A stretch of DNA of 64,000 nucleotides from Alicycliphilus denitrificans K601 (GTDB lineage: Bacteria; Pseudomonadota; Gammaproteobacteria; Burkholderiales; Burkholderiaceae_C): positions 3,737,001-3,801,000 of the forward strand of contig NC_015422.1 in the NCBI RefSeq assembly GCF_000204645.1, read 5' to 3'. The translations under genes and the position numbers were made by a program. This document shows positions 1 through 64,000 of this stretch, piece by piece. Positions within the stretch are counted from its first letter, which is position 1. Every line of letters begins with the position of its first letter. The notes beneath the pieces are model-generated. The model saw nothing but the letters and a program-made list of their open reading frames with translations. It did no database searches and was not told where the DNA came from.

Positions 1-126
1 GCCGCCGTGCACGATGGCCAGGCGGTCCGGGTAGACCTCGGCCGTGCGCTCGATGAAGGACAGGGGCGACAGCGGCGCGTGGTTGGCCTCGTTGCGGGGC
101 AGGTTCTGGTCGTACATGCTGGTCAC
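1..126 (-). CDS. Acyl-CoA synthetase (AMP-forming), N-terminal part only
   Basis: Only the first 42 codons lie in the window. The translation contains MYDQNLPRNEANHAPLSPL followed by SFIERTAEVYPDRLAIVHGG, the N-terminus typical of medium-chain/methylmercaptopropionate-type acyl-CoA ligases of the AMP-binding family, which activate a carboxylic acid to its CoA thioester through an acyl-AMP. The GTG at 126 is preferred over the in-frame ATG at 117 because an AGGAG lies six bases before the GTG and 15 before the ATG. The catalytic core is outside the window, so substrate cannot be judged. It is transcribed away from dnaG. Confidence 0.75.
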   Translation of the reverse strand, partial: MTSMYDQNLPRNEANHAPLSPLSFIERTAEVYPDRLAIVHGG

Positions 127-196
127 GGCAGGCTCCTTTGTTTCAGGGAATGCAAAAAAACGCGGCCATTAGAGCAAGGCCGGCTGACGCCTGGCT

Positions 197-450
197 GAGA
201 ACCTGCCCAATATCTTTTCATGGAGTCCCTTGCCCCGCAAGGCGGTGGATGCAAGGCGCAAACCGCAGACGGGCTGGTGGCCCGGCGAGGATTTGCAACG
301 CCGCAGATGCCGCCTTTGCGGAGCAACCCTTCGGGCAAGACTCGTCGTTGCCCGCCTTGCCCAGGCCGCCAGCATGGCCTGCGGCGCGCGCCTAGATTGC
401 GGCCTTTTGCTGCCTTGCGGACTCCATGAAAAGATATTGAGCAGGCTCTA
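197..450. repeat. MITE-like element with 31-bp terminal inverted repeats
   Basis: The left end (197-227) and right end (420-450) are inverted copies that match at 28 of 31 positions; the shared core reads CAATATCTTTTCATGGAGTC at the left. The inner flanks of both ends also share a CGCAAGGC stretch. The interior is GC-rich and has no convincing gene. I see no clear target duplication. The element fills most of the 127-465 gap and ends 15 bases before the dnaG start codon, so it either carries the dnaG promoter or lies in its leader. A non-autonomous transposable element or a large hairpin-forming dispersed repeat fits; no transposase is nearby. Confidence 0.65.
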
Positions 451-465
451 AGAGAAAATAGCCCG

Positions 466-2391
466 GTGTCCATCCCCCAGTCGTTCATCCAGGAGCTGCT
501 CGCGCGCGTCGACGTGGTCGACATAGTAGGCCGCTACGTGCAGCTCAAGAAGAGCGGCGCCAACTTCATGGGGCTGTGCCCCTTCCACGGGGAGAAATCG
601 CCCTCGTTCAGCGTCAGCCCCTCCAAGCAGTTCTTCCACTGCTTCGGCTGCGGCAAGAACGGCAACGCCATCGGCTTCCTCATGGACCACGCGGGCATGG
701 GCTTTCGCGAGGCCGTGCAGGACCTGGCCCAGCAGGTCGGCATGCAGGTGCCCGACGACGAGAACACCTCGCCCCAGGACCGCGAGCGCGCCGCCGCCCA
801 GCGCCAGAAGCAGGCCACGCTGACCGAAGTGCTGGAGAAGGCCGGCGAATCCTGGCGTCGCCACCTGCGCGAATCCCCGCGCGCCATCCAGTACTTCAAG
901 GGCCGGGGCGTCTCGGGCCAGGTCGCCAAGCGCTACGGCCTGGGCTACGCGCCCGAGGGCTGGCGCAATCTGGCCAGCGTGTTCCCCGAGTACGACAGCC
1001 CGCTGCTGGAGGAAAGCGGCCTCGTGATCGTGGGCGAGGACGACGGCAAGCGCTACGACCGCTTCCGCGACCGCGTCATGTTCCCCATCCGCAACGTCAA
1101 GGGCGAATGCATCGGCTACGGCGGGCGCGTGCTGGGCGACGATAAGCCCAAGTACCTCAACTCGCCCGAGACGCCGGTCTTCCACAAGGGCCGCGAGCTC
1201 TACGGCCTGTACGAGGCGCGCGGCGCGATCCGCGAGATGGGCTACGTGCTGGTGGCCGAGGGCTACATGGACGTGGTCGCCCTCGCCCAGCTCGGCTTTC
1301 CCAACGCCGTGGCCACGCTGGGCACGGCCTGCACGCCCGACCACGTGCACAAGCTGTTCCGCTTCACCGACGTGGTGGTCTTCAGCTTCGACGGCGACGC
1401 GGCCGGCCGCCGCGCGGCGCGCAAGGCGCTCGACGGCGCCCTGCCCTACGCGAGCGACACACGCAGCATCAAGTTCCTGTTCCTGCCGCCCGAGCACGAC
1501 CCCGACAGCTTCATCCGCGCCCACGGCCCCGAGGCGTTCGCGCGCCACGTGGGCGACGCCATGCCGCTGTCGCGCTTCCTGCTCGAATCCGCGCGGGAGG
1601 GCTGCGATCTCGGCACGGCCGAGGGCCGCGCCCACATGCTGGCCAACGCCCGCCCGCTCTGGAGCCAGCTGCCCGACGGCGCCCTCAAGCGCCAGATGCT
1701 GGCCGAGCTGGGCGAACTGGGCCAGTTGCCGGCCAAGGACCTGGCCGAGCTCTGGGCTCAGGAGGGCCCGCGCGCCGCGCCCGCGGCAGCGCCGGAGGGC
1801 GGCGACCCGTTCGCGGACGAGCCGCCCTGGCACCCGCAGCCGCCCGGCCCGTGGCAGGGCGAACCAGCGCGCCGCCCCTGGCGCAAGGACGCCGGCGGCC
1901 GCTGGCGCCGCGAGCCCGCGCGCCCGGCCCAGCCCCCGCTGCCGCGCAGGCCCGCCGCCAGCCGCATCGACCACGCGGCGCGGCTGCTGCTGTCGCACAT
2001 GCAGTTCCTCGAAGGCCTCTCGCACGAGGACCACGCCGCGCTGTGCGCCCAGCCCGAGCCGCACGGCCCGCTGTTCGCGTGGCTCGAAGGCCAGCTCCAC
2101 GAGCACGGCCCCCAGCCCTGGGCCGTGCTGCGCGAGGCGCTGCGCGGCCACGACTGCGAGCCGCTCGCCGAGCGCGTGATGACCGGCTCGCACGCCCAGA
2201 CCGAGGGCGACGAGGCCGAGCTGCACGCCGAGCTGCGCGGCCTGCTCGACCGCATGCTGATCGAGGAATTCAAGCGCCAGCAGCAGGAGCTGGTGCCCCG
2301 CGTGACGCGCGACCCCGCCGCGCTCGCGCAGTACCAGGCGCTGGAGCAGCGGCTCAAGGGATTGCTCGGTATTTCTCCCAGGCCTACTTGA
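466..2391 (+). CDS. dnaG: DNA primase DnaG
   Basis: Synthesises the RNA primers used by the replicative polymerase on the DnaB-driven fork. The 641-residue protein has the CHC2 zinc site at the N-terminus (C38, H41, C59, C62), the primase core, and a TOPRIM domain with E265 in VAEGYMD and D309/D311 in FDGD, the metal-binding acids at the same numbers as in E. coli. Residues about 440-490 are a Pro/Arg-rich linker before the helicase-binding C-terminal domain. The start is GTG at 466 with only a weak SD. It is followed by rpoD, as in the classical macromolecular synthesis operon, but no rpsU or yqeY lies in front. Confidence 0.97.
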   Translation: MSIPQSFIQELLARVDVVDIVGRYVQLKKSGANFMGLCPFHGEKSPSFSVSPSKQFFHCFGCGKNGNAIGFLMDHAGMGFREAVQDLAQQVGMQVPDDENTSPQDRERAAAQRQKQATLTEVLEKAGESWRRHLRESPRAIQYFKGRGVSGQVAKRYGLGYAPEGWRNLASVFPEYDSPLLEESGLVIVGEDDGKRYDRFRDRVMFPIRNVKGECIGYGGRVLGDDKPKYLNSPETPVFHKGRELYGLYEARGAIREMGYVLVAEGYMDVVALAQLGFPNAVATLGTACTPDHVHKLFRFTDVVVFSFDGDAAGRRAARKALDGALPYASDTRSIKFLFLPPEHDPDSFIRAHGPEAFARHVGDAMPLSRFLLESAREGCDLGTAEGRAHMLANARPLWSQLPDGALKRQMLAELGELGQLPAKDLAELWAQEGPRAAPAAAPEGGDPFADEPPWHPQPPGPWQGEPARRPWRKDAGGRWRREPARPAQPPLPRRPAASRIDHAARLLLSHMQFLEGLSHEDHAALCAQPEPHGPLFAWLEGQLHEHGPQPWAVLREALRGHDCEPLAERVMTGSHAQTEGDEAELHAELRGLLDRMLIEEFKRQQQELVPRVTRDPAALAQYQALEQRLKGLLGISPRPT

Positions 2392-2412
2392 AATACGCAC
2401 CGCCGCTATAAT
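2388..2412 (+). promoter_or_regulatory. Candidate rpoD promoter
   Basis: A perfect TATAAT -10 box lies at 2407-2412, directly after the dnaG stop codon. The only -35-like hexamer nearby, TTGAAA at 2388-2393, is 13 bases away, too close for a standard sigma-70 promoter, so the -35 is probably degenerate. Transcription from here would give rpoD its own long leader. Confidence 0.45.
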
Positions 2413-2649
2413 TTAGGGTTTGTCGGCAAGAGCGACAGCAGCACCTCCGGACCAGGCAACCGTGACAAACGCGCACCACCGCCTTCCCCCACCGCAAGGA
2501 CTGCACACCAAATGTTCGCCCAGACATCTTGCCCCTGAGGATTTGCCCCTCGAACCGCGAAGGCCCCTGCCTTCGCCGTGCCTGCCCGCGCCGGGTTCCT
2601 TGGCGCTTGTGTTTTCTTTGTGTGTCCGTTTTTGACCCTGAGGTTGTCC
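2413..2649 (+). other. Long rpoD 5' leader with two hairpins
   Basis: About 235 bases separate the predicted -10 box from the rpoD ATG. They contain a perfect 7-bp stem GCGAAGG/CCTTCGC (2557-2563 with 2570-2576) and a second stem GCGCC/GGCGC (2588-2592 with 2602-2606) followed by a T-rich run (2607-2620) that resembles a weak terminator. No coding sequence is convincing here. A regulatory leader is possible but unproven. Confidence 0.35.
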
Positions 2650-5058
<2,409 letters not shown>

Positions 5059-5082
5059 GCGCAACCCGGCACCTCGTGCCCC

Positions 5083-5122
5083 AGGCCCGTTCCCGCGCTG
5101 CGGGGCGGGCCTGTTTCTTTTC
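5083..5122 (+). terminator. Rho-independent terminator after rpoD
   Basis: A GC-rich stem (AGGCCCG..CCCGC pairing with GCGGG..CGGGCCT) is followed by GTTTCTTTT, 25 bases after the rpoD stop codon. Confidence 0.75.
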
Positions 5123-5183
5123 CAGCGGATACGATCCAGCCAGGCTGCACAATCGGCTCTCCCACTGGCTGAAGGAGATGCGA

Positions 5184-5326
5184 ATGCCGAAGTTCATCAC
5201 CATAGGCTACGGCGACCAGGAAGGCTATGACCTCACACCAGAGCCGCTTCGGAATGCCGCCCATGCAAATTCCAGGATGGCGGGGCCTTGATGGGAGTCG
5301 CAGGCCCGCCGGTACGAAAATCATGA
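5184..5326 (+). pseudogene. Remnant of a YCII-family small protein
   Basis: A good SD (GAAGGAG, 5171-5177) precedes ATG 5184, and the first frame reads [20 protein letters not shown] then [15 protein letters not shown] and stops at 5291. This resembles the start of YCII-related (DGPF-like) proteins. From 5291 the next frame reads MGVAGPPVRKS and stops at 5326, which resembles the segment that normally follows about ten residues later in that family. The pattern fits a gene that suffered an internal deletion with frameshift and lost its C-terminal two thirds. The family match is from memory of the motif, so it should be checked by search. The final TGA overlaps the ATG of the next gene. Confidence 0.5.
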
Positions 5327-6006
5327 CTCTTGAATATCGCTGGCTCTACGACACGGTCCGCAAGCGTTTCGAATCCGACGAGGCCATGGAGGCCTTTCTG
5401 CCCACGGCGCTGACTCCCCAAGAGTTGAAGCAGAAAGGCGACGACCGCTATCTCTCCGCCATGAGCCAGCGGGTATTCCAGGCCGGCATGCAGCATTCGA
5501 TGGTCGATGCCAAATGGCCCGAGTTCGAAAAGGCCTTCTCGGGGTTCGCGCCCGGGCAGATGGCCTTGCTCGGTCCGCAGCAGATAGAAGACCACATGAA
5601 GAACGACCGGATCATCCGCGACCGCACCAAGCTGCAGACCATTCCCAAGAACGCCCGGTTCATTCTGGATATCCGCCAGGAGCGGGGCTGCGGTTTTGGC
5701 GAGTTCATCGCCGGTTGGCCGGGTGCCGACACCGTTGGCCTGTGGCGCCTGCTGGCCCAGCGCGGCGCCCGCCTGGGCGGGCGCTCGGCCGCCGGGTTTC
5801 TGCGCCTGGCCGGAAAGGACACTTTTCTATTGACCAGCGACGTGGTTGCACGCCTGATGGCCGCAGGCATCATTGACCATGCCCCCACCAGCCAGCGCGA
5901 CATGCAGATCGTGCAGGATGCGTTCAATAGGCTGCAGCAGGACTCTGGAAGACTGCTGTGCCAGCTGTCGGCCATGCTGTCCCTGAGCATCAATCCGGGG
6001 TTCTAG
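5323..6006 (+). CDS. DNA-3-methyladenine glycosylase I family protein
   Basis: Helix-hairpin-helix base-excision repair enzyme of the Tag family (227 residues), expected to remove alkylated purines. The core reads WPEFEKAFSGFAPGQM, then a NDRIIRDRTKLQTIPKNARF segment that corresponds to the Tag helix-hairpin region, and a C-terminal FLRLAGKDTFLLTSDVVARL segment. It belongs to the longer Tag relatives that start with YRWLYDT and lack the N-terminal Cys zinc ligand of E. coli Tag. ATG 5323 is chosen for family length; the frame is open to ATG 5227. No strong SD is seen; its start overlaps the preceding remnant by four bases. Third-position GC is lower than in neighbours, hinting at acquisition. 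Confidence 0.75.
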   Translation: MTLEYRWLYDTVRKRFESDEAMEAFLPTALTPQELKQKGDDRYLSAMSQRVFQAGMQHSMVDAKWPEFEKAFSGFAPGQMALLGPQQIEDHMKNDRIIRDRTKLQTIPKNARFILDIRQERGCGFGEFIAGWPGADTVGLWRLLAQRGARLGGRSAAGFLRLAGKDTFLLTSDVVARLMAAGIIDHAPTSQRDMQIVQDAFNRLQQDSGRLLCQLSAMLSLSINPGF

Positions 6007-6052
6007 CCAAGGACTGGACGCCGTGCCCCGCCACCCAACCCACCGATCCGCC

Positions 6053-7003
6053 ATGCACCCGACCACCGAGCCCCATACCCCGCCCCACCCCGGCCGCCTG
6101 CGCTTTGCCGTCATGGGCGCGGGCGCGGTGGGCTGCTATTTCGGCGCGCTGCTGGCGCGGGCGGGGCATGCCGTCACGCTGATCGGCCGCCCGGCGCACG
6201 TGCAGGCCATCCAGGCCCGCGGCCTGCGCCTGCAGACCGCCGCGCAGGATGAACACGTGGCCATGGGCGCCAGCACCGATGCCGGCGCCGTGGCGGGCGC
6301 CGACGTGGTGCTGCTGTGCGTGAAGTCCACCGACACCGAGGCCGCGGCGCGGCAGATCCAGCCCCACCTCGCGCCCGGCGCGCTGGTGCTCACGCTGCAG
6401 AACGGCGTGGACAACGACGAGCGCGTGCGCGCCGTGCTCGGCCCGGCGCAGCCCGTGGCGGCGGCCGTGGTCTACGTGGCCACGGCCATGGCGGGGCCGG
6501 GCCACGTGCGCCACTTCGGGCGCGGCGAGCTGGTGCTGGCGCCCTCGCTCATCGCCGAGCGCCTGGTCCGCGAGCTGGGCGCGGCGGGCATTCCCGCGCA
6601 GGTGTCGGACAACGTGCGCGGCGCGCTGTGGTCCAAGCTGGTCATCAACTGCGCCTACAACGCGCTGTCGGCCATCGTGCAGCGGCCCTACGGCTGGCTG
6701 GCGCGGCAGGACGGCGCGACCGAGGTGATCGCCGACCTGGTGGCCGAATGCCTTGCCGTGGCGCAGGCGGACGGCGTGCGCATCGCCGGCGACATCCACG
6801 CCGCCGTGCGCGGCATCGTGCAGAGCATGCCGGGCCAGCGCTCGTCCACCGCGCAGGATCTGGCGCGCGGCAGGCCCACGGAGATCGAGCACCTGAACGG
6901 CTACGTGGTGCAGCGCGGCAAGGCCCTGGGCGTGGCCACGCCCGTGAACCACGCGCTGCTGGTGCTGGTGCGCATGGCCGAGGCGGCTCGCACGGAAGTT
7001 TGA
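6053..7003 (+). CDS. panE: 2-dehydropantoate 2-reductase (ketopantoate reductase)
   Basis: NADPH-dependent reduction of 2-dehydropantoate to pantoate in pantothenate/CoA synthesis, or a paralogue acting on a related 2-keto acid. About 316 residues. The N-terminal Rossmann motif is GAGAVGCYFGALLARAGH; QNGVDND and the C-terminal helical domain with the catalytic-lysine region ALWSKLVINCAYNALSAI and the substrate-binding EIEHLNGYVV are all present. The start is uncertain: ATG 6053 is used, GTG 6023 is in frame upstream, and the first 20 residues are a Pro/His-rich tail not seen in the fold. It converges with the Bug gene downstream. Confidence 0.85.
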   Translation: MHPTTEPHTPPHPGRLRFAVMGAGAVGCYFGALLARAGHAVTLIGRPAHVQAIQARGLRLQTAAQDEHVAMGASTDAGAVAGADVVLLCVKSTDTEAAARQIQPHLAPGALVLTLQNGVDNDERVRAVLGPAQPVAAAVVYVATAMAGPGHVRHFGRGELVLAPSLIAERLVRELGAAGIPAQVSDNVRGALWSKLVINCAYNALSAIVQRPYGWLARQDGATEVIADLVAECLAVAQADGVRIAGDIHAAVRGIVQSMPGQRSSTAQDLARGRPTEIEHLNGYVVQRGKALGVATPVNHALLVLVRMAEAARTEV

Positions 7004-7076
7004 GGAAAAATCGGCCTCAACACCCGGAACCACTCCGTGCAGGCGCCCTCCCCGCCCCCGCGCGGCGGCGGGCCGC

Positions 7077-8078
7077 TCAGTCCATCTTCACGTTGGCGCT
7101 TTTCACGGCCTGGGCCATGCGCGCGGTCTCGGAGCGGAAGAAGGCGGCCGCCTCCTCGGGCGGCGGCAGGCGGATCACGTAGCCCTGGGCCACGAGCGCG
7201 TCGCGCGCCTCGGGCATCTGCAGCGCGCGCTGGAAGCCCTGGTAGATGCGATACACCTCGGCCCGGGGCAGGCCCGCGGGGCCGATGGCGGCGATCCAGC
7301 CGTCGAGCTCGTAGCCGGGCAGGCCCTGCTCGGCGATCGTGGGCACCTGCGGCAGCGACGCCACGCGCGCCGCCGAGGTCACGCCCAGCGCGCGCAGCGC
7401 GCCGCTCTTGATATGGCCGGCTGCCGGCGCCACGGCCACCACGCCCAGTTGCACCTGGCCGCCCAGGATGTCGTTCATGAGCGGGCCCATGCCGCGGTAG
7501 GGGATGTGGCGTATGTCCAGCCCCGCCTGGTCCACGAACATGGCCGCGCCCAGGTGCAGGATGGTGCCGTTGCCCGACGAGCCGTAGTTGAGCACGCCCG
7601 GGTGCGCCTTGGCGTAGGCCACCAGCTCCTGCACCGTCCTGGCGGGCACCGAGGGGTGGGCCACGAGCACGAAGGGCGTGGTGCCGACCACGGTGATGGG
7701 CGTGATGTCGGCCAGCGAGTCGAACGGGATGTTGCGGTACACGGCCGGGTTCACCACGTGGTTGTTGGAGACCACGCCGATGACGCTGCCGTCCCTGGGC
7801 GCGCGCACGATCTGCGCCGTGCCCGTGATGCCGCCCGCGCCGGGCAGGTTCTCGATCACCACGGGCTGGCCCAGCGCCTTGGCCAGGCTGTTGCTAATGG
7901 CGCGCATGGCGCCGTCGGCGCCCGAGCCTGCCGACACCGGCAGGATCATGCGCAGCGGCCTGCCCTCGCCCTGGGCCAGCGCCAGCGCGGGCGCACCCAG
8001 GGCGGCGACGCCCCAGGCCAGGGCGCTGCGGCGGCTGACGAGCGCTCCGTGGCGCGCAATGGAATGGAAGGTGTGCAT
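7077..8078 (-). CDS. Bug-family periplasmic tricarboxylate-binding protein (TctC-like)
   Basis: Substrate-binding protein of the tripartite tricarboxylate transporter class, 333 residues. The N-terminus has a twin-arginine-like signal (SRRSALAWGVAALGAPALA) and then the Bug fold: VSAGSGADGAMRAIS, VIENLPGAGGITGTAQIV, YGSSGNG, IPYRGMGPLMNDILGG, and PTIAEQGLPGYE. No TctA or TctB membrane gene is in the window, the usual situation for Bug proteins in Burkholderiales. It is the last gene of a three-gene operon with a CoA transferase and an HMG-CoA lyase-like enzyme, so the ligand is probably a carboxylate that those enzymes degrade. SD GGAG lies seven bases before the ATG. Confidence 0.88.
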   Translation of the reverse strand: MHTFHSIARHGALVSRRSALAWGVAALGAPALALAQGEGRPLRMILPVSAGSGADGAMRAISNSLAKALGQPVVIENLPGAGGITGTAQIVRAPRDGSVIGVVSNNHVVNPAVYRNIPFDSLADITPITVVGTTPFVLVAHPSVPARTVQELVAYAKAHPGVLNYGSSGNGTILHLGAAMFVDQAGLDIRHIPYRGMGPLMNDILGGQVQLGVVAVAPAAGHIKSGALRALGVTSAARVASLPQVPTIAEQGLPGYELDGWIAAIGPAGLPRAEVYRIYQGFQRALQMPEARDALVAQGYVIRLPPPEEAAAFFRSETARMAQAVKSANVKMD

Positions 8079-8111
8079 GCGTGTCTCCGGTTGTTCTATC
8101 TGTTGGCGTGG

Positions 8112-9305
8112 TCAGGCCACGGCTGCTGCGCCGCGCAGCGCTTCCACCTGCTCCGCGGTGTAGCCCAGGCCGGCAAGCAGCTCCGGCGTGTGCTGGCCCA
8201 GGCGCGGCGGGTCCATGCGCACGCCCATGCGCTGGCCGTCCAGACGCAGCGGCAGCAGCGTGGTGCGCGCCGTGGCGCCGGCGCGCTCGCCGTCGGGCAG
8301 GGTAACGTCGGCCAGGCCGCCGGTGGCATTGAGGTGCGGGTCGTCGAACAGCTCCTCGGGCCGGCGGATGGGTGCGAACGGTAGGCCGTGGCGCTCGAAG
8401 ACGGCCGCCAGCGCGTCGGCCGTGTGCGCGGCCAGGCGCTCGCGCAGCATGGGCAGCAGCGTGGGGCGCGCGCGTACGCGGTCGTTGTTGGTGGCATAGC
8501 GCGGGTCGGCCTTCAGGTCGGCGTAGCCCATGGCGTCGCAGAAGGTCTGCCACTGCGCGTCGCTCACGGCGGCCAGGAAGATCTGCCCGCCGTCCTTCAC
8601 GCTGAACACGTCGTACACGGCCCAGGACGAGATGCGCTCGGGCATGGGCGCGGCGGGCTCGCCCGTCACGGCGTACTGCATCATGTGCTGGCCGACGAGG
8701 AACACGTTGTTCTCGAACAGGGCCGAGTCCACCTCCTGCCCGCGCCCGGTCTGCACGCGCTGCATCAGCGCGGCCATGGCGCCGATGGCGCCGAACATGC
8801 CGCCCATGATGTCGTTCACGCTGGTGCCCGCGCGCAGCGGGTCGCCGGGGCGGCCGGTCATGTAGGCCAGGCCCCCCATCATCTGCACCACCTCGTCGAG
8901 CGCCGTGCGGTGCTCATACGGCCCGTGCAGGAAGCCCGTGTGGTTCACGTAGACCAGGCGCTGGTTCAGGCGCGAGAGCGCGGCGTAGTCCAGGCCGTAC
9001 TTGGCCATCACGCCGGGCTTGAAGTTCTGCGCCACCACGTCGGCGCTGCTGGCCAGGCGGATCGCCACCTCCAGCCCCTGGGGGCTGCGCAGGTCGATGG
9101 CGATGCTCTTCTTGTTGCGGTTGAACATGGGGAAGAAGCCCGCGCCCGCGCCCAGCAGGTGACGCGTGCGGTCGCCCTCCACGGGCTCGACCTTGATGAC
9201 CTCGGCTCCCAGGTCGGCCAGCACCATGCCGCAGGTGGGGCCCATGACCATGTGGGTGAATTCCACCACGCGGATGCCGGCGAGCGGCAGGGAGGATGTA
9301 TTCAT
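8112..9305 (-). CDS. CaiB/BaiF (class III) CoA transferase
   Basis: Moves CoA between carboxylic acids. The 397-residue sequence has the family start LAGIRVVEFTHMVMGPTCGM, DLGAEVIKVEP, NKKSIAIDLRSPQG, VAQNFKPGVM, and the segment AGTSVNDIMGGMFGAIGAM in which D165 aligns with the catalytic aspartate of formyl-CoA transferase. It lies 33 bases from the Bug gene and 30 from the HMG-CoA lyase-like gene. The context suggests activation of an imported dicarboxylate such as 3-hydroxy-3-methylglutarate or citramalate before cleavage. The exact acid is inference. Confidence 0.9.
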   Translation of the reverse strand: MNTSSLPLAGIRVVEFTHMVMGPTCGMVLADLGAEVIKVEPVEGDRTRHLLGAGAGFFPMFNRNKKSIAIDLRSPQGLEVAIRLASSADVVAQNFKPGVMAKYGLDYAALSRLNQRLVYVNHTGFLHGPYEHRTALDEVVQMMGGLAYMTGRPGDPLRAGTSVNDIMGGMFGAIGAMAALMQRVQTGRGQEVDSALFENNVFLVGQHMMQYAVTGEPAAPMPERISSWAVYDVFSVKDGGQIFLAAVSDAQWQTFCDAMGYADLKADPRYATNNDRVRARPTLLPMLRERLAAHTADALAAVFERHGLPFAPIRRPEELFDDPHLNATGGLADVTLPDGERAGATARTTLLPLRLDGQRMGVRMDPPRLGQHTPELLAGLGYTAEQVEALRGAAAVA

Positions 9306-9335
9306 GTGCGGTACGAAAAACAGCAGGAGAAAGAA

Positions 9336-10265
9336 TCAGGCGGCGGCCAGCCTGGGCAGGCCGGCGCGCCAAAGCGTGCCGTGCAGCGTCTCGCCGGCCA
9401 GCCAGCCTTCCACGCGCCGGCGCAGCGCCAGCAGCGCGGGGACGTTGAGGCCGGTGGCGGCGCCCATGCGTTCCAGCATGAAGGCCAGGTCCTCCGTGGT
9501 CACGTTGCCGCTCGCACCCGGCGCGTGCGGGCAGCCGCCGATGCCGGCCAGGCAGGCGTCGAAGCGGCGCACGCCCGTCTGCCACGCGGCGTAGCAGTTG
9601 GCCAGGCCCAGGCCGCGCGTGTCGTGGAAGTGCGCGCCCGCAAGATGCTCGCCCACGAGGGCGCGCGCCTTCTCGAACAGGCGCTGCACGCCGGCCGGGT
9701 CGGCATAGCCCACGGTGTCGGCCAGGCTCACGCGGTCGGCGCCGGCATCGATCAGCGCCTGCAGCAGGCGCAGCACCTCGGCCTCGGGCACCTCGCCCTG
9801 GATAGTGCAGCCGAAAGCCGTGCCCACGCCGCCCTCGATGCGCGTGCGGCTGCCGGCGGCGTCGCGCGCGGCGCGCATGCGGGCGACATCGGCCACCACC
9901 TCGTCGGGCGTCTTGCGCAGGTTGGCCAGGCTGTGCGCGTGGCTGGCCGACAGCGGCACGATCATCCATGGCGCACCGCATGCGATGGCGCGCTCGGCCC
10001 CCTTGAGGTTGGGCACCAGCACCGAGGGCATGAGGCCCGGCAGCGTGAGCGCATGCGCCAGCACCTCGGCCGTATCGGCCAGCTGCGGCAGCAGGCGCAC
10101 AGGCACGAAGGAGCCGACCTCGACCTCCCGCAGGCCGGCGGCGTGGGCCGCATCGAGCCACTCGATCTTGCGCGCCGTGGAGACGATGGTGGCGATGCTC
10201 TGCAGGCCGTCGCGCAGCCCCACCTCGCGCACGGTTGCGCGGGGGGTGTCGGGATTCGGGGGCAT
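9336..10265 (-). CDS. Hydroxymethylglutaryl-CoA lyase family enzyme
   Basis: Aldol-type lyase of the DRE-TIM metallolyase fold; HMG-CoA lyase yields acetoacetate and acetyl-CoA. The 309 residues contain REVGLRDGLQ (metal-binding D19), the metal-site pair H212/H214 in AHFHDTRGLG, and the lyase signature around C245 (CLAGIGGCPHAPGASGNV). Close relatives cleave 3-hydroxy-3-methylglutaryl-CoA or other methyl-branched 3-hydroxyacyl-CoAs, so the substrate is open. First gene of the operon; a CGGAGA SD lies about nine bases before the ATG. The shared region with the divergent LysR gene should hold its promoter. Confidence 0.88.
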   Translation of the reverse strand: MPPNPDTPRATVREVGLRDGLQSIATIVSTARKIEWLDAAHAAGLREVEVGSFVPVRLLPQLADTAEVLAHALTLPGLMPSVLVPNLKGAERAIACGAPWMIVPLSASHAHSLANLRKTPDEVVADVARMRAARDAAGSRTRIEGGVGTAFGCTIQGEVPEAEVLRLLQALIDAGADRVSLADTVGYADPAGVQRLFEKARALVGEHLAGAHFHDTRGLGLANCYAAWQTGVRRFDACLAGIGGCPHAPGASGNVTTEDLAFMLERMGAATGLNVPALLALRRRVEGWLAGETLHGTLWRAGLPRLAAA

Positions 10266-10373
10266 GGGGCGGTTCTCCGGGACGGGTGTTGTGCTGGATC
10301 AGGATTCTAGAAATTCCGTCACACTATGGATCGTCTATTTTGGAAGCCCTGAATTTCCCAACCGGAATACCTC
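10266..10373. promoter_or_regulatory. Divergent promoter region of module 1
   Basis: This 108-base gap separates the HMG-CoA lyase operon from its LysR gene. An imperfect palindrome, GGATTCTAGAAATTCC at 10302-10317, is the best LysR operator candidate. AT content rises around 10300-10345. Promoter boxes are not clear. Confidence 0.4.
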
Positions 10374-11303
10374 ATGCGCCTGCCCGACCTGCAATCGCTC
10401 AAGCTCTTCGTCGCCGTGTGCGAGCACCGCAGCATCGCCCGCGCGGCGGAGCGGGAGGCCATCGTCGGCTCGGCCGTGAGCAAGCGCCTCGCGCAGCTGG
10501 AGGACACGGTGGGCACGCCCCTGCTGGTGCGCCGGCGCCACGGCGTGGCGCCCACGCCGGCGGGCGAAACGCTGCTGGAGCATGCGCGCGAGATGCTGGC
10601 GAGCGTGGGCCGCATCGAGCGCGACATGGCGGCCTTCGGCGCGGGCATCCGCGGGCACGTGCGCATGCTGGTCACGGCCTCGGTCATGGCCGAGTCGCTG
10701 GCGGACGACGTGGCCGCCTTCCTGCAGGACCCGGCGCACCGCGACATCCAGGTGAGCATGGAGGAGCGCGTGAGCCCCGAGGTGGTGCGCGGCGTGCGCG
10801 AGGGCAGCGCATCGCTGGGCATCTGCTGGGACGCGGCCGACCTCTCGGGCCTGCACACGCGCAGCTACCGCCACGACCACCTGGCCATCGTGGCTCACCC
10901 CGCGCACCCGGTGGCGCGCGCGGCGAGCGTGCGCTTCGCCGACGTGCTGGAGCACCAGTTCGTGAGCATGCCCGCGCTCAGCGCCGTGCAGCAGCTGCTG
11001 GTGCGCGCCGCGGCCGTGGAGGGCAAGACGCTGGAGCACCGCGTGCAGGTGTCCAACTTCGACGCCGCGCTGCGCGTGGTGCGCGCCAACCTGGCCATCA
11101 GCGTGATCCCGCAGGAGGTGGCGCAGCCGTTCGCCGCCAGCACCGGCGTGCGCGTGATTCCCCTGGCCGACGACTGGGCGCGGCGGCGCTTCGCCATCTG
11201 CCACCGCGGCGAGGCGGGCCTGTCGCCCGCGGCCCGGCTGCTGGTGCAGCATCTGGCCGGCCGCGCACGGCAACATGCAAGAATGGAGCCGGCAACTTTC
11301 TGA
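10374..11303 (+). CDS. LysR-family regulator of module 1
   Basis: 309 residues with an N-terminal winged helix (LKLFVAVCEHRSIARAAERE, VSKRLAQLEDTVGTPLLVRR) and a periplasmic-binding-like effector domain. It is divergent from the HMG-CoA lyase/CoA transferase/Bug operon and is the likely regulator of it, sensing a pathway acid or CoA ester. The N-terminal helix carries EREAIVGSAVSKRLAQLE where most LysR proteins have a QPALS motif, a variant seen in a subset of the family. Confidence 0.88.
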   Translation: MRLPDLQSLKLFVAVCEHRSIARAAEREAIVGSAVSKRLAQLEDTVGTPLLVRRRHGVAPTPAGETLLEHAREMLASVGRIERDMAAFGAGIRGHVRMLVTASVMAESLADDVAAFLQDPAHRDIQVSMEERVSPEVVRGVREGSASLGICWDAADLSGLHTRSYRHDHLAIVAHPAHPVARAASVRFADVLEHQFVSMPALSAVQQLLVRAAAVEGKTLEHRVQVSNFDAALRVVRANLAISVIPQEVAQPFAASTGVRVIPLADDWARRRFAICHRGEAGLSPAARLLVQHLAGRARQHARMEPATF

Positions 11304-11332
11304 CACTCGCGCAGGTCAGACATACGCCTTGA

Positions 11333-11371
11333 GCTACCAAACTTGTAGCAACCCCATTTCCGCGCTATATT
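11333..11371 (+). promoter_or_regulatory. Promoter and operator of the HxlR-like gene
   Basis: TTGTAG (11343-11348) and TATATT (11366-11371) are spaced 17 bases apart, a good sigma-70 promoter. An inverted repeat GCTAC-N7-GTAGC (11333-11349) covers the -35 box and could be the autoregulatory operator. Confidence 0.55.
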
Positions 11372-11454
11372 GCTATCGTTTTTTCCAGCCCCCGCCGCCC
11401 CGCCGTCCGCGGTGCGGCGTCCATCACCAAACCCAAGCGCAAGGAGAAGCGTTC

Positions 11455-11760
11455 ATGAGCTCCAAGGAAAACGCCGCCGTCTTTCAGCTGTTCGAGAAAC
11501 TCGAATGCCGCTATGCGCTGCGCGTGCTGTGGGCCCTGCGCGACGGCCATCCGCAGACCTTCCGCCTGCTGCAGGACAGCGTGGGCGGCATCACGCCCAA
11601 CACCCTCAACACCCGCATCAAGGAACTGCGCGAGGCCGGCTTCCTGGACCATGGCAGCGACGGCTACGTCGTCACCCCCGTGGGGCAGGACCTGCTCAAG
11701 CGCGTGTCCGACGTTCAGGCCTTCGCCAACCGCTGGGCCGCGGCCCGCGTGAAGAAATAA
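11455..11760 (+). CDS. HxlR-like winged-helix regulator
   Basis: Small single-domain DNA-binding protein (101 residues). FEKLECRYALRVLWALRDG, TPNTLNTRIKELREAGFL and the wing segment GYVVTPVGQDLL follow the HxlR/PadR-like winged-helix order, with a short C-terminal dimerisation helix. ATG 11455 has a good SD (AAGGAG, eight bases); the frame is open further upstream but without start signals. Such proteins often sense redox or small aromatic ligands; here C-E-C-R at the N-terminus leaves one cysteine that could be redox-active, which is inference. Target genes are unknown; the adjacent FKBP gene is one candidate. Confidence 0.75.
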   Translation: MSSKENAAVFQLFEKLECRYALRVLWALRDGHPQTFRLLQDSVGGITPNTLNTRIKELREAGFLDHGSDGYVVTPVGQDLLKRVSDVQAFANRWAAARVKK

Positions 11761-11811
11761 GGCGCACGACACCCCGCACCGGCCCGCCCCGCGCGGGTTT
11801 TGGTCTTTTTG

Positions 11812-11863
11812 GGCTCAAGCGCTTGCTGGACAAGCGCTGATAGCTCTGATTTTTGAAGCAAAC
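11812..11863 (-). repeat. Comamonadaceae-type palindromic repeat, copy a
   Basis: On the minus strand it reads AGAGCTATCAGCGCTTGTCC, then AGCAAGCGCTTGAGCCCAAA. It matches the family core (AGCT, AGCGCTT, spacer, AAGCGC, GGCC-like tail). It lies between the HxlR-like gene and the FKBP gene. Confidence 0.7.
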
Positions 11864-11875
11864 GAAGGAATCACC

Positions 11876-12235
11876 ATGGCATTCATCACCACCGCCTCCG
11901 GCCTGCAGTACGAAGACACCGTCGTGGGTACGGGCGCGCAGGCCGCGCGCGGCCAGTCGGTGCGCGTGCACTACACGGGCTGGCTCTACCAGAACGGCCA
12001 GCAGGGCGCCAAGTTCGATTCCAGCCGCGACCGCAACGACCCCTTCGAATTCCCTCTCGGCGCCGGCATGGTCATCAAGGGCTGGGACGAGGGCGTGCAG
12101 GGCATGCAGATCGGCGGCCAGCGCACGCTCATCATCCCGGCCGAGCTGGGCTACGGCGCGCGCGGCGCGGGCGGCGTGATCCCGCCCAACGCCACGCTCA
12201 AGTTCGACGTGGAACTGCTGGCCGTGCGCGGCTGA
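11876..12235 (+). CDS. FKBP-type peptidyl-prolyl cis-trans isomerase
   Basis: Short cytoplasmic FKBP of 119 residues with no signal peptide. VRVHYTGWLYQNGQQGAKFD, FEFPLGAGMVIKGWDEGVQG, and the C-terminal AELGYGARGAGGVIPPNATL strand-loop give the complete active-site pocket (Tyr, Asp, Phe, Trp, Tyr). It accelerates proline isomerisation during protein folding. SD-like GAAGGA lies eight bases before the ATG. A dispersed repeat sits just upstream and a strong terminator just downstream. Confidence 0.93.
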   Translation: MAFITTASGLQYEDTVVGTGAQAARGQSVRVHYTGWLYQNGQQGAKFDSSRDRNDPFEFPLGAGMVIKGWDEGVQGMQIGGQRTLIIPAELGYGARGAGGVIPPNATLKFDVELLAVRG

Positions 12236-12256
12236 CGGCGCCCTGCCCTCATCCAC

Positions 12257-12290
12257 AAAAAGGAGCGTGGTGCACCCACGCTCCTTTTTT
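12257..12290. terminator. Bidirectional terminator between FKBP and rimO
   Basis: AAAAAGGAGCGTGG and CCACGCTCCTTTTTT pair over about 13 bp around a short loop, with A and T tracts on both sides, serving both converging genes. Confidence 0.9.
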
Positions 12291-12292
12291 CA

Positions 12293-13684
12293 TCAGACCG
12301 GCACGCCCACCAGGTCGTGCCCCTGCGTGCCCACGATGCGCGCCTTGACGAAGTCGCCCACCTTGTAGGTCTTGCTGATCTTCTCGGGCGGCAGCAGGTG
12401 GACCAGGCCGTCGATCTCGGGCGCGTCGGCCCAGCTGCGGCCCACGCCGCCCTTCTTGCCCAGGCCCACGGCCTTGTCCACCAGCACCTGCAGGGTCTGG
12501 CCCACGCGCCGCTGCAGCCGGGCGGTGGAGACTTCCTCGGCCACGGCCATGAAGCGCGCGCGGCGCTCCTCGCGCAGCTCCATGGGCAGCATGCCCGGCA
12601 GGTCGTTGGCGGCGGCGCCCCGCACGTTGCTGTACGCGAAGCAGCCGGCGCGGTCGATCTGCGCCTCGCGCAGGAACTGCAGCAGGTGCTCGAACTCTTC
12701 CTCCGTTTCGCCCGGAAAGCCCGCGATGAAGGTGCTGCGGACCACCAGCTCGGGGCACATCTCGCGCCAGCGCTGGATGCGCTCCAGGTTCTTCTCGCCG
12801 CTGGCCGGGCGCTTCATGCGCTTCAAGACATCGGGGTGGCTGTGCTGGAACGGCACGTCCAGGTAGGGCAGCACCAGCCCCTCCTGCATCAGCGGGATGA
12901 TGTCGTCCACGCTCGGATAGGGGTAGACGTAGTGCAGGCGCACCCAGGCGCCGTAGGGTCTGGCGATCGCGCCCAGGGTCTGCACGAGCTCCAGCAGTCG
13001 CGTCCTGACCGGCTTGCCGTCCCAGAAACCCGTGCGGTACTTCACGTCCACGCCGTAGGCCGAGGTGTCCTGGCTCACGACGAGCAGCTCCTTCACGCCG
13101 CCCTCGAACAAGGCCCTGGCCTCGTTGAGCACGTCGCCGATGGGGCGCGACACGAGGTCGCCGCGCATCGAGGGAATGATGCAGAAGGTGCAGCGGTGGT
13201 TGCAGCCCTCCGAGATCTTCAGGTACGCGTAATGGCGCGGCGTGAGCTTGATGCCGGCCTCGCCGAACGTGCCGGGCACCAGGTCCAGGAAGGGGTCGTG
13301 CGGCTTGGGCAAATGCTGGTGCACGTGCTCCATCACCTCCTGCGCGGCATGCGGGCCGGTGACGGCGAGCACGTTGGGGTGCACGCCCTTGACGAGGTTG
13401 CCGCCGCCGTCGTCCGCGCGCGCGCCCAGGCAGCCGGTGACGATCACCTTGCCGTTGTCGGCCAGCGCCTCGCCGATGGTGTCCAGGCTCTCGCGCACGG
13501 CATCGTCGATGAAACCGCAGGTGTTGACGATGACGAGATCGGCGCCCTGGAAAGTCTTGGAGGTTTCGTAGCCCTCGGCCGAGAGCTGCGTGAGGATGAG
13601 TTCGGAATCCGTCAGGTTCTTGGGGCAGCCCAGGCTGACGAAGCCGATCTTCGGGGTTTTCGTGGGGGAGAGTGCTTCGCTCAT
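12293..13684 (-). CDS. rimO: Ribosomal protein S12 methylthiotransferase RimO
   Basis: Radical-SAM enzyme that adds a methylthio group to the conserved aspartate of S12. 463 residues: an N-terminal MTTase domain with cysteines C20, C56 and C85 for the auxiliary cluster, the radical-SAM motif C161-x3-C165-x2-C168 ([17 protein letters not shown]), and a C-terminal TRAM domain ([13 protein letters not shown]). The ATG has no SD; instead a GACAAT -10-like box (13691-13696) ends exactly six bases before it, so the mRNA may start at the ATG. Confidence 0.95.
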
Positions 13685-13721
13685 CCCCGTATTGTCCCTG
13701 TTTGGCCCTAGGGCCTGGGCC

Positions 13722-14261
13722 CTAGCGTTTCTTGAGGCCGAACGCGCCGAGCATCTGCTCGGTCTGCTTCTGCATCTGCTCCTGCATCTGCTGGAACATG
13801 TTCTGCGACTGCTCGACGTAGTTGCCCATCAGCCCCTTCATCATGGGCGACTGCAGGTTCATGAACTGCGACCACATCTCGGGCGTGAGCCCCTGGGACT
13901 GCTCGGCCAGCTTGGCCTGGATCTCGGTGAACATCTGCACGTTCTTCTCGAGGTAGGCGCCCATGAAGCCCTGCATGGCGTGGCCGTAGAAGCGGATGAT
14001 GTTGGCCAGCGCCGCCTCGCTGAACATGGGCGCGCCGCCGGCCTCCTCCTCCAGGATGATCTGCAGCAGGATGCTGCGCGTCAGGTCCTCGCCGCTCTTG
14101 GCGTCGCGCACGGCGACCGTCTCCCCGTTCATCACCAGCTGCCTGACCTCGGCCAGCGTGACGTAGGTGGAGGTGGAGGTGTCGTACAGGCGGCGATTGG
14201 GGTACTTCTTGATGACGCGCTGCGCGGGCTTGGCGTCAGGTGCGGGGTTCTGGTCTGGCAC
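13722..14261 (-). CDS. phaR: Polyhydroxyalkanoate synthesis repressor PhaR
   Basis: DNA- and PHB-granule-binding repressor that controls phasin and PHA genes. 179 residues: the N-terminal [20 protein letters not shown] domain (PHB/PHA accumulation regulator DNA-binding) is followed by a helical Met/Gln-rich C-terminus ([20 protein letters not shown]). GTG 14261 is chosen because GGAGGA lies eight bases before it; an upstream ATG at 14366 is in frame but adds Cys-rich residues that do not fit. The presence of 3-hydroxybutyrate dehydrogenase at 18.8 kb agrees with a PHB-making cell. Confidence 0.92.
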
Positions 14262-14390
14262 GGGTGGCTCCTCCGGTCGTGGTCCGGCTCGTATTGCAGT
14301 GCAACAGATTCTAGGCAGGCCATGTCCGCACCACGCGCAGGAATACCCTGATCGCACCATCCACACCGCCCTTGCACGACATGCATCAAC

Positions 14391-14417
14391 GAAAAAGCCG
14401 CCCGTCCGGGGCGGCTT
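14391..14417 (-). terminator. Terminator after the RRM protein gene
   Basis: On the minus strand AAGCCGCCCC-GGAC-GGGCGGCTTTTTC forms a GC-rich stem followed by a T-run, about 40 bases after the RRM stop codon. Confidence 0.8.
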
Positions 14418-14453
14418 GATGCGTTCGAGGGCTTTACGCCCGGCTCAATGATG

Positions 14454-14762
14454 TCAGTAGCGGCTGCCGCGATAGCCGCCGCGGTCGGCGCCACCGCCAA
14501 AGCTCGGCCGGGCTTCCATGGGCCGTGCGACGTTCACCGTCAAGGCGCGGCCATCGACCGATTTGCCATGCAGGCCATTGATGGCTTCCTGCGCCTCGGC
14601 ACCGCTGGCCATCTCGACGAAGCCGAAGCCCTTGGAGCGGCCCGTGTCGCGCTCCATCATGACTTTCGCGGAGGTGACGGCGCCGAATTGGGAGAACTGC
14701 TGGACCAGCGATTCGTCGCGGACAGAATAGGCCAGGTTGCCCACATAGAGTCGATTGTTCAT
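14454..14762 (-). CDS. Cold-shock-type RNA-binding protein with one RRM
   Basis: 102 residues with one RNA-recognition motif: RNP2 is LYVGNLAYS and RNP1 is SKGFGFVEM. The tail is Gly/Arg-rich (FGGGADRGGYRGSRY). These small RRM proteins occur in beta-proteobacteria and cyanobacteria and are commonly cold-induced RNA chaperones. ATG 14762 is the family start (MNNRLYVGNL); the SD (AAGAAAG) is weak. It lies 65 bases behind a small gene on the same strand, and a long leader upstream could mediate temperature control. Confidence 0.9.
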   Translation of the reverse strand: MNNRLYVGNLAYSVRDESLVQQFSQFGAVTSAKVMMERDTGRSKGFGFVEMASGAEAQEAINGLHGKSVDGRALTVNVARPMEARPSFGGGADRGGYRGSRY

Positions 14763-14826
14763 AAATGTCTTTCTTTCGGAGTGAAGGGCCGGCCACTCGG
14801 GGCCAGCCACGGAGAGGAAATGGAAG

Positions 14827-15042
14827 TCAGCCCAGTTGGCCCTGCAGCACCATGCTGCGGCCCTGGGCCAAGGCGTACTGCACCGCCTGCGCATCGCAGG
14901 CAAAGTGGGGGGCGAACCGGAAGATTCGGTCGTACATCCCCCGGCGGATGGAAACCGAGGCCGCGACGCCGGCATTGGTGGATTTGATGAGCGGCGTGAC
15001 AACGTAGTTGCCGACGCACTCTGCGTTCTGTTTTTCAAGCAT
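14827..15042 (-). CDS. Small hypothetical protein
   Basis: 71 residues, MLEKQNAECVGNYVVTPLIK then a ASVSIRRGMYDRIFRF segment and an AVQYALAQGRSMVL end. The pattern (YxVTPL, AASVSIR, DRIFRF, AxxYAxxQG) resembles small conserved proteins of Burkholderiales with no known function; I recall it but cannot search. No signal peptide or membrane segment. The SD is poor. Codon use fits the genome and the frame has no competing gene. It is co-oriented with the RRM gene and probably cotranscribed from the promoter at 15293-15320. Confidence 0.6.
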   Translation of the reverse strand: MLEKQNAECVGNYVVTPLIKSTNAGVAASVSIRRGMYDRIFRFAPHFACDAQAVQYALAQGRSMVLQGQLG

Positions 15043-15398
15043 TGCGGACTGACGGAGATCTTCGCCGGCAGGGCGTCCCGTCAGGAGTCAAAGGGGGGAA
15101 AGAAAAATCCCTGCAGCGCCATGGCGCAGAGGTGCTCGGGCAGATCCGGAAAAGGATGTGGGGATCCGCAATGAGCTCGCCGCGAAAGGAGGATGACAGC
15201 CGACAGACTTCGCTGGAAGTGCGGCAGAACAGGCGATGGGAGTGCTGTCAGTCAGGCGCCGCCAAGGCAAGCAGTGGGCAGCGCATCGGTGCATTATGCA
15301 CCGCAAATCGAAACATGCAAACTTTTATTCAAAAGAAAGCATATTGCCCGTTGACGGAGCCGGCCCGGGACTCTTCGAGGTCTATCCCTTTGGCCCGG
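15043..15398. other. Non-coding stretch upstream of the small gene and RRM gene
   Basis: No convincing gene lies in these bases. On the minus strand it should be the long 5' leader of the 14827-15042 gene plus its promoter. The plus-strand open frame across it runs into tRNA-Val and is not real. Confidence 0.5.
15293..15320 (-). promoter_or_regulatory. Promoter for the small gene/RRM transcript
   Basis: On the minus strand TTGCAT (15320-15315), a 16-base spacer, and CATAAT (15298-15293) form a sigma-70 promoter. Transcription would start near 15287 and give a leader of about 245 bases. Confidence 0.5.
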
Positions 15399-15437
15399 AA
15401 AGAAAAACGGGTCACAGCGAAGCCGCTGCAACCCGTT
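15399..15437 (-). terminator. Terminator after tRNA-Val
   Basis: On the minus strand AACGGGT...CAGCG-GCTT-CGCTG...ACCCGTT is followed by TTTCTTT, starting nine bases after the tRNA 3' end. Confidence 0.8.
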
Positions 15438-15445
15438 GATTCCAT

Positions 15446-15522
15446 TGGTAGGCGCGATTGGACTCGAACCAACGACCCCCACCATGTCAAGGTGGTGCTC
15501 TAACCAGCTGAGCTACGCGCCT
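15446..15522 (-). tRNA. tRNA-Val (anticodon GAC)
   Basis: 77 bases including an encoded CCA. The acceptor arms AGGCGCG and CGCGCCT pair, the D arm GCTCAGCTGGTTAGAGC and T arm GGTTCGAGTCC are standard, and the anticodon loop TTGACAT gives GAC, reading Val codons GUC/GUU. Confidence 0.95.
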
Positions 15523-15580
15523 GTGATCGTTCGAGAAAGCGAAAGTATAGCAGTAAAAACCCGCCCAGAAAGAAAGCGGC

Positions 15581-17827
15581 TCAGCGCCTGCGCGCCGAGC
15601 GCACCCCCTGCACGCCGGCGACGATGCCCAGGACCTTGTTCAGCCGCCCGGCGTCGGACACCTCCACGGTGAAGGTCATCCAGGCCGTGCCTTTCACGGA
15701 CTGGGTCTGCACGCCGATCACGTTGGTCTTCTCGCGCGCGAACACCTCGGAGATGTCGCGCAGCAGGCCCTGGCGGTCCGATGCCTCCACCGCCACGTCC
15801 ACGGGATAGACGGCCGCCTCCGCCGTCGAGCGCCGCGGCCGGCCCCACTGCACGTCGATCACGCGCTCGGCGTTGCGCGCGGCCATTTCGTGGAAGTTGC
15901 GGCAGTCGGAGCGGTGCACGCTCACGCCCTTGCCGCGCGTGACGAAACCGCGGATGTCGTCGGGCGGCGCGGGCTTGCAGCATTTGGCCAGCTGCGTCAT
16001 GAGCGAATCCACGCCGACCACGAGCACGCCGCCCTTGTGCGCGCCATCGGCCGTGCGCGCCTTCCTGACCAGCAGGTCGGGCTCCTGCGCCACCGGCTCG
16101 GGCGGGCGCAGCAGGGCTTCTATGGAGCGCAGCGACAGCTCGTCCTTGCCCACCATCTCGAACAGCGCGTCCGCCGACTTGAATCCCAGCTGCATGGCCA
16201 GGTCGTCGTGCTTGATGGCCGTCTTGCCCTCGCGCTGCAGCAGCTTTTCCACCAGTTCGCGCCCGCGCGCGACCGTCGCGTGGGTTGCCTGGGCATTGAA
16301 CCAGGCGCGCACCTTGGCCTTGGCGCGGCTGCTGATGAGGTAGCCCAGCTCGGGGTTGAGCCAGTCGCGCGAGGGACGGCCCTCCTTCACGGTGCTGATC
16401 TCCACCGTCTGGCCGTTCTGCAGCGGCGTGTTCAGCGGCACCATGGCACCGTCCACGCGCGCGCCGCGGCAGCGGTGGCCTACGTTGGTGTGGACCGCAT
16501 AGGCGAAGTCGACGGGCGTGGCGCCCTGGGGCAGCTCCACCACCGCGGCGTCGGGCGTCAGCACGTAGATGCGGTCCTCGAACAGGCCGCTGCGGCTGGC
16601 CGAGCCGACCAAGTCGCGCTCCCAGGCCAGCAGCTGGCGCAGCACGGCGATCTTGGCGTCGTAGTCGCTGCTGGCCGACACGCCGGCATAGCCCTTGGTG
16701 CCCGCCTCCTTATAGGCCCAGTGCGCAGCCACGCCGTGCTCGGCATGGTCGTGCATGGCCTGGGTGCGGATCTGGATCTCGATGGCCCTGCCGGCCTCGT
16801 CGCGCACCACCGTGTGCAGCGACTGGTAGCCGTTGGGCTTGGGGCGGGCGATGTAGTCGTCGAACTCGGCCTCGATGGAGGTGAACTGGCTGTGCACCCA
16901 GCTCAGCGCGGCATAGCAGTCCTTGACGCTGGGCACGATCACGCGCAGCGCGCGGATGTCGAACACCTGGTCGAAGTCGAGCGACTTGCCGCGCATCTTC
17001 TTGACGATGCTGTAGATGTGCTTGGGCCTGCCCGACACGCTGGCGCTGATGCTGTGCGCGCGCAGCTCGGATTCGAGCCGGCCGCGCAGCTGCTCCATGT
17101 ACAGCTCGCGCTCCACGCGCTTCTCGTCGAGCAGGCGCGCCACCTCGCGGTAGGTGTCGGGCTCCAGGAAGCGGAAGGCCAGGTCTTCCAGCTCCCATTT
17201 CATCTGCCAGATGCCCAGGCGGTTGGCCAGGGGTGCGAACACCTGCAGCGCCTCGCGCGCGATGGCCGGCGACACCGGGCGCTTGGCGGCCGCGTAGTAG
17301 CGCAACGTCTGCAGGCGCGAGGCCAGGCGCAGCATGACCACGCGCAGGTCGCGCGAGAAGGCCAGCAGCATCTTGCGCACGTTCTCGGTCTGCGTGGCCG
17401 CATCGTCCACCTGCAGGCCGGCCACCTGCGCCTCGCGCGCCTGCAGCTGCACGCGCATGAGCTTGGTGGTCTCCACGGCCAGAGCCGCGAAATTGCTGCC
17501 GAAGGCCTTGCCGATCACCTCCTCGGGCTTGTTCAGGTGCTCGCAGGTGTAGACCAGGTAGGCCGCCGCCTGCATGGTCTCGGAGCCGCCCAGGTTCTTG
17601 AGGATGGCGGCCACCGCGTCCGCATGGGCCAGCGTGTTCTCCCCGGTCTCCAGCGTTTCGCCGATGAGCAGGGGCTCGGCGAACGCACGGGCGCGCACCA
17701 GGGCGTCGGCATGCTCCGTATCGGCCTGCGACGTGGCCGCGATGAGCTGCGGCACGCCGTCGGGACGCGCCGCAGCGGCGCCCGCCTGCGCCATGGGCAG
17801 CGTCTGGCCGATGAAGCTGCTCTTCAT
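15581..17827 (-). CDS. relA: GTP pyrophosphokinase RelA
   Basis: Makes (p)ppGpp from ATP and GTP/GDP on starved ribosomes. 748 residues: an inactive hydrolase-like domain (the HD pair is missing, with YTCEHLNKPEEV at that place), the synthetase domain (RPKHIYSIVKKMRGK, ARPKPNGYQSLHTVV, and E350-IQIRT), a TGS domain (IYVLTPDAAVVELPQGATPV) and a C-terminal zinc-finger/ACT region ending near VSDAGRLNKVLGIVAGVQGV. The lack of the HD residues marks it as RelA, not SpoT. Its ATG overlaps the stop of the upstream hydrolase by four bases (ATGA). Confidence 0.95.
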   Translation of the reverse strand: MKSSFIGQTLPMAQAGAAAARPDGVPQLIAATSQADTEHADALVRARAFAEPLLIGETLETGENTLAHADAVAAILKNLGGSETMQAAAYLVYTCEHLNKPEEVIGKAFGSNFAALAVETTKLMRVQLQAREAQVAGLQVDDAATQTENVRKMLLAFSRDLRVVMLRLASRLQTLRYYAAAKRPVSPAIAREALQVFAPLANRLGIWQMKWELEDLAFRFLEPDTYREVARLLDEKRVERELYMEQLRGRLESELRAHSISASVSGRPKHIYSIVKKMRGKSLDFDQVFDIRALRVIVPSVKDCYAALSWVHSQFTSIEAEFDDYIARPKPNGYQSLHTVVRDEAGRAIEIQIRTQAMHDHAEHGVAAHWAYKEAGTKGYAGVSASSDYDAKIAVLRQLLAWERDLVGSASRSGLFEDRIYVLTPDAAVVELPQGATPVDFAYAVHTNVGHRCRGARVDGAMVPLNTPLQNGQTVEISTVKEGRPSRDWLNPELGYLISSRAKAKVRAWFNAQATHATVARGRELVEKLLQREGKTAIKHDDLAMQLGFKSADALFEMVGKDELSLRSIEALLRPPEPVAQEPDLLVRKARTADGAHKGGVLVVGVDSLMTQLAKCCKPAPPDDIRGFVTRGKGVSVHRSDCRNFHEMAARNAERVIDVQWGRPRRSTAEAAVYPVDVAVEASDRQGLLRDISEVFAREKTNVIGVQTQSVKGTAWMTFTVEVSDAGRLNKVLGIVAGVQGVRSARRR

Positions 17828-18765
17828 GCTGCCGGCTCCCCCTGCCCGTCCAGCAGGAAGCGGGCGACCACATCGACCTGGTCGTCATGGAGCAGCGTGG
17901 GCGCGTGGCCCACGCCGGCGAACTCCACCAGGCGCGCGCGGGGCCCGCGCGCGGTCATCTGCTGCGCCGTCTGCGGCGACAGCAGGTCCGATTGCGTGCC
18001 GCGCAGCAGCAGGACCTGCGCCGCGATCCGGTCGTAGAGCTGCCACATCTGCTGCTCGCCCGCGCTCGCGGCCTCCGGCGTCAGCGCGCGAAAGGCCACG
18101 GCGATCGCCGGGTCGTAATGCAGCACGAAGCCGCCCTGGGGCGCGGGGCGCACCATGGCGCGCGACAGTTCCAGCCACTCCTGCGACGTGTGCGGCCCGA
18201 AGGTGCTGGACACGACCCACAGCGCGTCGGCCGCCTGCTGCAGCGAATCGAAATGCGCGGGCTGGCCCAGGTACTGGCCGATGCGCTGCAGCGCCTGCCA
18301 TTCGAGGCATGGCCCCACGTCGTTGAGCACCAGGCGCCGCACGGGCGCGGGCAGCGGCAGGTCGGGCACGCCGCAGATGCCCATGCCCAGCAGCCCTCCC
18401 ATGCTCGTGCCCACCCAGTCCAGCGCGACGATGGGGGCCTGCTGGTGCAGCTGTGCCAGCAGCGCCAGCATGTCGGCCACATACACGGGCAGCTGGTAAT
18501 CCATGGGGTCCGTCAGCCAGTCGCTGCGGCCGCGCCCGGCCACGTCGGGGCAGACCACGCGCGCGTGGCGGCACAGCCTGCGCGCCAGCGTGTCGAAATC
18601 GCGCCCCTGTCGCGACAGGCCATGCGCGCACACGATCACGTGGGGGTGGCGGGGATCGCCCGTGTCGTTCCACTCCCAGTAGGCCATGCGATGGCCTTCC
18701 TGTGCGGTGGCGCCGGCGGCCGCGGGGCCCGGGCACGGTACGTATTTCAGCGTAGGTTCAATCAT
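17824..18765 (-). CDS. Alpha/beta hydrolase
   Basis: About 313 residues with the alpha/beta hydrolase order: the oxyanion segment VCAHGLSRQGRDFDTLA, the nucleophile elbow GTSMGG, and a C-terminal GVGHAP with the catalytic histidine. No signal peptide. The substrate cannot be inferred. The start is uncertain: ATG 18765 (MIEPTLKYVPCPG) is used; an in-frame ATG at 18810 is 15 codons upstream. Its stop overlaps the relA ATG, so the two are translationally coupled, which is unusual for a stress alarmone gene. Confidence 0.8.
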   Translation of the reverse strand: MIEPTLKYVPCPGPAAAGATAQEGHRMAYWEWNDTGDPRHPHVIVCAHGLSRQGRDFDTLARRLCRHARVVCPDVAGRGRSDWLTDPMDYQLPVYVADMLALLAQLHQQAPIVALDWVGTSMGGLLGMGICGVPDLPLPAPVRRLVLNDVGPCLEWQALQRIGQYLGQPAHFDSLQQAADALWVVSSTFGPHTSQEWLELSRAMVRPAPQGGFVLHYDPAIAVAFRALTPEAASAGEQQMWQLYDRIAAQVLLLRGTQSDLLSPQTAQQMTARGPRARLVEFAGVGHAPTLLHDDQVDVVARFLLDGQGEPAA

Positions 18766-18769
18766 GGAA

Positions 18770-18797
18770 ACGGTACCGTCATGCAGCACTCGATAAT
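18770..18797 (+). promoter_or_regulatory. Candidate promoter/operator of bdhA
   Basis: GATAAT (18792-18797) is a good -10 box, but no -35 is clear at 17 bases. A perfect 10-bp palindrome ACGGTACCGT (18770-18779) lies at about the -35 position and may bind a regulator. Confidence 0.35.
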
Positions 18798-18834
18798 GCC
18801 TCGGCTGCATCCTAATTCATTCGGAGAGACTCTC

Positions 18835-19617
18835 ATGCTGAACGGCAAAACCGCCCTCGTCACCGGCTCCACCAGCGGCATCGGCCTTGGGATCGCCAAA
18901 GCCCTGGCGCGCCAGGGGGCAAACATCGTGCTCAACGGCTTCGGCGACGTGGACGGGCCGCGCGCCGAGGTGCTGGCCGCTGGCCAAGCCGCGGGGGCCC
19001 GCGTGGCCTACCACGGCGCGGACATGAGCCGCCCCGCCGACATCGAGGACATGCTCAAGTACGCCGCCACCCAGTTCGGCCGCGTGGACATCCTGGTGAA
19101 CAACGCCGGCATCCAGCACGTGGCCAGCGTGCAGGACTTCCCGCCCGAGCGTTGGGACGCCATCATCGCCATCAACCTCACGAGCGCCTTCCACACCACG
19201 CGCCTGGCCCTGCCGGGCATGCTGGCGAACGACTGGGGGCGCATCATCAACGTGGCCTCGGTGCACGGCCTGGTGGCCTCGGCGCAGAAGTCGGCCTACG
19301 TGGCGGCCAAGCACGGCATCGTCGGCCTGACCAAGGTGACGGCGCTGGAGAACGCCACCACGGGCGTGACCTGCAACGCCATCTGCCCGGGCTGGGTGCT
19401 GACCCCGCTGGTGCAAAAGCAGGTGGACGCCAAGGCCGCGGCGCTGGGCATCTCGAACGACGAGGCCAAGAAGGTGCTGCTGGGCGAGAAGGAGCCCTCC
19501 ATGCAGTTCACCACGCCCGAGGAGCTGGGCGAGCTGGCGGTATTCTTCTGCTCGCCCGCCGCCAACAACGTGCGCGGCGTGGCCTGGAACATGGATGGCG
19601 GCTGGGCTGCGCAGTAA
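18835..19617 (+). CDS. bdhA: 3-hydroxybutyrate dehydrogenase
   Basis: Short-chain dehydrogenase (260 residues) that oxidises D-3-hydroxybutyrate to acetoacetate with NAD during PHB breakdown. The cofactor motif G11-STSG-I-G17, NNAGIQHVASVQDFP, catalytic S142, Y155 and K159, and the C-terminal PSMQFTTPEELGELAVF are typical of BdhA. The ATG at 18835 follows a GGAGAGA SD; the open frame upstream belongs to the opposite-strand hydrolase. It works with the PHB cycle implied by phaR. Confidence 0.93.
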   Translation: MLNGKTALVTGSTSGIGLGIAKALARQGANIVLNGFGDVDGPRAEVLAAGQAAGARVAYHGADMSRPADIEDMLKYAATQFGRVDILVNNAGIQHVASVQDFPPERWDAIIAINLTSAFHTTRLALPGMLANDWGRIINVASVHGLVASAQKSAYVAAKHGIVGLTKVTALENATTGVTCNAICPGWVLTPLVQKQVDAKAAALGISNDEAKKVLLGEKEPSMQFTTPEELGELAVFFCSPAANNVRGVAWNMDGGWAAQ

Positions 19618-19630
19618 CGCTACGGTTAAT

Positions 19631-19675
19631 GCAGCTGGTAGCGCTTGCCAATCAAGCGCTGCAGGCAAATATCAC
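19631..19675 (+). repeat. Palindromic repeat, copy b
   Basis: GCAGCTGGTAGCGCTTGCCA is followed by ATCAAGCGCTGCAGGCAAAT. The AGCGCTTG/CAAGCGCT arms form a perfect 8-bp stem with a five-base loop. It fills the gap between two convergent genes (bdhA and the SIMPL gene). Confidence 0.8.
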
Positions 19676-20400
19676 CGCAACTGCACCGAGCCCGAGATGG
19701 TCACCGCCACCTGGGCCTTGCCGGCCTCGACCGGCACCGGCGCATCGGCGGCCAGGGACGCGGCCTTGGCCTCCATGGCCATGATGCGCGGGCGCGGGCC
19801 GGGCGCCATCTCGTTGCTGTGCACGGCCACCTCGCGCAGGGTGTAGCCGGCGAAGCCGAAGCCGCGCGCCAGCTCCGCGGCGCGCGCCTTGAAGGCCTCG
19901 ATGGCCTTGGCCTGCGCCTCGCCTTCGACCTTGGCGCGCGCCTCGCGCGAGAGGTCGAAGGCGATCTGGCTGATCGTCATGCCCTGGATCCTTCCGGCCG
20001 TGCCCGTGATGCGCGCGAAGTCGCGCCCCTGCAGCACCAGTTCCGCGCGTCCCTGCCAGCCGGCGATCTTGCCGTCCTTGCCATGGCGCGGGTACATGCC
20101 GAAGGCGCCCGTGCGCACGTCCATCTGCTGCGGCTGCGCGGCGCGACGCGCCTCGGCGAGCGCAGCATCCAGCACCTGCTGCAGCTGGGCCTGCACGATG
20201 GCCGCCTCCGGCGCTTCCTTCGTGGCGGCCAGCGTCAGGACCAGCAGGTCCTGCTGTACCTCGACCGTCCCGGAGGCCGACAGCTGCAACACGTTCTGCA
20301 GCACCGCTACCGGTCCGTTTTGAGCAAAAACGGCTGTAGCGCCCACCAATAAAGCGCTGGAAGCTATGACTTTAAAAGCATTCTTCATATCCTCTTTCAT
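19672..20400 (-). CDS. SIMPL-domain (DUF541) periplasmic protein
   Basis: 242 residues with a Sec signal peptide (FKVIASSALLVGATAVFAQ) and one SIMPL domain (LSASGTVEVQQDLLVLTLAA, TGAFGMYPRHGKDGKIAGWQ, ELARGFGFAGYTLREV). Members sit in the periplasm or outer membrane; function is not settled, with links to oxidative stress. ATG 20400 has a GAGG five bases upstream. Residues 10-28, the hydrophobic core of the signal peptide, are encoded by a copy of the dispersed repeat and use AT-rich codons. Confidence 0.85.
   Translation of the reverse strand: MKEDMKNAFKVIASSALLVGATAVFAQNGPVAVLQNVLQLSASGTVEVQQDLLVLTLAATKEAPEAAIVQAQLQQVLDAALAEARRAAQPQQMDVRTGAFGMYPRHGKDGKIAGWQGRAELVLQGRDFARITGTAGRIQGMTISQIAFDLSREARAKVEGEAQAKAIEAFKARAAELARGFGFAGYTLREVAVHSNEMAPGPRPRIMAMEAKAASLAADAPVPVEAGKAQVAVTISGSVQLR
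20318..20373 (-). repeat. Palindromic repeat, copy c, inside a signal peptide
   Basis: On the minus strand: CATAGCTTCCAGCGCTTTAT, then TGGTGGGCGCTACAGCCG. It encodes residues 10-28 of the SIMPL protein, the core of its signal peptide. Confidence 0.75.
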
Positions 20401-20480
20401 TCCTTCCTCGGTATGCAGGGGCCGCCGGCACATGCCGGCCGCCCCTGCCTGGCATCGTCATTGAACACCGGCCACCGCCG

Positions 20481-20496
20481 TTGCGCTGCAGCGCAA
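20481..20496. promoter_or_regulatory. 16-bp palindrome upstream of ompR
   Basis: TTGCGCTGCAGCGCAA is a perfect palindrome. It is followed by TGTAACAGTTGG and, at about 20571, TGTTACAAATTGG, which look like a pair of related half-sites. A regulator site for the ompR/envZ promoter is possible. Confidence 0.4.
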
Positions 20497-20596
20497 AACC
20501 TGTAACAGTTGGTCAGACCCTAGGGGGAAACGCGAATTTCCGGTCACAAGCTGGTCAAAATCGGCTCTGTTACAAATTGGACTGGGGAAAGACAGC

Positions 20597-21328
20597 ATGG
20601 CTTCAACAACCAATCGCACCGACAAGGTCCTCGTGGTGGACGACGATGCGCGCATCCGCGACCTGCTGCGCCGCTACCTCACACAGGAAGGCTTCGAAGT
20701 CATGGTGGCGGAAGACGGCAAGGCGCTCAACCGCATCCTGCTGCGCGAGACCGTGGACCTGATCGTGCTCGACCTGATGATGCCCGGCGAGGACGGCCTG
20801 TCGATCTGCCGCCGCCTGCGCGCGGCCAGCGACCGCACGCCCATCATCATGCTCACCGCCAAGGGCGAGGACGTGGACCGCATCGTGGGCCTGGAGGTGG
20901 GCGCAGACGACTACCTGGGCAAGCCCTTCAACCCGCGCGAGCTGCTGGCGCGCATACACGCCGTGCTGCGCCGCCGCCCGCCGCAGGAGGCGCCGGGCGC
21001 CCCCTCGGGCGACAACGAGGTCGTGACCTTCGGCCCCTTCACCTTCGACCTGGGCACGCGCGCGCTGCAGAAGAACGGCGAGGAGCTGCCGCTGACCACG
21101 GGCGAGTTCGCCATGCTCAAGGCCCTGGTGCGCCACCCGCGCCAGCCGCTGTCGCGCGAGAAGCTCGCGCTGCTGGCGCGCGGGCGCGAATTCGAGCCCT
21201 TCGACCGCAGCCTGGACGTGCAGATCTCGCGCCTGCGCAAGCTCGTGGAGGTGGATGCCGCCGCGCCGCGCTACATCCAGACCGTCTGGGGCGTGGGCTA
21301 CGTGTTCGTACCGGACGGCACGAACTGA
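20597..21328 (+). CDS. ompR: Response regulator OmpR
   Basis: 243 residues: a receiver domain with acidic pocket D15/D16, phosphoacceptor D59 (VLDLMMPGEDG), T87 and K109, and a C-terminal winged-helix of the OmpR/PhoB class (LPLTTGEFAMLKALVRHPRQ, SLDVQISRLRKLVE, WGVGYVF). The GKAL region and the spacing to the kinase fit OmpR more than PhoB. It controls porin and osmotic-response genes in related bacteria. envZ starts 72 bases later. Confidence 0.92.
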   Translation: MASTTNRTDKVLVVDDDARIRDLLRRYLTQEGFEVMVAEDGKALNRILLRETVDLIVLDLMMPGEDGLSICRRLRAASDRTPIIMLTAKGEDVDRIVGLEVGADDYLGKPFNPRELLARIHAVLRRRPPQEAPGAPSGDNEVVTFGPFTFDLGTRALQKNGEELPLTTGEFAMLKALVRHPRQPLSREKLALLARGREFEPFDRSLDVQISRLRKLVEVDAAAPRYIQTVWGVGYVFVPDGTN

Positions 21329-21400
21329 TCCCGCGGGCCTCCGCACACTGAGAGGGCGCGCCCGCCCTGCGGGCGCCGCGCCAGAGCACGCCGCAAAGCC

Positions 21401-22906
21401 ATGAACGCCACCCAAGACATGCCCACGGACGCCACCAGCCCGGCGCCGCTGGAGGCCTCGGCCAGCCGCCGGCCTCAGCGTTCGCGCGTGGGGCTGAACC
21501 TGTTCTGGCGCACCTTCTTCCTGCTGGCGCTGCTGCTGGTGGGCTGCATCCTGGCCTGGGTGCAGACGCTGCGCGCGCTGGAGTTCGAGCCGCGCACGCT
21601 GCAGACGGCGCAGCAGATTGCCTCCATGGTCAACCTGAGCCGCGCGGCGCTCGTGCACTCCGACGCCATCGCCCGCGTGTCCCTGCTCAAGACCATGGCG
21701 GACCAGGAGGGCGTGCGCATCCTGCCGCGCGAGCCCAAGGACAAGTTCGAGCTGCTCCCGCCCTCGGCCCTGGGCCTGCGCCTGACCGAGGAACTCACGC
21801 AGCGGCTGGGGCCGGGCACCATCGTGGCCAGCAGCGTCAATGGCGAGAACGGCCTGTGGGTGGGCTTCACCATCAACGGCGACCCAAACTGGCTGCTCAT
21901 GGACCGCTCGCGCCTGTCCGCGGCCGGCGGCAAGACCTGGCTCATCTGGCTCACCATCGTGGGCGCGCTGTCGCTGGCGGGCGCCGCCATCATCGCGCGG
22001 CTCATCAACCGCCCGCTCAAGCAGCTCAGCGACGCCGCCAACCGCGTGCGCGACGGCGACTTCGCCGCCGGCCAGCTCGACGAGGAGGCCGTGACCAGCG
22101 AGATCCGCGAGGTGAACATCGGCTTCAACCGCATGGCGCAGAAACTCGCCAAGCTGGAGCAGGACCGCGCCGTGATGCTGGCCGGCATCTCGCACGACCT
22201 GCGCACGCCCCTGGCGCGCCTGCGCCTGGAGACCGAGATGAGCGTGACCGACGAGGTGGCGCGCGAGCACATGGTGGCCGACATCGTGCAGCTCGACGCC
22301 ACCATCGACAAGTTCCTCGACTACGCGCGCCCCGACACCGTGGCGCTCAGCCCCGTCAACCTGCATGGCGTGGTGTCCTCCTGCGTGTACGCGGTGCAGG
22401 ACCACCGAGAACTGCAGATCACCATGAACGTGCCCGAGGACCTGATGGCGATGGCGGACGAGGTGGAGCTGGCGCGCGTGATCTCCAACCTGCTGGAGAA
22501 CGCGCGCCGCTACGGCAAGAACCGCGAGACCGGCATCACCACCGTGGACATCGCCGCCAAGGCGCGCGAGAAATGGGTGCTGATCAAGCTGCGCGACCAC
22601 GGCCCCGGCGCGCCGCCGGAGCAGCTGGCCAACCTGACCAAGCCGTTCTTCCGCGGCGACTCGGCGCGCACGGCGGCCGCGGGCGCGGGCCTGGGCCTGT
22701 CCATCGTGGACAAGACCGTGCAGCGCATGGGCGGCATCTTCGCGCTGGCGAACTCGGCCTCGGGCGGGCTCGTCGCCCATATCCAGCTGCAGCGCGCCAC
22801 CGACCTGCCCGAGGGGCAGGACCCGCAGCAGCGCCTGCAGCGCCCGCAGGTCAAGCGCCACCTGCCGCCCCGCAGTGGCGCACCCGCGCCGCAGCAAAAA
22901 CAATAG
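21401..22906 (+). CDS. envZ: Sensor histidine kinase EnvZ
   Basis: 501 residues. Order: cytoplasmic N-terminus, TM1 (LFWRTFFLLALLLVGCILAW), a periplasmic sensor region of about 130 residues, TM2 (IWLTIVGALSLAGAAIIARL), HAMP, HisKA with phosphoacceptor H265 in AGISHDLRTPLARLRLE, and the ATPase domain (NLLENARRYG, DHGPGAPPEQL, GAGLGLSIVDKTV). Partner of OmpR. The C-terminal tail after the G2 box is a Pro/Gln-rich extension (about 40 residues). Its TAG stop is the first TAG of a dispersed-repeat copy. Confidence 0.92.
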   Translation: MNATQDMPTDATSPAPLEASASRRPQRSRVGLNLFWRTFFLLALLLVGCILAWVQTLRALEFEPRTLQTAQQIASMVNLSRAALVHSDAIARVSLLKTMADQEGVRILPREPKDKFELLPPSALGLRLTEELTQRLGPGTIVASSVNGENGLWVGFTINGDPNWLLMDRSRLSAAGGKTWLIWLTIVGALSLAGAAIIARLINRPLKQLSDAANRVRDGDFAAGQLDEEAVTSEIREVNIGFNRMAQKLAKLEQDRAVMLAGISHDLRTPLARLRLETEMSVTDEVAREHMVADIVQLDATIDKFLDYARPDTVALSPVNLHGVVSSCVYAVQDHRELQITMNVPEDLMAMADEVELARVISNLLENARRYGKNRETGITTVDIAAKAREKWVLIKLRDHGPGAPPEQLANLTKPFFRGDSARTAAAGAGLGLSIVDKTVQRMGGIFALANSASGGLVAHIQLQRATDLPEGQDPQQRLQRPQVKRHLPPRSGAPAPQQKQ

Positions 22907-22992
22907 CTGCCAGCGCTTGCCAGATGGCGGCTTCATACACAAATCTACCTGAAACCACCATATACCAAGCGCTATGAGCTATTCTTTGAATA
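22901..22992. repeat. Palindromic repeat, copies d1 and d2, head to head
   Basis: Left arm: AATAGCTGCCAGCGCTTGCC (from 22902). Right arm: ACCAAGCGCTATGAGCTATT, its inverse. Together they span the whole gap between envZ and ispF. TAG codons in the two arms are the stop codons of both genes. The arms can form a long hairpin and may act as a bidirectional terminator. Confidence 0.8.
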
Positions 22993-23458
22993 GCAGCACG
23001 GCGGCGCGCGCCTCGATGGCCAGGCCCTGCCCCACGGGGCCCAGGCGCTCGGCCGTCTTGGCCTTCACGTTCACCTGGCCGCCCTGCAGGCTTAAAGCGC
23101 CGGCAATGCGCTCGCGCATGGCCGGTATGTGGGCCGCCAGGCGCGGCGCCTGCGCCACCACGGTGCTGTCGACGTTGCCGATCGCGTAGCCCTTGTCCCG
23201 CACGCGGCGCGCCGCCTCGGTGAGCAGCACCACGGAATCGGCGCCACGGAACCGCGCATCGGTGTCGGGGAAATGGCTGCCGATGTCGCCCAGCGCCGCC
23301 GCGCCCAGCAGCGCGTCGGTGATGGCGTGCAGCAGCACGTCGGCATCCGAGTGGCCCAGCAGTCCCATGGTGTGGGGAATGTCCACGCCGCCGATGACCA
23401 GGCGCCGCCCGGGTACCAGCGCATGCACGTCCCAACCCTCGCCAATCCTGAAATCCAT
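22979..23458 (-). CDS. ispF: 2-C-methyl-D-erythritol 2,4-cyclodiphosphate synthase
   Basis: Fifth step of the non-mevalonate isoprenoid pathway, releasing CMP to form MEcPP. 159 residues with [15 protein letters not shown] (zinc-binding D and H), [30 protein letters not shown], and [17 protein letters not shown]. Lies 20 bases after ispD on the same strand. The last residues LLFKE and the stop codon fall in a dispersed-repeat copy. Confidence 0.95.
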
Positions 23459-23478
23459 GTTCGTTCCGTTCACTGCCG

Positions 23479-24327
23479 TCACCGCTGGCGCGGTGTCGTG
23501 GATGAGAAAAAAGTCTGTACCGGCTCGCTGGCCGCCGCGCCGCGCGCGCCGCCGAAGCGCTCCAGCGTGGCGCCGTGCATGCGCTGGGCCAGCACGGCCT
23601 CGGCAAGGGCGAAGTCGTCCGGATAGGTGACCTTGAAGTTCTGCGCGCCGCCGGGCACCAGGCGCGGGCGCAGGCCCATGGCCTCCATGGCGCTGGCCTC
23701 GTCGGTGGCGGCCGCGCCCACGTGCTCCAGCGCGCGGCGCAGTGCGCCGATGCGGAACATCTGCGGCGTCTGCGCGAGCCACTTGTCGCTGCGGTCCACG
23801 GTGGAGGCGACGCGCACGCCGCCGGGCCCGTCGGTGGCGGTCTTGAGCGTGTCGGCCAACTTGTGCGCGAGCAGCCCGCCCACGCTGTCGTGCTGGCAGG
23901 CGTCGATCAGCGCGTCGATCTGTGCCGTGGTCACCAGGCAGCGCGCCGCGTCGTGCACCAGCACCCAGTCGTCGTCCGATGCGCCGCGCGCCTGCAGGGC
24001 CTTGATGCCGCCCAGCACCGTATCGGCCCGCGTGGCGCCGCCGCAGGGCACGGCGAAGAAGGCGGGGTGCGCATGGCCGTCGAAGAAGGCATCGCCCGGC
24101 GCCACGGCCACCAGCGTGCCCGCGAGCCTTGCCACCCCGGCAAAGGCCGCCAGCGTGTGCAGCACCATAGGGTGGCCCGCCACCACCTGGTACTGCTTGG
24201 GCAGGACGGCCGCGGCGCCCGGCTGCACGCGCACGGCGCGCGTGCCCGTGCCCGCGCAGGGCACCAGGGCCCAGAACCGCCCGGGCACATGGCGAACGGG
24301 GTTGAAGGCGGGAGGCAGGTCGCTCAT
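23479..24327 (-). CDS. ispD: 2-C-methyl-D-erythritol 4-phosphate cytidylyltransferase
   Basis: Third step of the non-mevalonate pathway: MEP plus CTP gives CDP-ME. 282 residues, longer than the usual 230. The N-terminal [10 protein letters not shown] then [18 protein letters not shown] is the CTP-binding loop, followed by [29 protein letters not shown], and [11 protein letters not shown]. The extra length is an N-terminal tail and a C-terminal tail after LERFGG. A TAGAAT box ends eight bases before the ATG and no SD is visible. Divergent from mfd. Confidence 0.93.
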
Positions 24328-24405
24328 GGGGCGGCATTCTAAAATCGCCCACCACCGCCCGAGCAGCCCGCGCGCGCCGCGCCCCCGCCTCTCGGCACCA
24401 CCCGC

Positions 24406-27400
24406 ATGCAGCTCCCCAAACTCTCCCCCGCCAAACGATTCACCTTGCCCCGCCCCGTGGGCAGCAGCGACGCACTGCTGCTGGCCCGCCTGGGGCTGCA
24501 GCAGAAGGCCGAGGGCCGCACCACGGCCATCGTCACGGCCGATGCCGGCGACGCGCAGCGGCTCATCGACGAGATCGCCTTCTTTGCCCCCGATCTGCGC
24601 TGCGCCCTGTTCCCCGACTGGGAGACCCTGCCCTACGACAGCTTCTCGCCGCACCAGGACCTGATCAGCGAGCGCCTGGCGACGCTGTGGCGCATCTCCC
24701 AGAAGGACAGGGACACGGGCGCCGACGTGGTGCTGGTGCCCGCCACCACGGCCCTGTACCGCCTGGCCCCGCCCTCGTTCCTGGCGGGCTACACCTTCCA
24801 CTTCAAGACCGGGCAGCGGCTCGACGAGGCCAGGCTGCGCGCCCAGCTCACGCTCGCGGGCTACCAGCATGTGTCGCAGGTCGTCAGCCATGGCGAGTAC
24901 GCGGTGCGCGGCGGCCTCATCGATCTGTTCCCCATGGGCTCGCCGCAGCCCTACCGGGTGGACCTGTTCGACGACGAGATCGACTCGATACGCACCTTCG
25001 ACCCCGACAGCCAGCGCAGCCTGTACCCCGTGCCCGAGGTGCGCCTGCTGCCCGGGCGCGAGTTCCCCATGGACGAGGCGGCGCGCGCCAAGTTCCGCCA
25101 GCGCTGGCGCGAGCTGCTGGAGGGCGACCCCACGCGCAGCCGCATCTACAAGGACATGGGCAACGGCGTGGCCACCGCCGGCATCGAGTACTACCTGCCG
25201 CTGTTCTTCGACGAGACGGCCACCGTGTTCGACTACCTCGGCGCCGATGCCACCGTGGTGCTGCACGGCGACCTGGAGGGTGTGTTCCAGCGCTTCTGGC
25301 AGGACACGCGCGAGCGCTACCGCCTGATCCAGGGCGACCCGGACCACCCCGTGCTGCCGCCCGAGGCGCTGTTCCTCTCGGCCGACCAGTTCTACGGCCA
25401 GGCCAAGCCCCACGCCCAGTTGTCGCTGCGCCCGGGCGTGGAGGACGTGCAGGACAACGCCCAGTTCCAGAAGCTGCCCGACCTGTCCGTGGTGCGCGGC
25501 GCCGACGACCCGCTCGCCAGGCTCCAGGCCCACATACGCGCCACGCCGCAGCGCGTGCTGCTGCTGGCCGAGAGCGACGGCAGGCGCGAGAGCCTGCTGG
25601 ATTTCCTGCGCGCCTCGGGGCTGAACCCGCCCGCGTTCGACTCGCTGGCCGAGTTCCAGTCCACGCCCGAGGAGCGCGTGGGCATCGCCACGGCGGCGCT
25701 GGCCACGGGCTTCGCCTGGGTCGAGGAAGGCCTGGACCTCGTCACCGAGACCGAGCTCTTCGCCGCCGCCCCCACCACGCGCCGGCGCAAGAAGCAGGAG
25801 CAGGCCAGCGACGTGGAGGCGCTGATCAAGGACCTGTCGGAGCTCAAGGTGGGCGATCCCGTGGTGCACAACCAGCACGGCATAGGCCGCTACCGCGGCC
25901 TGGTCCACATGGACTTAGGAAGCAAGAACCCCGACGGCACGCCGGCCCTGCAAGAGTTTTTGCATCTGGAATACGCCGACAAGGCCGTGCTCTACGTGCC
26001 CGTGAGCCAGCTGCAGCTCATCGGCCGCTACACGGGCGTGTCGGCCGACGAGGCGCCGCTGCACAAGCTGGGCAGCGGCCAGTGGGAGAAGGCCAAGCGC
26101 AAGGCCGCCGAGCAGGTGCGCGACGCGGCGGCCGAGCTGCTCAACATCTACGCCCGGCGCGCGGCGCGCCAGGGCCACGCCTTCCGCTACTCGCCGCAGG
26201 ACTACGAACAGTTCGTCGCCGACTTCGGCTTCGAGGAAACGGCCGACCAGAACGCCGCCATCCACGCCGTGGTGCAGGACATGATCAGCCCGCGCCCCAT
26301 GGACCGCCTGGTCTGCGGCGACGTGGGCTTCGGCAAGACCGAGGTCGCCCTGCGCGCCTGCTTCGTCGCCGTGACGGGCGGCAAGCAGGTGGCCTTCCTC
26401 GCGCCCACCACGCTGCTGGCCGAGCAGCACTACCGCACGCTGTGCGACCGCTTCGCCAAATGGCCCGTGAAGGTGGCCGAGGTCTCACGCTTCCGCTCGG
26501 GCAAGGAGATCACCGCGGCAGTCAAAGGCATCGCCGACGGCACGGTGGACATCGTCGTAGGCACGCACAAGCTGCTTTCCGAATCGACCAAGTTCAAGAA
26601 CCTGGGCCTGCTCATCATCGACGAGGAACACCGCTTCGGCGTGCGCCACAAGGAGGCCATGAAGCAGCTACGCGCCGAGGTTGACGTGCTCACGCTCACG
26701 GCCACGCCCATTCCGCGCACCATGGGCATGGCGCTGGAGGGCCTGCGCGACCTGTCCGTGATCGCCACCGCGCCGCAGCGCCGCCTGGCCATCAAGACCT
26801 TCGTGAGGAGCGAGGGCACGGGCGTGATCCGCGAGGCCGTACTGCGCGAATTGAAGCGCGGCGGCCAGTGCTACTTCCTGCACAACGAGGTCGAGACCAT
26901 AGAGAACCGCCGGCAGAAGCTGGAGGAAATACTGCCCGAGGCGCGCATCGCCGTGGCCCACGGCCAGATGCCCGAGCGCGAGCTGGAGAAGGTGATGCGC
27001 GACTTCGTGGCCCAGCGCTACAACATCCTGCTGTGCTCGACCATCATCGAGACCGGCATCGACGTGCCCAGCGCCAACACCATCCTCATCAGCCGCGCCG
27101 ACAAGTTCGGCCTGGCCCAGCTGCACCAGTTGCGCGGGCGCGTGGGCCGCAGCCACCACCAAGCCTACGCCTACCTGATGGTGCCCGACCTGGACGGCCT
27201 GACCAAGCAGGCCCAGCAGCGCCTGGACGCCATCCAGCAGATGGAGGAGTTGGGCAGCGGCTTCTACCTCGCCATGCACGACCTGGAGATCCGCGGCGCA
27301 GGCGAGGTGTTGGGCGAGAACCAGAGCGGCAACATGCTGGAGGTGGGCTTCCAGCTCTACAACGAGATGCTGGCCGAGGCCGTGCGCTGCCTCAAGGCCG

Positions 27401-27897
27401 GCAAGGAGCCCGACCTGCTCGCGCCCATGCAGGCCGCCACCGACATCAACCTGCATGCGCCCGCGCTGCTGCCCGACGACTACTGCGGCGACGTGCACCT
27501 GCGCCTGTCGTTCTACAAGAAGCTGGCCACAGCGCGCACCAGCGACCAGATCGACACGCTGCTCGAAGAGATCGTGGACCGCTTCGGCAAGCTGCCGCCC
27601 CAGGCGCAGACCCTCATCGACGTGCACCGCCTGCGCGTGCTCTCCGCGCCCTACGGCGTGATCAAGGTGGATGCGGCCCCGGGCATCATCAACATCACCT
27701 TCAAGCCCCGGCCCCCCGTGGACCCGATGGCCATCATCGGGCTCATCCAGAAGAACAAGCACATCAAGCTCGCGGGCAACGAAAAACTGCGCATAGAACG
27801 CGCGCTGCCCGATCCGGCGGCGCGCGCGCAGATGGTGCGCGACGTGCTGCGCAGCCTGGGCCAGCCGCTGGCCGAAACGGCAACCGTGCCGGCCTGA
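24406..27897 (+). CDS. mfd: Transcription-repair coupling factor Mfd
   Basis: Removes stalled RNA polymerase and recruits UvrA. 1163 residues: a UvrB-homology region ([19 protein letters not shown]), a CarD-like RNA polymerase interaction domain (from about 481, [17 protein letters not shown]), and the translocase with Walker A GDVGFGKT (638-645), DEEH box (739-742), [14 protein letters not shown], and the C-terminal TRCF domain ([20 protein letters not shown]). The gene immediately downstream starts six bases after the stop and is probably cotranscribed. Confidence 0.97.
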
Positions 27898-27903
27898 CGC
27901 GCC

Positions 27904-28584
27904 ATGCTCCTCGAAGCCGCCCTCGCCCTGCTGGCCCTCGCCGCCGCCATGGCCGCGCGGCCCTGGCGCCTGCTGGCCAGCCGCAAGCCGCTGGCGCACG
28001 AGGCGCACGGCGCGCCCTCCGCGCTGTGGACGCCGCTGCTGGCCACCCTGGCCATCCTGCCCTGGGCCTGGGCGCTGCCCACGCTGCACCGCATGCCGCT
28101 GCAACTGCAATGGTCGGGCGCCTGCCTGGTGCTGCTCATGCTGGGCTGGCCCCTGGCCGTGCCCGTGCTGCTGGCCGTGGGGGCGATCGCCGCGCTGGTC
28201 TCGCCCGGACTGTCCTGGGCCGACGCCCTGGGCCTGGCCGTGTGGCAGGGCGTGGTGCCGGCCACGCTGGCGCTGCTGCTGGGCGCGCTGCTGCGGCGCG
28301 GCGCCGGCACGCACGCGCTGGGCGGCGTGCGCCCCTTCGTCTACGTGCTGGGCCGGGCCTTCCTGGGCACGGCGGCATGCGTGTTCGTGGCCGGCTCACT
28401 GTCGCAATGGGCCGGCCATACGCTGCCGGGCGTGGGCGAGCAGCTGTCGCTCGTGGCGCGCTGGCTCATGGCCTGGGGCGACGCCGTGGTCACCGGCATG
28501 CTGTGCGCGGTGTTCGTGGCCTTCAAGCCCGAGTGGCTGGCCACCTGGTCGGACAGGCTGTATTTGCATGACAAAAAGCCTTGA
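27904..28584 (+). CDS. CbiM-like predicted membrane protein (COG3235 type)
   Basis: 226 residues, with five or six membrane segments (MLLEAALALLALAAAMAA; LLATLAILPWAWAL; GWPLAVPVLLAVGAIAALVS; WQGVVPATLALLLGALL; PFVYVLGRAFLGTAACVFVA; GDAVVTGMLCAVFVAF). The conserved GRAFLGT and WGDAVVTGM motifs recall energy-coupling-factor permease/CbiM-like proteins. No ATPase or EcfT partner lies nearby, so a transport role for cobalt, nickel or a vitamin is uncertain. Its stop codon lies inside a dispersed-repeat copy. Confidence 0.65.
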   Translation: MLLEAALALLALAAAMAARPWRLLASRKPLAHEAHGAPSALWTPLLATLAILPWAWALPTLHRMPLQLQWSGACLVLLMLGWPLAVPVLLAVGAIAALVSPGLSWADALGLAVWQGVVPATLALLLGALLRRGAGTHALGGVRPFVYVLGRAFLGTAACVFVAGSLSQWAGHTLPGVGEQLSLVARWLMAWGDAVVTGMLCAVFVAFKPEWLATWSDRLYLHDKKP

Positions 28585-28629
28585 AGCGCCGCCCACAAAG
28601 CGTATAAAGCTACTATTTTTATAGCTATT
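28571..28629 (-). repeat. Palindromic repeat, copy e
   Basis: Minus strand: AAATAGTAGCTTTATACGCT, then GTGGGCGGCGCTTCAAGGCT. It overlaps the last codons and stop of the CbiM-like gene and precedes the mtlD stop side. Confidence 0.7.
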
Positions 28630-28714
28630 TCTGCATATGGGATATCAGTGGCGCTTTCTGCCTCAAGGCTCTCCCCGTGCAAATTGCATTCGCCAACCGG
28701 TGCGAATGGAGTGA

Positions 28715-28743
28715 GCGCGGCCCGAGGGAAACAGGGGCCGCGC
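28715..28743. other. GC-rich hairpin between convergent genes
   Basis: GCGCGGCCC and GGGGCCGCGC form a 9-10 bp stem around a ten-base loop just after the mtlD stop codon. No T-run follows, so it is a weak terminator candidate. A second inverted repeat, ATTCGC-N8-GCGAAT, lies at 28688-28707. Confidence 0.45.
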
Positions 28744-28750
28744 ATGGCGC

Positions 28751-30925
28751 TCAGCCCACGCCGGCCTCGGCGGCCGACTCCCAGCAGTAGTCCAGCCCCC
28801 CGGCCTGCAGCCCGTCGAAAGGCAACTGCACGGCGGCCAACAGCGCGGCGTCGGCCACAGGGTCCAGACCGTCGAACGGCGCGCCATGGTATTCACCGCG
28901 CCAGGCCAGCACATCCTGCAGCGCCTCGCGCCGGGCGTACAGCGCGCGAATCGTCCGGCATTCGTCCTCCTCGGCCGCCGGCGGGTGGTGCAGCGCGTAG
29001 TGCACGGCCAGCGCCGCGCCAAAGGCCAGTGCCGGCGCGGCCACGCCCTGCGCGGCGGCCATGGCCAGGCTGCCCAGCACGCGCTCGCCGCGCTGCAGCT
29101 TGCGCAGCGGGTCGCGCCCCACGCGCTCGCACGGGTCCTTGAAGGCATGTGCGCAGCGGTTGCGGAAGGTGGCGATGAACTCGGCCAGCCGCGTGCGCAG
29201 CTCCGGGAACTGCGCCGCCAGCGCGGGTGCCAGCTCCGCGTCGAGCAACTGGTCCATCAGCGCCTGCACGCGCGCATCGCCCATGGCGTGGCCGATGCTG
29301 GGATAGCCCAGCAGCGCCGCATACCAGGCCACGATGGCGTGCGTGCCATTCCACAGCCGGTTCTTCAGCAGCTGGATGACCGCGATGTCGGCCACCGTGT
29401 CGATCTGGCGCAGGTGCTCCAGCAGGTCGCTGCCCTGCTGCACGTACAGCGGCATGTCGGTCTCGCTATTGAACAGGATCAGGTGCAGCGGCGCCAGCGC
29501 GCTGGCAGGCTCGCCCGCATCGCGCAGCGTGCTCACATGCGGGGCTACCACCTCGGCCGTGTCGCCCGGCAGCGCCTCGGCCCAGTCGCCGACATGGGGC
29601 GACGATTCACGCACGGCCACCACGTTCTTCTTGTACAGCTCGCTCTTGATGCGCAGCTGGCGCACCAGCGCGTCCTCCGTCAGCTTGGAGACGATGCGCG
29701 TGACTACGGTCTCGCTGAAACTCGTGCGCTCCAGGATCCGCTGGCAGACCTTGGACGCCACCCGCTGCAAAAGCGCCGCCTCCACCTGCGCGCGCACGAA
29801 CTCGGCACCGCCCACCTTGTTGAGCACGACCAGCACCGTCAGCTCCCGCCCGTGCGCGGCAAAGCGCTCGGCCAGCCCCTGCGCGATCACGCCCGCCTGC
29901 GCGGCCACGGCCTGCTCTGGCACGCACAGCGCGACGATCTCGCAGTCGCGGTACATGCCGGCCACGGCATCCGTGTCGGCGGCGTCGATCACGCGCAGCT
30001 GCTCGATGGTCTGGTCGAACGCCAGGCTGCCGTAGCGCACGCTGAACTTGCCGAACGCGTCGATGGCCTCGCGCAGCAGCGCATTGCCCGTGGAGGCGAT
30101 GATTTCGCAGGGCCGCGTATAGCCGTCCCAGTGCGAGAACACCTGCGCCAGATACCCGCCGCCCATGGCCCCGAAGCCGTGGATGCCGGCCTTGAGCAGG
30201 TTCACGGCCTGCGGAAACGGCTCGGTCACGGCGGGCATGGACATCTTGGGCGTGCAGGCCGCCAGATCCTGCAGAAACTCGCTCAGGCCGCCGTAGACCC
30301 CGAAGGCGCGCCGCGCCACGGCAGGCGGCGGCATCTGGATGTCTTCGACCAGGATCACCACACCGCCCGCATCGGCGGCCGAGCGCACGCCGTTTTCCGA
30401 GTCCTCGAACATCAGGCATTGCGCGGGCTGGCTGTTCAGCGCCTCGGCCGCGCGCACGAAAATCTCGGGGTGCGGCTTGCCCTGCACCACCTCGTCGCCG
30501 CACACGCACAGGTCGAAGTACTTGTAGATGTTGGCGTTGATCAGGTATTCCTCGGCAATGGCGCGGCGGCTGGACGTGGCCACGGCCATCTTCAGGCCCG
30601 ACTTGCGCAGCCGCTCCAGCACGGGCAGCAGGCCCGGCTTGATGGGCACGCCCTGCGTGCGCACATGCGCCAGCTCCAGCTCGTCGGCCCGGCGACGGAT
30701 GGCGGCATACGGAAAGTCCTGCCCGTAGTGCTGTTTGGCAAGCGCTTCGGCCTTGGTCGCGCTCAGACCCAGTGAACCCAGGAGCACGGGCTCGGTGAAA
30801 GGCTTGCCAAACAGTTCTTCAGAGGCTTGGGACAGGGTCTGGAACCGCAGGCGTTCGGTGTCGAACATGGTTCCATCCATGTCAAAGATGGCGGTATCGA
30901 TCGTCTTACCCTGGAATTGAAGCAT
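28751..30925 (-). CDS. mtlD: Bifunctional mannitol-1-phosphate dehydrogenase/phosphatase
   Basis: 724 residues that join two enzymes. Residues 1-225 are a HAD phosphatase (D15-M-D17-GT nucleophile, TSSRRAI, K150, D175 in FEDSENG). Residues 240-720 are a polyol dehydrogenase of the long-chain family: Rossmann GIHGFGAMGGGYL (247-259) and the active site K521-N526-H529 (KNRLWNGTH). The same fusion is known from Acinetobacter, where it turns fructose-6-phosphate into mannitol as a compatible solute. Here the gene is alone with no PTS genes, which fits biosynthesis and not uptake. An AT-rich promoter region lies upstream; SD AGGAA precedes the ATG. Confidence 0.85.
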   Translation of the reverse strand: MLQFQGKTIDTAIFDMDGTMFDTERLRFQTLSQASEELFGKPFTEPVLLGSLGLSATKAEALAKQHYGQDFPYAAIRRRADELELAHVRTQGVPIKPGLLPVLERLRKSGLKMAVATSSRRAIAEEYLINANIYKYFDLCVCGDEVVQGKPHPEIFVRAAEALNSQPAQCLMFEDSENGVRSAADAGGVVILVEDIQMPPPAVARRAFGVYGGLSEFLQDLAACTPKMSMPAVTEPFPQAVNLLKAGIHGFGAMGGGYLAQVFSHWDGYTRPCEIIASTGNALLREAIDAFGKFSVRYGSLAFDQTIEQLRVIDAADTDAVAGMYRDCEIVALCVPEQAVAAQAGVIAQGLAERFAAHGRELTVLVVLNKVGGAEFVRAQVEAALLQRVASKVCQRILERTSFSETVVTRIVSKLTEDALVRQLRIKSELYKKNVVAVRESSPHVGDWAEALPGDTAEVVAPHVSTLRDAGEPASALAPLHLILFNSETDMPLYVQQGSDLLEHLRQIDTVADIAVIQLLKNRLWNGTHAIVAWYAALLGYPSIGHAMGDARVQALMDQLLDAELAPALAAQFPELRTRLAEFIATFRNRCAHAFKDPCERVGRDPLRKLQRGERVLGSLAMAAAQGVAAPALAFGAALAVHYALHHPPAAEEDECRTIRALYARREALQDVLAWRGEYHGAPFDGLDPVADAALLAAVQLPFDGLQAGGLDYCWESAAEAGVG

Positions 30926-31266
30926 CGAGTTCCTTTGTCAAATTTGCTGCATCGCAAAAAAATTTTAGCGGTCGACGTAGCAAAAGTTGGCTTTTTTCAT
31001 AATTTATCTGGCTATTTGCAGCATTTGCATGCATCTGGAAAATGCTGTATTTGGAGCCACCCCCTGGCGCCGAGGCCCGGCGCATACGGCCTGGCGCCAT
31101 TCGGCGGGGCCACGCCCTGCCCGCGCCACCGCAGCGCGGCACATGACCCGCAGCACGCGGCCCGCGCGGCCCCGCCCGTAGAATCCCTTTGCAACCACTC
31201 CCATAGCGTCCCGCCCACGCGGCGGGGCCCTCGCTGGCGCCCCACCCCTTTCCTGACACGCCTTTT
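30926..31266. promoter_or_regulatory. Divergent control region of mtlD and serB
   Basis: About 340 bases without a gene. The first 120 bases (30926-31045) are AT-rich and hold mtlD promoter candidates (TAAATT and TAAAAT -10-like boxes on the minus strand). The rest is GC-rich. A TAGAAT box at 31179-31184 is the best -10 for serB; the -35 is unclear. Confidence 0.4.
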
Positions 31267-31986
31267 ATGACCACCTCCCTTGCACCCGGCATCAACGTCC
31301 AGGGCACGCTGCCATCCACCCGCCTGGCCGACTACAAGTTGATCGCCTTCGACATGGACTCCACGCTGATCAACATCGAGTGCGTGGACGAGATCGCCGA
31401 CTTCGTCGGCTGCAAGGCCGAGGTGGCTGCCATCACCGAGGCCGCCATGCAGGGCGTGATCACCGATTTCAAGGAAAGCCTGCGCCGACGCGTGGCGCTG
31501 CTCAAGGGCGTGACCATGGCCGACCTGGAACGCGTCTACAGCGAACGCCTGCGCATCAACCCCGGCGCCGCCGAGCTGGTGCGCTCCTGCCAGGCGGCGG
31601 GGCTCAAGACCCTGCTGGTCTCGGGCGGCTTCACCTTCTTTGCGCACCGCGTGCGCGAGCAGCTCGGCATCGACTTCGTGCGCGCCAACGTGCTGGAGGT
31701 GCGCAGCAGCACCAACTGCGGCGAGCTCACGGGCCGCATGGTGGACCAGGCCTGGGGCGACATCTGCGACGGCCTTGAAAAGCGCCGCACCATGCTCGAA
31801 GTCGCCTCGCTGCTGGGCATAGAGCCCGAGCAGTGCATCGCCATGGGCGACGGCGCCAACGACCTGCCCATGATGGGCGCGGCCGGCCTGTCCGTGGCCT
31901 ACCACGCCAAGCCCGCCGTGCGCGCCCAGGCCCAGGTGGCCATCAACCAGGGTGGATTGGACCGCCTGCTGGAAGTATTGAAATGA
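31267..31986 (+). CDS. serB: Phosphoserine phosphatase SerB
   Basis: Last step of serine synthesis. 239 residues of the HAD superfamily: nucleophile D29 and acid D31 in FDMDSTLINIECVDEIAD, the motif II serine in LLVSGGFTFFA, K in motif III region (KRRTMLEVASLLGI), and GDGANDLPMMGAAGLSVAYH as motif IV. No ACT domain precedes the catalytic part, as in the short SerB type. A response regulator gene starts 56 bases later. Confidence 0.95.
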   Translation: MTTSLAPGINVQGTLPSTRLADYKLIAFDMDSTLINIECVDEIADFVGCKAEVAAITEAAMQGVITDFKESLRRRVALLKGVTMADLERVYSERLRINPGAAELVRSCQAAGLKTLLVSGGFTFFAHRVREQLGIDFVRANVLEVRSSTNCGELTGRMVDQAWGDICDGLEKRRTMLEVASLLGIEPEQCIAMGDGANDLPMMGAAGLSVAYHAKPAVRAQAQVAINQGGLDRLLEVLK

Positions 31987-32042
31987 GGCAGGCGGGGCCG
32001 GGCCGCCACGGCCTCAGGCACCGCAGATAGCCGCCGATACGC

Positions 32043-32786
32043 ATGCGCATCCTCATCGTGGACGACGAAGCCCTGGCGCGCAGCCGCCTGCGCACCCTGC
32101 TGGGCGACTGCGATGCGCGCCACCAGGTGATGGAGGCCGCGCACGCCGGCGAGGCGCTGGCCCGGCTCGGCATCAGCGGCGGCCGCGCCGTGGACCTGGT
32201 GCTGCTCGACATCCACATGCCGGGCCAGGACGGCCTGGCCCTGGCGCACCAGATCCAGGGCCTACCGCACCCGCCGGCCATCGTGTTCGTCACCGCGCAT
32301 GCGGACCACGCGCTGTCCGCCTTCGAGCTCGACGCGGTGGACTACCTCACCAAGCCCGTGCGCCTGCAGCGCCTGCAGCAGGCGCTGGCGAAGGTCCAGC
32401 GCACCCTGGGCCAGGGCGCGCCCGCGCAGGCGGTGCAGCCGGCCGAGGGCGAGGCGCTGCTGATCCAGGAGCGCGGCCGCACCGAGCGCGTGCCGCTGGC
32501 CGAGGTGCTGTACCTGCGCGCCGAGCAAAAGTACGTGACCGTGCGCACCGCCACGCGCAGCTTCGTCGTGGACGACGCGCTGTCGGAGCTGGAGGCCCGC
32601 CACGCCGCGCATTTCCTGCGCGTGCATCGCAGCACGCTCGTGGCCCGCCGCGCCATGCGCGCGCTGGAGAGGCATTACGACGCGGACGAGGGTGAAGGCT
32701 GGGCCGTGCGCCTGCACGGGCTCACCGAGCCCCTGCCCGTCTCGCGCCGCCAGGTGGCCGCGGTGCGCGAAGCGCTGGCCGGGTAA
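32043..32786 (+). CDS. LytTR-family response regulator (AlgR-like)
   Basis: 247 residues. Receiver domain with D7/D8, phosphoacceptor D56 (LVLLDIHMPGQDG), and YLTKPVRLQRLQ, then a linker and a LytTR DNA-binding domain (about 138-245; VLYLRAEQKYVTVRT, FLRVHRSTLVARRAM). The overall layout is that of AlgR/LytR regulators. No kinase (FimS-like) is next to it in the window, so its partner is elsewhere. Position downstream of serB at 56 bases suggests possible readthrough. Confidence 0.85.
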   Translation: MRILIVDDEALARSRLRTLLGDCDARHQVMEAAHAGEALARLGISGGRAVDLVLLDIHMPGQDGLALAHQIQGLPHPPAIVFVTAHADHALSAFELDAVDYLTKPVRLQRLQQALAKVQRTLGQGAPAQAVQPAEGEALLIQERGRTERVPLAEVLYLRAEQKYVTVRTATRSFVVDDALSELEARHAAHFLRVHRSTLVARRAMRALERHYDADEGEGWAVRLHGLTEPLPVSRRQVAAVREALAG

Positions 32787-32885
32787 AGCGGATCAAGCCC
32801 GCCTTCGCGCCGCTTGGCACCTGCCCGCGGCACATGCAACTGGCGCGCCCCAAGCGAGCCGACGCCGCGCGAGGGCCGTTTCACG

Positions 32886-33704
32886 CTAATGCGTATGGGC
32901 AAGGCCGCTGACCAGGGTCACGGCCACGATGCCTGCCGCCAGCCAGGCGATCTGGGCCAGCGTCTGCGCGGCCGAGAGGCGCTTTTGCAGCTGCGGAATC
33001 AGGTCGGCCAGGGCCACGTAGACGAAGCTGCTGGAGGCAATGGCCAGAAAATACGGCAGCGCCCCCTCCCACAGCCCCACCAGGTAGTAGCCCACCAGAC
33101 CACCCAGCGCCGTCACGGCCCCGGCCAGCGACACCTTGAGCAGGGCCGCGCTGCGGTGGCGGCTGCTGTTGCGCAGCACCACCAGGTCGCCGATGTGGTG
33201 CGGCACCTCGTGCGCCAGCACCGACAGCGCGGCCACCACGCCCAGGCGCATGTCCGCGACGAAGGCCGAGGCGATCAGCACCCCGTCGCCAAAGCAGTGC
33301 ACGCTGTCGCCCGTGAGCAGGGACCAGCCGCCATGCCCATGGTGATGGTGGCCGTGGTGGTGGTCGTGCGCCGCATGGCCATGGGCGGGGCCATGGATGT
33401 GCCGCTCGGCCGCGCTGTGCTCGTGGCCGTGGTGCCACAGCTCGGCCTTGTCCAGCAGGAAGAAGAACACCAGCCCCAGCAGCAGGACGGTGAACAGGTC
33501 GTGGGCATCGGCCGGCCCCTCGAAGGCCTCGGGCAGCAGATGCATGAAGGCCGTGGCCAGCAGCGCGCCGGCCGCCAGGCTCAGCAGATGCTGCGGGCCC
33601 ACGCGCCAGCGCCCCCCCAGCCCCGCGCGCAGCAAGGCCGCCGCGATCCACACACTGCCGATGCCTGCGGCCAGGGTGGCCAGAATGATTGCTATCAATG
33701 TCAT
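32886..33704 (-). CDS. ZIP-family metal transporter
   Basis: Imports divalent metal, usually zinc, into the cytoplasm. 272 residues with eight predicted membrane segments. The metal-binding TM4 and TM5 motifs are HCFGDGVLIASAFVAD and HEVPHHIGDLVVL. A His-rich cytoplasmic loop (about residues 90-128: HHGHEHSAAERHIHG and HAAHDHHHGHHHHGHGG) lies between TM3 and TM4. The ATG abuts a dispersed repeat; no SD is seen. Confidence 0.9.
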   Translation of the reverse strand: MTLIAIILATLAAGIGSVWIAAALLRAGLGGRWRVGPQHLLSLAAGALLATAFMHLLPEAFEGPADAHDLFTVLLLGLVFFFLLDKAELWHHGHEHSAAERHIHGPAHGHAAHDHHHGHHHHGHGGWSLLTGDSVHCFGDGVLIASAFVADMRLGVVAALSVLAHEVPHHIGDLVVLRNSSRHRSAALLKVSLAGAVTALGGLVGYYLVGLWEGALPYFLAIASSSFVYVALADLIPQLQKRLSAAQTLAQIAWLAAGIVAVTLVSGLAHTH

Positions 33705-33763
33705 AGCTACTTGCGCTTATCCAACCTGCCAAAACGCCACTTTTTTCATAAAAAACAGAAACC
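33695..33763 (+). repeat. Palindromic repeat, copy f (diverged)
   Basis: Starts CATAGCTACTTGCGCTTATC; the second arm is degenerate (AAAACGCCAC). The ZIP start codon overlaps its left end. Confidence 0.55.
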
Positions 33764-33773
33764 GGACGTCATC

Positions 33774-33795
33774 AAAAAAAGCCCCGAAGGGCTTG
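33774..33795 (-). terminator. Terminator after the dienelactone hydrolase gene
   Basis: On the minus strand AAGCCC-TTCG-GGGCTT is followed by TTTTT, about 20 bases after the hydrolase stop codon. Confidence 0.85.
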
Positions 33796-33814
33796 CGCTG
33801 CCGCGGCGACTGGC

Positions 33815-34699
33815 TCACGCCACGCCATGCCGCTTGAACCAGGCCAGCATGCGGCTCCAGCCATCCTGCGCGGCCTCCTTGCGGTAGCTCGGGCGGTAGT
33901 CGGCGTGGAAGGCGTGCGGCGCGTCCGGGTAGACAACGAACTCCGACGCCTTCGCGGCGGGCGACCCCGCACCAAGAGCGGCTTTCATCTTATCAACCGT
34001 GTCAAGCGGTATGCCGCCATCTTTTTCACCATACAGGCCCAGCACCGGCGCCTTGAGGATGGGCGCGACATCCGCCGGCTGCTTCGGGGTCAGCGCGCTG
34101 GCCTGCCCCACCAGCCGCCCGTACCAGGCCACGCCCGCCTTCACCGGCCCATGCTCCGCGTACAGCCAGGTGATGCGCCCGCCCCAGCAGAAGCCGGTGA
34201 TGGCGATCTTCCGCAGGTCGCCGCCATGGGCCCCCGCCCATTGCACAGCGCCGTCCAGGTCGGCTATGACCTGGGCGTCGGGCACCTTGGCGATGATCTC
34301 GCTCATGAGCTTGGCCACCTCGCCGTAGGCCCCGGGGTCGCCCTGGCGCGCAAACAGCTCGGGCGCAATCGCCAGATAGCCCGCGTGCGCCAGGCGCCGG
34401 CAGATGTCGGCGATGTACGCGTGCACCCCGAAGATCTCAGAGACCACCAGCACCACGGGCAGGCCCGACCTGCCCTGCGGCGCGGCCCGGTAGGCATGCA
34501 CCCGGGCGCCATCGACGGTGAAACTCACCGCCCCCGCCGAGAGCCCGTCGGCGGGCGTGGCGATCGCCTGCTGCGCCATCACGGGCGCGGCGGCTGCGGC
34601 GTAGCCTGCGCCCAGCATCAGTTGCAGGGCGGAACGCCGGCTGGCGCCCTGGACAGGCACGAGGGCGTCGAAGTCTTGCCGGAGGTCGCCATGCAGCAT
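33815..34699 (-). CDS. Exported dienelactone hydrolase family protein
   Basis: 294 residues. The N-terminus has a twin-arginine-like signal (SRRSALQLMLGAGYAAAAAP then VMAQQ), so it is exported. The hydrolase domain has nucleophile Cys in GFCWGGR, Asp in YGEKDGG, and His in PHAFHAD, and WYGRL near the active site. DLH proteins open dienelactone in chloroaromatic breakdown, but exported relatives act on unknown esters. SD AGGAG lies eight bases before ATG 34699; the open frame extends upstream without start signals. Confidence 0.85.
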   Translation of the reverse strand: MLHGDLRQDFDALVPVQGASRRSALQLMLGAGYAAAAAPVMAQQAIATPADGLSAGAVSFTVDGARVHAYRAAPQGRSGLPVVLVVSEIFGVHAYIADICRRLAHAGYLAIAPELFARQGDPGAYGEVAKLMSEIIAKVPDAQVIADLDGAVQWAGAHGGDLRKIAITGFCWGGRITWLYAEHGPVKAGVAWYGRLVGQASALTPKQPADVAPILKAPVLGLYGEKDGGIPLDTVDKMKAALGAGSPAAKASEFVVYPDAPHAFHADYRPSYRKEAAQDGWSRMLAWFKRHGVA

Positions 34700-34784
34700 G
34701 GAAGTGCTCCTGTAACGGGGTTGGGGCCGGCAAGTGTAGTGTTCCTTCCCGCGCCGCATGCCCCGGGGCGCGGGCTGCCGCCTC

Positions 34785-35549
34785 TCACCACATGGGCTTG
34801 CGCTTCTCGACGAAGGCCGCGATGCCCTCCCTGGCGGCGTCGGTCAGCGCCACGTTGCAAAAGCTGTCGGCCGCGGCCGCCACCGCCTGGCGATAGCCGT
34901 TGTCATTGGCCAGCATGAAGGCGTTGCGGCCGAAGCGCACCACATCGGGCGACTTGCCGCACAGCGTCTGTGCCAGCGCGCGCGCGCCTTCGAGCGCCTT
35001 GCCGGGCTCGGTGAGGCGCGAGATCAGGCCCAGCGACTGCGCCTCCTGCGCGTCGAACGCGCGCCCGGTGAACAGCAGCTCGAACGCGCGGTGCCTGCCG
35101 ACGATGCGCGGCAGATGGGTGAAGTGGATGGAAGGCAGCACGCCGGCATCGATCTCGGGGTAGCCGAAAGTCGCGTCCGACGACGCGACGACCATATCGC
35201 AGGAAATGGCAATCGTCATGCCGCCGCCGCGCGCGGTGCCCCCCACGGCAGCGATCGTGGGCTTGCCCATCCGGAACTGCACCTCGGTCATGCGCACGTA
35301 CAGCAGGTCGAGCAGCGCGCGCACCTTCTGGTGCGCGCCGGTGTGCACGGCGGTCAGGTCCAGGCCCGCCGAGAAGCGGCCCGGCACCTGGCTGCCGATG
35401 ATGACGGCACGCACCTCGGGATCATGCGACGCGCGCTCCAACGCCTCCAGGAAATCGCCCAGCAGGGCTTGCGTCAAGGCATTGACCGGCGGGTTGTTGA
35501 ACAGGATTTCCGCAACCCGGTCATTCACTTCGTAGCTGAACAAAGACAT
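34785..35549 (-). CDS. Enoyl-CoA hydratase/isomerase family protein
   Basis: 254-residue crotonase-fold protein. Oxyanion-hole segments are FSAGLDLTAV and GTARGGGMTIAISCD. At the place of the first catalytic glutamate of hydratases (GGGCE in rat crotonase) it has GGGMT, while the second (YPEIDAG) is kept, so the reaction may be something other than hydration, for example isomerisation or CoA-ester hydrolysis. It is the last gene of module 2, 23 bases behind the CoA transferase. Confidence 0.85.
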   Translation of the reverse strand: MSLFSYEVNDRVAEILFNNPPVNALTQALLGDFLEALERASHDPEVRAVIIGSQVPGRFSAGLDLTAVHTGAHQKVRALLDLLYVRMTEVQFRMGKPTIAAVGGTARGGGMTIAISCDMVVASSDATFGYPEIDAGVLPSIHFTHLPRIVGRHRAFELLFTGRAFDAQEAQSLGLISRLTEPGKALEGARALAQTLCGKSPDVVRFGRNAFMLANDNGYRQAVAAAADSFCNVALTDAAREGIAAFVEKRKPMW

Positions 35550-35572
35550 TTCACTTCCTCCATTTCGTCATA

Positions 35573-36766
35573 TCAATGGGACACGGCCGCGACCGCGCCC
35601 TGCTGCTGCAGCCGTGCAATCCGCTGCGCGTCATAGCCGAGCTCGCGCAGGATCTCTCGCGTGTGCTCGCCCAGCAGGGGCGCCGGGCGCGAGGCGGTGC
35701 GCGGCTGGTGCCGGAACTGTGCCGGATGGCCGATGTTTCGCACCCGCCCGAGCACGGGATGCTCCGTCTCGGCCATGATGGCGCGGGCCTGCACCTGCGG
35801 GTGGGCCAGGGCCTGGCCCAGCGTATGGATGGGCGAGCAGGGGACGCTGGCCTGCTCCAGGCAGACCAGCCACTGCGCCACCGTCCTGCGCTTCATCACG
35901 GGTTCGAGCAGCGCAACCACCTTCCCGTGGTTGGCCACGCGCAGGGCGTTGGTCGCGAAATCCGGATGATCGACCCAGTCCTGCAGCCCCGCCACGGCGC
36001 AAAAGCGCCGCCACTGCGCGTCGTTGCCCGCGCCCAGCATGATGGCGCCATCCGCTGCGTCGAACGCCTGATAGGGCACCATCGAGGGGTGGGCCGTGCC
36101 CATGGGCCTGGGGTTGGCGCCGGTCTGCCAATAGCTTTGCGCCATATAGGTCATGAAGCCCAGGGCGGTGTCGAGCAGCGACACCTCCAGGTACACGCCC
36201 TTGCCCGTGCGGCCGCGCTCGACCACCGCCGCCAGCACCCCGCTGAGCGCGTTCATCGCCGTGCCGATGTCCACGGGCGAAAAACTCGCGCGCGCATACT
36301 CCCCCCCGGGCTGGCCCATGGTGCTGAGCATGCCGCTGAAGGCCTGCAGCATCACGTCGTAGCCGGGGGCGTTGCCCAGGGGGCCGTTGCGCCCGTAGCC
36401 CGATATTTCGCAGTAGATCAGCCGGTCGTTCAGGGCGGACAGGGTCTCATGGTCCACCCCCAGCTTTTTCGCCGTGCCGCCGCCAAAGCCCTGCAGCACG
36501 ATGTCGGCGCCCTCGACCAGGCGGTGGACGATTTCCCGGCCCTCCTGCGACTTCAGGTCCACCGCGATGCTGCGCTTGTTGTGGTTGACGGCGACGAAGA
36601 CCGCCGACTGCCCCTGCGCCTGCGGCAGCCAGCGGCGCGTGTCGTCGCCGCCCACGGTCTCCACCTTGACCACATCGGCACCGTACTCGCCCAGGTACTG
36701 GCCGCACAGCGGCCCGGCCAGCACCTTGGTCAGATCGACCACCTTCATCCCCTGCAGCGGCTGCAT
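35573..36766 (-). CDS. CaiB/BaiF (class III) CoA transferase
   Basis: 397 residues: LQGMKVVDLTKVLAGPLCG, YGADVVKVETVGGDDTR, NKRSIAVDLKSQEG, and SFSPVDIGTAMNALSG, in which D166 is the catalytic aspartate. GAPGYDVMLQAFSGMLSTMG is the usual substrate segment. ATG 36766 is chosen for its AGGAG seven bases upstream, over the in-frame ATG 36781. Context: Bug protein upstream (27 bases), crotonase-fold enzyme downstream; the module probably imports and activates an unknown carboxylic acid. Confidence 0.9.
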   Translation of the reverse strand: MQPLQGMKVVDLTKVLAGPLCGQYLGEYGADVVKVETVGGDDTRRWLPQAQGQSAVFVAVNHNKRSIAVDLKSQEGREIVHRLVEGADIVLQGFGGGTAKKLGVDHETLSALNDRLIYCEISGYGRNGPLGNAPGYDVMLQAFSGMLSTMGQPGGEYARASFSPVDIGTAMNALSGVLAAVVERGRTGKGVYLEVSLLDTALGFMTYMAQSYWQTGANPRPMGTAHPSMVPYQAFDAADGAIMLGAGNDAQWRRFCAVAGLQDWVDHPDFATNALRVANHGKVVALLEPVMKRRTVAQWLVCLEQASVPCSPIHTLGQALAHPQVQARAIMAETEHPVLGRVRNIGHPAQFRHQPRTASRPAPLLGEHTREILRELGYDAQRIARLQQQGAVAAVSH

Positions 36767-36793
36767 GTGTTTCTCCTGCACTGCGCGCCTGGA

Positions 36794-37768
36794 TCATTCC
36801 GCCTTGATGCCGATGGACAGCGCGGCATCGCGCCACCTCTTGGTCTCGCTGGCAAAAAAGGCATCGAGCTGCTCGGGCGCGACGTGCAGGTTCTCCACGC
36901 CGCGCGCCGCCACGCCTTGTTTGTATTCGGGGTCCTGCACCGCCCTGGATATCGCCTGGCGCAGCGCGGAGACGATCTCGGGCGGCGTCCTGGCCGGAAC
37001 CTGCAGCGCCAGCCAGAAGTTCACGTCCACCCCGCCATGGCCGAGCTCCTTGAGCGTGGGCACGTCGGGCAGCAGCGCCGAGCGCTGGGGCGAGGTGATC
37101 GCCAGCGCCACCAGCTTGCCGGCCTTCACGTTCGCGATCGCGGTCGTCATGCTGTCGAACATGAAATCAATGCGCCCGGCCAGCATGTCCTTGGCCGCGT
37201 CGCCGCTGCCCTTATAGGCAATGGGCTCGGCTGCGACCTGGGTCGTCTTCTCGAACAGCATGCCGTAGAAATGCGGCGAGCTGCCCGGCCCGAAGGTCGC
37301 GAAATTCAACTGCACGTTCTTCTGCCTGCCCTTGGCGACGAGTTCAGCAATGGTCTTGATGCCCGACGACGGGTGGACGACCAGCACGTTGGGCAGCGCC
37401 CCCGTGATGCCCACCGGCACCAGGTCGCGCGAGGGGTTGAAATCCTGGTCCGGGTACATCAGCGGGTTGACGGCCTGCATGGCGATCGTCGTATGCACCA
37501 GCGTCAGGCCGTCGGGCTTGGACGCCATGACCTGCTTGGCGCCGATATTGCCGCTGGCGCCCGGGCGGTTGTCGATGATGACCTGCGCGCCCATCTCGCG
37601 CCCCAGCGGCCGGGCCAGCAGGCGGGCAATGAAGTCCGACGGCCCGCCTGCGGCAAAAGGCACGACCAGCGTCGCTGTTTTTCCTGCGCCCGATTGCGCT
37701 GCCGCCTGCAAAGGCAGGGTTGCGGCCAGGACTGCGGCCACCCAAGCCCTGCGCGTCAACTGATGCAT
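36794..37768 (-). CDS. Bug-family periplasmic tricarboxylate-binding protein
   Basis: 324 residues, Sec signal peptide (TRRAWVAAVLAATLPLQAAAQ) and the Bug fold: VPFAAGGPSDFIARLLA, VIIDNRPGASGNIGAKQVM, FGPGSSPHFYGMLFE, IAYKGSGDAAKDMLAG, and VPTLKELGHGG. ATG 37768 is chosen: AAGGAG lies six bases before it, while the in-frame ATG at 37774 overlaps that SD. No membrane partner is encoded nearby. First gene of module 2, divergent from a LysR gene. Confidence 0.9.
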   Translation of the reverse strand: MHQLTRRAWVAAVLAATLPLQAAAQSGAGKTATLVVPFAAGGPSDFIARLLARPLGREMGAQVIIDNRPGASGNIGAKQVMASKPDGLTLVHTTIAMQAVNPLMYPDQDFNPSRDLVPVGITGALPNVLVVHPSSGIKTIAELVAKGRQKNVQLNFATFGPGSSPHFYGMLFEKTTQVAAEPIAYKGSGDAAKDMLAGRIDFMFDSMTTAIANVKAGKLVALAITSPQRSALLPDVPTLKELGHGGVDVNFWLALQVPARTPPEIVSALRQAISRAVQDPEYKQGVAARGVENLHVAPEQLDAFFASETKRWRDAALSIGIKAE

Positions 37769-37902
37769 AGCCATCTCCTTGAAAAATATCTCGCGAATCG
37801 CGATGGCGGCAGTCTGTGATGCCGGCAGGTATTTGACAAAGACCAGTTTCGTATCCCGCGCATAATGAAAAAATATGGGTAGCACGCTCTTTCCCGACAG
37901 CC
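37769..37902. promoter_or_regulatory. Divergent control region of module 2
   Basis: A perfect inverted repeat TCGCGA-A-TCGCGA (37791-37803) is a good LysR operator candidate. TTGACA (37833-37838) and CATAAT (37861-37866) are present but 22 bases apart, too far for one standard promoter, so they may belong to different promoters. Confidence 0.45.
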
Positions 37903-38898
37903 ATGCGACTTGACCTTCGCGCCCTGCGCAGCTTTGTCGCGGTCGCGTCGGCCGGATCGATTTCGTCGGCGGCGCACAGCCTGCACATCGCCCAGCCCGC
38001 GCTGAGCGTGCAGATCAAGCAACTGGAAGAGCAGCTGGGCGCGGCGCTGTTCGACCGCCATCCGCGCGGCGTGGTGCTGACGGCCGTCGGCGAGCGCCTG
38101 CTGGGCCATGCGGTGGAAATCCTGCGGCGGGTGGACGTGGCCTACGACGACGTGCGCCAGGCGGTCGATCAGCCCAGCGGCCGGGTCGCCATCGCGCTGC
38201 CGCAGTCGGTGGCCAAGTTCGTGACGGTGCCGCTGGTCCAGGCCGTGGTGCGCCAGTGGCCCCAGATCCACCTGCAAATGGTGGAAATGAGCTCGGGCTA
38301 CATCCCGCAGCAGCTGCTGCACGGCCTGGTCGACATCGGCATGACCTTCGGCACGGAAGACGACGCGCGCATGCGCTTCATGCATGTGCTGCAGGAGGAG
38401 CTGGCGTTCGTCACCACGGCGCAGCAGCTGGCGCGGCACCGCGGCGGCCCGGACGGCGACGCGACCCACATGACCCTGCACGACGCGGCGCGGTTTCCGA
38501 TGGTGCTGCCCACCACGACGCAAAGCCTGCGCCGCGTGCTCGACGCCTACATGGCCAAGGCCGGCGTCGCGCCCCGCATCGTGGTGGAGGTGAACACCAT
38601 CCACGAAATTCTGGCCCTGGTGGCCGCGGGCATCGGCTCGACGATCCTGTCGTTCGCCGCCGTCCACGACATGCTGGCCGCCCGGCAGCTGCTGGCGTTG
38701 CCCGTCGGCCGCCCGGCGATGTCCCGCTCCATCTATGCCTGCCGCTCGGCCACCCTGCCCATGTCGATCGCGGCGACCAAGGTGCACGAGCAACTGCTCG
38801 CCACCATCGTCTCGCTCTCGTCCAGCCAGCGCTGGCCGCGGTCCACGGTGATTGCGGCCCTGTCGCAAGGCGACGGCCGCGTCGCGCCATCGGGCTGA
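37903..38898 (+). CDS. LysR-family regulator of module 2
   Basis: 331 residues with the LysR winged helix (LRALRSFVAVASAGSISSAA, IAQPALSVQIKQLEEQLGAA) and the effector domain. Divergent from the Bug/CoA transferase/crotonase operon. The C-terminus is extended by about 25 residues (QRWPRSTVIAALSQGDGR). It ends eight bases before the convergent gene of module 3. Confidence 0.9.
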   Translation: MRLDLRALRSFVAVASAGSISSAAHSLHIAQPALSVQIKQLEEQLGAALFDRHPRGVVLTAVGERLLGHAVEILRRVDVAYDDVRQAVDQPSGRVAIALPQSVAKFVTVPLVQAVVRQWPQIHLQMVEMSSGYIPQQLLHGLVDIGMTFGTEDDARMRFMHVLQEELAFVTTAQQLARHRGGPDGDATHMTLHDAARFPMVLPTTTQSLRRVLDAYMAKAGVAPRIVVEVNTIHEILALVAAGIGSTILSFAAVHDMLAARQLLALPVGRPAMSRSIYACRSATLPMSIAATKVHEQLLATIVSLSSSQRWPRSTVIAALSQGDGRVAPSG

Positions 38899-38905
38899 AA
38901 CAGGG

Positions 38906-39430
38906 TCAGCGCGCGTCGTGCGAGTGGATCTGCAGCGCCTCCAGGAAGCGCGAGACCATGTTGTAGGCCGCCACCGTGGCCGTCAGCTCCACCAGGCGCG
39001 GCGGCTCGAAGTGCGCGGCGACAGAGGCGAAGACCTCGTCGCTCACCTGCACCTGCCGCGTCATCGCGTCGGTGTAGGCCAGCACGGCGCGCTCGCGCGC
39101 GTCGAACAGGGGACAGCCCTGCCACTCCTTAAGAGCGTCCAGCTTGTCCTGCGACACGCCCTCGCGCAGCGCGATGGGCGCGTGCTGGTCCGCTTCGTAG
39201 GGCGCATGGTTGAGCAGCGCCACGCGCATGATGACCAGCTCACGCACGTCGCCCGGCAGGCTGGACTTCTGCCGGATGGCCGTAAGGTAGTTGAGCCAGC
39301 CCTCGGCCACCGGCGCGCTGTGCAGCAGCATCTGGTAGAGGTGCAGGATGCTGCCGCGCTCGGCGACGATGCGGTCGGCCAGCGGACGCACGGCGGCGCT
39401 GGTGCAGTCGGCGTAGGGAATACGGGCCAT
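38906..39430 (-). CDS. Carboxymuconolactone decarboxylase-like protein
   Basis: 174 residues of the AhpD/CMD fold. The core reads RELVIMRVALLNHAPYEADQH. AhpD-type disulfide reductases carry CxxC there; this protein has no cysteine in the motif and keeps the Glu/His pair (YEADQHAP), as in carboxymuconolactone decarboxylase. The reaction is probably a decarboxylation or hydration of an unknown acid. Third gene of module 3, 19 bases behind the Bug gene. Confidence 0.8.
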   Translation of the reverse strand: MARIPYADCTSAAVRPLADRIVAERGSILHLYQMLLHSAPVAEGWLNYLTAIRQKSSLPGDVRELVIMRVALLNHAPYEADQHAPIALREGVSQDKLDALKEWQGCPLFDARERAVLAYTDAMTRQVQVSDEVFASVAAHFEPPRLVELTATVAAYNMVSRFLEALQIHSHDAR

Positions 39431-39449
39431 GGTGCTCCTTGGTTGGAAA

Positions 39450-40418
39450 TCAGTCGGCGGTGACGATTTTTCGTGCCACCAGATCCGCCATCACGTCCGA
39501 ATCCTTGCGCACGCGCGCGGCAAAGTCCTCGGGGCTGCCATTCACGATGTCGAACGCGCTGTCGCCGAAGCGCCTGGCGACCTGCGGATCATGCATCACG
39601 TCGTGCACGGCCTTGATGATCTTGCCGCGCACATCCGCGGGCATGCCGGGCGGCGCCACCAGGCCGATCCAGGTGGGAAACTCGAAGCCGGGGATGAACT
39701 CATTGACCGCCGGCACGTCGGGCAGTTGCGCCGAGCGCCTGGGCGAGCTCACCGCGATCGCACGGATCTTGCCGGACTTGATGTGCGGCAGCATGACCGA
39801 CAGGCCCGCGAAGGCGTAGTCGATGTGCCCGCCCAGCAGGTCGGTGAGCAGCGGCGCGGCGCCCTTGTAGGGCACATGCTCGGTCTTGAGGCCCTTGGCG
39901 AGGGACAGCTGCGCACTGTTCACATGGCCCGCCGAGGCCGTGCCCGCCGAGCCGTAGGAGCTCTTGGGGTGAGCCTGGAGGTACGCCACCAGTTCGCCGA
40001 AGTTCTTCGCCGGCACGTCGTTGCGCGTGACCAGGATCTGCGGCGTGGTGACCAGCAGGCTCAGGTAGTCGAAGCTCTTGAAGGTGTCGAACGGCAGGTT
40101 CTTGACGATGTGGTGGTTCACCGCCTGCGAGTCCAGCGCCAGCATCAGCGTGTAGCCGTCGGGCCTGGCGCGGTGCAGTTCGCCCGCGCCCACCGATCCG
40201 CTGGCGCCGGGCTTGTTGTCGATCACGATGGGCTGCCCGAGCGCCTCGCCCAGCCGGTTGCCGATGATGCGCGCCGTCTGGTCCACCGCGCCGCCGGGCG
40301 CGAACGGAACGATCAGGCGGATGGACTGGCTCGGATACCCCTGCGCCCAGGCAGAGGGCAGCACGCTGCAGGCAAGGGCCGCGCCAGCGCAGGCCAGCCA
40401 GATACGGCGATGGATCAT
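39450..40418 (-). CDS. Bug-family periplasmic tricarboxylate-binding protein
   Basis: 322 residues with a Sec signal (RRIWLACAGAALACSVLPSA then WAQ), VPFAPGGAVDQTARIIGNRL, VIDNKPGASGSVGAGEL, YGSAGTASAGHVNSAQLSLA, VPYKGAAPLLTDLLGGHIDY, and LPDVPAVNEFIPGFEF. ATG 40418 has AAGGAG eight bases upstream; the longer open frame is the shadow of the upstream dehydrogenase. It lies between an SDR and a CMD-like enzyme, so the imported acid is probably handled by those. Confidence 0.9.
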   Translation of the reverse strand: MIHRRIWLACAGAALACSVLPSAWAQGYPSQSIRLIVPFAPGGAVDQTARIIGNRLGEALGQPIVIDNKPGASGSVGAGELHRARPDGYTLMLALDSQAVNHHIVKNLPFDTFKSFDYLSLLVTTPQILVTRNDVPAKNFGELVAYLQAHPKSSYGSAGTASAGHVNSAQLSLAKGLKTEHVPYKGAAPLLTDLLGGHIDYAFAGLSVMLPHIKSGKIRAIAVSSPRRSAQLPDVPAVNEFIPGFEFPTWIGLVAPPGMPADVRGKIIKAVHDVMHDPQVARRFGDSAFDIVNGSPEDFAARVRKDSDVMADLVARKIVTAD

Positions 40419-40450
40419 GGTGTTGTCTCCTTTCATGGTTCTTTTGAAAA

Positions 40451-41266
40451 CTAGCGCGTGGCGGCGATGAGGCCGCCGTCCACCACGATCTCCGTGCCCG
40501 TCACGTAGCGGCTCTCGTCCGCCACGAGGAACAGCACGGCGTGGGCGGTATCCCAGCCCGTGCCCATGCGCTTCATGGGCACCTGGTTGTTGCGGTGGTC
40601 GATGAAGCCCTGCGTGTCGCCCTTGGCGTACTTCGCGGCCAGCCCCTCGATCAGCGGCGTGTGCATCAGGCCGGGCACCACGCAGTTCAGGCGGATGCCC
40701 TCGGCCGCGTGGATCACCGCCGTGGTGTGCGTGAAGTGCAGCAGCCCCGCCTTGGCCGCCGCGTAGGCCACCTGCGGCTTGCCGATGTAGCGCAGCCCGG
40801 CCACCGAGGCCACGTTCACGATCGCCCCGCCGCCCTGGCTGCGCATGTGCGCAATGACGTGCTTGCACGAGAGGTACGCGCTCTTGAGGTTGACCTGGAT
40901 CTGCGCGTCCCACACGTCCTCGTCCATATCCACCGGGCCGCCGGGCTGCGACACGCCCACGTTGTTCACCAGGATGTCGATGCGGCCGAAACGCTCGACG
41001 CACTGCGCCACGGCGTCGGCCACCTGATCGGATCGCGTGGCGTCGCATGCCATCACCTCGCACGTGCCGCCCTCGCTGCGGACCAGGCGCGCCGTCTCCT
41101 GCGCGTGCGGCAGCGCCAGATCGGTGCCGAACACCCGCGCACCCTGCCGCGCGAGCAGCACCGCCGTGGCCCGCCCATTGCCCCAGCCGTCGGCCACCGC
41201 CCCGCAGCCCATCACCAGGGCCACCTTTCCCGTCAGATCCAGCACATCCGCCTCCTCATCGGTCAT
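40451..41266 (-). CDS. Short-chain dehydrogenase/reductase
   Basis: About 271 residues. The cofactor region is VALVMGCGAVADGWGNGRAT, an enlarged glycine loop compared with the usual GxxxGxG. NNVGVSQPGG and the catalytic pair Y-x3-K in VAYAAAKAGLLHFT with the upstream serine in VNVASVAG are present. It ends with the SDR C-terminal TGTEIVVDGGLIAA. First gene of module 3; a GTG lies just before the ATG and is also possible as start. The substrate is unknown. Confidence 0.88.
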   Translation of the reverse strand: MTDEEADVLDLTGKVALVMGCGAVADGWGNGRATAVLLARQGARVFGTDLALPHAQETARLVRSEGGTCEVMACDATRSDQVADAVAQCVERFGRIDILVNNVGVSQPGGPVDMDEDVWDAQIQVNLKSAYLSCKHVIAHMRSQGGGAIVNVASVAGLRYIGKPQVAYAAAKAGLLHFTHTTAVIHAAEGIRLNCVVPGLMHTPLIEGLAAKYAKGDTQGFIDHRNNQVPMKRMGTGWDTAHAVLFLVADESRYVTGTEIVVDGGLIAATR

Positions 41267-41342
41267 CACGACGGTGCGAATGCTAGGCAGCGGTCATATA
41301 TTTTTGAAATTCTTTCTATCTATCCATTTATAAAATCAAGGA
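41267..41342. promoter_or_regulatory. Divergent control region of module 3
   Basis: AT-rich 76-base gap. For the LysR gene, TTGAAA (41305-41310) and TTATAA (41329-41334) are 18 bases apart, and the -10 ends eight bases before the ATG, so a leaderless transcript is possible. Confidence 0.5.
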
Positions 41343-42272
41343 ATGAATATCGCGCCCCGGCAACTCCGCATGTTCCTTGCGCTGGCGGAGTCCCTGAACT
41401 TCAGCAAGACGGCGGAGCAGCTGTTCATGACCCAGCCCTCCCTGAGCAAGGCGATCCGCGACCTGGAGGAAGCCCTGGGCCTGCCGCTGTTCGAGCGCAC
41501 CACGCGCAGCGTGCAGCTCACGGCCAGCGGCAGCCGGCTTGCCGCCATCGCGCGCGCGGTGGTGGGCGAGTACGACGCTGGCCTGCAGCGCATGCTGTCG
41601 TCCGCCGAGCGCGAGGCGCGCCACATCGGCATCGCCTCGCTGCCCTCGCTGGCCCACGTGATCCTGCCGCAGGTGTGCGCGGCGCTGGAGCGGCGCTACC
41701 ACCTGCCCCAGATCACCGTGCACGACTGCTCCAACGATGCGTGCATCCAGCGCCTGCTGAACTACCAGGCAGACTTCGCGCTGGCGTCCGTTGCGCCGTC
41801 GCACCCCGACCTGAAATACGAGGAAGTGCTGCGCGACCGCTTCGTGCTGCTGTCGTGCGGCCCCTGGCGGCAGCGCCTGAAGCCGACGATGCACCTGGAC
41901 GACCTGGTGGACCTGCCCCTCATCAGCATGACCGACGCCAGCACGGCCATGCGCTACATCAGCGCCGCCTACCTGCAGCGCGGCGTGGAGTTCCGCCCCA
42001 AGATGCAGTTCGACCAAGTGGGCACGATCGCGGGCTTCGTGAAGAAAGGGCTGGGCATCGCCGTGCTACCCTACCTGGGCATGATGCCCATGCTCAGCCT
42101 GCGCGGGCTGCGGCTATCGGAGATCGCCGACGGGCCCGTGCGCTCCGTGGGCATCGTGACGCGCAGGGTGGGCGCGCCGACCTCCGTGGCCCTGGCGGCG
42201 ATGGAAGAGGTCAAGGCCACCACGCAGGGGCTGATGAACAAGCATCCGGGCTGGATTCTTCCGCCGTCTTGA
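41343..42272 (+). CDS. LysR-family regulator of module 3
   Basis: 309 residues with the LysR helix-turn-helix (LRMFLALAESLNFSKTAEQL, MTQPSLSKAIRDLEEALGLP) and an effector domain (IGIASLPSLAHVILPQVCAA). Divergent from the SDR/Bug/CMD operon and its likely regulator. The AAGGA stretch lies directly against the ATG, so either the start is unusual or translation is leaderless. Confidence 0.9.
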   Translation: MNIAPRQLRMFLALAESLNFSKTAEQLFMTQPSLSKAIRDLEEALGLPLFERTTRSVQLTASGSRLAAIARAVVGEYDAGLQRMLSSAEREARHIGIASLPSLAHVILPQVCAALERRYHLPQITVHDCSNDACIQRLLNYQADFALASVAPSHPDLKYEEVLRDRFVLLSCGPWRQRLKPTMHLDDLVDLPLISMTDASTAMRYISAAYLQRGVEFRPKMQFDQVGTIAGFVKKGLGIAVLPYLGMMPMLSLRGLRLSEIADGPVRSVGIVTRRVGAPTSVALAAMEEVKATTQGLMNKHPGWILPPS

Positions 42273-42288
42273 GGGCAGTCGGCGGCCC

Positions 42289-45054
42289 TCAATGCGCCTT
42301 GTCCCAGTCCGGCCCCACGCCCACCTCGGCCAGCAGCGGCACCTTGAGCTCGGCCACGCCCGCCATGATGCGCGGCACCTCGGCGCGCAGCCAGTTCACG
42401 TCGCCCTCGGGCAGCTCGAAGACGAGTTCGTCGTGCACCTGCATGATCATGAGCACTTCGGGCTTGGCTGCATCCAGCGCGTCCTGCACCTGGACCATGG
42501 CCTTCTTGATCAGGTCGGCCGCCGTGCCCTGCATGGGCGCGTTGATGGCGGCGCGCTCGGCCGCGCTGCGGCGCGGGCCGTTGGGGGAGTTGATCTCGGG
42601 CAGGTACAGACGCCGGCCGAACACGGTCTCGACGTAGCCGCGCGCCTTGGCCTGTGCCTTGGTGTCCTGCATGTACTGCCACACCCCGGGGTAGCGCTGG
42701 AAGTAGCGGTCGATGTAGTTCTTGGCGGCCGTGTTGTCGATGCCGAGGTTCTTCGCCAGGCCGTAGCTGCTCATGCCGTAGATCAGGCCGAAGTTGATGA
42801 CCTTGGCGTAGCGGCGCTGCTCGCTCGTGACCTGGCCGAGCGCCACGCCGAACACCTCGGCCGCCGTGGCGCGGTGCACGTCCAGTCCCTCGTGGAAGGC
42901 GCGCAGCAGGGCCTCGTCGCCGCTGATGTGGGCCATGATGCGCAGCTCGATCTGGCTGTAGTCGCAGCTCGCGATCACGCGGCCCGGCGGGGCGACGAAG
43001 GCCTCGCGCACGCGCCGGCCCTCGGGCGTGCGGATGGGGATGTTCTGCAGGTTGGGGTCGTTGCTCGACAGGCGCCCGGTCACGGCCACGGCCTGGGCGT
43101 AGTGCGTGTGCACGCGGCCGGTGCGCGGGTCGGCCAGCTGGGCGAGCTTGTCGGTGTAGGTGCCCTTGAGCTTGGAGAGGCTGCGGTGCTCCAGCAGCTT
43201 GGCGGGCAGGGGATAGTCCTCGGCGAGCTTCTCCAGCACCTCCTCGTCGGTGCTGCGCGCGCCGGTCGCCGTCTTCTTGACGACGGGCATGCCGAGCTTG
43301 TCGAAGAAGATCTCGCCGAGCTGCTTGGGGCTGCCCAGATTGAAGGGCTGGCCCGCGATGTCGTAGGCCTCCTGCTCCAGCTGCAGGATGCGCTGGCCCA
43401 GCGCATGGCTCTGGGCGGCGAGCCTGTCCGCGTCGATGAGCACGCCGTTGCGCTCGATGCGGAACAGCGTCTCGCTGCACGCGATCTCCAGCGCGTAGAT
43501 GCCGCGCAGCTTCTCGTCGGCCTCGAGCTGCGGCCAGAGCACGCGGTGCACGTCGAGCGTCTGGTCGGAGTCCTCGCAGGAATAGGCCGCGGCCTTGTCC
43601 ACGGGCACCTGCGAGAACGGAATCTGCTTGGCGCCCTTGCCGCACAGGTCTTCGTAGCTGATGCCGGTGCGGCCCGTGTGGCGCTCGGCCAGGCTCGCGA
43701 GGCCGTGGGGCTTGTGCACCTCCAGCACGTAGCTTTGCAGCATGGTGTCGTGCACATAGCCACGCACCTCTATGCCGTGGTTGGCGAACACGTGGCGGTC
43801 GTACTTGACGTGCTGGCCCAGCTTCGGGTGCTTCGGGTCCTCCAGCCACGGCTTCAGGCGCGCCAGCACCTCGGCCAGCGGCAGCTGCGCGGGCGTGTCC
43901 GGGCCGTCGTGGGCCAGGGGGATGTAGGCGGCGGCGCCGGGCTCGACGCTGAAGGAGATGCCCACGATCTCGGCGCGCAGTTCGTCGAGCGAGGTGGTCT
44001 CGGTATCGATGGCCGCCAGCGGCGCGGCCCTCACCCGCGCCAGCCAGTCGTCGAGCTGCGCCCAGGTCAGGATGATGTCGTAGGCCACGTCGCGGTGCTG
44101 GGCCCGGGTGGCGACGGTGCTGGCATCGGGCGCGTCGAACAGGTCGCCGCTGGCGCCGGCGGGAGCGGCCTCGGGCTTGAGCGCGCGGGCCAGGCTCTTG
44201 AAGCCGTATTTTTGATAAAAATCGGCCAAATTGCCCGTCTGCTCTGCGCTAAAAGCTATCGCATCCATAGCAGGCAGGCCGGCCACATGGCCACTCAGGT
44301 CGCAGTCGGTCTTGATGGTGACGAGCTCGCGCGCCGTGGGCAGCCAGTCCAGCGCGCCGCGCAGGTTCTCGCCGGCCACGCCCTTGATGGCGCCGGCGTG
44401 GGCCACCAGCGCGTCCAGCGAGCCGTATTCCGCGAGCCACTTGGCGGCCGTCTTGGGGCCGACCTTCGGGACGCCCGGCACGTTGTCCACGGCGTCGCCC
44501 ACCAGGGCCTGGAAGTCCACCATCAGCGCGGGCGGCACGCCGAACTCGGCCGTCACGCCGGCCACGTCGCGCCGCTTGCCGTTCATGGTGTCGATGATGG
44601 TGACGTGCTCGTCCACGAGCTGGCTCAGGTCCTTGTCGCCGCTCGATATCACGACCCGCATGCCCTGGCCGGCCGCGGCCCTGGCCAGGGTGCCTATCAC
44701 GTCGTCGGCCTCCACGCCCTCGATGGCCAGCACTGGCCAGCCCAACAGCCGCACCACTTCGTGGATGGGCTCGATCTGCGCGCGCAGGTCCTCGGGCATG
44801 GGCGCGCGGTTGGCCTTGTAGTCGGGGTAGATGGCGTCGCGGAAGGTGGGGCCGCTGGCGTCGAACACGCAGGCCGCGTAGTCGGCATGCACCTCCTTCT
44901 TGAGCGCCTGCAGCATGTTGATCATGCCGCGTATCGCCCCCGTGGCCGCGCTCGTGGGGTCGCCCGGCACGGCGCGCAGGTCGGGCATGGCATGGAAGGC
45001 GCGGTAGAGGTAGCTGGAACCATCGACCAGCACCAGGGTTTTGGTGTCGCTCAT
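42289..45054 (-). CDS. polA: DNA polymerase I
   Basis: 921 residues: 5'-3' exonuclease (1-290; VDGSSYLYRAFHAMPDLR, GDKDLSQLV, VGPKTAAKWL), 3'-5' proofreading exonuclease with intact acids (D350-T-E352; YSCEDSDQTLDVH), and the polymerase domain (D698 in DYSQIELRIMAHIS, O-helix RRYAKVINFGLIYGMSSYGL, and H874-D875 in QVHDELVFEL). Residues 260-282, the stretch just after the first domain, are encoded by a dispersed-repeat copy with AT-rich codons. No SD; a CACAAT box (45061-45066) ends six bases before the ATG. Confidence 0.97.
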   Translation of the reverse strand: MSDTKTLVLVDGSSYLYRAFHAMPDLRAVPGDPTSAATGAIRGMINMLQALKKEVHADYAACVFDASGPTFRDAIYPDYKANRAPMPEDLRAQIEPIHEVVRLLGWPVLAIEGVEADDVIGTLARAAAGQGMRVVISSGDKDLSQLVDEHVTIIDTMNGKRRDVAGVTAEFGVPPALMVDFQALVGDAVDNVPGVPKVGPKTAAKWLAEYGSLDALVAHAGAIKGVAGENLRGALDWLPTARELVTIKTDCDLSGHVAGLPAMDAIAFSAEQTGNLADFYQKYGFKSLARALKPEAAPAGASGDLFDAPDASTVATRAQHRDVAYDIILTWAQLDDWLARVRAAPLAAIDTETTSLDELRAEIVGISFSVEPGAAAYIPLAHDGPDTPAQLPLAEVLARLKPWLEDPKHPKLGQHVKYDRHVFANHGIEVRGYVHDTMLQSYVLEVHKPHGLASLAERHTGRTGISYEDLCGKGAKQIPFSQVPVDKAAAYSCEDSDQTLDVHRVLWPQLEADEKLRGIYALEIACSETLFRIERNGVLIDADRLAAQSHALGQRILQLEQEAYDIAGQPFNLGSPKQLGEIFFDKLGMPVVKKTATGARSTDEEVLEKLAEDYPLPAKLLEHRSLSKLKGTYTDKLAQLADPRTGRVHTHYAQAVAVTGRLSSNDPNLQNIPIRTPEGRRVREAFVAPPGRVIASCDYSQIELRIMAHISGDEALLRAFHEGLDVHRATAAEVFGVALGQVTSEQRRYAKVINFGLIYGMSSYGLAKNLGIDNTAAKNYIDRYFQRYPGVWQYMQDTKAQAKARGYVETVFGRRLYLPEINSPNGPRRSAAERAAINAPMQGTAADLIKKAMVQVQDALDAAKPEVLMIMQVHDELVFELPEGDVNWLRAEVPRIMAGVAELKVPLLAEVGVGPDWDKAH
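44209..44276 (-). repeat. Palindromic repeat, copy g, inside polA
   Basis: Minus strand: GCGATAGCTTTTAGCGCAGA followed by GGGCAATTTGGCCGATTTTT. It encodes residues about 260-282 of PolA. The AT content stands out from the surrounding sequence. Confidence 0.6.
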
Positions 45055-45135
45055 GGGGCGATTGTGCACACAAGCACCGCGGGAAAATCGGCACAATCGC
45101 GTGCCTCGCCTCATTACCCGACGCTTTTTCCGCCC

Positions 45136-45558
45136 ATGAAACACATTCTTGCGCTGCTGGCCTGCGCAGCATCCATGCCGGCCCTGGCCGATGCCGAACC
45201 CAGGAACAACGTGCCGCCCCTGCTGCAGAAGTCCGTCAAGGGCGGGGGCATCACGGCCGCGCGGTTCGACGCCGGCGTGCTGCGGGCGCAGCTCAACAAG
45301 CCCGAGGTCACCGAGCTGATGTACGGCACCTTCGTCTTCCACAACATCTGCGCCCAGCAGTGGTACGAGCCGGCGCAGTTCGCCGCCGTGGGGCTGACCC
45401 GCGTGGAGCTGTTCAACGCCGAGGGCACCCAGGGCTTCGCCTTCGACGCGCGCGGCGACACGTGCGCGGAGATGGGCAGGCTCGGCAAGAACTTCCGCAG
45501 CTTCATCGCCCGGTACACCGTGGCCTGCACGGCCGGCAACTGCCCGCCGCAGCGCTGA
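45136..45558 (+). CDS. Exported hypothetical protein
   Basis: 140 residues with a Sec signal peptide (MKHILALLACAASMPALADA). The mature part has four cysteines (HNICAQQW, DTCAEMGRL, YTVACTAGNC), likely two disulfides, and no membrane segment. I do not recognise a family. It starts 81 bases from the divergent polA start; a CACAAT box near 45090 may be its -10. It precedes the DUF2782 gene in the same direction. Confidence 0.75.
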   Translation: MKHILALLACAASMPALADAEPRNNVPPLLQKSVKGGGITAARFDAGVLRAQLNKPEVTELMYGTFVFHNICAQQWYEPAQFAAVGLTRVELFNAEGTQGFAFDARGDTCAEMGRLGKNFRSFIARYTVACTAGNCPPQR

Positions 45559-45589
45559 CCGCGTGGCGCCCACGACCTACAATCGCGCC

Positions 45590-45955
45590 ATGCGCGCCGT
45601 TCATTGCCTTCTGCTGCTGGCCATCGCCAGCGCCCCCGCCCTGGCCCAGAATTCGGGCCAAAACCAAGCTCATCCCAATACGGGCGAGCGCGGTCAGCTA
45701 TTGGAAAAAGAGCAGAAAGCCGACGGCCGCCTCGAGCAGCGCGTGCAGCGCATCGTGGTCGAGGACGCCGGCAGCCGCATCGACGAGCTGCGCGTGGGCG
45801 GCCAGACGCAGAGCATCACGGTGCAGCCCAAGACCGGCACGCCCATGCCGTCCTACGAGGTGCAGTCCAACGACGGCGCGCGCGCACGGCCCGGCAACTT
45901 CAACGAATCCGACACCGTGACCGCGCCGCGCGTGTGGAACCTGCGCAAGTTCTGA
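45590..45955 (+). CDS. DUF2782-family exported protein
   Basis: 121 residues with a short signal peptide (MRAVHCLLLLAIASAPALAQ). RVQRIVVEDAGSRIDELRVG, GQTQSITVQPKTGTPMPSYE match the DUF2782 pattern of small proteins that often lie between polA and thrB in proteobacteria; that placement holds here. Function unknown. TACAAT (45578-45583) ends six bases before the ATG with a CTGACC -35-like box 17 bases further up, so the mRNA may be leaderless. Residues about 20-40 may come from a decayed repeat copy. Confidence 0.75.
   Translation: MRAVHCLLLLAIASAPALAQNSGQNQAHPNTGERGQLLEKEQKADGRLEQRVQRIVVEDAGSRIDELRVGGQTQSITVQPKTGTPMPSYEVQSNDGARARPGNFNESDTVTAPRVWNLRKF
45649..45712 (-). repeat. Possible decayed palindromic repeat, copy h
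   Basis: Minus strand: CCAATAGCTGACCGCGCTCG. The second half is poorly preserved. Included because of the AATAGCTG start and its low GC in a GC-rich gene. Confidence 0.35.
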
Positions 45956-46032
45956 CCTAAAGCCCCTCCTTAGCCCCGCCGCCGACAGGCGCGCGCCCGT
46001 CCCTGCTTTTGCCGCACGCTTTTCACTGACCC

Positions 46033-46983
46033 ATGGCCGTTTTTACCGAAGTCTCCAGCAAAGAGGCGAGCGACCTGCTGCGCCGCCTGCAACTGGGCGA
46101 GCTGCTCGCGCTGCGCGGCATCGAGGGCGGCATAGAGAACACCAACTACTTCGTCACCAGCGAGCAGGGCGAATACGTGCTCACGCTGTTCGAGCGCCTG
46201 ACGTTCGAGCAGCTGCCCTTCTACCTGCACCTGATGAAGCACCTGGCGCACGCCGGCATTCCCGTGCCCGACCCGCAGGCCGACATGCACGGCGAGATCC
46301 TGCACACCGTGGCCGGCAAGCCCGCGGCGCTGGCCACCAAGCTGCGCGGCAAGAGCCAGCTGGCCCCGCAGGCGGCGCACTGCGCGGCCGTCGGCACGCT
46401 GCTGGCGCGCATGCACCTGGCCGCGCGCGACTACGAGCGCCAGCAGCCCAACCTGCGCGGCCTGCCCTGGTGGAACGAGACCGTCCCCGTGGTGCTGCCG
46501 CACGTCGGCCCCGGGCAGGCGGCCCTGCTGCAGTCGGAGCTCGCCTACCAGAACCACGTGGCGGCCGGCAGCGGCTACGCGGCGCTGCCGCGCGGCCCCA
46601 TCCATGCCGACCTGTTCCGCGACAACGTGATGTTCGAGGGGACCGAGCTCACGGGCTGCTTCGACTTCTATTTCGCCGGCGTGGACACTTGGCTGTTCGA
46701 CTTGGCCGTGTGCCTGAACGACTGGTGCATAGACCTGCCCACGGGCCGCCACGACGGCGAACGCACCGCCGCCATGCTGGCCGCCTACCAGGCCGTGCGC
46801 CCCCTGACCGCCGCCGAGCGCGAGCTGCTGCCCGCCATGCTGCGCGCCGGCGCGCTGCGCTTCTGGATATCGCGCCTGTGGGACTTCCACCTGCCGCGCC
46901 AGGCCAGCATGCTCAAGCCCCACGACCCCGCGCATTTCGAGCGCGTGCTGCGCGAGCGCGTGCGGCACCCCGTACATCCTTGA
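46033..46983 (+). CDS. thrB: Homoserine kinase (ThrB, aminoglycoside-kinase fold)
   Basis: ATP-dependent phosphorylation of homoserine in threonine synthesis. 316 residues of the APH fold: [13 protein letters not shown] (nucleotide-binding strand), the Brenner motif H191-A-D193-LFR-D197-N198 ([14 protein letters not shown]), and the metal-binding [17 protein letters not shown]. This protein is of the proteobacterial ThrB type that is unrelated to GHMP kinases. It follows two exported-protein genes and precedes a BPSS1780-type membrane protein. Confidence 0.92.
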
Positions 46984-47029
46984 CGCACCTGCCTGCCGGA
47001 GCCGCCCTCTGGGGTAGAGTCGCCACACC

Positions 47030-47851
47030 ATGAAACTGCACATCGTCCCCGCACGCACGGGCCTCGAATGGGTGCGCCAGGGCATCACCGTGTTCTGGCG
47101 CCAGCCCATGGCGCTGGCCGCGCTGTTCTTCATGACCATGGCCGCCATGTCGCTGGCCACCATGCTGCCGCTGGTCGGCCCTGCAGTGGCGCTCTCCCTG
47201 CTGCCCTCGGCCACCCTGGCCATGATGGTGGCCGCGGCCGAGGCCAGCCAGGGCCGCACGCCCACGCCCGCCCTGCTGCTGGTGGCCTTTCGCACGGGCA
47301 GGCAGCGCCTGCAGGCCATGATGACCCTGGGCGCGTTCTATGCCTTGGGTTTTCTGGCGGTGATGGCGCTGTCGGCGCTCATCGACGGCGGCCAGTTCGC
47401 TCGCGTGTACCTGGGCGGCGAGCCGCTCACGCGCGAGGTGGCCGAAGCCGGAGACTTCCAGGCCGCCATGTGGCTGTCGCTGCTGCTGTACGTGCCGCTG
47501 TCGCTGCTGTTCTGGCATGCGCCCGGCCTGGTGCACTGGCACAACGTGGCGCCCGTGAAGGCGCTGTTCTTCAGCATCGTGGCCTGCTGGCGCAACTTCG
47601 GCGCCTTCACCGTGTACGGCCTGTCGTGGATGGGCGTGTTCCTCGGCGCGGGCCTGGCCATGAGCCTGCTGGTCACGCTGCTGGCCGTGGTGGGCATGGG
47701 AGCAGGCATGGCCAGCAGCATCATGGTGGCCACGGCCATGATGCTCGCCGCCATGTTCCTGACCTCGGTGGTGTTCACCTTCCGCGACAGCTTCGAGCCG
47801 CCGCAGCAGGCCGGCCCCGAGAGCAGCGACGAGCCTCCGCTGACCAGCTGA
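47030..47851 (+). CDS. BPSS1780-family membrane protein
   Basis: 273 residues with six predicted membrane segments (ALAALFFMTMAAMSLATMLP; GPAVALSLLPSATLAMMVAA; GAFYALGFLAVMALSAL; MWLSLLLYVPLSLLFWHA; TVYGLSWMGVFLGAGLAMSL; VATAMMLAAMFLTSVVF). The start VPARTGLEWVRQGITVFWRQ is the signature of this beta-proteobacterial family of unknown function. TAGAGT ends nine bases before the ATG. Confidence 0.8.
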   Translation: MKLHIVPARTGLEWVRQGITVFWRQPMALAALFFMTMAAMSLATMLPLVGPAVALSLLPSATLAMMVAAAEASQGRTPTPALLLVAFRTGRQRLQAMMTLGAFYALGFLAVMALSALIDGGQFARVYLGGEPLTREVAEAGDFQAAMWLSLLLYVPLSLLFWHAPGLVHWHNVAPVKALFFSIVACWRNFGAFTVYGLSWMGVFLGAGLAMSLLVTLLAVVGMGAGMASSIMVATAMMLAAMFLTSVVFTFRDSFEPPQQAGPESSDEPPLTS

Positions 47852-47863
47852 CCACGCCAGCCG

Positions 47864-49462
47864 TCAGAGCACCACGGCGTGGATCCGGTCGCGCCCGGCA
47901 TGCTTGGCCGCGTAGAGCTGGGTATCGGCCTGGGCCAGCAGCTGCTGCAAAGCGGCGCTCGTGCCTGAAGCGGTGGCGATGCCGATGCTCAGCGTCAGCC
48001 GCGGGATGGCGGCCAGCGCATTGGGCAAACCCAGCTCGGCGACGCCCTGGCGGATGCGCTCGGCCACCTTGAGCGCGTCCTCGGCGGCGGTGTCGGGGAG
48101 CAGGCAGACGAACTCCTCGCCCCCATAGCGCGCCACCAGGTCGGTGGGCCGGCCCACCGCGGTCTTGAGCACCCGGGCGATGGCGCGCAGGTAGTCGTCG
48201 CCCATGGCGTGCCCGTAGTGGTCGTTGACGCACTTGAAGTGGTCCACGTCCACCATCAGCAGGCTCAGCGGCGCGCCCGTGCGCTGCTGGCGTGCCTGCT
48301 CGCGGCGCAGGGCGTGATCGAACTCGCGGCGGTTGGCCAGCCCGGTCAGGCCGTCGGTCTGGCTCTGCCGCTCCAGCTCCTGGTTGGCCGCCTGCAGGGC
48401 CTGCTGCTGCCGGCGTATCTGGCTGTTGCTGCGCTCCAGCAAGCGCACCAGCCGGCGGTACCTGCGCAAGGACAGGTAGAGCACCAGCGCCAGCACCACG
48501 GCCGACACGCTGGCCACCTGCAGGAAGATGCGCTGGCCGCGCTGCGCCACATAGCGCTCGATGAACTGGCGCTCGCCCTCCTCGTGCACGGCGATGGACT
48601 CGGTCACGTCCATGGCGGCCAGGTAGCGGTCGAACGCCGCCACGACGCGCTCATGCTGCGGCGTGGGGCTGAAGTAGAACCGGTAGGCGCGGGGGTTGCC
48701 GTACAGGGTGAGCACGTCCTCCAGGTCGAAGTACTCGTGCAGGTAGCGCTTCTCGGCAAAGATGCTCTTGTTGAACACGGCCACGTCGATGCTGCCGTCG
48801 CGCAGGGCCAGGAACAGGCCCGCGCTGCTGGTCTCGTCGAAGCTGAAGAGCTGGTGCGGCGGCACGATCTCCTTGAGCGTGGGCTCCAGCGCCACGCCGC
48901 GCACCACGCCGACGCGGTATTGCGCCAGATCGACGATGTCGCGTATCGGCAGGCGCCACCCCTTGCGGGCGATGACGGCGTAGTAGCTCTCGTAATAGGG
49001 CAGCGTGAACAGGCCGCGCTGCGCTCGCTCGCTCTGCAGGCTCAGCGGTATGAAAACGTCGGCCGCGCCCTCCTGCACCTGCAGGATCTTCTGGGCGACC
49101 GTTTGGTCCCGCCCCGGTATGAGCTCGTAGCGCAGCCCCAGCCTTGCGGCGATGAAGCACCACACATCGACGCTGATGCCAGTGTAGGTGCGCCTTTGCT
49201 CGTCGTAGCGCGACATCGGCGGGGCATCGGCCGACAGCACGCGCAGCGGCGCCATGGCGCGGAAATAGGCCAGGTCTTCGGCGCTGAACTCCACGGGCCG
49301 TGTCAGGCGCACATGCTGCCCTCCCTCGCAGGCCGCGGCCTGCGCCAGCGGCGCGATGCACCAGGCACACAGGGCCACGCACAGCGCGCGCCACAGATGG
49401 CCAAGGCCGCGCGAACCGATGTGCCGCCACAGTGCATGGCCGGACCACCGCTTCTCGCCCAT
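47864..49462 (-). CDS. Diguanylate cyclase with a periplasmic solute-binding sensor
   Basis: 532 residues: signal peptide, a periplasmic amino-acid-binding-like domain (about 55-290; PPMSRYDEQRRTYTGISVDV, GAADVFIPLSL, FTLPYYESYYAVIARKG), one membrane segment (312-332), a short coiled coil and a C-terminal GGDEF domain with GGEEF (447-451). The inhibitory I-site R438-x2-D441 is present, so the cyclase is product-inhibited. It makes c-di-GMP in response to an unknown periplasmic ligand. ATG 49462 is chosen for the AGGTGAG SD; earlier in-frame ATGs lack one. Confidence 0.88.
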   Translation of the reverse strand: MGEKRWSGHALWRHIGSRGLGHLWRALCVALCAWCIAPLAQAAACEGGQHVRLTRPVEFSAEDLAYFRAMAPLRVLSADAPPMSRYDEQRRTYTGISVDVWCFIAARLGLRYELIPGRDQTVAQKILQVQEGAADVFIPLSLQSERAQRGLFTLPYYESYYAVIARKGWRLPIRDIVDLAQYRVGVVRGVALEPTLKEIVPPHQLFSFDETSSAGLFLALRDGSIDVAVFNKSIFAEKRYLHEYFDLEDVLTLYGNPRAYRFYFSPTPQHERVVAAFDRYLAAMDVTESIAVHEEGERQFIERYVAQRGQRIFLQVASVSAVVLALVLYLSLRRYRRLVRLLERSNSQIRRQQQALQAANQELERQSQTDGLTGLANRREFDHALRREQARQQRTGAPLSLLMVDVDHFKCVNDHYGHAMGDDYLRAIARVLKTAVGRPTDLVARYGGEEFVCLLPDTAAEDALKVAERIRQGVAELGLPNALAAIPRLTLSIGIATASGTSAALQQLLAQADTQLYAAKHAGRDRIHAVVL

Positions 49463-49620
49463 CAGGGGCTCACCTGCCATGGAGGGACAACTCGCCAGAA
49501 TCATAAAAATTTGTAGCAAGCCGCTGAATACTAGGGCCGCCTGGGCGCATACAAAGATTGTGCCATCGCCAGGGCCGGCGGGGCTGGTGCGAAGCGCCGC
49601 GCGGCGGATCCGTGGCGCGC

Positions 49621-49664
49621 CCGTCACACGCATGTCATGCGCCCGTCACGCCGCCGTCATGGCC
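49621..49664 (+). promoter_or_regulatory. Two Pho boxes (four 11-bp PhoB half-sites)
   Basis: Four consecutive 11-mers begin CCGTCAC, ATGTCAT, CCGTCAC and CCGTCAT at 49621, 49632, 49643 and 49654. PhoB half-sites have the form CTGTCAT plus four bases in 11-bp tandem. A TACCAT -10-like box follows at 49671-49676, the right spacing for a PhoB-activated promoter. Confidence 0.75.
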
Positions 49665-49747
49665 GCTTCCTACCATGGGCCAGCAGGAAGACGGCACCCG
49701 CCGCCTTCCCCTGACGCTGCACCCCGTTCACTCTTCCAGAAAGCACC

Positions 49748-51697
49748 ATGCCCCACACCCCCACGCCTTCCCGCCGCAAGACCCTGCAAATGCTCGCCGG
49801 CCTGCCGCTGCTGCCCCTGGGCGCGGGCGCCTCGGCCACCGGCCTGCTGGCCGCGTGCGGCGGTGGCAGCGACAGCACGGCCGCGTTCAAGTCCGCCAGC
49901 TTCACGGGCATGGCCGCGCCTACGCTGGCCAACCCCGCCGCCATGGCCACCACGACGGTGGGCTCGGCGCTCAAGGCCACGTTCGACGACGGCTCCACGC
50001 AAAGCTTCGCGCTAGCCTACCAGCCCTTCTTCATCACCGGCGACATGGTGAGCGACGGCAAGGGTGGCAAGCTGCTGGCGGGCGGGTACTACGACATCCG
50101 CAACCAGCCCATCATCGACGCGACCGTGGCGGGCGGCGAGCGCCAGTTCTTCTCCGACGCGCCCGACGGCTCCTCGCTGCTCACCGTTCCCAATGCCAAG
50201 GTGGACGGCGTGAAGGGCAAGCCCGTGTTCGCCGTGGTGCAGTTCGAATACACCACCTGGGCACAGGACGGCAAGACCGACATGTACGGCAAGCTGCCCT
50301 CGCCGATTGCCGTGCTCACGCTGGACCAGGACCAGGCCACGGGCAAGCTGAGCCTGGTGAAGTACCACAACGTGGACACCTCCAAGGTGTACGGCCTGTG
50401 GATCACCTGCGGCGCCAGCCTGTCGCCCTGGGGAACGCACCTTTCGAGCGAGGAGTACGAGCCCGACGCCTTCACCATCGGGAGCAACGCCATGTTCAAG
50501 GCCTACAGCCAGAACCTGTACGGCGACGCCGCCAGGGCCAACCCCTACCACTACGGCCACATGCCCGAGGTGACCGTGAATCCCGACGGCTCGGCCAGCA
50601 TCAAGAAGCATTTCTGCATGGGCCGCATCTCGCACGAGCTGGTGCAGGTCATGCCCGACCAGCGCACGGCCCTCATGGGCGACGACGCAACCAACAGCGC
50701 CTACTTCGTGTTCGTGGCCGACCGCGAGAAGGACCTGTCCTCGGGCACGCTCTACGCCGCCAGGGTGGGCGCGGGCTTCTCCATCGACCCGGCATCGGGC
50801 AGCGCCGCGCCGCTCACGTGGATCAGGCTCGGCTCGGCCACCAGCGCCGAGATCGAGCAACTCGCGAACACGCTCAAGCCCGCGGACATCATGAGCGTGC
50901 AGGCCAAGGACCCGGGCGACGCCAGCTACACCAGGATCGTGGCGAACGGAAAGGCCGAGTGGATCAAGATCAACCCCGGCATGGACAAGGCCGCCGCCTT
51001 CCTGGAGACCCACCGCTACGCCGCGTACAAGGGCGCGAGCATGGGCTTCACCAAGATGGAGGGCACGACCGTGAACGCCAGGGACAAGGTGGCCTACTCC
51101 GCGCTGCAGAACTGCGAGAAGTCCATGGTGGCCGGCGACGCGGCCAACGTGCCGGGCAACGGCATCTCCATCCCCAGGCAGCTCAAGGCCGGCGTGGTCA
51201 TGGCGCTGAGCCTGCGCGGCGGCCAGAAGGACACGGACGGCAAGGCCATCAACAGCGAATGGATGCCCGTGGACACCAAGGCCCTGCTGGCCGGCGAGGA
51301 CATCGCCGCCGACGCGCTGGGCAACACCGCCAACCCGGACAGGATCGCCAACCCCGACAACCTGAAGTTCTCGGAAAAGCTGCGCACCCTGTTCATCGGC
51401 GAGGACAGCGGCCAGCACGTGAACAACTTCCTGTGGGCCTACAACGTGGACACCAAGCAGCTCTCGCGCATCATGTCGATTCCCGCGGGCGGCGAATCCA
51501 CGGGCCTGCACGCGGTGGACGAGATCAACGGCTGGACCTACATCATGAGCAACTTCCAGCACGCGGGCGACTGGGGCGGCATCCACGGCGTGGTCAAGGA
51601 TCAGCTCGACCCGCTGATCCGCGCCAACTACCGTGGCAAGGCCGGCGCGGCCGTGGGCTACCTCACGGGTACGCCCAGCCAGCCCAGGCTGGGTTGA
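49748..51697 (+). CDS. phoX: PhoX-family alkaline phosphatase
   Basis: 649 residues. The N-terminus has a Tat motif (SRRKTLQ, R9-R10) and a lipobox (LLAAC, C37), so it should be a Tat-exported lipoprotein. The PhoX/DUF839 beta-propeller contains the conserved CGASLSPWGTHLSSEEYEPD active-site loop, and GRISHELVQV and FIGEDSGQHVNNFLW. It releases phosphate from organic esters using Ca/Fe. The Pho boxes upstream predict induction by phosphate limitation. It lies between the BPSS1780/cyclase pair and uvrD. Confidence 0.9.
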   Translation: MPHTPTPSRRKTLQMLAGLPLLPLGAGASATGLLAACGGGSDSTAAFKSASFTGMAAPTLANPAAMATTTVGSALKATFDDGSTQSFALAYQPFFITGDMVSDGKGGKLLAGGYYDIRNQPIIDATVAGGERQFFSDAPDGSSLLTVPNAKVDGVKGKPVFAVVQFEYTTWAQDGKTDMYGKLPSPIAVLTLDQDQATGKLSLVKYHNVDTSKVYGLWITCGASLSPWGTHLSSEEYEPDAFTIGSNAMFKAYSQNLYGDAARANPYHYGHMPEVTVNPDGSASIKKHFCMGRISHELVQVMPDQRTALMGDDATNSAYFVFVADREKDLSSGTLYAARVGAGFSIDPASGSAAPLTWIRLGSATSAEIEQLANTLKPADIMSVQAKDPGDASYTRIVANGKAEWIKINPGMDKAAAFLETHRYAAYKGASMGFTKMEGTTVNARDKVAYSALQNCEKSMVAGDAANVPGNGISIPRQLKAGVVMALSLRGGQKDTDGKAINSEWMPVDTKALLAGEDIAADALGNTANPDRIANPDNLKFSEKLRTLFIGEDSGQHVNNFLWAYNVDTKQLSRIMSIPAGGESTGLHAVDEINGWTYIMSNFQHAGDWGGIHGVVKDQLDPLIRANYRGKAGAAVGYLTGTPSQPRLG

Positions 51698-51718
51698 GGC
51701 CCCGCGGCGCCCGGCTGC

Positions 51719-54109
51719 CTACTCGACCACCGTGAGCTTGGCCACCGACAGCGCCAGCCACTTGGTACCGTGGCGCGGAAAGTGCACCTGGGCGCGCGCG
51801 TCGTCGCCCTGGCCTTCGATGGCCAGCACCTTGCCCTCGCCGAACTTGGTGTGGAACACCGCCAGCCCCACGCGCAGGCCGTGGGCGGGCTCCTCCTTGC
51901 GCGGCGGCACGGGTGGGCTGGCGAAGGCCGCGGCGTTGAAGCCAAAACCGGCCCTGGCGCCCGCACCATAAGCGCTTGCAGCTCTTGAATCAGGAGCATA
52001 AGAGCCAAACCCCTGCTGCCGGGGCGTGAGCCACTTGAGCGCCTCCTCGGGCAGTTCGTCGAAGAAGCGGCTCCTGACGTTGTAGCGCGTCTGGCCGTGC
52101 AGCAAACGGGTCTGCGCGTGGCTCAGGTACAGGCGCTTTCTCGCGCGGGTGATGGCCACGTACATCAGGCGGCGCTCTTCCTCCAAGCCACCCTGGTCGC
52201 TCATGGCGTTCTCGTGCGGGAACAGGCCCTCCTCCATGCCGCCGATGAACACGCAGTCGAACTCCAGGCCCTTGCTGGCGTGCACGGTCATGAGCTGCAC
52301 CGCGTCCTGCCCGGCCTGGGCTTGGTTGTCGCCTGCCTCCAGCGCCGCATGCGTGAGGAAGGCGGCCAGGGGCGAGAGCGTCTCGCCCGTGTCGGTGTCC
52401 ACCAGGGGCTGCTGCAGGAGCGGCCGGTTCGGGTCCAGCCCCTGGCTGGCGGGGCTTTGCGTGAGCGCCGCGCCCGTTTCGTCGAGCGGCAGGGCCACGG
52501 CGTCGCGGCCGAAGCCCTCCTGGGTGACGAAGCTCTCGGCCGCGCTGATGAGCTCGTCCAGGTTCTCCAGCCGGTCCGCGCCCTCCTTCTCGTTGCGGTA
52601 GTGCTCCAGCAGGCCGCTGGACTCCAGCACCTGGCCGATGATGGCGCGCAGGTTCCGGCCCTGGGTCTGCTCGCGCATCACATCCACCATGGCCACGAAG
52701 GCGCCCAGGTTCGCGCCCGCCTTGCCGGGCACGCTGCTCACCGCGTCGTGCAGCGAGCAGCCGCTGCCGCGCGCGGCGTCCTGCAGCTGCTCCAGCGTGC
52801 GCGCGCCTATGCCGCGCGGCGGGAAGTTGACCACGCGCATGAAGCTCGTGTCGTCGTGCGGGTTCTCCAGCAGGCGCAGGTAGGCCAGCGCGTGCTTGAT
52901 CTCGGCGCGCTCGAAGAAGCGCAGGCCGCCGTACACGCGGTAGGGCACGCTGGCGTTGAACAGGGCCGATTCGATGACCCGGCTCTGCGCATTGCTGCGG
53001 TAGAGCACGGCGATCTCGCTGCGCGGCATCGGGCCCTCGCGCACGAGCTGCCGGATCTCGTCCACGATCCACTGCGCCTCGGCCAGATCGGTGGGCGCCT
53101 CGTACACGCGCACGGGCTCGCCCGGCCCCTGCGTGGTGCGCAGGTTCTTGCCCAGGCGGCGGCTGTTGTGTGCGATCAGCGCGTTGGCCGAGTCGAGGAT
53201 GTTGCTGTAGCTTCGGTAGTTCTGCTCCAGCTTGATCTGGTGGCGCACGTCGAACTCGCGCACGAAGTCCTGCATGTTGCCCACGCGCGCGCCGCGGAAG
53301 GCGTAGATGCTCTGGTCGTCGTCGCCCACGGCGATCACGCCGCCCTGGGTGACCAGGCGCCCGTCCACCACGTCGCCCGCGAGCTGCTTGAGCCAGGCGT
53401 ACTGCAGCCTGTTGGTGTCCTGGAACTCGTCCACCAGGATGTGCCGGAAGCGCCGCTGGTAGTGCACGCGCACGGGGTCGTTGTCACGCAGCAGCTCGAA
53501 GGAGCGCAGCATCAGCTCGCCGAAGTCCACCACGCCCTCGCGCTGGCACTGCTCCTCGTAGAGCTGGTAGAGCTCCACCTTCTTGCGCGTGTCGGAGTCG
53601 TGCACCTCCACGTCGCGCGGGCGCAGGCCCTCCTCCTTGCAGCCGGCGATGAAGTATGCGAGCTGCTTCGGGGGAAAGCGCTCCTCGTCCACGTTGAACT
53701 GCTTGCACAGGCGCTTGACGGCCGAGAGCTGGTCCTGCGTATCCAGGATCTGGAACGACTGCGGCAGGCCGGCCAGCTTGTGGTGCGCGCGCAGCATGCG
53801 GTTGCACAGGCCGTGGAAGGTGCCGATCCACATGCCGCGCACGTTGATGGGCAGCATGGCGGACAGGCGCGTGAGCATCTCCTTGGCCGCCTTGTTGGTG
53901 AAGGTGACGGCCAGGATGCCGCCCGGCGTGGCATGGCCGGTCGAGAGCAGCCAGGCGATGCGCGTGGTGAGCACGCGCGTCTTGCCCGACCCCGCGCCCG
54001 CCAGGATCAGCGCATGGCCCGCGGGCAGGGTGACGGCGGCGAGCTGCTCGGGATTCAGGCCTTGCAGGAGCGCTGCAGGCGCCGGCGGAAACGATTCTGG
54101 GGAGTGCAT
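51719..54109 (-). CDS. uvrD: ATP-dependent DNA helicase UvrD
   Basis: SF1A 3'-5' helicase of excision and mismatch repair, 796 residues. Walker A GAGSGKT (38-44), [59 protein letters not shown], and the C-terminal [20 protein letters not shown] and [13 protein letters not shown]. The Tudor-like C-terminus ([20 protein letters not shown]) binds RNA polymerase. Residues about 700-723, the linker before it, come from a dispersed repeat. ATG 54109 has no SD; TACAAT (54116-54121) ends six bases before it. Confidence 0.96.
51941..52011 (-). repeat. Palindromic repeat, copy i, inside uvrD
   Basis: Minus strand: AGAGCTGCAAGCGCTTATGG, then GCGGGCGCCAGGGCCGGTTT. It matches copy j closely. It encodes the UvrD linker (residues about 700-723), rich in Ser/Ala/Gly. 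Confidence 0.7.
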
Positions 54110-54184
54110 CCCGGGATTGTAGAAACCCCCTTGCCGCCCGCAGGCTTGAAAGGCAAGCCGCGCGGCACAGGTATACAATCAATT

Positions 54185-54217
54185 ACCGGGCCCAAGTTTC
54201 TTGCGCCCGGTTTTTTT
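54185..54217 (+). terminator. Intrinsic terminator in the GMP reductase leader
   Basis: ACCGGGC (54185-54191) and GCCCGGT (54205-54211) pair, followed by a run of seven T. It lies between a TATACAAT box (about 54170-54178) and the GMP reductase start, so it could attenuate the gene or end a very short RNA. It cannot serve uvrD, which runs the other way. Confidence 0.7.
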
Positions 54218-54261
54218 GCGCCTGCGCACCATGAAAACCGGCCGCAAGCCAAGCGCCCTTT

Positions 54262-54287
54262 CCGCCCGCGAAATCCCTTGCGGGCGG
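54262..54287 (+). promoter_or_regulatory. Hairpin just before the GMP reductase SD
   Basis: CCGCCCGC and GCGGGCGG form a perfect 8-bp stem around a ten-base loop, ending seven bases before the AGGAG SD (54295-54299). It may hide or expose the ribosome-binding site. Confidence 0.55.
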
Positions 54288-54310
54288 CCCCTACAGGAGC
54301 TTGGAACCTC

Positions 54311-55288
54311 ATGGAAATCTTCGACTACGACAACATCCTGCTGCTGCCGCGCAAGTGCCGCGTGCAAAGCCGCTCGGAGTGCGACGCCGGCGTGGAGCTG
54401 GGCGGGCGGCGCTTCAGGCTGCCGGTGGTGCCGGCCAACATGAAGACGGTGGTGGACGAGAAGATCTGCGCCTGGCTCGCTACGAGCGGCTACTTCTACG
54501 TCATGCACCGTTTCGACCTGGACAACCTGCAGTTCGTGCGCGAGATGCGCGCCCAGGGCTGCTTCGCCTCGATCTCGCTGGGCATCAAGCAGGCCGACTA
54601 CGACACCGTGGACCGCCTCAAGGCCGAGGGCCTGACGCCCGAGTACATCACCATCGACATCGCCCACGGCCATTCCGACAGCGTCAGGGACATGATCGCC
54701 TACCTCAAGCAGCACCTGCCGCAGTCCTTCGTGATCGCCGGCAACGTGGCCACGCCCGAGGCCGTGATCGACCTGGAGAACTGGGGCGCCGACGCCACCA
54801 AGGTGGGCGTGGGCCCGGGCAAGGTCTGCATCACCAAGCTCAAAACCGGCTTCGGCACGGGCGGCTGGCAGCTGTCGGCCCTGAAGTGGTGCGCGCGCGT
54901 GGCCACCAAGCCCATCATCGCCGACGGCGGCATCAGGAGCCACGGCGACATCGCCAAGAGCGTGCGCTTCGGCGCCACCATGGTGATGATCGGCTCGCTG
55001 TTCGCGGGCCACGAGGAATCGCCGGGCAAGACCGTGGAAGTGGACGGCGAACTGTACAAGGAGTACTACGGCTCGGCCAGCGACTTCAACAAGGGCGAAT
55101 ACAAGCACGTGGAAGGCAAGCGCATCCTCGAACCCATCAAGGGCAGGCTGGCCGACACGCTGGTCGAGATGGAGCAGGACATCCAGAGCTCCATCAGCTA
55201 CGCGGGCGGCAGGAAGCTCATGGACATCCGCAAGGTGAACTACGTGATCCTGGGCGGCGACAACGCGGGCGAGCACCTGCTGATGTGA
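54311..55288 (+). CDS. guaC: GMP reductase
   Basis: NADPH-dependent deamination of GMP to IMP in purine salvage. 325 residues of the IMPDH/GMPR barrel: [57 protein letters not shown], the active-site loop [17 protein letters not shown] with C173, and [20 protein letters not shown]. No CBS domains, which separates it from IMP dehydrogenase. ATG 54311 follows AGGAG at 11 bases. The leader has an intrinsic terminator and a second hairpin, unusual for this gene. Confidence 0.9.
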
Positions 55289-55328
55289 TTTTTTGCAGCA
55301 ATTTTTCTGGAGGCACAAAAAACTGGTG

Positions 55329-55334
55329 CATAAT
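55329..55334 (+). promoter_or_regulatory. -10 box of tRNA-Lys
   Basis: CATAAT lies 38 bases before the tRNA 5' end and after the guaC stop. The -35 is weak. GC-rich bases follow the box, as in stringently controlled promoters. Confidence 0.35.
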
Positions 55335-55372
55335 CCGGGGCTGCGCTGCAACGCGGCGCCTCTGAAAAGAGA

Positions 55373-55448
55373 GGGCTCTTAGCTCAGTTGGTAGAGCAGC
55401 GGACTCTTAATCCGTTGGTCGAAGGTTCGAATCCTTCAGGGCCCACCA
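55373..55448 (+). tRNA. tRNA-Lys (anticodon CTT)
   Basis: 76 bases with encoded CCA. Acceptor GGGCTCT pairs with AGGGCCC (one G-U), the D arm is AGCTCAGTTGGTAGAGC, the T arm GGTTCGAATCC, and the loop CTCTTAA gives anticodon CUU. Confidence 0.95.
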
Positions 55449-55461
55449 ACAAACACAACGA

Positions 55462-55498
55462 AACCCCGCTATCTTTACGGTAGCGGGGTTTTGCTTTT
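55462..55498 (+). terminator. Terminator after tRNA-Lys
   Basis: AACCCCGCTA pairs with TAGCGGGGTT, followed by TTGCTTTT. Confidence 0.9.
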
Positions 55499-55516
55499 AT
55501 TCCCACGGTGGGAATA
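55498..55516. promoter_or_regulatory. 19-bp perfect inverted repeat
   Basis: TATTCCCACGGTGGGAATA has two perfect 9-bp arms around one base. It starts at the end of the tRNA-Lys terminator. The nearest gene ends, not starts, here, so its role is unclear. Confidence 0.45.
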
Positions 55517-55624
55517 TCTCCATGCTTGGCGGCCCCCCGCGGGCAGGGAGCCGCAGCGCCCGCCAGTCAAGCCGGCAGCGGCATGGCCGCTCTCGTGGCC
55601 CGCAGTGCTGCGGCCCTCGGTACA

Positions 55625-55948
55625 TCAATGCCCCTCCCCCGTCTCCGGCACATAGACCATGGAGCCATCCTTCATGCGGTAGGCGACACCGGCCTTTTCG
55701 CCGTCGCCTTCGCCGATCTCGCCACTGGCCTTGTACTTCTCGATCTTCTCGCCGCGCTTCTGGATGACCTCCATGCTGGGCTTGCCCGCGTCGGTGATGA
55801 CGGTGACGTCCTGCTTGGAAAACGGACTGAGCAGCGGGTTCTTCGCCACAGTGATGAGCAGCGCGGCGATCACCACCAGGAACACGTCAATCAGGTTGAC
55901 GACCGAGAGGATGGGGTCGTCGGCCTCGGTTTCGTCCAGGAACTTCAT
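55625..55948 (-). CDS. DUF2149 protein (ExbD-like partner)
   Basis: 107 residues: a short N-terminus (MKFLDETEADDP), one membrane segment (about 12-34, ILSVVNLIDVFLVVIAALLI) with an Asp inside it (NLIDVF) and a periplasmic tail rich in charged residues. The acid in the membrane segment recalls ExbD/TolR, which use it in proton transfer. DUF2149 proteins occur next to MotA/ExbB channels and CobN-like genes in hmu-type clusters. ATG overlaps the stop of the channel gene by four bases. Confidence 0.85.
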   Translation of the reverse strand: MKFLDETEADDPILSVVNLIDVFLVVIAALLITVAKNPLLSPFSKQDVTVITDAGKPSMEVIQKRGEKIEKYKASGEIGEGDGEKAGVAYRMKDGSMVYVPETGEGH

Positions 55949-56481
55949 GCCTCGCCTCCTGCCTCCACCATGTGGCCCGCGGCCGGGGTGCGCACGCCCT
56001 GGCGCTGCAGCCACACCAGCTCCTCGGCCAGCCAGCGCCGTTGCACCGACACCACCCAGAAGGTGATGGCTGCGGCAATCAGCGACAGGATCACCGCCGC
56101 GAAGGCCACGGCCAGGTTGTCCGACACCTGCCCCAGGTTGCCGTCTGACAGGCCCTTGAGCGCCGGCCCCATGGGGATCATGGTGGCGATCAGCCCCAGC
56201 ATGGGCGCCACGCGCGTGGCGATGCGCGGCAGCTCCAGCAGCTGGTGGGCCTTCACGTCCAGCTCGTCGGCGCTGGCGCCCGGCCGGGTCCGCGCCCAGG
56301 TCAGCAGGTGGTGGCCGCGCGTGGGCTGCCCGCCCTGCGCCTTGCGGCGCTGCCACCACTGCATGGCGAACATGCCCAGCAGGAAGAAGGCGTAGACGAA
56401 CAGCACGGTGATGACCACCAGGGTCGGGAATAGAAAGACCTGGCTGGCCTGGTACATCAGGGATTCAAGCAAATGGCTCAT
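55945..56481 (-). CDS. MotA/TolQ/ExbB proton-channel protein
   Basis: 178 residues with three membrane segments (about 15-39, 88-108, 122-146). APMLGLIATMIPMGPALKGL is the channel signature, and NLAVAFAAVILSLIAAAITF is the last segment. It should form a proton-driven motor with the DUF2149 partner, energising a TonB-type step for the receptor in this operon. Overlaps the DUF2149 gene by four bases; the broken receptor/Spy-like locus lies 62 bases upstream. Confidence 0.9.
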   Translation of the reverse strand: MSHLLESLMYQASQVFLFPTLVVITVLFVYAFFLLGMFAMQWWQRRKAQGGQPTRGHHLLTWARTRPGASADELDVKAHQLLELPRIATRVAPMLGLIATMIPMGPALKGLSDGNLGQVSDNLAVAFAAVILSLIAAAITFWVVSVQRRWLAEELVWLQRQGVRTPAAGHMVEAGGEA

Positions 56482-56543
56482 GGATGGTTCTCGGCAAGAT
56501 AAAAGCGGGAAATGCGGAATTGGAGTGAAAGACGCTCGGCCTC

Positions 56544-57236
56544 TCAGGCCTTCGCCGTGGCGAGCGCCACCAGGCGCGCGTACTGTTCGGGTGGCAGGGT
56601 CTGGCGCACATGGGCGATGCAGCGCAGGTGGATTTCTGCGGCCTCGCGCCTGAGCTGGGCCAGGCGGCCGAGCTGGGGCGCAAGCTCCCCGGCGCTGCGG
56701 CCGTCCAGCACGGCGCGGCCGATCTCCTGCTCCAGCTGCTGTGCCTGCTGCAGGCGCGGGCGCAGCGCGGGGCGTACCTGTTCGTCGGCGTAGCGCGAGA
56801 GGGACTGCTGGTGCTCGGCCGATGCGCCCAGCTGGGCCACGAACGGCATGAGGTGCGGCAGATGGCCTGGCAGCAGCAGCGCATATTCGGCCGGTGCCGG
56901 GGCAGCGGCCAGGGAGGCTTGGGCGCGCTGGCGCAGTTGGGCGTACTGCGCCGCAGAAAGCTGGGCGCGGATGCGCTGGGCCGCATCGATCTGCACCTGC
57001 GCGGCCTCGCGCTTGAGCGTTTGCAGGCGGTCGAGCCGCTCTGCGAGCTGCTGCACGGTGGCGCCCGCAAGCGCGGCCTGGGCGATGCCTTGCTCGGCGG
57101 CGCGGGCCTGCTCCAGCCGGGACTGCAGCTGGTCGCGCACCTCGAAGGCCAGCGCCGCCAGGGTGGCGCGCTGGGTTTCGTTCAGGCCCAGCGCCGCGGT
57201 CTGGCCCTTGAGCGTCCAGGCCAGATGCGGCAGGTT
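56544..57236 (-). pseudogene. Spy/CpxP-like protein with two repeated modules, 5' end missing
   Basis: The open frame has no start codon of its own. About 230 residues remain. They consist of two similar modules, about 1-105 and 125-226: LPHL at 2-5 and 126-129, LQTLKREAAQVQIDAAQRIR at 71-90 and LAQLRREAAEIHLRCIAHVR at 192-211, and LSAAQYAQL and LPPEQYARL at their ends. The LxxxQ endings recall the LTXXQ motif of periplasmic Spy/CpxP proteins, which chaperone or sense metals. The signal peptide and start seem lost by a deletion that joined it to the receptor fragment. Confidence 0.6.
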
Positions 57237-57993
57237 CCTGCCAGGCCGCCGTGCCGCCCTGGCGCAGGCGGTCGGCGTTGCGCTGGCCTTGCATGATGGC
57301 CGCGCGGCCGGTCCACTTGCCGCCCCAGGCGCGCCATTCGGCCTCGCTGCGCAGGCGGGCGATGCGGATGCGGTTGTCCTCGCTGTCGTGGCGCTGGCTG
57401 CCATCCAAGCGCTGGGGGCGCGTGTCGCGGTCGCCTTCGTTGTAGTACAGGCTGGGCCACAGCGTGAGCTGGCCCGCCGCCAGCTTGACGCTGGTGGCCG
57501 CGCGCGCCACCGGGCGGCGCATGACGAGGTTGACAGTGATGGGCGCGGCGCCGCCAAACTCGGCCGAGCCGCCGCGCAGTATCTCGGCGCGCTCCAACTC
57601 CTCGGCGGGCATGCGCCCCACCTCGGTGAGCGCAAAGCGCGCGTTGGCCGTGGGGCGCTCGCCGTTCACGAGGAACTGCACGGCAGCGCGCGACATGCCC
57701 CTGGCGCGCGCATTCATGCCGCCGTCGGCGCCATGCTCGCCCGCGTCTACGCCGGGCAGCTTGCGGATCAGCTCGCCCACGGTCAGGCCGCCCAGGGCGC
57801 GGATTGCATCGCGGTCGATGATGGTTTTTTGCGTGGCGGCGCTGCGCTGCTCGTCAAGCGCGCTACCTTCCGAGTGCACGGTCACCTCGCTCAACTGGCG
57901 TTCGGGCGCGCCCTGCTGGCCCTGTGCGCTGTCCCAGGCGGCTGCCAGCAGCAGTCCGGCGGCACAGCGGTGCGCCGTTGTATGAAAAGACAT
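57237..57993 (-). pseudogene. TonB-dependent receptor fragment (plug and first strands)
   Basis: About 252 residues: a signal peptide (MSFHTTAHRCAAGLLLAAAW), a plug domain (RDAIRALGGLTVGELIRKLP, FLVNGERPTANARFALTEVG, AEILRGGSAEFGGAAPITVN) and the first barrel strands to about RNADRLRQGGTAAWQ. The rest of the barrel, normally 400 or more residues, is absent. At about 57237 the frame enters the Spy-like sequence out of phase. The frame stays open to 55945 only because GC-rich DNA lacks stops. Confidence 0.65.
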
Positions 57994-57999
57994 TTTGCT

Positions 58000-58058
58000 A
58001 CCAAATAAATAGCTGTTAGCGCTTATGTATCAAGCGCAAAAGGCCAATTTGCTTGAAA
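58000..58058 (+). repeat. Palindromic repeat, copy j (near consensus)
   Basis: AATAGCTGTTAGCGCTTATG, then TATCAAGCGCAAAAGGCCAA. Lies at the 3' end of the CobN-like gene, whose last codons and TGA stop are in it. Inverted relative to copy k at the 5' end of that gene. Confidence 0.85.
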
Positions 58059-61000
58059 CCCTTCCCCTGCGCTGCCACCAGCCACCGCCCAGCATGACGG
58101 CGCCCAGCACCAGCGCCACCCACAGCGCCTGCCATGCGGGGACGGCGCTGTCGCGGGGCTGCTCCCGTACCTGCTCCAACCGCATGCCGCTGATGGGCGG
58201 CGGGGGCGGCACGGGGGAGGGATCGGCCTGGGGCGGGGGTTCGGCCGCCTGCGCGCTGGGCGCGGGCGCCGCGGCGGCAGTGGCGCCGGGCGTGCCTGCC
58301 GCCAGGCCGTAGCCCGCAGCCCCCTGCCCTGCGCCCACGTAGCGCTGGAAGGCCGCGTTGTCGGTGCGCACGTCGAAGCGCTGGGCCAGGTCGCGCCAGC
58401 GCTCCTTGAGCTCGCGCACGGTGGCGGCGTCGGCCTGCCAGTAGCCCTGGCGCGCGGCCTCCAGCATGCGCTCCATGGTCTGGGCCAGGGCGTGGGGGTT
58501 CTTCGTCTCGAACCAGTCTTTCAGGCCCAGCTGGTGCTTGTCGCGCACGTAGACATCGACCATCTCCTGCCACTGGTCGTCGCGCACGATCTCGCGCGCG
58601 GTGGCCGTCCAGCCCCAGAAGTTGTTGGTGGCGTCCAGCACCTGCAGGGTGCCGGCGTAGCCCTCCTTCATCAGGCCCTGGATGTAGCCAGGGTGGAACT
58701 GGCGCGTGGCCAGCTCCTTGGCCAGGAACTGCGCCGCGCCCTCGACCCGGCCGCTGCCCGAGCCGCGCAGGTTGCTGATGTAGAGCTCGGGCGCCTTGCC
58801 GTCCAGGTGGCGCACGGCCAGCGCGATGCCGCCCAGGTACTGGAAGGGGTCGTCGGTGGTCAGCATGCCGTAGAGGTTGGAGCTGCGCGAGAGCACCGCG
58901 CCCTCGGTGCCGCTCAGGTGCTCGGCGTAGAGGTTGACGGCCTTGCCAGCCTTGCCCGCGCCTGCCGCGGCGGCCCCGGCGACTCCGGCCTGGCCCCACT
59001 GCGACTCGTCGGGGCCATAGGCGTACTGCATCTTGTCCAGATACAGCCGGGCCAGCTTGCGGTCGCCCTCGGCCTTGCCCTTCCAGGTGTCGGTGGCCAG
59101 GGCCGCATCGTCCAGCCCCGTGCCGTAGCGCCCGCTCTCGGACGCGAAGATGCGCGTGGCGCCGGCCAGCTCGGCGGCCTTGGCATCGGCGCCGGCGGCC
59201 ATCATCTTTTGCGCGATGCGCTGGCTGTTGGCGGCGACGGGGTTGTCGGCCTCATCCCTGGCGCGGGACGCCAGCAGCACGGCGCGGGCCAGTTGCTGCA
59301 TGACGTTGGGGAAATGGTCGCGGTACAGGCCGGTGGCCGACAGCACCACGTCCACGCGCGCGCGGCCCAGTTGCTCGCGCTCGACCAGCTTCACGCCAGT
59401 GACGCGCCCGCCCCTGTCCCACACGGGCTCCACGCCCAGCAGCCACAGTGCCTGGGCTTCGAGCATGCCGAAGTGGCGCATGGTCTCCACGGACCACAGG
59501 CTGAAGGTGAGCTTCCTGGGCAGCTTGCCGTGCAGTTTCTTGTGCTCGGCCAGCATGTTCTCCGCGGCCTGCTTGCCGGCCTCCCAGGCCTGCCTGGTAG
59601 GCACGCGCGAGGGGTCGAAGCCATAGAGGTTGCGGCCCGTGGGGTAGGCGTCGGGACTTTTGATGGGGTCGCCGCCGTAGGAGGTGGGCAGGTAGCGCCC
59701 GTCCAGCACGGCCAGCAGGCCGGGCAGCTCCCCCTGCGCGCCCAGGTTGGCATAGGCCTGGCGCGCATCCTGCAGCGCTTTTTGCAGGCCCGGGCTCAGG
59801 CCATCCAGGCTTTCGCCTGCGACCACGTGGCGCCGCAACAGTTGGTAAGGCGCGGTTCTCTCCAGCCTGTCCCAGGGGCCGACCAGGGCCTCGTCCAGGT
59901 CGGCGGCGGGCACGCCCGCGTGCCGCGCCGCGGCCTCCCAGAAGTTCTTGCCCAGCATGAGCAGCACGGTGCCCAGGCGGTGCAGTTCCTCGGGCGCGCG
60001 GCCCAGGGTGTGCAGGCCCTGCGGCTGGGCGGTCTGCGCCAGTTCGTGCAGGTGGTTGTGCAGTGCCTGCACGAAGTCGGCGAAGCGCTCCTTGACGCGG
60101 CCTTCGGTCCAGCCCATGTCGGCGATCACGCGCTCCTTCTTCGCTGCGGCCAGCAGGTCGGCGGCCATGCGCTCGCGCACGGCGCCCTCGTCCTGCGCCT
60201 GCCACTGGTGCAGCAGGTCGTGCATCTGGGTCAGCGCGTCGTGCAGGCCGCCGGGGGCGAACGGCGGGGTCTGGTGGCTGACTATTGTTGCCCGCCCGCG
60301 GCGCTTGGCCTGGGTGGCCTCGCCGATGTTGTCCGCGATGTAGGGGTAGGCCACGGGAATGTCGCCCAGCGCCAGCAGCGGCGCGTCGTACACCGACAGG
60401 CCGCGCTCCTTGCCCGGCAGCCATTCCTGCGTGCCATGCGTGCCGTAGTGCACCAGGGCGTCGTTGTGCTGGCGCGTCCACAGGTAGGTGGCCAGGTAGT
60501 GGTGCGGCGGCAGGTCGGTGGTGGAGTGGTAGATCTCCTTCTCCTTGGCGCGCGCGTCCTGGCTGCCGGGGGCCATGCCGCTGCGGCCCGGCTGGGGCAG
60601 CAGGGTGATCTGGCCCAGTTGCAGGCGCGGGATGACGAAATAGTCCTGCCCGCGCTGGCGCATCACCCAATGGGATTTCTCGGGCGCGCCCCAGGCGCTG
60701 CGCAGCGCGTCCTGCGTGGGCTGCGGCAGGCTGGAGAGCCACGCGCGGTAGTCCTTCACCGGCAGCAGCGCGGCCAGGCCGTCGCGCAGCAGCGGCTCCA
60801 GTTCGCCGCCGCGGTAGGCCGGGGCCAGCAGGCGCTGCAGCAGGGTGATCAGGTGCGTCTCGTCGGGCACCTCGGTGCGGTAGCCCGCGGCGGCCATGCC
60901 GGCCAGCGTGCTTTGCAGGCTGCGCGGCACGTTCAGGAACGAGGCCGACAGGTTCTTCTCGCCCGCCGGGTAGTTCCAGAACATCACGGCCACCTGCTTG

Positions 61001-62097
61001 TCGGCATTGGGCTTGCGCTGCAGCTTGACCAGGTTCAGCGCCTTGGCGGCCACGGCCGCGGCCTGGGGCGTGATGGGCATGATCTGCTCGTCGCCCTTGC
61101 GCGTGGCGGATGCGACCTGTATGTCGGTGATGCCGGCGTATTCGGCCTGCGCCATGTAGAACGGCACGTCCATGGTGGCCACGCCCTGCGGGTTGGCGGC
61201 CCAGTCGGCCTCGTCGCCGCGGCGGTAGGTCATGGCCTGGATGACCGGGATGCCCATGCGCTCGAACTCCGTGCGCCGCTCGTCGGCAAGGAGCGTGATC
61301 TGGGTGTTGATGAGCACGTCGGCCAGCACCGGCGTGCCCGGGCCGGCGGGCTGCAGCACCTTGGGAAAGCCGCCCTCGCCCATCATCGGCGTGTAGAACG
61401 GCAGGGCCACGGCGCCACCGGCCTCGATGCGCGCGACCATGTCGTCGATGTAGGCCGTCTGCATGGAGCCTATGTATTGCTGGTGCAGCGCAATGGCGAC
61501 CACGGGCTTGCGCCCGGGCGCGGCCGGGTCCACGCCCTGGCCGCGCAGGTAGGCGCGCACGTCGGCCGTGACCAGGCCCGGCAGGCGCGGGTGGTACACG
61601 CCCGTCTTGGGGAACACCACGGGCTCGGGCGCCGCCGCCATGGCGTTGCCGCCGGCAAGCTGCGCCGCCAGCGTGGAGAAGAAACCCTCGTAGTTCTGCC
61701 GCCCGCCGCTGGCGTAGTAATCGATGAGCCTGCGCGCCACGGCCTCTGGCAGGCCGCCGCCCCAGGCGGGGCGCTGGTCGTACAGCCAGGCGTTGGGCGC
61801 GGCCAGGCCGGGCAGCGCGCGCACCAGGCGGTCGCGCACCTCGTCCTGCTGGTAGCTGTCGAAGAACACGGCGTCCCGCCCGCGCCACAGGCCGGCATCC
61901 ACGTCGGCCGGCAGGCTGTTCAGGTAGCGCACCTCGACGGTCAGGCCGTGCGGGCGCGCGATCTCGGCGAGCTGGTGGAACTTGCCCTGCGGCACGTTGC
62001 CCGTGGCGATGAACAGCACCGACGCGGCGCGCGCCGCGCCGGCCAGCAGGAGCAGCGCGGCGCACAGCAGCCAGCGGAGCTTGTGGTTTCCAGTCAA
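58030..62097 (-). CDS. Exported, membrane-anchored CobN-like chelatase (HmuS-like)
   Basis: 1355 residues. CobN/BchH family: H550-YGTH554-GTQEWLPGK, PTGRNLYGFDPSRVPT, GLYRDHFPNVMQQLAR, and SESGRYGTGLDD. Unlike cytoplasmic CobN it starts with a signal peptide (LRWLLCAALLLLAGAARA) and ends with a Pro-rich linker and a membrane anchor (WQALWVALVLGAVMLGGGWW), so its body should face the periplasm. No CobS/CobT ATPase genes are in the window. The start is TTG 62097 with AGGAGG five bases before it; both come from repeat copy k. With the TonB receptor, ExbB-type channel and DUF2149 it resembles HmuS of Bacteroidetes, a haem dechelatase candidate. Confidence 0.88.
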   Translation of the reverse strand: MTGNHKLRWLLCAALLLLAGAARAASVLFIATGNVPQGKFHQLAEIARPHGLTVEVRYLNSLPADVDAGLWRGRDAVFFDSYQQDEVRDRLVRALPGLAAPNAWLYDQRPAWGGGLPEAVARRLIDYYASGGRQNYEGFFSTLAAQLAGGNAMAAAPEPVVFPKTGVYHPRLPGLVTADVRAYLRGQGVDPAAPGRKPVVAIALHQQYIGSMQTAYIDDMVARIEAGGAVALPFYTPMMGEGGFPKVLQPAGPGTPVLADVLINTQITLLADERRTEFERMGIPVIQAMTYRRGDEADWAANPQGVATMDVPFYMAQAEYAGITDIQVASATRKGDEQIMPITPQAAAVAAKALNLVKLQRKPNADKQVAVMFWNYPAGEKNLSASFLNVPRSLQSTLAGMAAAGYRTEVPDETHLITLLQRLLAPAYRGGELEPLLRDGLAALLPVKDYRAWLSSLPQPTQDALRSAWGAPEKSHWVMRQRGQDYFVIPRLQLGQITLLPQPGRSGMAPGSQDARAKEKEIYHSTTDLPPHHYLATYLWTRQHNDALVHYGTHGTQEWLPGKERGLSVYDAPLLALGDIPVAYPYIADNIGEATQAKRRGRATIVSHQTPPFAPGGLHDALTQMHDLLHQWQAQDEGAVRERMAADLLAAAKKERVIADMGWTEGRVKERFADFVQALHNHLHELAQTAQPQGLHTLGRAPEELHRLGTVLLMLGKNFWEAAARHAGVPAADLDEALVGPWDRLERTAPYQLLRRHVVAGESLDGLSPGLQKALQDARQAYANLGAQGELPGLLAVLDGRYLPTSYGGDPIKSPDAYPTGRNLYGFDPSRVPTRQAWEAGKQAAENMLAEHKKLHGKLPRKLTFSLWSVETMRHFGMLEAQALWLLGVEPVWDRGGRVTGVKLVEREQLGRARVDVVLSATGLYRDHFPNVMQQLARAVLLASRARDEADNPVAANSQRIAQKMMAAGADAKAAELAGATRIFASESGRYGTGLDDAALATDTWKGKAEGDRKLARLYLDKMQYAYGPDESQWGQAGVAGAAAAGAGKAGKAVNLYAEHLSGTEGAVLSRSSNLYGMLTTDDPFQYLGGIALAVRHLDGKAPELYISNLRGSGSGRVEGAAQFLAKELATRQFHPGYIQGLMKEGYAGTLQVLDATNNFWGWTATAREIVRDDQWQEMVDVYVRDKHQLGLKDWFETKNPHALAQTMERMLEAARQGYWQADAATVRELKERWRDLAQRFDVRTDNAAFQRYVGAGQGAAGYGLAAGTPGATAAAAPAPSAQAAEPPPQADPSPVPPPPPISGMRLEQVREQPRDSAVPAWQALWVALVLGAVMLGGGWWQRRGRVSSKLAFCA

Positions 62098-62150
62098 ATT
62101 GGCCTCCTGCGCTTTATGGACAAGCGCCAGCAGCTATTACTTTCGTAGTC
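62093..62150 (-). repeat. Palindromic repeat, copy k (near consensus)
   Basis: Minus strand: AATAGCTGCTGGCGCTTGTC, then CATAAAGCGCAGGAGGCCAA, then TTTGAC. It fills the gap between the receptor and the CobN-like gene, and holds the SD (AGGAGG) and TTG start of the latter. Confidence 0.85.
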
Positions 62151-64000
62151 AGAAGTCGAGACGCGCGGTCACGAACACGCGCCGGCCCTGCTCGGCGTAG
62201 CCGAAGTTGGGCGACTTCTCGGCCAGGCGCACGTCGCCCATGTTCTCCAGCCCGGCGCGCAGGTTCAGGCTCTGCGTGGCATTGAGCTTCCAGGCGCGGC
62301 CCACGCTGGCGTTCCACAGGGTGTAGGCGGGCAGCCGGTAGCCGGAGCTGTCCTGGCTGCCGGTGTATTGCAGGCCCAGGCGCGCATCCCAGCCGGCCAC
62401 GCGCCACGCCAGGTGGGAGGCCACGCTGGTGCTGGGCCTGTCGCTCAGGCGCTTGCCCGTGGTCTTGTCGCGCGTGCGCAGCAAGGTGGCGTCGGTGTTC
62501 CACGCGAGCTGCGGCGTGATGGCCCAGGTGAAGCCCGCCTCCAGCCCCTGGATGCGCGCGGCGTCCACGTTGTCGTACTGGTAGATGCGCCGTGGGCCGA
62601 TCTGCTGCAGCAGGCGGTAGGTGATGAGGTCCTTGACCTCGGTGTGGAAGGCCGTGGCGCGCAGCGACCATGCGGGGCTCACCTGCCAGTCGGCGCCGAT
62701 CTCGAACGAGTTCGACGTCTCGGGCTTGATATCGGCATTGCCCATGAAGGTGTGCGGCCCCTCTGCGCCCACGTAGTTGGGCGATATCTGCTTGAGCGTG
62801 GGCGCCTTGAAGGCGTGGCCGAAGCCGCTTTTGACGACCAGCGCGCTGCCGGCCTCCCAGACGAGGTAGGCGCGCGGGCTCAGCTCGGAGCCGAAGATGC
62901 CGTGGTGGTCGGCGCGCAGGCCCAGCGTGGCGATCAGGTTCTTGCCCAGTGCGAACTCGTCCTGCACGAACAGGGCCTTGTGCGTCACGTCGTCGCTGCC
63001 GGTGGTGAGGCCGGCGTTCACCAGCTCCTCGTTGCGCCACTCGCCGCCCACGGTGAACTGGTGGCTTCCGAAGCGCGTGCTGGCATGGCCGTCCACCACG
63101 TCGTCCGTCATGTCCTGCGGACGCGTGGGCGCCACGCCGTTGGTGCGCGAGTTGCGCACGCTGAACTCGCTGCGATAGGCGCGCAGCTGCGTCTTCCAGC
63201 CGCCCACCTCGCCCCTCCAGCCCACGTGCGTCTGGCGGCGGTCCAGGTCGTAGCGGTTGAAGTAGGGCTTGGCGCCGCTCACGTCGTCGTAGAAGCGCTG
63301 CTCCTTGCCGTCGGTCACGCCGGCCTCCAGCACGTGGCCGGGCGCGAGGTCGAACTCGGCGTTCAGCCCCAGGCTGTGCGGCTTGCGGCCCTCGATCTCG
63401 CTGTAGCGCGGGTCTTCCTTCTCGGGCACGGCATCGCGGTGCGCGTACTCGGCGTTGACCGACATGCGCAGCCGGTCGGTGAGCGGCCCGGCGGCGAAGA
63501 TCGACGTGCCGGCCTCGCTCGCCCCGTCGCTGCCCACGGCGTGCGAGCCGGTGACGCCGACGGAGCCGATCCAGCGGTCCTTGGGCTTCTTGGAAATGAT
63601 GTTCACCACGCCGCCCAGGGCCTCCGAGCCGTAGAGCGCCGACATCGGGCCGCGGATGATCTCCACACGCTCGATGGCCGAAATCGGCAGCCAGCCGTAC
63701 TGGTAGTCCGAGTGGCCGATCACGTCGTCGCTGGCGCTGATGCGCCGCCCGTCGATCAGCGTGAGGGTGTGCTTGCCCTCCAGGCCGCGCAGGGCGAGCG
63801 TCTTGCGCCCGCCCACCTGGCGCGCGCTCAAGGTGATGCCGGGCGCGCCGCGCACGGCGTCCAGCAGGTCGGCGGCATTGCGCTCGGCCAGGTCCTGGGC
63901 GGTGATGACGGTGACGCTGGCCGGCGCGGTGCGCGCGTCCTGCTCGGTCAGCGTGGCCGTGACGGTGACGGCGGGCAGCGGCGCGGCGGCCACGACTTCG
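62149..64000 (-). CDS. TonB-dependent outer-membrane receptor (N-terminus outside the window)
   Basis: At least 617 residues; the signal peptide lies past the window edge. Plug: TVTATLTEQDARTAPASVTV, DLLDAVRGAPGITLSARQVG, LIDGRRISASDDVIG, and IERVEIIRGPMSALYGSEAL then GGVVNIISKK. Barrel through the C-terminal aromatic strand (RRVFVTARLDF). The plug resembles the CirA/FepA/BtuB class; the motif FKAPTLKQISPNY and GNADIKPETSNSFEIG are general for receptors. Nothing proves a haem ligand. As first gene of the operon it should import the substrate of the CobN-like enzyme. Confidence 0.9.
   Translation of the reverse strand, partial: EVVAAAPLPAVTVTATLTEQDARTAPASVTVITAQDLAERNAADLLDAVRGAPGITLSARQVGGRKTLALRGLEGKHTLTLIDGRRISASDDVIGHSDYQYGWLPISAIERVEIIRGPMSALYGSEALGGVVNIISKKPKDRWIGSVGVTGSHAVGSDGASEAGTSIFAAGPLTDRLRMSVNAEYAHRDAVPEKEDPRYSEIEGRKPHSLGLNAEFDLAPGHVLEAGVTDGKEQRFYDDVSGAKPYFNRYDLDRRQTHVGWRGEVGGWKTQLRAYRSEFSVRNSRTNGVAPTRPQDMTDDVVDGHASTRFGSHQFTVGGEWRNEELVNAGLTTGSDDVTHKALFVQDEFALGKNLIATLGLRADHHGIFGSELSPRAYLVWEAGSALVVKSGFGHAFKAPTLKQISPNYVGAEGPHTFMGNADIKPETSNSFEIGADWQVSPAWSLRATAFHTEVKDLITYRLLQQIGPRRIYQYDNVDAARIQGLEAGFTWAITPQLAWNTDATLLRTRDKTTGKRLSDRPSTSVASHLAWRVAGWDARLGLQYTGSQDSSGYRLPAYTLWNASVGRAWKLNATQSLNLRAGLENMGDVRLAEKSPNFGYAEQGRRVFVTARLDF

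Follow-up and report, generated by a model that had tools for sequence, protein, structure and literature searches.

An hmu-like gene cluster in Alicycliphilus denitrificans K601, with a predicted exported class-I chelatase and a probable proton motor, as a candidate system for heme-iron acquisition

The gene cluster described here occupies positions 55,625 to 64,000 of the window (viz. the whole stretch of 64,000 nucleotides of Alicycliphilus denitrificans K601 DNA that was analysed), and it probably takes up an iron-containing ring compound, for example heme, whose iron is then extracted outside the inner membrane. We regard it as most likely that these genes serve to acquire heme iron by means of a periplasmic demetallase coupled to a proton motor, and we hold this view with somewhat more confidence than doubt; according to it, heme would be the substrate and the metal would be removed from it instead of being inserted. 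That iron can be taken out of heme while the ring stays intact has been shown in 2025-2026 with purified HmuS from Bacteroidota (PMC12583661 and PMC13227078, in the parts cited here).

Gene content and corrected layout of the cluster

The original prediction placed a TonB receptor, a CobN-like protein, an ExbB/MotA channel and a DUF2149 protein on one strand as an hmuRSTU-like operon. The four are all open reading frames of the minus strand, in the reported order, and each of them is matched by its Pfam models over the cut-off. The TonB-dependent outer-membrane receptor, which is CirA-like and is found in the HmuR position (62149..64000; PF00593 and PF07715), extends past the window, and its start codon, as read by eye, lies about 104 bp past 64000, at about position 9105 of the upstream region L002. 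It is followed by the large subunit of a class-I chelatase in the HmuS position, a predicted exported protein of 1355 aa (58030..62097; PF02514, 966.7 bits), by a proton channel of the MotA/TolQ/ExbB family in the HmuU position (55945..56481; PF01618, 30.5 bits vs. a cut-off of 22.9), and by DUF2149 in the HmuV position (55625..55948; PF09919, 101.3 bits), the start of which overlaps the stop of the channel gene by 4 bases. While an hmu-like set is present, the name hmuRSTU does not apply to it, as its letters are shifted: in Bacteroidota the name HmuU belongs to the channel and HmuV to DUF2149, and HmuT denotes a hypothetical protein (PMC10434189, PMC13227078, in the parts cited). Proteins of the R, S, U and V kinds are present, whereas no HmuY was found among the window proteins scanned with Pfam and no HmuT was recognised.

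The interval of 1.5 kb between the chelatase and channel genes is also occupied. What is left of a third TonB receptor is found there, with its plug domain at the front and its back missing (57238..57993, minus strand), and this remnant leads, with a shift of frame, into the headless remains of a gene downstream (56544..57239, minus strand). Both of these genes are intact in L009, L016 and L021. The headless gene has no Pfam match at E 0.001, and its intact copy in L009 (15304-16206, 300 aa), which appears lipoprotein-like by eye, has none over the cut-off.

In common with the Bacteroidota hmuYRSTUV system (PMC12583661, PMC13227078, as far as described in the parts cited), the cluster combines an apparently exported and membrane-anchored class-I chelatase with a TonB receptor, an ExbB-like HmuU and a DUF2149 HmuV, and FeoB is present in the genome. 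However, it differs from that system in its CirA-like receptor, its proteobacterial host and its lack of HmuY and HmuT.

Placement, topology and active site of the chelatase

The protein of 1355 residues belongs to the class-I chelatases but is not a CobN of B12 synthesis. In three trees the B12 CobN proteins form a separate clade with a support of 100, so that the grouping with B12-synthesis CobN, which would have spoken against the original prediction, did not appear. HmuS groups on the window's side in the same trees (support 97, 83 and 85), which share data and in which HmuS was entered as one partial, long-branched row. In the mixture-model tree of 35 rows, the 17-row set that includes the window protein (support 98) contains five heme-labelled rows and no B12-labelled row. 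The best solved relative of the single window sequence is HmuS, though narrowly (367.6 bits vs. 364.5 for CobN 9uk9), and the margin is clearer with a profile of 18 sequences (694.8 for HmuS vs. 575 for CobN). The NCBIfam model NF004644, which is named CobN, takes the window protein over its cut-off (1359.5 vs. 1248); however, it also takes the chelatase of the heme-linked locus L077 (1424.7 bits) and due to this its CobN name is misleading. The three CobN rows that were checked are over the cut-off of TIGR02257.

The large subunits of the CobNST cobaltochelatase and the ChlHID magnesium chelatase belong to the same family (PF02514), and CobN and ChlH act on tetrapyrroles within complexes that are biosynthetic and cytoplasmic. 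In contrast, the window chelatase is predicted to be exported, forms part of a separate clade and lacks the usual partners: the absence of CobS and CobT, noted earlier for the neighbourhood, extends to the entire genome (G000), where profile searches matched neither CobT (TIGR01651) nor CobS. CobNST and ChlHID are described as ATP-driven (PMC12583661, part cited). A search for AAA+ partners with TIGR01650 in 30 genomes was uninformative, as one of the 30 was over the cut-off and the matches were mostly to generic AAA+ proteins.

The N terminus of the chelatase is signal-like (LLCAALLLLAGAARA) and its C terminus consists of a hydrophobic helix followed by Arg, which agrees with the signal peptide and membrane anchor originally predicted and, so far as the sequence can indicate, argues against a cytoplasmic location. 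Twelve of the 21 window-clade proteins have such a C-terminal helix (KD19 >= 1.6), but none of 10 B12 CobN and none of five ChlH proteins do; the N-terminal hydropathy count (14/21 vs. 2/10 and 0/5, respectively) separates these groups poorly.

The window protein contains the motif HYGTHG, in which His554 corresponds to His538 of HmuS, and this His, the catalytic histidine of the HxGTHG motif, is aligned in all rows; the corresponding HmuS motif is HFG(T/A)HG, so that the first His is followed by Tyr and not by Phe. The second motif is DDPFQYLGG, and LTTDDPFQYLGG is found in 21 of 21 window-clade rows where HmuS has LSLDHxxEFMGG with His1209 and Glu1212. These two HmuS residues are absent from the window protein according to motif-anchored alignment columns. 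Also absent are Met79 and His254, the ligands of the non-substrate heme of HmuS, which in our reading of the profile alignment pair with Tyr82 and an Ile, as well as the methionine-rich insertion of HmuS domain IV (HmuS 715-913 faces about 40 profile positions). The assignment of this protein to HmuS itself therefore does not hold, as the defining residues are lacking; however, with the essential His538 kept, it may work like HmuS without being HmuS. The DD..Q form of the second motif is that of most B12 CobN rows and is also present in the riboswitch-bearing loci L086 and L090. The use of D/Q vs. H/E as a marker for heme or cobalt was rejected, since D/Q occurs in the heme-labelled loci L054, L055, L057, L077, L081 and L082 as well as in the B12-labelled L086 and L090. 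The AlphaFold model (residues 26-1225; mean pLDDT 63, pTM 0.49) likewise fails to discriminate, as the top Foldseek match is HmuS when ranked by E-value and CobN 7c6o when ranked by TM-score (0.42 for HmuS vs. 0.47).

Evidence bearing on the substrate

Six relatives in the window's part of the tree have genes for HmuY, ChaN or true heme receptors nearby, and no B12-labelled locus is found there. HmuY (PF14064) is over the cut-off in L054 and L055, ChaN (PF04187) is present in L077, and 4 of the 20 receptors tested (in L057, L077, L081 and L082) are over NCBIfam cut-offs for heme/hemoglobin receptors. In the A. denitrificans genome itself, profile searches for heme oxygenase (PF01126) and HemS (PF05171) gave no match.

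The upstream search for a Fur box did reveal a Fur-like palindrome before the window receptor (L002 9284-9306), but it is weak (12/19 match, p 0.04). Among the receptor fronts of the window and nine relatives, 8 of 10 contain the Fur consensus above shuffles (p<=0.05), and in six of them its position would suit a promoter. For L015 and L020 the highest-scoring match falls at the start of a neighbouring gene and not in the receptor promoter, and the consensus fails for L003 and L010. Ten further receptor fronts, from heme-labelled or other relatives, gave four passes (L056, L057, L081 and L082) and six failures, L077 being one of the latter; in L022 and L023 the consensus fails within the 400 bases tested. 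These boxes are only suggestive of an iron response. An FNR/DNR-like palindrome near a Crp gene was discarded, as the matches represent the coding start of the Crp/Fnr gene and a pattern scan detected it in no more than 1 of 11 regions.

Acquisition of zinc or cobalt is an unlikely alternative, and it draws on the operon PA1922-PA1925 of Pseudomonas aeruginosa, which consists of genes for a TonB receptor, a CobN-like protein, an ExbD-like protein and a hypothetical protein (PMC4542158). Compared by gene kinds, it shares with the window a receptor, a CobN-like and an ExbD-like protein in one proteobacterial operon; its expression is reported to rise 44- to 147-fold when znuA is mutated, and it is assigned to zinc (PMC4542158), while Zur controls it and binds its PA1922 promoter (PMC8531726), each according to the part cited. 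Further, the 14-base Zur consensus of P. aeruginosa is matched at p<=0.04 in L022, L023 and L084, and L091, a distant exported-chelatase locus that also has a cobalamin riboswitch, adjoins CobW and FUR-family genes. However, before the window receptor a Zur box scores at chance level, and over the same window and nine relatives Zur is above shuffles at one of 10 receptor fronts in its 13-base form and at none of 10 in its 14-base form. According to the part cited of a review, P. aeruginosa seems to be the only one among the Pseudomonas groups compared in which Zur controls PA1922 (PMC10393844), and the heme genes in the clusters of relatives also speak against zinc or cobalt.

Slightly less likely still is the release of siderophore iron, in which a ferric catecholate or another chelate of iron would enter through the CirA-type receptor and be stripped of its iron by the chelatase-like protein. 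The best model for the window receptor is CirA, although at 309.5 bits it stays under that model's cut-off (745), and among solved structures its closest relative is the colicin I receptor, with heme receptors scoring lower; CirA is also the best model for the receptors of L056, L073, L084 and L085, and the Fur-like boxes of some relatives would suit a siderophore. Due to this CirA-like character, heme as the substrate is something that we infer from relatives. However, the characterised relative HmuS acts on a tetrapyrrole (PMC12583661, part cited), and the chelatases of L077, L081 and L082, which are 51-60% identical to that of the window, are encoded in loci with true heme receptors, which suggests one ligand with exchangeable receptors.

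Salvage or remodelling of corrinoids, in which cobalt would be taken from or put into an imported corrinoid, is very unlikely: it can appeal to the CobN name of NF004644, the DD..Q form and the B12-linked neighbouring lineage of L086 and L090, but the separate clade, the absence of CobS and CobT matches and the coverage of L077 by NF004644 stand against it, as does the lack of a cobalamin riboswitch. No such riboswitch was found in the window or in about 10 kb upstream (L002), where one before the receptor would have contradicted the original prediction, and none occurs in the 24 loci of the window's kind or heme-labelled (the window and 23 further), whereas 12 of 15 B12-labelled loci, serving as positive control, contain it (7/8 in the first eight scanned; Fisher p 2.4e-6), though not every B12 CobN need have one.

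The ExbB/DUF2149 motor and the proposed mechanism

The neighbourhood search for CobN with DUF2149 revealed a linkage that is beyond chance. DUF2149 is present in 18 of 274 genomes of the class, all 18 with PF02514 within about 4 kb, and is near PF02514 in 26 of 27 over-cut-off genomes of the order. Of the 41 loci fetched for DUF2149, 40 contain the chelatase, ExbB and DUF2149 together; five of the 40 have, as far as the sensitivity used can show, no TonB receptor closer than about 5 kb. One genome (G330/L089) has the ExbB/DUF2149 pair and no chelatase. The membrane helix of DUF2149 (NLIDVFLVVIAALL) is ExbD-like and carries Asp21, which is invariant in 15 of 15 sequences aligned, and hhalign against two ExbD proteins gave an E of 5e-4 with a probability of 30% over only 18 columns. 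These results are suggestive of a likeness to ExbD; DUF2149/HmuV is described in the part cited of PMC13227078 as lacking homology to any known family.

Based on this linkage, the motor would act on the chelatase. However, purified HmuS needs neither ATP nor an added motor for its activity in vitro, though it completes only 1-2 turnovers (PMC12583661, part cited), and the motor may therefore serve the receptor or transport instead. According to the reading that we prefer, the cluster would encode an HmuS-type import system that responds to iron, and its receptor would take a tetrapyrrole carrying iron, in all likelihood heme or a heme relative, into the periplasm. The membrane-anchored chelatase-like protein would bind it in the class-I central cleft and take out Fe(II), with His554 serving as the principal acid or ligand and Asp1083 standing where HmuS has its second His, and the freed Fe(II) would enter the cell via FeoB. 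ExbB/DUF2149, as an ExbB/ExbD-like proton motor, would drive product release or cleft opening, and would be the periplasmic counterpart of the CobST or ChlID ATPases.

Among B12 genes there are likewise exported CobN-like proteins accompanied by ExbB and DUF2149 (L060-L064, L067, L068 and L091-L094). These loci share their gene kinds with the window but differ from it in having a cobalamin riboswitch in 10 of 11 cases and, in most, the active-site form NDAFDYLGG. We suggest tentatively, and with more doubt than conviction, that exported class-I chelatases may represent a third energy format, in which an ExbB/DUF2149 proton motor, with DUF2149/HmuV as its ExbD-like half, is used instead of AAA+ ATPases, and the motor-chelatase unit serves different tetrapyrroles (heme in HmuS and the window lineages, corrinoids in the riboswitch-controlled lineages). 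The window points to a proteobacterial sister lineage of HmuS, which has another form of the active site, is without the accessory heme site and bears the name of a B12 enzyme in the NCBI model. It also offers a possible reason why purified HmuS stops after so few turnovers, viz. that the motor half may be missing.

Organization and mosaic nature of the cluster

The minus-strand gene set of the original prediction (55625..64000), viz. a TonB receptor, a CobN-like exported chelatase of 1355 residues, an ExbB-family channel and DUF2149, was confirmed in the order stated, with each family match exceeding its cut-off. There is a 4-base overlap between the end of the channel gene and the beginning of DUF2149, and the receptor and chelatase are separated by 51 bases. 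The receptor's start and its promoter fall outside the window and were read from the organism's own genome (locus L002). These four genes stand, but the earlier gene list lacked the remnants between the chelatase and the channel (56544-57993), where the shortened front of a third TonB receptor continues, with a shift of frame, into what is left of another, headless gene. Both remnant genes are intact in the related loci L009, L016 and L021, and relative to L009 the window misses about 0.23 kb and 1.38 kb in this region. Judged from sequence identity, the cluster (55644-63978) is a mosaic of two lineages, its receptor and chelatase being nearest to locus L017 and its downstream part to L009. 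Positions 58181-63978 show 87.5% identity to L017, versus 75-79% to L009, whereas 55644-57235 show 87% identity to L009, the L017-alignable parts there showing 69-77%. L017 is without the second TonB receptor, and the nearest named relatives among the loci are Comamonadaceae (Alicycliphilus L020).

Upstream of the cluster, on the same strand, are found genes for a second TonB receptor, an SsuA-like binding protein, an ABC permease and ATPase, and NnrS (L002 9425-15570, minus strand), next to a divergent Crp/Fnr-type regulator (15646-16377, plus strand). Of 22 loci, 7 (L004, L006, L007, L008, L009, L016 and L021) carry the Crp gene upstream together with the second receptor and the binding protein, and in six of these 7 the ABC and NnrS genes lie downstream of DUF2149; the exception is L016, where the contig ends. 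The presence of NnrS next to the cluster hints at nitric-oxide or denitrifying conditions.

Relationship of the chelatase to HmuS and CobN

The original prediction had regarded a firm grouping with B12-synthesis CobN as evidence against itself; however, the window chelatase branches outside the B12 CobN clade, which is set apart at support 100 in trees of 52, 66 and 35 rows, with HmuS positioned next to the window's part of the tree at supports of 97, 83 and 85, respectively (SH-aLRT values from quick searches, the three trees having data in common). The 66-row tree omits 11 near-copies, the 35-row tree is based on a mixture model and chosen rows, and three fragments (L011, L033, L035) and the broken-frame L022 were left out of the trees. 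HmuS is also the nearest solved structure; its lead is 3 bits when the window sequence is compared alone and 120 bits with a profile of 18 relatives. The NCBIfam model nearest to the window protein (58030-62097), NF004644, names this lineage as a cobaltochelatase CobN equivalog, which the trees contradict. Model assignment was tested for five CobN/ChlH rows, the remaining such rows being labelled by motif: L025, L029 and L034 (B12 CobN) were assigned to TIGR02257, over its cut-off, and L036 and L040 (ChlH) to the BchH model. The heme-linked L077 was assigned to the window's own model.

The catalytic histidine of HxGTHG is retained in the window chelatase. The second motif, however, is DDPFQYLGG in all 21 window-clade rows, in contrast to LDHVYEFMGG in HmuS and DDYYQFQGG in most B12 CobN; in L058, L059 and L078 it is DHPFEYLGG. 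Further, HmuS Met79 and His254 lie opposite Tyr82 and an Ile in the profile alignment, and the methionine-rich insertion of HmuS is absent. As these features are given as HmuS-defining in PMC12583661, the window protein is not HmuS by that definition. The proposed likeness to HmuS is upheld by nearest structure and tree position, but not by these defining residues and insertion.

Association with the ExbB-DUF2149 pair

DUF2149 was detected in 18 of 274 class-sample genomes, all 18 with PF02514 (the chelatase family) within about 4 kb, and 17 of the 35 PF02514 genomes in this sample are without it. In the order sample, which like the class sample counts the window's own genome, DUF2149 matches occur in 30 of 399 genomes, 27 over cut-off; PF02514 lies within about 4.3 kb in 26 of these 27, G330 having none, and of the three below-cut-off genomes two lack PF02514 and one carries it on a different contig. 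In G330, an ExbB and DUF2149 pair is present at L089 9489-10369. Among the 41 loci fetched because of DUF2149, chelatase, ExbB and DUF2149 occur together in 40; no TonB receptor was detected within about 5 kb in L060, L066, L074, L087 and L091 at the sensitivity used. The DUF2149 motif NLxDvxLV, whose Asp is conserved in all 15 of the sequences aligned, resembles TPLVDVMLVLL of ExbD, the DUF2149-ExbD profile match being short and weak. PMC13227078 describes HmuU as an ExbB homologue and HmuV (DUF2149) as having no homology with any known family. We infer that this probable motor drives the chelatase.

Regulation and the likely substrate

The substrate is most likely heme, the rival readings being zinc or cobalt, a siderophore, and a corrinoid. 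The zinc reading is based on the Zur-controlled PA1922-PA1925 of Pseudomonas aeruginosa. Using consensus sequences, the 400 bases before the receptor were scored for Fur against 200 dinucleotide shuffles, giving p<=0.05 at the window and at 7 of 9 relatives' receptor fronts; over these 10 fronts, which are from related loci and not independent, the combined p was 5e-8 for Fur versus 0.14 for Zur. As the Fur match in L015 and L020 falls at a neighbouring gene's start, 6 of the 10 fronts are credible. When each front was ranked among the 400-base tiles of its own locus, no more than 2 further tiles equalled it at 6 of 10 fronts, L003, L010, L017 and L020 faring worse. Fur passes at 16 of all 30 fronts scored, 4 of the 16 preceding the second receptor (with three of these 4 falling on the Crp gene's start), and Zur at 3 each for its 13-base and 14-base forms. 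The window's candidate Fur site is a palindrome, ATACGAAT-7-ATTCGTAT, matching Fur weakly, and canonical-looking boxes are seen by eye further upstream in L022 and L023. In L091 (10469-12945), a CobW-type GTPase and a FUR-family regulator adjoin an exported chelatase under riboswitch control, which may point to zinc or cobalt.

The substrate labels of the relatives derive from their gene neighbourhoods: heme stands for HmuY, ChaN or an above-cut-off heme receptor nearby, and B12 for neighbouring B12 genes or membership of the long group found among such genes. The heme labels (HmuY in L054 and L055; ChaN and a heme receptor in L077; heme receptors in L081 and L082, and in L057 one about 3 kb off and divergent) all fall, HmuS apart, within the set around the window, where B12 labels number zero, 'other' loci being partly neighbour-checked; L077 lies inside the window's 100-support clade. 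Within related clusters (L058 4721-6115; L071 7679-8938) lie a Fer4_5 membrane protein and a PepSY_TM protein, possibly electron donors for heme reduction.

Against the corrinoid reading, a B12 riboswitch, which would also have counted against the original prediction, was found neither in the 64-kb window nor in any of 24 loci of the window clade, heme-labelled or near kin (L002 among them; some, e.g. L003 and L013, with little upstream DNA), versus 12 of 15 B12-labelled loci (L060-L068, L086, L090-L094; exceptions L065, L066 and L093). In several of the latter the riboswitch stands ahead of the receptor or some other gene instead of the chelatase. The label of L065 and L066 comes from group membership only, the L065 receptor being under a TPP riboswitch; B12-pathway proteins were found in L062, L067, L086, L090, L092, L093 and L094, and in L061 and L062 a BtuB-like receptor matches the B12 model best, with a score below its cut-off. 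These 15 loci present an exported chelatase, ExbB and DUF2149 in a B12 setting, and would be the same motor unit as the window's with another tetrapyrrole.

The literature found deals with HmuS in Bacteroidota and with PA1922-PA1925 in relation to zinc; for the beta-proteobacterial lineage no paper was recognised in the literature searched, which left out most subscription journals. In the organism's genome FeoB is present, whereas the models for heme oxygenase, HemS and CobT all gave no match. The lack of heme oxygenase and HemS matches alongside FeoB would fit periplasmic iron release, as proposed for Bacteroides in PMC6460266. The cluster probably encodes an exported demetallase system that resembles HmuS and includes a predicted proton motor.
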